Assembly: GCA_903903935.1 (NCBI GenBank)
Contig: CAIVAX010000285.1
Span: 1 to 10,830, forward strand
DNA length: 10,830 nt
Reading direction: 5' to 3'
Source: an uncultured Hyphomicrobiales bacterium
GTDB taxonomy: Bacteria > Pseudomonadota > Alphaproteobacteria > Rhizobiales > Beijerinckiaceae
Below, in pieces: positions 1 to 10,830 of this stretch. The translations under genes were made by a program, and so were the position numbers. Under the pieces are notes generated by a model that was not told the DNA's origin, made no database searches, and saw only the letters and a program-made list of their open reading frames with translations. The stretch's first letter is position 1. Every line of letters begins with the position of its first letter.

Positions 1-914
1 GTATCATAGCCTTGGCTGGCATAATAAGAGGGAATGCGATTGTACTTTTTCTGGAAGGCCGCCACAAAAGTCTTATTGGCTGGATTGTCGAAATCGCTGT
101 TCCAATGGCTTGAAATATTGACGCCCAAAGCCGCATCGCCAATCGCTTTCAAGATCACGCTATCGAGCGAAGGCGCCGCCACAACCATGGGCACTTCAGT
201 CAACAGACCTGCCTGTGCATATTGACGCGCGAATGTAATGCCCAACCCACCGGGATGAAATTGGAACACGACATCCGGCTTAGCCGCACGGATCTGCGCC
301 ATTTCAGCGGCAAAATCGGTTTGATCCAGACGTGTGTAGATTTCCTTGACCACTTCGCCTTTGAAGTAGCGCTTAAAGCCAGCAATGGCATCCGTGCCAG
401 CTTGATAATTGGGGGCAAGAACGACAGCCTTTTTATAACCTAGATTGGTTGCATTCTGTCCGGCGCTCTCATGCAAAGTATCATTCTGCCAAGAGGTGAC
501 GAAATAATTCTTATGGCATTCCTTGCCAGCAAAATTCGACGGTCCCGCATTCGGGCTGACATAGACGCCGCCATTGTCGAGCACATCCGGCACCACTGCT
601 GCAGCAACATTCGAGAAGATAATGCCGGTGAGCAGCTTGATCTTTTCTGTCTTCATAAAACGCTCAACCAGCTCTTTAGCCTGACCGGGCTTGAGCGCAT
701 CATCTTCAACAATCACCTGCACGGGCGCGCCGCCCAATTTGCCGCCTTCCAGCTCAACAGCCAGATTAAAGCCGTCACGCACATCTTCACCCAAATAGCC
801 GCCGGGGCCGGATAAAGTGGTGATCATGCCGATTTTGGTTGCTTGCTGGGCTTGCACTGGTGCTGCCGCCAGCAGAGCCAGAGCCAAAGCTGAAATACTT
901 GCCTTCGAAATCAT
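1..914 (-). CDS. ABC transporter substrate-binding protein, LIV (branched-chain amino acid/amide) type; 3' end outside window
   Basis: I translated the minus strand by hand from the ATG at 914-912: the frame stays open for 304 codons to the window edge, so the C-terminus is missing. A GGAGG at 924-920 lies 5 nt before the ATG. Residues 1-22 form a signal peptide (hydrophobic ALALALLAAA, then VQA before QQATK). The mature start, KIGMITTLSGPGGYLGEDVR, is the classic opening of type I periplasmic binding proteins (Peripla_BP_6, LivK/HAAT group). Further family features are VIVEDDALKPGQAKELVE in the first lobe and the YFVTSWQND stretch near the hinge. The product should capture a small ligand in the periplasm and deliver it to a LivHMGF-type importer. 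The ligand cannot be read from the sequence; this group includes amino-acid, amide, urea and aromatic-acid binders. No transporter subunit is in the window; they may lie beyond position 1. Confidence 0.93.
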   Translation of the reverse strand, partial: MISKASISALALALLAAAPVQAQQATKIGMITTLSGPGGYLGEDVRDGFNLAVELEGGKLGGAPVQVIVEDDALKPGQAKELVERFMKTEKIKLLTGIIFSNVAAAVVPDVLDNGGVYVSPNAGPSNFAGKECHKNYFVTSWQNDTLHESAGQNATNLGYKKAVVLAPNYQAGTDAIAGFKRYFKGEVVKEIYTRLDQTDFAAEMAQIRAAKPDVVFQFHPGGLGITFARQYAQAGLLTEVPMVVAAPSLDSVILKAIGDAALGVNISSHWNSDFDNPANKTFVAAFQKKYNRIPSYYASQGYD

Positions 915-1232
915 ACCACCCTCCGATTATCTCCGACCGCTGGTCTGCGCAGCGCCAAAGCTGACCTAAGCTTTCAGACAATTGGTAATTCAGCAAGTGC
1001 TCCCCTGCAATCGCCTCATCAGGGCCACATCGCAGCCTCACAGAGGTTTGATACAAAGCCTATATAAATCAAATATTTAGACAAAAACTCAACGAACATC
1101 TGCGAAAATCCTGCACTTATGCCCAAAATCCCGCGCCAGAAAGACCCCGAGCGAACCGACAAAAGACTTCATTAACCATGACTTGGCACAATGAAAGGGA
1201 GAGGGTCACGATGCGCGGCCTCAAGGGTGTGA
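915..1232. other. Divergent intergenic region between the binding protein and the DUF2778 gene
   Basis: This gap of about 318 bp separates divergently transcribed genes, so it should hold both promoters. An AT-rich patch at about 1050-1090 is the likeliest place for the minus-strand promoter, which would give the binding-protein mRNA a leader of over 100 nt. It contains a loose inverted repeat TTGAT...ATCAA (1048-1072). I could not find a convincing -35/-10 pair in either direction. Nearer the plus-strand gene there are a TTAACCAT motif and two Shine-Dalgarno-like purine tracts, listed separately. I found no conserved ORF in it. Confidence 0.6.
1172..1179 (+). promoter_or_regulatory. Possible CtrA half-site (TTAACCAT)
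   Basis: The octamer TTAACCAT lies about 54 bp before the DUF2778 start. This 8-mer is a known half-site form for the alphaproteobacterial cell-cycle regulator CtrA, alongside TTAA-N7-TTAA. A cell-wall gene would be a sensible target. There is no second TTAA at the right distance (the base at 1183 begins CTTGG), and one 8-mer can occur by chance, so this is only a suggestion. Confidence 0.22.
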
Positions 1233-2384
1233 GTGGCGTTACGGGTCATGAGACAAGTATCAAGTATAAGGCACGCGCCTAGAATCCGGCGCAGTTCAAT
1301 CTTGAACCTTTGTGTGCTGTTGGGCTTTTCCGCCTCTTATGTGACGCTGATGTTGTCGCAGGAAAAAGAGGCCGGCTCCAGACCGCGCCCCAACTCCTTC
1401 GCCGCAATCACCATTGATCTGCCGTTTCAGACCAAAGTGAGCAATCGCGCCGAGCCCACGCAGACACAGGTTCTCGCCCTGAACGCACCTCCGGACGAAG
1501 CAGACACACGCAGCGCAGAGATTGAGCCTCCCTTGGTCATGGCCAGCGGCGCAACCCCGCCAACCAGCCCAGTCAGCTCAGCCCTGAATGCTCTTGGCCT
1601 TTGGGCATTCGATCCCAATCCGGCCCTGCCCGTTGAGCCCCGCGCCAGCGCGCCGCAGATCAGCGCCGAGACGAGCAAAGAGCCAGCAATCACCGCCGCG
1701 ACAAAGGCACCTGCATCCAGCATAGCCGCGGCTCCAAACAAGAATGAAGTTGCCAAAACTGAAGCGTTAAAGAGCGAAGCACCCAAACCAGCGCCCAATG
1801 TCTCTTTGCGCCGCATGGCCAATGTGAGTCCGAAAGCCAAGAGCGCCAGCGAAGGAAAAAATGAAGACTCCCGCTCCATTTTTGAAAAATGGTTTGCCAG
1901 AGATCCTGAGGACTCAGTACAGGCGCTCGCCTATGCCCAGCCCAATGAAGGCGAGATCCGCTCCAATTCAGTTTTGCGGCGTGAGAATATGTCTCCCTCG
2001 CAAGATCGCTTCACCGCCATCTACGACATTGAAGCGCGCACAGTTTACCTGCCCAATGGCGAAGCCTTGGAAGCCCATTCCGGTCTTGGCAATCTGGCCG
2101 ACGATCCCCGTTATGTGCATGTCAAAAATCGCGGCTCCACACCGCCCAATCTTTATAAGCTGACAGAACGCGAGAGCGTGTTTCATGGCATCCGCGCTTT
2201 GCGTTTGACGCCGCAGGGCGATGCCAAAATGTATGGGCGTGATGGCATATTAGCCCATAGCTATATGCTGGGCGGCAATGGCCAATCGAATGGCTGTGTC
2301 TCGTTCAGGGATTACAATAAATTCTTGCAAGCGTTTCTGCGCGGCGAGATCAATCAGATCCGCGTCGTAGAACGACGCGGCTAG
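1233..2384 (+). CDS. DUF2778 (Tlde1-type L,D-transpeptidase fold) protein with N-terminal membrane anchor and long linker
   Basis: 383 aa. The GTG at 1233 is preceded by AAGGG (1223-1227) at 5 nt; an in-frame ATG at 1248 has a poorer site. Residues 1-20 are basic, about 23-43 form one membrane helix (signal anchor), and about 48-255 are a low-complexity linker rich in Ala, Pro, Lys, Glu and Ser that could cross the periplasm. Residues about 258-380 are the DUF2778 domain: RFTAIYDIEARTVYLPNGE, then LEAHSGLG, then HSYMLGGNGQSNGCVSF. H342 and C355 in that last motif match the His/Cys pair expected of an L,D-transpeptidase-like active site. Members studied in Salmonella (Tlde1) cut or exchange peptidoglycan stem peptides as type VI effectors. 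The anchored form here, with no secretion genes nearby, more likely works on the cell's own wall; that is inference. It converges on the PAP2 gene with 1 nt between stops. Confidence 0.88.
   Translation: MALRVMRQVSSIRHAPRIRRSSILNLCVLLGFSASYVTLMLSQEKEAGSRPRPNSFAAITIDLPFQTKVSNRAEPTQTQVLALNAPPDEADTRSAEIEPPLVMASGATPPTSPVSSALNALGLWAFDPNPALPVEPRASAPQISAETSKEPAITAATKAPASSIAAAPNKNEVAKTEALKSEAPKPAPNVSLRRMANVSPKAKSASEGKNEDSRSIFEKWFARDPEDSVQALAYAQPNEGEIRSNSVLRRENMSPSQDRFTAIYDIEARTVYLPNGEALEAHSGLGNLADDPRYVHVKNRGSTPPNLYKLTERESVFHGIRALRLTPQGDAKMYGRDGILAHSYMLGGNGQSNGCVSFRDYNKFLQAFLRGEINQIRVVERRG
2360..2380. terminator. Perfect hairpin at the convergent gene junction (possible bidirectional terminator)
   Basis: CCGCGTCGT (2360-2368) and ACGACGCGG (2372-2380) form a perfect 9-bp GC-rich stem with a 3-nt loop. 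It sits inside the last codons of the DUF2778 gene, just before its TAG, and the opposing PAP2 gene stops 1 nt further on. With no intergenic space, a symmetric hairpin here could end transcription from both sides. Neither strand has a T-run after the stem, so intrinsic termination is uncertain; it may only stabilise 3' ends. Confidence 0.35.
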
Positions 2385-2385
2385 A

Positions 2386-2961
2386 TCAGCCCATCATGAA
2401 AAGGACTGGGCTCAGCAATAAGCTGAGGCGGGCAATCATCCAGCCCAAAAGTGCACCCACCAGAACGTCAGAGGGATAATGCAATCCCAGCACAACGCGT
2501 GAGGCCGCAATCAGGCAGGTAAAGGGCAGCAGCACAAGCGCCAAAGCCGGGCAATAATGGATGGCCATGGTCGAAAACAAAACCGCATGCAAAGTATGGC
2601 CCGATGGAAAGCTATATTCATCGAGCGGGGGCATGGCACATTCAATCCCGATCAAACCAATAAAGGGCCGCTCACGCACCATTTTCGTCTTCAGCACTTT
2701 ATAGACGGACAGGCCAATCGCACCGCCCACCAGCATTGTTAGCGCCGCTTGAACGCCCAAGAGCGGATGCGAGACATCAATCAACACAGGCATAGCGAGC
2801 ATCAGCCCATACCAGACCACGCCATCGCTCAGACGACTAATGCCGCGGAAAAAACTCTTGATCATGTGACGACGACAAAAGGCATTGGCCAAACGACACG
2901 CCTTATATTCCGCTTCATCAGCCCAGTTGAAAAATTGCTCTATGGTCATGTTACACGTCAC
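2386..2961 (-). CDS. PAP2-superfamily membrane phosphatase (phosphatidic acid phosphatase type)
   Basis: 191 aa from GTG 2961, or 187 aa from the in-frame ATG at 2949; neither has a clear Shine-Dalgarno site. All three PAP2 signatures are present: K91-x6-R98-P99, P119-S-G-H122, and S154-R155-x5-H161-x3-D165. H122 and H161 should be the general acid and nucleophile, with D165 assisting. Hydrophobic stretches at about 50-62, 68-90, 123-150 and 165-188 make it an integral inner-membrane enzyme. Its small size fits the PgpB/phosphatidate phosphatase kind; undecaprenyl-diphosphate or lipid A phosphatases share these motifs. It follows the glycosyltransferase by 41 nt on the same strand, so it is probably its second cistron. 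In that setting, releasing diacylglycerol and phosphate from phosphatidate is the attractive role, but the substrate is inferred. Confidence 0.9.
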   Translation of the reverse strand: MTCNMTIEQFFNWADEAEYKACRLANAFCRRHMIKSFFRGISRLSDGVVWYGLMLAMPVLIDVSHPLLGVQAALTMLVGGAIGLSVYKVLKTKMVRERPFIGLIGIECAMPPLDEYSFPSGHTLHAVLFSTMAIHYCPALALVLLPFTCLIAASRVVLGLHYPSDVLVGALLGWMIARLSLLLSPVLFMMG

Positions 2962-3002
2962 TTTGTCAGGCTGAGAAATCTTGCAATTACGTCTTTTTAA
3001 AA

Positions 3003-4151
3003 TCAGAGGCTTTCATAAAGACCCACAAGCTTTTTGGCTAAATCTTGCGAGCTCCAGCGCAAGGCATCCTGCACTGCATGACTTGATAACCCATCTCTGT
3101 GACATTTATTTTGCAGAACCATGGCAACCGCCTGGGCAAATTCAAGCTCTTGTTCAGGAACAATAATTCCGCCCTGTACCCCGGCCATCACATCGGCTGT
3201 GCCCATCACGGCTGTGGACACAACGGGCGTGCCCTGTGCCAAAGCTTCCAAAATCACCAGCCCTTGAGTCTCAGTACGGGAGGCAAAAACAAACACATCG
3301 GCCGAGCGATAACAGTCGAGCAAGCCATGGGCGCGATCGAGATAGCCGACAAACCGAACGTGATCTTGCAAACCCATCGTTTTAACAAGCCGCTCAATAT
3401 GGCTTTGCGCCGGGCCCTCTCCTGCTACGACCAATAAAGCATTGGGCACGATTTGCTTGAGCTGCTGCATCATGCGAATGAGAAAATCGATATTCTTCTC
3501 ATGCGCCACCCGCCCCACATAAAGGGCAACGGGCCGATCGGGCTCAATGTTCATACGCGCACGAAATCGATCGCGATCACCCTGTTCAAAGGCCGCAGCG
3601 GACATCCCCGTTGGCAAAATGCTGATGGGTTTTGTGACACCATAATCGCGCAAGGTCTGCGCCATTTGCGGTGACGGCGAAATCACATGATCGACATCCT
3701 GACATTGCGACAGGCTTAAACGGCGCGCCAGCCCCTTAGTAAAGCTTGAAGGCAGCAGCGGCACATAATGATGCAGATAATGCTCGAAGTAGGTATGATA
3801 GGTTTCGATCGTGGGAATGTTCAATTGCCGTGCCAGCTTCACACCCATATAATGGGCAGTGAAGGGTGTCTGAATATGAATGGCATCAAACCGCCGCGAG
3901 TCGATCGATCGCGCCCAGGCTTTCAAGCGCGTCCAGCGCAACAACCGATCTTCTGGATCAAAGGGAACTTGCCAAGAGTCAATGCGGACGATGTCCTGAT
4001 CATCAGCTACTTCAGGCGGAATCTTATAAGCTGGCGCAACAAGAGTGCACTCATGCCCAAGTTGGCGCAGATCATCCCGATAGGTCTTAATCGATGTGGA
4101 GACCCCGTTCACGCGGGAAAAATAAACATCGGAAATCATCAAAATCTTCAT
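3003..4151 (-). CDS. GT4-family glycosyltransferase, possibly glycolipid-forming
   Basis: 382 aa, retaining GT-B glycosyltransferase. The N-terminus has the acceptor-side Rossmann start MKILMISDVYFSRVNGVSTS (NGVSTS at 15-20), followed by IHIQTPFTAH (91-100) and ETYHTYFEHY (116-125). The C-terminal nucleotide-sugar domain has GRVAHEKN (213-220), VVAGEGP (241-247), and the E-x7-E motif ETQGLVILE (294-302) in the FVFASRTETQGLVILEAL context. This opening is typical of cytosolic, membrane-associated GT4 enzymes such as MgtA/PimB and diacylglycerol glucosyltransferases. Donor and acceptor are not determined. The ATG at 4151-4149 starts the family's usual N-terminus, but the only Shine-Dalgarno-like bases (GAGA, 4159-4156) lie in a hairpin. 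It is the first gene of a likely operon with the PAP2 phosphatase and diverges from the SRPBCC gene across two Pho-box-like sites. My favoured role is making a non-phosphorus glycolipid from diacylglycerol. Confidence 0.9.
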   Translation of the reverse strand: MKILMISDVYFSRVNGVSTSIKTYRDDLRQLGHECTLVAPAYKIPPEVADDQDIVRIDSWQVPFDPEDRLLRWTRLKAWARSIDSRRFDAIHIQTPFTAHYMGVKLARQLNIPTIETYHTYFEHYLHHYVPLLPSSFTKGLARRLSLSQCQDVDHVISPSPQMAQTLRDYGVTKPISILPTGMSAAAFEQGDRDRFRARMNIEPDRPVALYVGRVAHEKNIDFLIRMMQQLKQIVPNALLVVAGEGPAQSHIERLVKTMGLQDHVRFVGYLDRAHGLLDCYRSADVFVFASRTETQGLVILEALAQGTPVVSTAVMGTADVMAGVQGGIIVPEQELEFAQAVAMVLQNKCHRDGLSSHAVQDALRWSSQDLAKKLVGLYESL

Positions 4152-4152
4152 G

Positions 4153-4171
4153 GAATCTCGGTATGAGATTC
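4153..4171 (-). other. Hairpin directly before the glycosyltransferase start codon
   Basis: GAATCTC (4153-4159) and GAGATTC (4165-4171) form a perfect 7-bp inverted repeat with a 5-nt loop, ending 1 nt from the ATG of the minus-strand gene. The GAGA that could act as its ribosome site lies in one arm. It could regulate translation or be a protein-binding dyad. Whether it is transcribed depends on the unknown start point. Confidence 0.4.
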
Positions 4172-4173
4172 AC

Positions 4174-4191
4174 ATGACGGTTTCATGTCAT
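4174..4191 (-). promoter_or_regulatory. Degenerate Pho box (PhoB site) facing the glycosyltransferase/PAP2 operon
   Basis: Read on the minus strand the 18 bases are ATGACAT-GAAA-CCGTCAT. Against the Pho box pattern CTGTCAT-N4(AT-rich)-CTGTCAT this matches 5 of 7 and 6 of 7 repeat positions, with the correct 11-bp period and an A-rich spacer. A weak -10 candidate, CATACC (4165-4160), lies 8 nt downstream. That would put the transcript start only a few bases before the ATG, giving an almost leaderless mRNA. The site is plausible because it pairs with a near-perfect box 32 bp away facing the opposite gene. Confidence 0.45.
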
Positions 4192-4222
4192 CCCGCTCTC
4201 CTCCCATGTTGCAATAATAAGT

Positions 4223-4240
4223 CTGTCATCACACTGTCAT
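4223..4240 (+). promoter_or_regulatory. Pho box (PhoB-binding site) upstream of the SRPBCC gene
   Basis: The 18 bases are CTGTCAT-CACA-CTGTCAT: two identical heptamers with a 4-bp spacer, giving the 11-bp period of PhoB dimer sites. Both repeats equal the E. coli consensus heptamer. A -10-like CATTCT (4247-4252) begins 6 bp beyond the box, placing transcription start near 4259 and a short leader before the GTG at 4276. PhoB boxes normally replace the -35 element in just this geometry. It implies induction by phosphate starvation through PhoR-PhoB. Confidence 0.8.
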
Positions 4241-4275
4241 ACTCCTCATTCTCAACACGTGAGGGGAGTGGAGCT

Positions 4276-4857
4276 GTGCGCCTGATTCGATTTATAATGT
4301 TTAGAGCTGCCCTGTTAGCCCTGTGTCTCACGCCGTCTATGTCTGGCTTGGCCCTTGAGGCCTCTGATGAGCCGACCATTGCAACATCTTATGACAGCAA
4401 AGCAGATACGACGCAGATCCGCGCCTCAATTGTTATTAAGGCAAGCCCAAAGTCGGTCTGGTTCACTTTGAGCGATTGCGACAATGCCCCCAAGGTCATT
4501 CCTGATCTGGAAAGCTGCAAAGTGATTGAGAGAGATCCCGCCAGCCGTTGGGATATCCGCGAACATGTGATCTCCCCCCGCTTATTGCCTCGGTTCAAAA
4601 CCATTGTGCGCAATGAGTTCACGCCATGTCAGAGATTGAAATTCAAATTGCTCGAGGGTGATCTGCGCTTATCAGACGGAAGCTGGACACTCAAAGCCCA
4701 AGGAGACACAACGCTTTTGTCTTATGAGGCTGTGATTGCCACCAAGATCAGCGTGCCGCAATTTATCATCACCCAATCCATTGAGTCTGATTTTCCTAAA
4801 ATGCTCAAAGCCATCCAAAAGACGAGCCTACAGCAAACAAAAGCGCCTGCGTGCTAA
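4276..4857 (+). CDS. Exported SRPBCC/START-like (polyketide cyclase family) protein
   Basis: 193 aa from GTG 4276, which has GGAG (4265-4268) 7 nt before it. The frame is open further upstream to an ATG at 4150, but that would translate the divergent promoter and Pho box, so I reject it; ATG 4297 is a possible shorter start. Residues 1-26 are a signal peptide (MRLIRFIMFR, then hydrophobic AALLALCLTP, cleavage likely after GLA). Residues about 45-185 resemble the SRPBCC fold: a first strand IRASIVIKASPKSVWFTLSD (the usual 'V-W' start), a middle DLESCKVIERDPASRWDIRE, and a C-terminal helix FPKMLKAIQKTSLQQ. SRPBCC domains hold hydrophobic ligands such as lipids and sterols. An exported copy under a Pho box, opposite lipid-modifying genes, suggests periplasmic lipid binding or transfer; that is inference. 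Confidence 0.82.
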   Translation: MRLIRFIMFRAALLALCLTPSMSGLALEASDEPTIATSYDSKADTTQIRASIVIKASPKSVWFTLSDCDNAPKVIPDLESCKVIERDPASRWDIREHVISPRLLPRFKTIVRNEFTPCQRLKFKLLEGDLRLSDGSWTLKAQGDTTLLSYEAVIATKISVPQFIITQSIESDFPKMLKAIQKTSLQQTKAPAC

Positions 4858-4895
4858 AGTAAACCGCCCGGCTTTTATAAATTCCCGCCCAAGCC

Positions 4896-4901
4896 TATAA
4901 T
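4896..4901 (+). promoter_or_regulatory. Candidate -10 element before the dioxygenase gene
   Basis: A perfect TATAAT lies 42 bp before the ATG at 4938. The -35 region at 17-18 bp spacing (TTTTAT) matches consensus poorly, so if real it may need an activator. Transcription would begin near 4908, just ahead of the hairpin at 4916-4930. Confidence 0.35.
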
Positions 4902-4915
4902 GCGCCTCAATTGAC

Positions 4916-4930
4916 CCCTCCGCTGGAGGG
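4916..4930 (+). promoter_or_regulatory. Hairpin that contains the Shine-Dalgarno site of the dioxygenase gene
   Basis: CCCTCC (4916-4921) pairs perfectly with GGAGGG (4925-4930) across a 3-nt loop. GGAGGG is the ribosome site for the ATG at 4938 (7 nt spacing). If the stem forms, it hides that site, and translation might instead begin at ATG 4977, which has its own GAGGA (4964-4968). No riboswitch-sized leader is present. Confidence 0.4.
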
Positions 4931-4937
4931 CCTGTAA

Positions 4938-6017
4938 ATGGACCCAACTGCCAAAATCGATCTGAGGATACGCGCCATGACCACTTCACTGGGAAGACTC
5001 GAGGATCTGCCGCAAGATTATCGCGCCGCTTTGGGTGAGGCTATGGTCGGCCCCCTCTGGCCGCAAATGCGCAATGCCCTGCCCCATCATGCGCCCGTGC
5101 CCGTCACCACCACGCGTCTGTGGACCTATGCCCAGATCCGTCCGCTCTTGCTGGAAGCAGGCAAATTAACGCCGGTTGAAAAGGCCGAACGGCGCGTGCT
5201 GTTTCTTGCCGATCCGGCCCGTGGCCCCAGCTCCATGCAGGTGACCTCGACCCTTTATCTGGGCATGCAACTCTTGCTGCCGGGCGAGAAAGCCCCCGCT
5301 CATAAGCATACGCCCAGCGCGGCGCGCATTATTGTCGAAGGCCAAGGCGCCTATACTATCGTGGATGGCGAGAAATTGCCCATGCAGGAAGGCGATATTA
5401 TCCTCACGCCCGGTGGCTGCTGGCATGATCATGGCCATGAAGGTCAAGAGCCGGTGATTTGGCTTGATGCGCTCGATTTGCCCCTCTTCATCACTCTGGA
5501 TGGATCTTATGCCGTCGAGGCGGAATTACAGGCGCCGCGCAATCGACCCGATTCCTCACAAGTGGAATATCGCGCTGCTGGCCTTGTCCCCCCGCGCCGG
5601 CGGGACCAGCCTGCGCCCAAATTCCCGCAAATGCGCTATCCTTGGGAGCGCACCGAAGGGGCTTTGCGTCATCTGGCACTGCACAATGGTCAGGAGGCTG
5701 TCGAGCTCGATTTCGTCAATCCGGAAACAGGCGAAAGCTGCCTGCCGGTGATGGGCTTTACGGCCATGATGCTACGCCCTGGCCAGACCCTGCGCCCACC
5801 GCTGCGCTCCTCAAGCGCGGCTTTTCATGTGGTGCGCGGCTCTGGAACGGCCTCGATCAATGGCCAAAGCCATCACTGGACCACAAAAGACACTTTCTCA
5901 GCGCCCACTTTTGCGCGGATCGAGCTTCACAATCCTGGCACAGAGCCAGCCTTTTTGATCCGCATTCACGACACGCCCTTGCAGGAAAAGCTCGGTTATT
6001 ATGAGGAGCGCGCCTGA
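4938..6017 (+). CDS. Gentisate 1,2-dioxygenase family ring-cleaving bicupin
   Basis: 359 aa from ATG 4938, or 346 aa from ATG 4977. The shorter form starts MTTSLGRLEDLP and fits the family's usual length, so I regard it as equally likely. It is a double cupin. The N-terminal cupin has HKHTPSAARIIVEGQGAYT and GCWHDHGHEG, giving H122, H124 and H163 as the Fe(II) ligands, followed by EPVIWLDALDLPL. The second cupin (about 270-345) has the degenerate AFHVVRGSGTASINGQ sequence and ends PLQEKLGYYEE, as usual for the family. Enzymes of this group open the ring of gentisate to maleylpyruvate; relatives act on 1-hydroxy-2-naphthoate or salicylate, so the substrate is not certain. No isomerase, hydrolase or other partner of the gentisate pathway is in the window, so it stands as a single gene. 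It is cytosolic with no signal peptide. Confidence 0.88.
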   Translation: MDPTAKIDLRIRAMTTSLGRLEDLPQDYRAALGEAMVGPLWPQMRNALPHHAPVPVTTTRLWTYAQIRPLLLEAGKLTPVEKAERRVLFLADPARGPSSMQVTSTLYLGMQLLLPGEKAPAHKHTPSAARIIVEGQGAYTIVDGEKLPMQEGDIILTPGGCWHDHGHEGQEPVIWLDALDLPLFITLDGSYAVEAELQAPRNRPDSSQVEYRAAGLVPPRRRDQPAPKFPQMRYPWERTEGALRHLALHNGQEAVELDFVNPETGESCLPVMGFTAMMLRPGQTLRPPLRSSSAAFHVVRGSGTASINGQSHHWTTKDTFSAPTFARIELHNPGTEPAFLIRIHDTPLQEKLGYYEERA

Positions 6018-6050
6018 ACCAAAGCGGCAGGCTTAAAAACTTATTCCTAT

Positions 6051-6088
6051 CCTTGGCGCCCCTTTCCAACCTTGGCGGCCCTTCCCAA
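6051..6088. repeat. Tandem duplication, two 19-bp units
   Basis: CCTTGGCGCCCCTTTCCAA (6051-6069) is followed at once by CCTTGGCGGCCCTTCCCAA (6070-6088), identical at 17 of 19 positions. It lies in the 261-bp gap after the dioxygenase stop. The rest of that gap holds a 10-bp palindrome CTTGATCAAG (6133-6142) and two GGCTCAT copies 20 bp apart (6240-6246, 6260-6266), but no clear terminator or promoter. Confidence 0.7.
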
Positions 6089-6278
6089 GCCCAAACTGGC
6101 CCCTATTTAGGCTCTCCAGATCGGCAAATATGCTTGATCAAGGCCATGGTCGTTCAGGGAGGAATCCTCAGGCACCGACCCTTTGCGGGCAGGCTAGAAT
6201 CAGGCTGATTGACTCGATCAAGCGTTTATGAAACCGTCCGGCTCATAAAGGGGCTGTCAGGCTCATTGGGAGACTAAA

Positions 6279-6818
6279 GTGGCAAGACTTTCGAGTTCAG
6301 ATTTGTCTAAAATCCCCGGCTATGTGCTTCGGCCAGAGGATCAGGAGGCGATCATTTCGTCCCAGTCCATACCGAGTGTTCTCAAGACCTGTTATCTGGT
6401 CATTGCGGCCAATGTGATTTGGCTGCTGATTCCCGCAGCCAGCTTGCTGACTGGCAATAACATTGTCTGGGTCTCGGAAGCCCTTGTGGTGGCGGGAACC
6501 AGCTTATTTCTGAGCAATAATTATCTGGGCAAACGTTGGTATTATGGCCATGACGTTGCGAAAGGCACAGTTTATGAATCCCATTTCGCTACCATCGACA
6601 ATATTGGGTTCAGAACTTTTTTTGTGACCATGATTGGTGGGCTGATCTTTCTCATCACAGCCGTGTTTGCAGCCAATCTGTTCAAATCTTTCGGCCCCAC
6701 TTTGGTGATGGTCCTTGATGCCATTCTATCGCTTGTGCTGATTGCTCAAGCCGCTTGGATCCTCAAAGAAGTTCGCTCAGGCATGGCTAAACTGTCCCAA
6801 CAGCAGCCCAGCGCGTGA
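6279..6818 (+). CDS. Unrecognised four-helix integral membrane protein
   Basis: 179 aa from a GTG with GGGAG (6268-6272) 6 nt upstream. I do not recognise a family. There is no cleavable signal peptide; residues 1-36 are polar (SSSDLSKIPGYVLRPEDQEA). Hydrophobic segments at about 37-57, 62-80, 112-132 and 139-160 suggest four helices in two hairpins. The loop between them (81-111) is aromatic and basic: NNYLGKRWYYGHDVAKG. The C-terminus (161-179) is short and polar, so both ends probably lie on the same side of the membrane. The gene stands alone, with a gap before it and an intrinsic terminator after it, so context says nothing firm about function. The consistent protein-like sequence and good ribosome site make it a real gene. 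Confidence 0.8.
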   Translation: MARLSSSDLSKIPGYVLRPEDQEAIISSQSIPSVLKTCYLVIAANVIWLLIPAASLLTGNNIVWVSEALVVAGTSLFLSNNYLGKRWYYGHDVAKGTVYESHFATIDNIGFRTFFVTMIGGLIFLITAVFAANLFKSFGPTLVMVLDAILSLVLIAQAAWILKEVRSGMAKLSQQQPSA

Positions 6819-6842
6819 ACTGATCCCATCAGAATTTAACAG

Positions 6843-6865
6843 CGGCGGCCTTGGGCCGCCGTTTT
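6843..6865 (+). terminator. Rho-independent terminator after the membrane protein gene
   Basis: CGGCGGCC (6843-6850) and GGCCGCCG (6854-6861) form a perfect 8-bp GC stem with a TTG loop, followed by TTTT. It starts 24 nt after the TGA stop. This is a textbook intrinsic terminator and separates the membrane protein gene from the quinoprotein cluster. Confidence 0.9.
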
Positions 6866-7126
6866 CATTTTGCAGTGCAAAAAAGCAATTAATTTTTACC
6901 AAATCAGTCAAGAATAATTGTCTAAAATAGCTCGCTTCAGCGTTTGTCACCCACCATCAAATAAGGCTGATTGCAAAGATTTTTTATAATTGAAATCAGC
7001 GTGCACGTCATCGCTGTTGCTATGGACAAAAGGTCGTGGCCAAGCTAGTTTGCATCGTGGATTGCAAGGAAACGCAAGCAACACAAAAGACTGATTACAA
7101 CATCGGTCAAAACCATGAGGGCATCT
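6866..7126 (+). promoter_or_regulatory. Leader and promoter region of the PQQ dehydrogenase
   Basis: This gene-free stretch of about 260 bp is AT-rich in its first half. A perfect -10 hexamer TATAAT (6985-6990) has no good -35 at 16-18 bp, which points to an activated promoter. The hexamer is enclosed by an inverted repeat GCTGATT (6966-6972) / AATCAGC (6994-7000). A start near 6997 would leave a leader of about 130 nt. GATTGCAA occurs both here (6969-6976) and again near 7060-7066. No convincing leader peptide is seen. Confidence 0.5.
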
Positions 7127-8890
7127 ATGAACATTCAATCGCTACTACGATCGACTGTGCTTGGTACGACGCTACTGGCGCTCGTAGCAGGAACCGCAAT
7201 GGCGCAAACGCCAGCGGCGAGCCTGCTGAGCAAGCTCACCCCAGTCACCGACGACATGCTGAAGAACCCGCCGGACAGCGACTGGCTGATGTGGCGCCGC
7301 ACCTACAATGGCTGGGGCTATAGCCCGCTTGATCAGATCAACAAAGACAACGTCAAGGATATGCAGCTGCTGTGGTCCTGGGGCCTGACCCCCGGCGGCA
7401 CAACGCAGGAAACTCCACTCGTCCATGACGGCGTGATGTATGTTCAGAACTCAACTCATCTGATCCAAGCACTCGATGCGTCATCAGGTGAATTGCTCTG
7501 GCAATATCAATATCGTTTGCCCGATGGCGTGTCCCCCAATGGTGAACGCGCCAAGGCTCTGTATGGCGATAACCTGATTGTTGCGACACGTGACGCGCAC
7601 ATTCTCGCCATCAATGCCAAGACCGGTAAATTGGTCTGGGATCAGCAAGTCGCCGATTACAAAAAAGGTTGGGGCTATTCCTCTGGTCCGATCGTCGCCA
7701 ATGGCGTGATCGTTCAAGGCATGACCAATTGCGGCAATGCCGAACCCGGCGGCTGCTTCATCACTGGTCATGATTCCAAGACCGGTAAGGAAATGTGGCG
7801 CATTAACACCATTGCCCGCGGCGATACGCCTGAAGGCAATAGCTGGAACGGCATTCCCGTCGAATCGCGCTATGGCGCCTCGGCTTGGATTTCCGGCTCC
7901 TATGACCCAGACCAAAATTTGGTGTTCGCTGGTGTTGGCCAACCCTATCCATGGCCAGCTGTGATCAATGGACTGCTGCCAAAGAGCCCAGATCCTAAAG
8001 TCACCAACAATGCCGCTTATACTGACTCGACCCTCGCCATTGACCCCAAGACGGGCAAGCTGGTCTGGCATCATCAGTATCTGTCAACCGATACGCTTGA
8101 TCTTGATTATGTCTATGAGCGCTTGCTGATTGACCTTCCCGTCAATGGCCAGACCCGCAAGACTGTCGTGACCAGCGGTAAATTGGCCATCATCGAAGCC
8201 ATTGACCGCGTCAACGGCGAATGGCTATGGGGCAAGGAAACAGTTCCACAGAACGTCGTGACGGCAATCGACCCGAAGACTGGTGCCAAGACCATCAATC
8301 CCGCGGTCATTCCGCAGATTGGTCAGACAACCTTCAACTGCCCGGCTGACCCCGGCGGTCGCGCTTGGCAGTCCACATCCTACAGCCCGAAGACACGTAT
8401 GCTCTACATGCCGACGGCTGAATATTGCTCCAACACTGTGCTGAACCCGCTCGATCAGGGTCAGGTTTACACAGGTGGTGGTCTGGCCACATACAATCGT
8501 GTGCCTGTGCCCAATGGCGATGGCAAGATTGGCCAAGTTCGCGCTGTGAAGCTCGATGACCGGACAGATGCATGGATGTATCGTCAATATGCCCCGATCA
8601 CGACCTCCACTCTGCCCACAGGCGGTGGATTAGTGTTCGTTGGTACATTGGATCGCAAGCTCCTCGCTTTTGATGACACATCAGGCAAGTTGCTGTGGTC
8701 GAGCCCGTCCTTCACCAACTCGATCGAGTCCTTCCCGATCACCTTCTCCTCACAAGGCAAACAATATGTGGCTGTTGTCACAAATTGGTCCTCTGGCCTT
8801 GGCCGCTTGAAGCTGCTGACGCCTGATATTGCTCTGCCTGCACATAACCCCCATGAGGTTTATGTGTTCGGTCTGCCTAAGAAGTCTTGA
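7127..8890 (+). CDS. Periplasmic PQQ-dependent alcohol dehydrogenase (methanol/ethanol dehydrogenase family, divergent)
   Basis: 587 aa from ATG 7127, with GAGGG (7117-7121) 5 nt upstream; an in-frame ATG at 7115 lacks such a site. Residues 1-26 are a signal peptide ending AMA before QTP. The body is an eight-bladed quinoprotein propeller, with tryptophan-docking repeats such as DASSGELLWQYQY, NAKTGKLVWDQQV, DSKTGKEMWR, DPKTGKLVWHHQY and DDTSGKLLWSS. Numbered from this start, C202 and C210 flank E206 where the family's metal-binding Glu lies, W240 is in GNSWNG, Q272 stands in AGVGQPYPW where the metal-binding Asn is normal, and D325/D327 (TLDLDYVYE) form the Asp-x-Asp seen in lanthanide enzymes. 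It should oxidise an alcohol or aldehyde and pass electrons to a periplasmic cytochrome c. Length suits a type I enzyme without a fused heme domain; no CxxCH is present. The substrate is unknown. Confidence 0.92.
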   Translation: MNIQSLLRSTVLGTTLLALVAGTAMAQTPAASLLSKLTPVTDDMLKNPPDSDWLMWRRTYNGWGYSPLDQINKDNVKDMQLLWSWGLTPGGTTQETPLVHDGVMYVQNSTHLIQALDASSGELLWQYQYRLPDGVSPNGERAKALYGDNLIVATRDAHILAINAKTGKLVWDQQVADYKKGWGYSSGPIVANGVIVQGMTNCGNAEPGGCFITGHDSKTGKEMWRINTIARGDTPEGNSWNGIPVESRYGASAWISGSYDPDQNLVFAGVGQPYPWPAVINGLLPKSPDPKVTNNAAYTDSTLAIDPKTGKLVWHHQYLSTDTLDLDYVYERLLIDLPVNGQTRKTVVTSGKLAIIEAIDRVNGEWLWGKETVPQNVVTAIDPKTGAKTINPAVIPQIGQTTFNCPADPGGRAWQSTSYSPKTRMLYMPTAEYCSNTVLNPLDQGQVYTGGGLATYNRVPVPNGDGKIGQVRAVKLDDRTDAWMYRQYAPITTSTLPTGGGLVFVGTLDRKLLAFDDTSGKLLWSSPSFTNSIESFPITFSSQGKQYVAVVTNWSSGLGRLKLLTPDIALPAHNPHEVYVFGLPKKS

Positions 8891-8895
8891 TCCCT

Positions 8896-8914
8896 AAGCG
8901 TTCGCGCTTCTTTT
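8896..8914 (+). terminator. Short TTCG-loop terminator after the PQQ dehydrogenase
   Basis: AAGCG (8896-8900), loop TTCG, then CGCTT (8905-8909) is followed by CTTTT (8910-8914). The stem is only 5 bp but carries a stable tetraloop and begins 5 nt after the stop. It may end part of the transcripts, so that the dehydrogenase is made in excess over the downstream binding protein. Confidence 0.5.
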
Positions 8915-8920
8915 AAAAAT

Positions 8921-8957
8921 CATCGGGACGGATCGGATTTTCCGGTTCGTCCCGATG
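8921..8957. other. Long stem-loop between the PQQ dehydrogenase and the binding protein gene
   Basis: CATCGGGACGGATCGG (8921-8936) pairs with CCGGTTCGTCCCGATG (8942-8957): ten outer pairs, a three-base mismatch and three inner pairs, with a 5-nt loop. There is no T-run after it on the plus strand; the AT tract (ATTTTT on the minus strand) lies on the other side. On the plus strand it is better read as a 3'-end stabiliser or attenuator within an operon. Confidence 0.55.
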
Positions 8958-8975
8958 TTCCAATGAGGTCACAGA

Positions 8976-9836
8976 GTGCGCGTCATCAAAGCTGTTTTTC
9001 ACGCCTCACTGCTCCTGCTGGCCGCATTGATTCCCCTTTTGGCTGGCGCACCTGCCTTTGCACAGCAAGAACCAGAATTTTACAATGATCAGCCCTATGC
9101 CCCCAATGAATGGATGATTGGGCGCCGCATGGACCAATCTGAATTTCGCTATTGTGTGGATACACGCGACTCAGCTTGGCAGGAAGATGGGGCGATCGCC
9201 GATGCCATTGCCCAAGCGCTCTTGCTACAACCCCAGCGCTATGTGATCCCGAGTGAAATGGTCGCCGAAGATCTGACCAAGATCTATGCCATCTTGTTAG
9301 AAAAGTGTGACATCATCATGGGATTCAAGCTGATCCCCAGTGGCTATCCAGGATGGCTGACAGCCACACGCGCGTATAAAGAAATCGGCTATTCCTTCAT
9401 CACGCCACGATCAGACGTGAAAACTCTGGCGGACCTGCCGCCCTTGCGCGCTATTGCAGCAACTGGTGGAACAACGGCGCATATCAGGCTTGTGTCTTAT
9501 AATCTCTCACTGCCGATCGAGAAACGCTGGCTCGTCTACCCCTTCGGAAATGATCAACTCGCTTTGAACGCCGTTCTAACCAAAACAGCCGATATGGCGC
9601 TGGTCTGGGAATCGAGCTTCTTGGCCTTGCAAAAGGAAGATCCGGCCTATCGCGATTTTCATATTATTGCCCCAGCACCCCTACCCAGCACATTGCTCGG
9701 CGTGGGCGGTGTGATCTTGAAGCAAAATACCTTCTTGCGCTCAGCGGTTGACCAAGCCATTACGGCTCTGTCAAATGATGGGACGATCAAAGCTATTCTG
9801 GCCACTAAGAAACCAGCCGCACCGAGCAAGCCCTGA
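8976..9836 (+). CDS. MoxJ/XoxJ-like periplasmic binding protein associated with quinoprotein dehydrogenases
   Basis: 286 aa from GTG 8976, with GAGG (8965-8968) 7 nt upstream. Residues 1-29 form a signal peptide (LLLLAALIPLLAG, cleavage after AFA before QQE). The rest is a family 3 solute-binding fold of the MoxJ type: FRYCVDTRD at the first strand, IADAIAQALLL, KCDIIMGF...PSGYPGWLTATRAYKEIGYSFI, then DVKTLADLPPLRAIAATGGTT, and a closing FLRSAVDQAITALSNDGTIKAIL. C60 and C111 match a conserved cysteine pair and may form a disulfide. MoxJ/XoxJ proteins are encoded with PQQ methanol dehydrogenases and are thought to help mature or activate them, not to feed a transporter. It lies 85 nt after the dehydrogenase, on the same strand, behind two hairpins. 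The expected cytochrome c (XoxG/MxaG) is not in the window. Confidence 0.87.
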   Translation: MRVIKAVFHASLLLLAALIPLLAGAPAFAQQEPEFYNDQPYAPNEWMIGRRMDQSEFRYCVDTRDSAWQEDGAIADAIAQALLLQPQRYVIPSEMVAEDLTKIYAILLEKCDIIMGFKLIPSGYPGWLTATRAYKEIGYSFITPRSDVKTLADLPPLRAIAATGGTTAHIRLVSYNLSLPIEKRWLVYPFGNDQLALNAVLTKTADMALVWESSFLALQKEDPAYRDFHIIAPAPLPSTLLGVGGVILKQNTFLRSAVDQAITALSNDGTIKAILATKKPAAPSKP

Positions 9837-9851
9837 TGCGGATCCAGCTCA

Positions 9852-9882
9852 GTGACGAATGGACCATTCAGTCACCTATAAA
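9852..9882 (+). promoter_or_regulatory. Dyad overlapping a possible promoter before the ABC ATPase gene
   Basis: GTGAC-GAATGG (9852-9862), a central A, then CCATTC-A-GTCAC (9864-9875) form an 11-bp dyad with one bulged base. A -10-like TATAAA (9877-9882) begins 2 bp later, and GTGACG or TGACGA inside the left arm could serve as the -35 (18-19 bp spacing). That arrangement would suit a repressor operator. Without a T-run it is less likely to be a terminator for the preceding gene. Confidence 0.4.
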
Positions 9883-9907
9883 AATCTGCAGTTTCGGAGG
9901 ATGATTT

Positions 9908-10830
9908 GTGACTATTGCTGAACCCGCTATGCGCATTGCCAATGTCACGAAACGCTATGGCCGAACTCTGGCGCTCGATGGCGTGAGTTTTGATGTTCCG
10001 CGCAATAGCATGTTTGCTTTGCTTGGACCAAATGGGGCCGGCAAAACAACTCTGATGCATATTCTCAGCACAATCCTCGCCCCTGATTCTGGCACAGCGG
10101 AAATTGCCGGCTTTGATGTTGTGCGCGACCCCCTTGAAGCGCGCAGCCGTCTTGGCATTGTCTTTCAAGAACCAAGCTTAGATGACCGCCTAACAGTGCG
10201 TGAGAACCTCAACATTCACGGCCTTGTTTTTGGCGTACCCCAACCCTTACGGCGCCAACGTATTGCTGAAATGCTGGAACTCGTCGAGTTGACTGAGTGG
10301 GCCGACAAGCCCGCACGCACGCTCTCAGCAGGCATGAAGCGCCGCGTCGAAATCGCCCGCGCTCTGATTCATGATTCTGAAATCATGCTGCTGGATGAAC
10401 CCACCGCCGGGCTTGATGCACAAAGCCGTCAACGTATGTGGGAATATGTGCGCCGCCTGCAAACCGAACGACAGCTCACCCTTTTTGTCACCACCCATTA
10501 CATTGAAGAGGTCGAGAATTGCGACCGCGTTTGCATCATTGATCATGGCAAAGTGCTTGCCATTGACTCTCCCGATGCACTGCGCCACCAAATGGGCGAA
10601 CAAATTCTGATTTTCACGCCACGCACCGAGGCCGATCGCAGCGCCATTCTGGCGCGCTATTCTGACCGCTTGGTGCGCGATAACAGCTCAGGCATTGTGC
10701 TGAAAGCCGATGACAGTTTCATCGAAACCTTCCTCGATCAATTTGGCAACCGTGTGCGCTCGCTCTCTACGCAAGTCCCTAGTCTTGAGACAGCCTTTCT
10801 GTCACTGACTGGACGTGAGTTGCGCGATAA
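9908..10830 (+). CDS. ABC-2 type exporter ATP-binding protein (DrrA/NodI-like); 3' end outside window
   Basis: The frame starts at GTG 9908 with GGAGG (9896-9900) 7 nt upstream and stays open for 307 codons to the window edge. All ATPase motifs are intact: Walker A GPNGAGKT (40-47), Q-loop Q87 in IVFQEPSLD, signature LSAGM (139-143), Walker B IMLLDEP (159-165) and the switch histidine H197 in TTHYIEE. The TLSAGMKRRVEIARAL context and AGLD after Walker B are typical of exporter ATPases paired with an ABC-2 permease (DrrA, NodI, CcmA-like). A C-terminal extension (about 235-307) with SFIETFLDQFG and PSLETAFLSLTGREL matches DrrA-type tails. An ABC exporter ATPase is a known companion of PQQ alcohol dehydrogenase clusters (PedC in pseudomonads), so a role in the quinoprotein system is plausible but unproven. 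The cargo is unknown, and the permease would lie past the window end. Confidence 0.93.
   Translation, partial: MTIAEPAMRIANVTKRYGRTLALDGVSFDVPRNSMFALLGPNGAGKTTLMHILSTILAPDSGTAEIAGFDVVRDPLEARSRLGIVFQEPSLDDRLTVRENLNIHGLVFGVPQPLRRQRIAEMLELVELTEWADKPARTLSAGMKRRVEIARALIHDSEIMLLDEPTAGLDAQSRQRMWEYVRRLQTERQLTLFVTTHYIEEVENCDRVCIIDHGKVLAIDSPDALRHQMGEQILIFTPRTEADRSAILARYSDRLVRDNSSGIVLKADDSFIETFLDQFGNRVRSLSTQVPSLETAFLSLTGRELRD

Follow-up and report, generated by a model that had tools for sequence, protein, structure and literature searches.

What biological role is shared by a PAP2 phosphatase, a family GT4 glycosyltransferase and an SRPBCC protein encoded around one divergent promoter region in an uncultured bacterium of the Hyphomicrobiales? 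An initial annotation of the DNA analysed here (10,830 nucleotides, hereafter the window) read the three genes as a module that remodels membrane lipids under phosphate starvation. The set of genes itself is confirmed, and our analysis, which partly supports that interpretation, suggests with a probability of about 0.6 that they constitute a PhoB-controlled membrane lipid-remodelling module of phosphatase, glycosyltransferase and exported START-fold carrier. The features concerned are:

Positions 2386 to 2961, minus strand: PAP2 membrane phosphatase (Pfam PF01569, catalytic motifs, relatives in the PDB)
Positions 3003 to 4151, minus strand: GT4 glycosyltransferase, here called GT4-I, 382 aa (Pfam, NCBIfam, motifs)
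Positions 4174 to 4191, minus strand: weaker Pho-box-like repeat ATGACATGAAACCGTCAT, 5' of the GT4-I gene, ending 22 nt before its ATG
Positions 4223 to 4240, plus strand: perfect tandem Pho box CTGTCATCACACTGTCAT, 5' of the SRPBCC gene, ending 35 nt ahead of GTG 4276
Positions 4261 to 4268, plus strand: purine-rich, ribosome-binding-site-like GAGGGGAG ahead of GTG 4276 (read from the sequence)
Positions 4276 to 4857, plus strand: predicted exported SRPBCC protein (START/Polyketide_cyc), 193 aa (Pfam, predicted fold, sequence)

Probable phosphate control of the locus

The box upstream of the SRPBCC gene has no mismatch to the tandem Pho-box consensus CTGTCATNNNNCTGTCAT, used here as printed in PMC8528852, a study of Pseudomonas aeruginosa, and is the sole zero-mismatch site in the draft genome. 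With up to 3 mismatches allowed, the window contains five matches to the pattern (shuffle mean 0.86; five reached in 0 of 200 shuffles); with up to 2, the draft genome contains 22 sites, versus 1 for a reversed control pattern. The box facing GT4-I has 3 mismatches (p 0.007 by shuffles), shares the 11-bp phase of the SRPBCC box and is extended to position 4163 by a third half-site in phase. Similar boxes precede GT4-I in relatives, the best of them ending 22-23 nt before the start at L047, L045 and L064, 13 nt before it at L065 and 89 nt before it at L046. Phosphate-starvation control, as initially proposed, is supported by a box 5' of each transcript.

Conservation of the SRPBCC box is partial: five of 12 upstream regions, the window's among the 12, contain no good box (L045, L046, L048, L053 and L055; p 0.22 to 0.99), and the upstream regions of plcP give p 0.18 over five loci. 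A first statistic, based on hand-drawn stretches of 120-200 bases at eight SRPBCC loci and 13 pattern bases, gave weak values at L044 (p 0.95), L048 (0.68), L045 (0.52), L050 (0.11) and L046 (0.09); a second used the 150 nt before each start and 14 pattern bases, with the start of L044 revised and four loci added, and its better p values are due in part to this revision. Combined p values overstate independence, because the sequences are related and two GT4 copies of genome G001 were counted apart.

The glycosyltransferase

GT4-I exceeds the cut-offs of Pfam PF00534 and PF13439, and its best NCBIfam model is alpha-monoglucosyldiacylglycerol synthase (NF049988, at 154.7-155.2 bits, not reaching the cut-off of 400). 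According to an excerpt of PMC8231724, the Agt/GTcp clade of GT4 enzymes is marked by a UDP-sugar motif, GRVAxEKN, and by FPSxTDTFG with its catalytic Asp. The window's enzyme has the former (GRVAHEKN) and in place of the latter FASRTETQG, with Glu for Asp; the identification of GT4-I as an ordinary Agt was rejected on this second motif. Ten other GT4-I enzymes examined have FASRTETQG, FASKTETQG or FSSKTETQG. Agt-type enzymes, which are 31% identical to the window's GT4-I in the case of the L037 enzyme, have FPSxTDTFG or FPSRSDTFG in five of the six with a full open reading frame, and the sixth, from G636, matched no pattern. Among 385 genomes of the class, a search at E 1e-110 found GT4-I in the window's genome (G000) alone, so its distribution in the class is patchy, and transfer from another class is possible.

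PAP2 and its exchange with PlcP

The PAP2 protein scores 75.8 bits against PF01569 (cut-off 27.2). What we take to be the PAP2 catalytic signature (K-x6-RP, PSGH and SR-x5-H-x3-D) is present in all three parts, as KTKMVRERP, PSGH and SRVVLGLHYPSD; ATG 2949 could plausibly be its start instead. Its closest PDB sequence matches are the membrane lipid phosphatases LpxE and PgpB, which do not settle the substrate, and the subfamily occurs in at most one copy per genome in nine genomes with GT4-I (at 1e-15). The listed GT4-I and PAP2 reading frames lie on the same strand, separated by 41 bases, and overlap by 4 bases in L047 and L064, in agreement with the operon proposed in the initial annotation.

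PAP2 adjoins GT4-I on the same strand at 13 of 42 wider GT4-I loci (12 upstream, one downstream) and at four of five in the window's genus, and either gene can come first; the pairing recurs in another proteobacterial class, beyond the three-gene set. At the compared loci PlcP and PAP2 exchange at one place beside the same glycosyltransferase. Neither is present in 14 of the 42 stretches, nine of these being shorter than 15 kb and bounded by contig ends. PlcP-, Pho- and Pst-type genes are the most frequent neighbours, joined in the window's genus by bta genes and phoX. A role in lipid remodelling is supported. The names PlcP, BtaB, Pst, PhoU and kinase are provisional, having been assigned by likeness to reference reading frames that were themselves named by recognition; BtaA (DUF3419), PhoX, PhnH/I/J, a phosphonate-binding protein and the PhoB of contig C378 were checked by models, and Agt neighbours were identified by published motifs. 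In a control for chance neighbours, 11 loci (151,576 bases) contained no PAP2 and one PlcP; the latter belongs to L040, which is itself an SRPBCC locus next to a pst operon. With L036, another close SRPBCC locus, set aside as well, nine of the 11 are clean controls, all of them distant-SRPBCC loci, not random DNA.

The three-gene linkage on which the initial annotation had staked its reading is conserved: all three genes and plcP occur in L046 and L047, each in one locus where btaA-btaB and plcP directly adjoin them, and in G001, split over two contigs. Because the three relatives seen with all three genes also carry plcP, the "alternative route" replacing plcP is not supported as worded. PlcP was found in 46 of 61 genomes, in some as fragments, and replacement of PlcP by PAP2 everywhere was rejected, both being present in G001, G020 and G476. 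Gene content suggests that PAP2 may take over from PlcP in certain organisms: in G765, GT4-I and PAP2 lie near pst-type genes, and PlcP is represented only by a match at 27% identity.

In the window's own genome, btaAB lie on contig C211 and the window's contig is without bta genes; plcP- and agt-type genes share loci in relatives. A search of this draft for plcP gave no match, which is not read as true absence because the draft has a completeness of 82% and agt runs off the end of C211 where relatives have plcP. Betaine lipid made through BtaA-BtaB and an Agt glycolipid are probable further products of this organism.

The START-fold protein and its predicted export

The SRPBCC protein belongs to its superfamily by a score of 50.2 bits against PF03364 (gathering cut-off 23.4) and by the START helix-grip fold of its AlphaFold2 model (pLDDT 94.6). 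The listed reading frame begins at 4150; the Pho box and GAGGGGAG precede GTG 4276, the proposed start, which would open a signal peptide read from the sequence over about residues 1-26; the computed rule for signal peptides is crude and uncontrolled. The exported START-like protein of the initial annotation is recovered on these grounds. All 62 close alignment rows, the window's included, keep a pair of cysteines at residues 42 and 55 of the mature protein. The START fold is common to enzymes and receptors.

Scanning of the genome contigs with the single protein gave no match; an alignment scan, confined to a pair of conserved peptide patterns, found 15 loci. In all 12 close-family loci other than the window, the SRPBCC gene adjoins plcP-, btaAB-, agt- or pst-phoB-type genes. 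Distant relatives are in unrelated neighbourhoods (0 of six related in one search, 0 of three in the alignment scan), and a lipid-remodelling role for the family in every case was rejected. We identified no partner of the START protein in the membrane, which counts against the reading of the locus that we prefer.

Alternative explanations

GT4-I and PAP2 could instead act in the metabolism of envelope polysaccharide or undecaprenyl, with PAP2 recycling undecaprenyl pyrophosphate and GT4-I glycosylating a polymer or LPS; what phosphate control altered would then be the cell surface and not the bulk lipids. The JGI names of many homologues point this way ("undecaprenyl-diphosphatase" for PAP2 and "involved in cell wall biosynthesis" for GT4-I, among the best 120 listed for each), as do undecaprenyl-diphosphatase models among the NCBIfam matches, under cut-off; however, the phosphate and betaine-lipid neighbours, the way PlcP and PAP2 replace each other beside GT4-I and a diacylglycerol glucosyltransferase as top NCBIfam match of GT4-I make this improbable. 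Less probable still is that PAP2 is a periplasmic phosphatase for phosphate scavenging, placed beside GT4-I by shared Pho regulation alone. PAP2 has weak PDB matches to PhoN-type acid phosphatases, and other phosphate-scavenging genes surround the locus in relatives, but the nearest matches are membrane lipid phosphatases and the same-strand adjacency to GT4-I recurs.

A rival that accepts lipid remodelling by GT4-I and PAP2, and that we regard as unlikely, holds that the SRPBCC protein binds lipid as a sensor, assists a periplasmic lipase as its chaperone, or is an enzyme acting in the START cavity. Aromatase/cyclases and hormone receptors are among the top fold matches of the model; five nearly invariant polar residues (D67, R69, E70, R86 and D103) could be catalytic or ligand contacts; and JGI names for several relatives are RatA-type toxin or AHSA1/START protein. 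Against this, lipid-synthesis genes are its neighbours, and its model aligns, near full length, with START domains of lipid-transfer proteins: over 155 residues with bacterial 3qsz and with StarD4, and over 163 with CERT 2z9y. The carrier reading of the SRPBCC protein is consistent with this alignment, at about 10-14% sequence identity; the window's protein differs from these three in its predicted export and conserved cysteine pair.

Relation to known systems

In passages of reports on Methylosinus trichosporium (PMC9239053), P. aeruginosa (PMC8528852) and SAR11 (PMC8231724) and of PMC4796936, PlcP-Agt remodelling likewise places a Pho-box-linked GT4-family glycosyltransferase beside a diacylglycerol-producing enzyme, whereas the window has PAP2 in place of PlcP, a glycosyltransferase with FASRTETQG for the FPSxTDTFG of the Agt clade, and an additional exported START protein. 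The genes of the type 1 betaine-lipid (DGTS) loci of PMC4796936, plcP-btaA-btaB, are those that adjoin the three genes in L046 and L047; the section on these loci mentions neither PAP2 nor SRPBCC, and "Phosphatidic acid phosphatase" occurs once in the paper, in the reference list. P. aeruginosa has two separate Pho-controlled diacylglycerol glycosyltransferases, Agt1 and Agt2 (PA3218 and PA0842; excerpt of PMC8528852), a likeness by description, not by sequence, to the agt and GT4-I of one organism here. Passages of PMC10942540 describe periplasmic sterol carriers that are not START proteins, and passages of PMC5082522 mention PlcP, not PAP2.

The open-licence PMC literature, which leaves subscription papers and supplements outside, yielded nothing on SRPBCC with the Pho regulon or with plcP, nor on polyketide cyclase with phosphate starvation, PhoB and lipid; PAP2 in lipid remodelling yielded only single mentions, off topic by title, and the matches listed for START with betaine lipid, periplasm or phosphate included no such case by title. 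We found no description of a lipid-binding protein, exported as predicted here, as part of such a kit.

Proposed pathway and its implications

When phosphate is short, PhoB would bind the tandem Pho box in the divergent promoter region. PAP2 would dephosphorylate phosphatidate or a similar lipid phosphate to diacylglycerol, beside or in place of PlcP, a role we infer from its family and from the exchange of the two enzymes beside the same glycosyltransferase; GT4-I would add a sugar to diacylglycerol or glycosyl-diacylglycerol, giving a phosphate-free glycolipid. The START-fold protein, exported if its signal peptide is correctly read, would bind a two-tailed lipid in the periplasm and ferry lipid between the membranes, either phosphate-free lipid towards the outer one or phospholipid or diacylglycerol in the opposite direction. 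More tentatively, and with rather less confidence than in the module as a whole, it may be a dedicated Pho-controlled periplasmic shuttle of betaine lipid, glycolipid or diacylglycerol precursor between inner and outer membrane, extending the remodelling to the outer one; in a cell without plcP, PAP2 and GT4-I would supply the whole glycolipid branch.

To our knowledge, the transit of phosphate-free lipids from the inner to the outer membrane is unexplained for lipid remodelling in Gram-negative bacteria, and the predicted exported START protein is a concrete candidate for it. The exchange of PlcP and PAP2 points to a testable second source of diacylglycerol, and bears on surveys in which plcP alone serves as the marker of lipid remodelling.

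Gene layout and Pho boxes

The draft genome of the window's organism (G000; 2.6 Mb in 583 contigs, 82% completeness), in which the window constitutes the entire contig C285, encodes the three proteins as follows:

2386-2961, minus strand: PAP2 phosphatase (ORF listing)
3003-4151, minus strand: GT4 glycosyltransferase of subfamily GT4-I (ORF listing)
from GTG 4276, plus strand: exported SRPBCC/START protein (listed ORF start 4150; adopted start read from the sequence)

The start at 4276 was adopted because a start at 4150 would place a perfect Pho box within coding sequence; GTG 4276 follows GAGGGGAG, opens the signal peptide read from the sequence, and is where the alignment of relatives begins. 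Protein match listings place close relatives of SRPBCC (88%) and GT4 (91%) in an Alphaproteobacteria bacterium MAG, each on a contig of 8,220 bases that is probably the same one; further relatives are MAGs that carry the label Beijerinckiaceae, Hyphomicrobiales, Rhizobiales or Rhizobium. Elsewhere in the window, positions 1233-2384 encode a protein whose C-terminal domain is Tlde1 (97 bits) and whose long N-terminal part matches no Pfam family. The downstream region 7115-10830 encodes a quinoprotein resembling a PQQ-dependent alcohol dehydrogenase, a small protein that looks exported, and an ABC ATPase of a kind related to the PQQ alcohol dehydrogenase system.

The Pho box that the initial annotation placed at the SRPBCC gene is borne out: CTGTCATCACACTGTCAT (4223-4240) matches 14 of 14 fixed bases and is the sole perfect site found by pattern scan of the draft genome, where sites with at most two mismatches number 22, versus 1 for the reversed pattern. 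Both one-mismatch sites are on contig C378, around genes of the pstB and phoU types and a phoB scoring above the NCBIfam PhoB cut-off. Downstream of this phoB (L042:3328-4633), a one-mismatch box precedes a 407-residue protein whose N-terminus resembles a signal peptide and which matches Metallophos weakly, likely a Pho-controlled phosphoesterase.

Upstream of SRPBCC genes, the Pho-box test gave a combined p of 1.6e-7 over twelve loci (6.6e-6 with the window left out), although L045, L046, L048, L053 and L055, five of the twelve, have no good box. Upstream of GT4-I genes (six loci, two being copies from the single genome G001) it gave 2.2e-5, or 2.6e-4 with the window left out. The positive control pstS gave 3.3e-7 (five loci) and the negative control, a neighbouring small ORF, 0.95 (five loci); btaA gave 6.5e-4 (six loci) and plcP 0.18 (five loci). 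An earlier run of the Pho-box test was weaker. A weaker box, on the opposite strand and in 11-bp phase, precedes the window GT4. In four of the six GT4-I loci the best box ends 22, 23, 22 and 22 nt before the start; the distances in the other two are 13 and 89 nt. A box ending 22 nt away leaves scant leader space, so the transcripts would be nearly leaderless unless some true starts lie further down.

Linkage of GT4-I with PAP2 and PlcP

At a threshold of 1e-60, GT4-I occurs in 5 of the 61 genomes (G000 counted). At 1e-110 it occurs in 1 of the 385 class members (G000 itself) and in 5 of the 398 phylum members (G000 counted where in the sample), and at 1e-90 in 40 of 369 members of the class of genome G765. 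Named relatives of GT4 and PAP2 carry the label Gammaproteobacteria or Steroidobacteraceae, besides those labelled Alphaproteobacteria and Beijerinckiaceae. Linkage of PAP2 with GT4, initially proposed as an operon, is conserved in related genomes: among loci of the window's genus, 4 of 5 have PAP2 immediately downstream of GT4, as in the window, and PAP2 is immediately upstream on the same strand in 12 of 42 wider loci (those 40 genomes plus G636 and G445; ORF overlaps counted as adjacent), PlcP taking that position in 5. That these partners recur in both gene orders points to function and away from a block that was simply inherited. PAP2 of this subfamily (17) or PlcP (16) lies in the stretch at 28 of the 42 loci, both in 5; of the 14 stretches with neither, 9 are shorter than 15 kb owing to a contig end. 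Reference-free clustering of neighbouring ORFs, named by sequence likeness, returned PAP2, PlcP and a PhoB-like regulator as the commonest (11 loci each), followed by a histidine kinase (8) and PstB (7). PhoX is encoded next to GT4 in G028 and after PAP2 in G006.

All three catalytic motifs of PAP2 are present, likewise in 9 of 9 relatives checked, and its nearest solved structures by PDB sequence match are LpxE and PgpB. The window GT4-I keeps GRVAHEKN but has FASRTETQG in place of FPSxTDTFG of the Agt clade (motifs as given in PMC8231724), the latter form being present in 5 of 6 full second-type GT4 enzymes examined. GT4-I shares 31% identity with the Agt-type enzyme of locus L037. Among NCBIfam models, alpha-monoglucosyldiacylglycerol synthase fits GT4-I best (154.7 bits, under the cut-off of 400); the JGI name is 1,2-diacylglycerol 3-alpha-glucosyltransferase for several of the listed relatives and cell-wall glycosyltransferase for others.

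The initial annotation cast the PAP2 set as an alternative route to PlcP. Across nine genomes with GT4-I, exchange of the two enzymes beside GT4-I is plausible: none lacks both, and G028, G445 and G636 have PlcP without PAP2 of this kind (at 1e-15). PAP2 is present in G006, with PlcP only as a 47-residue fragment near a contig end, and in G765, with only a 27%-identical match to PlcP that is perhaps LpxH; G001, G020 and G476 have both. Replacement of PlcP by PAP2 in the window's organism is unproven. PlcP was not found in the 82%-complete G000 draft, which is weak evidence because the end of contig C211 truncates agt just where relatives have plcP: the two genes are tail to tail in 7 of 7 related loci with full agt (L044, L050-L053, L055, L065). 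This contig (L043:1-2734) also carries Pho-box-like sites and btaA-btaB; its truncated Agt-type GT4 shares 72% identity with the L037 enzyme over 183 residues and 27% with the window GT4.

Neighbourhoods of the SRPBCC gene

The SRPBCC protein is present in 10 of 61 genomes (G000 counted). An alignment scan of genome contigs yielded 15 loci, 12 close and 3 distant; phosphate-stress lipid or transport genes occur in the fetched stretch of all 12 close loci, and of none of the 3 distant ones. On the window contig, GT4 and PAP2 are the only such neighbours.

Gene neighbourhoods of close SRPBCC relatives
L046, L047: plcP-btaA-btaB facing PAP2-GT4, then SRPBCC
L045: btaAB, plcP, shortened GT4 copy
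L044: SRPBCC-agt-plcP
L048, L049: btaAB
L050, L051, L052, L053, L055: pstSCAB-phoU-phoB-plcP, agt, small ORF, SRPBCC
L054: short contig with agt

The shortened GT4-I copy of G001 (L045:6429-6905) adjoins SRPBCC, the full copy being with PAP2 on another contig (L064). The small ORF between agt and SRPBCC (129-145 residues, e.g. L050:8552-8965) is Lys-rich; that of L050 matches nothing in Pfam, and its NCBIfam match (Rv3852 family) is weak and below cut-off. In L047 (12227-17333; L046 by likeness only), the phnHIJ genes of C-P lyase and a transporter of phosphonate type adjoin the lipid-remodelling block as a phosphorus-economy island; the same contig, read as L034, carries a phosphonate-binding protein.

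A search of 397 order members matched ten other genomes; all six of these whose SRPBCC neighbourhoods were examined had no such neighbours, one of the six (G037, locus L041) having been compared only with the window proteins and with PlcP, PAP2 and GT4 references. The distant relatives in L089 and L093 adjoin a family-2 glycosyltransferase-like ORF and, in L089, a FabH-like ORF, by likeness only; these neighbours hint that the wider SRPBCC family may serve other lipids.

Implications for lipid remodelling

Lipid remodelling by plcP, agt and btaAB is known (PMC9239053, PMC4796936 and PMC8528852); the open-licence literature searched contained no description of the PAP2-GT4-I pair, or of an exported START protein, as remodelling components. 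The boldest step of the proposal is that the exported START protein would act as a carrier, as suggested by its fold, its export and the company its gene keeps.
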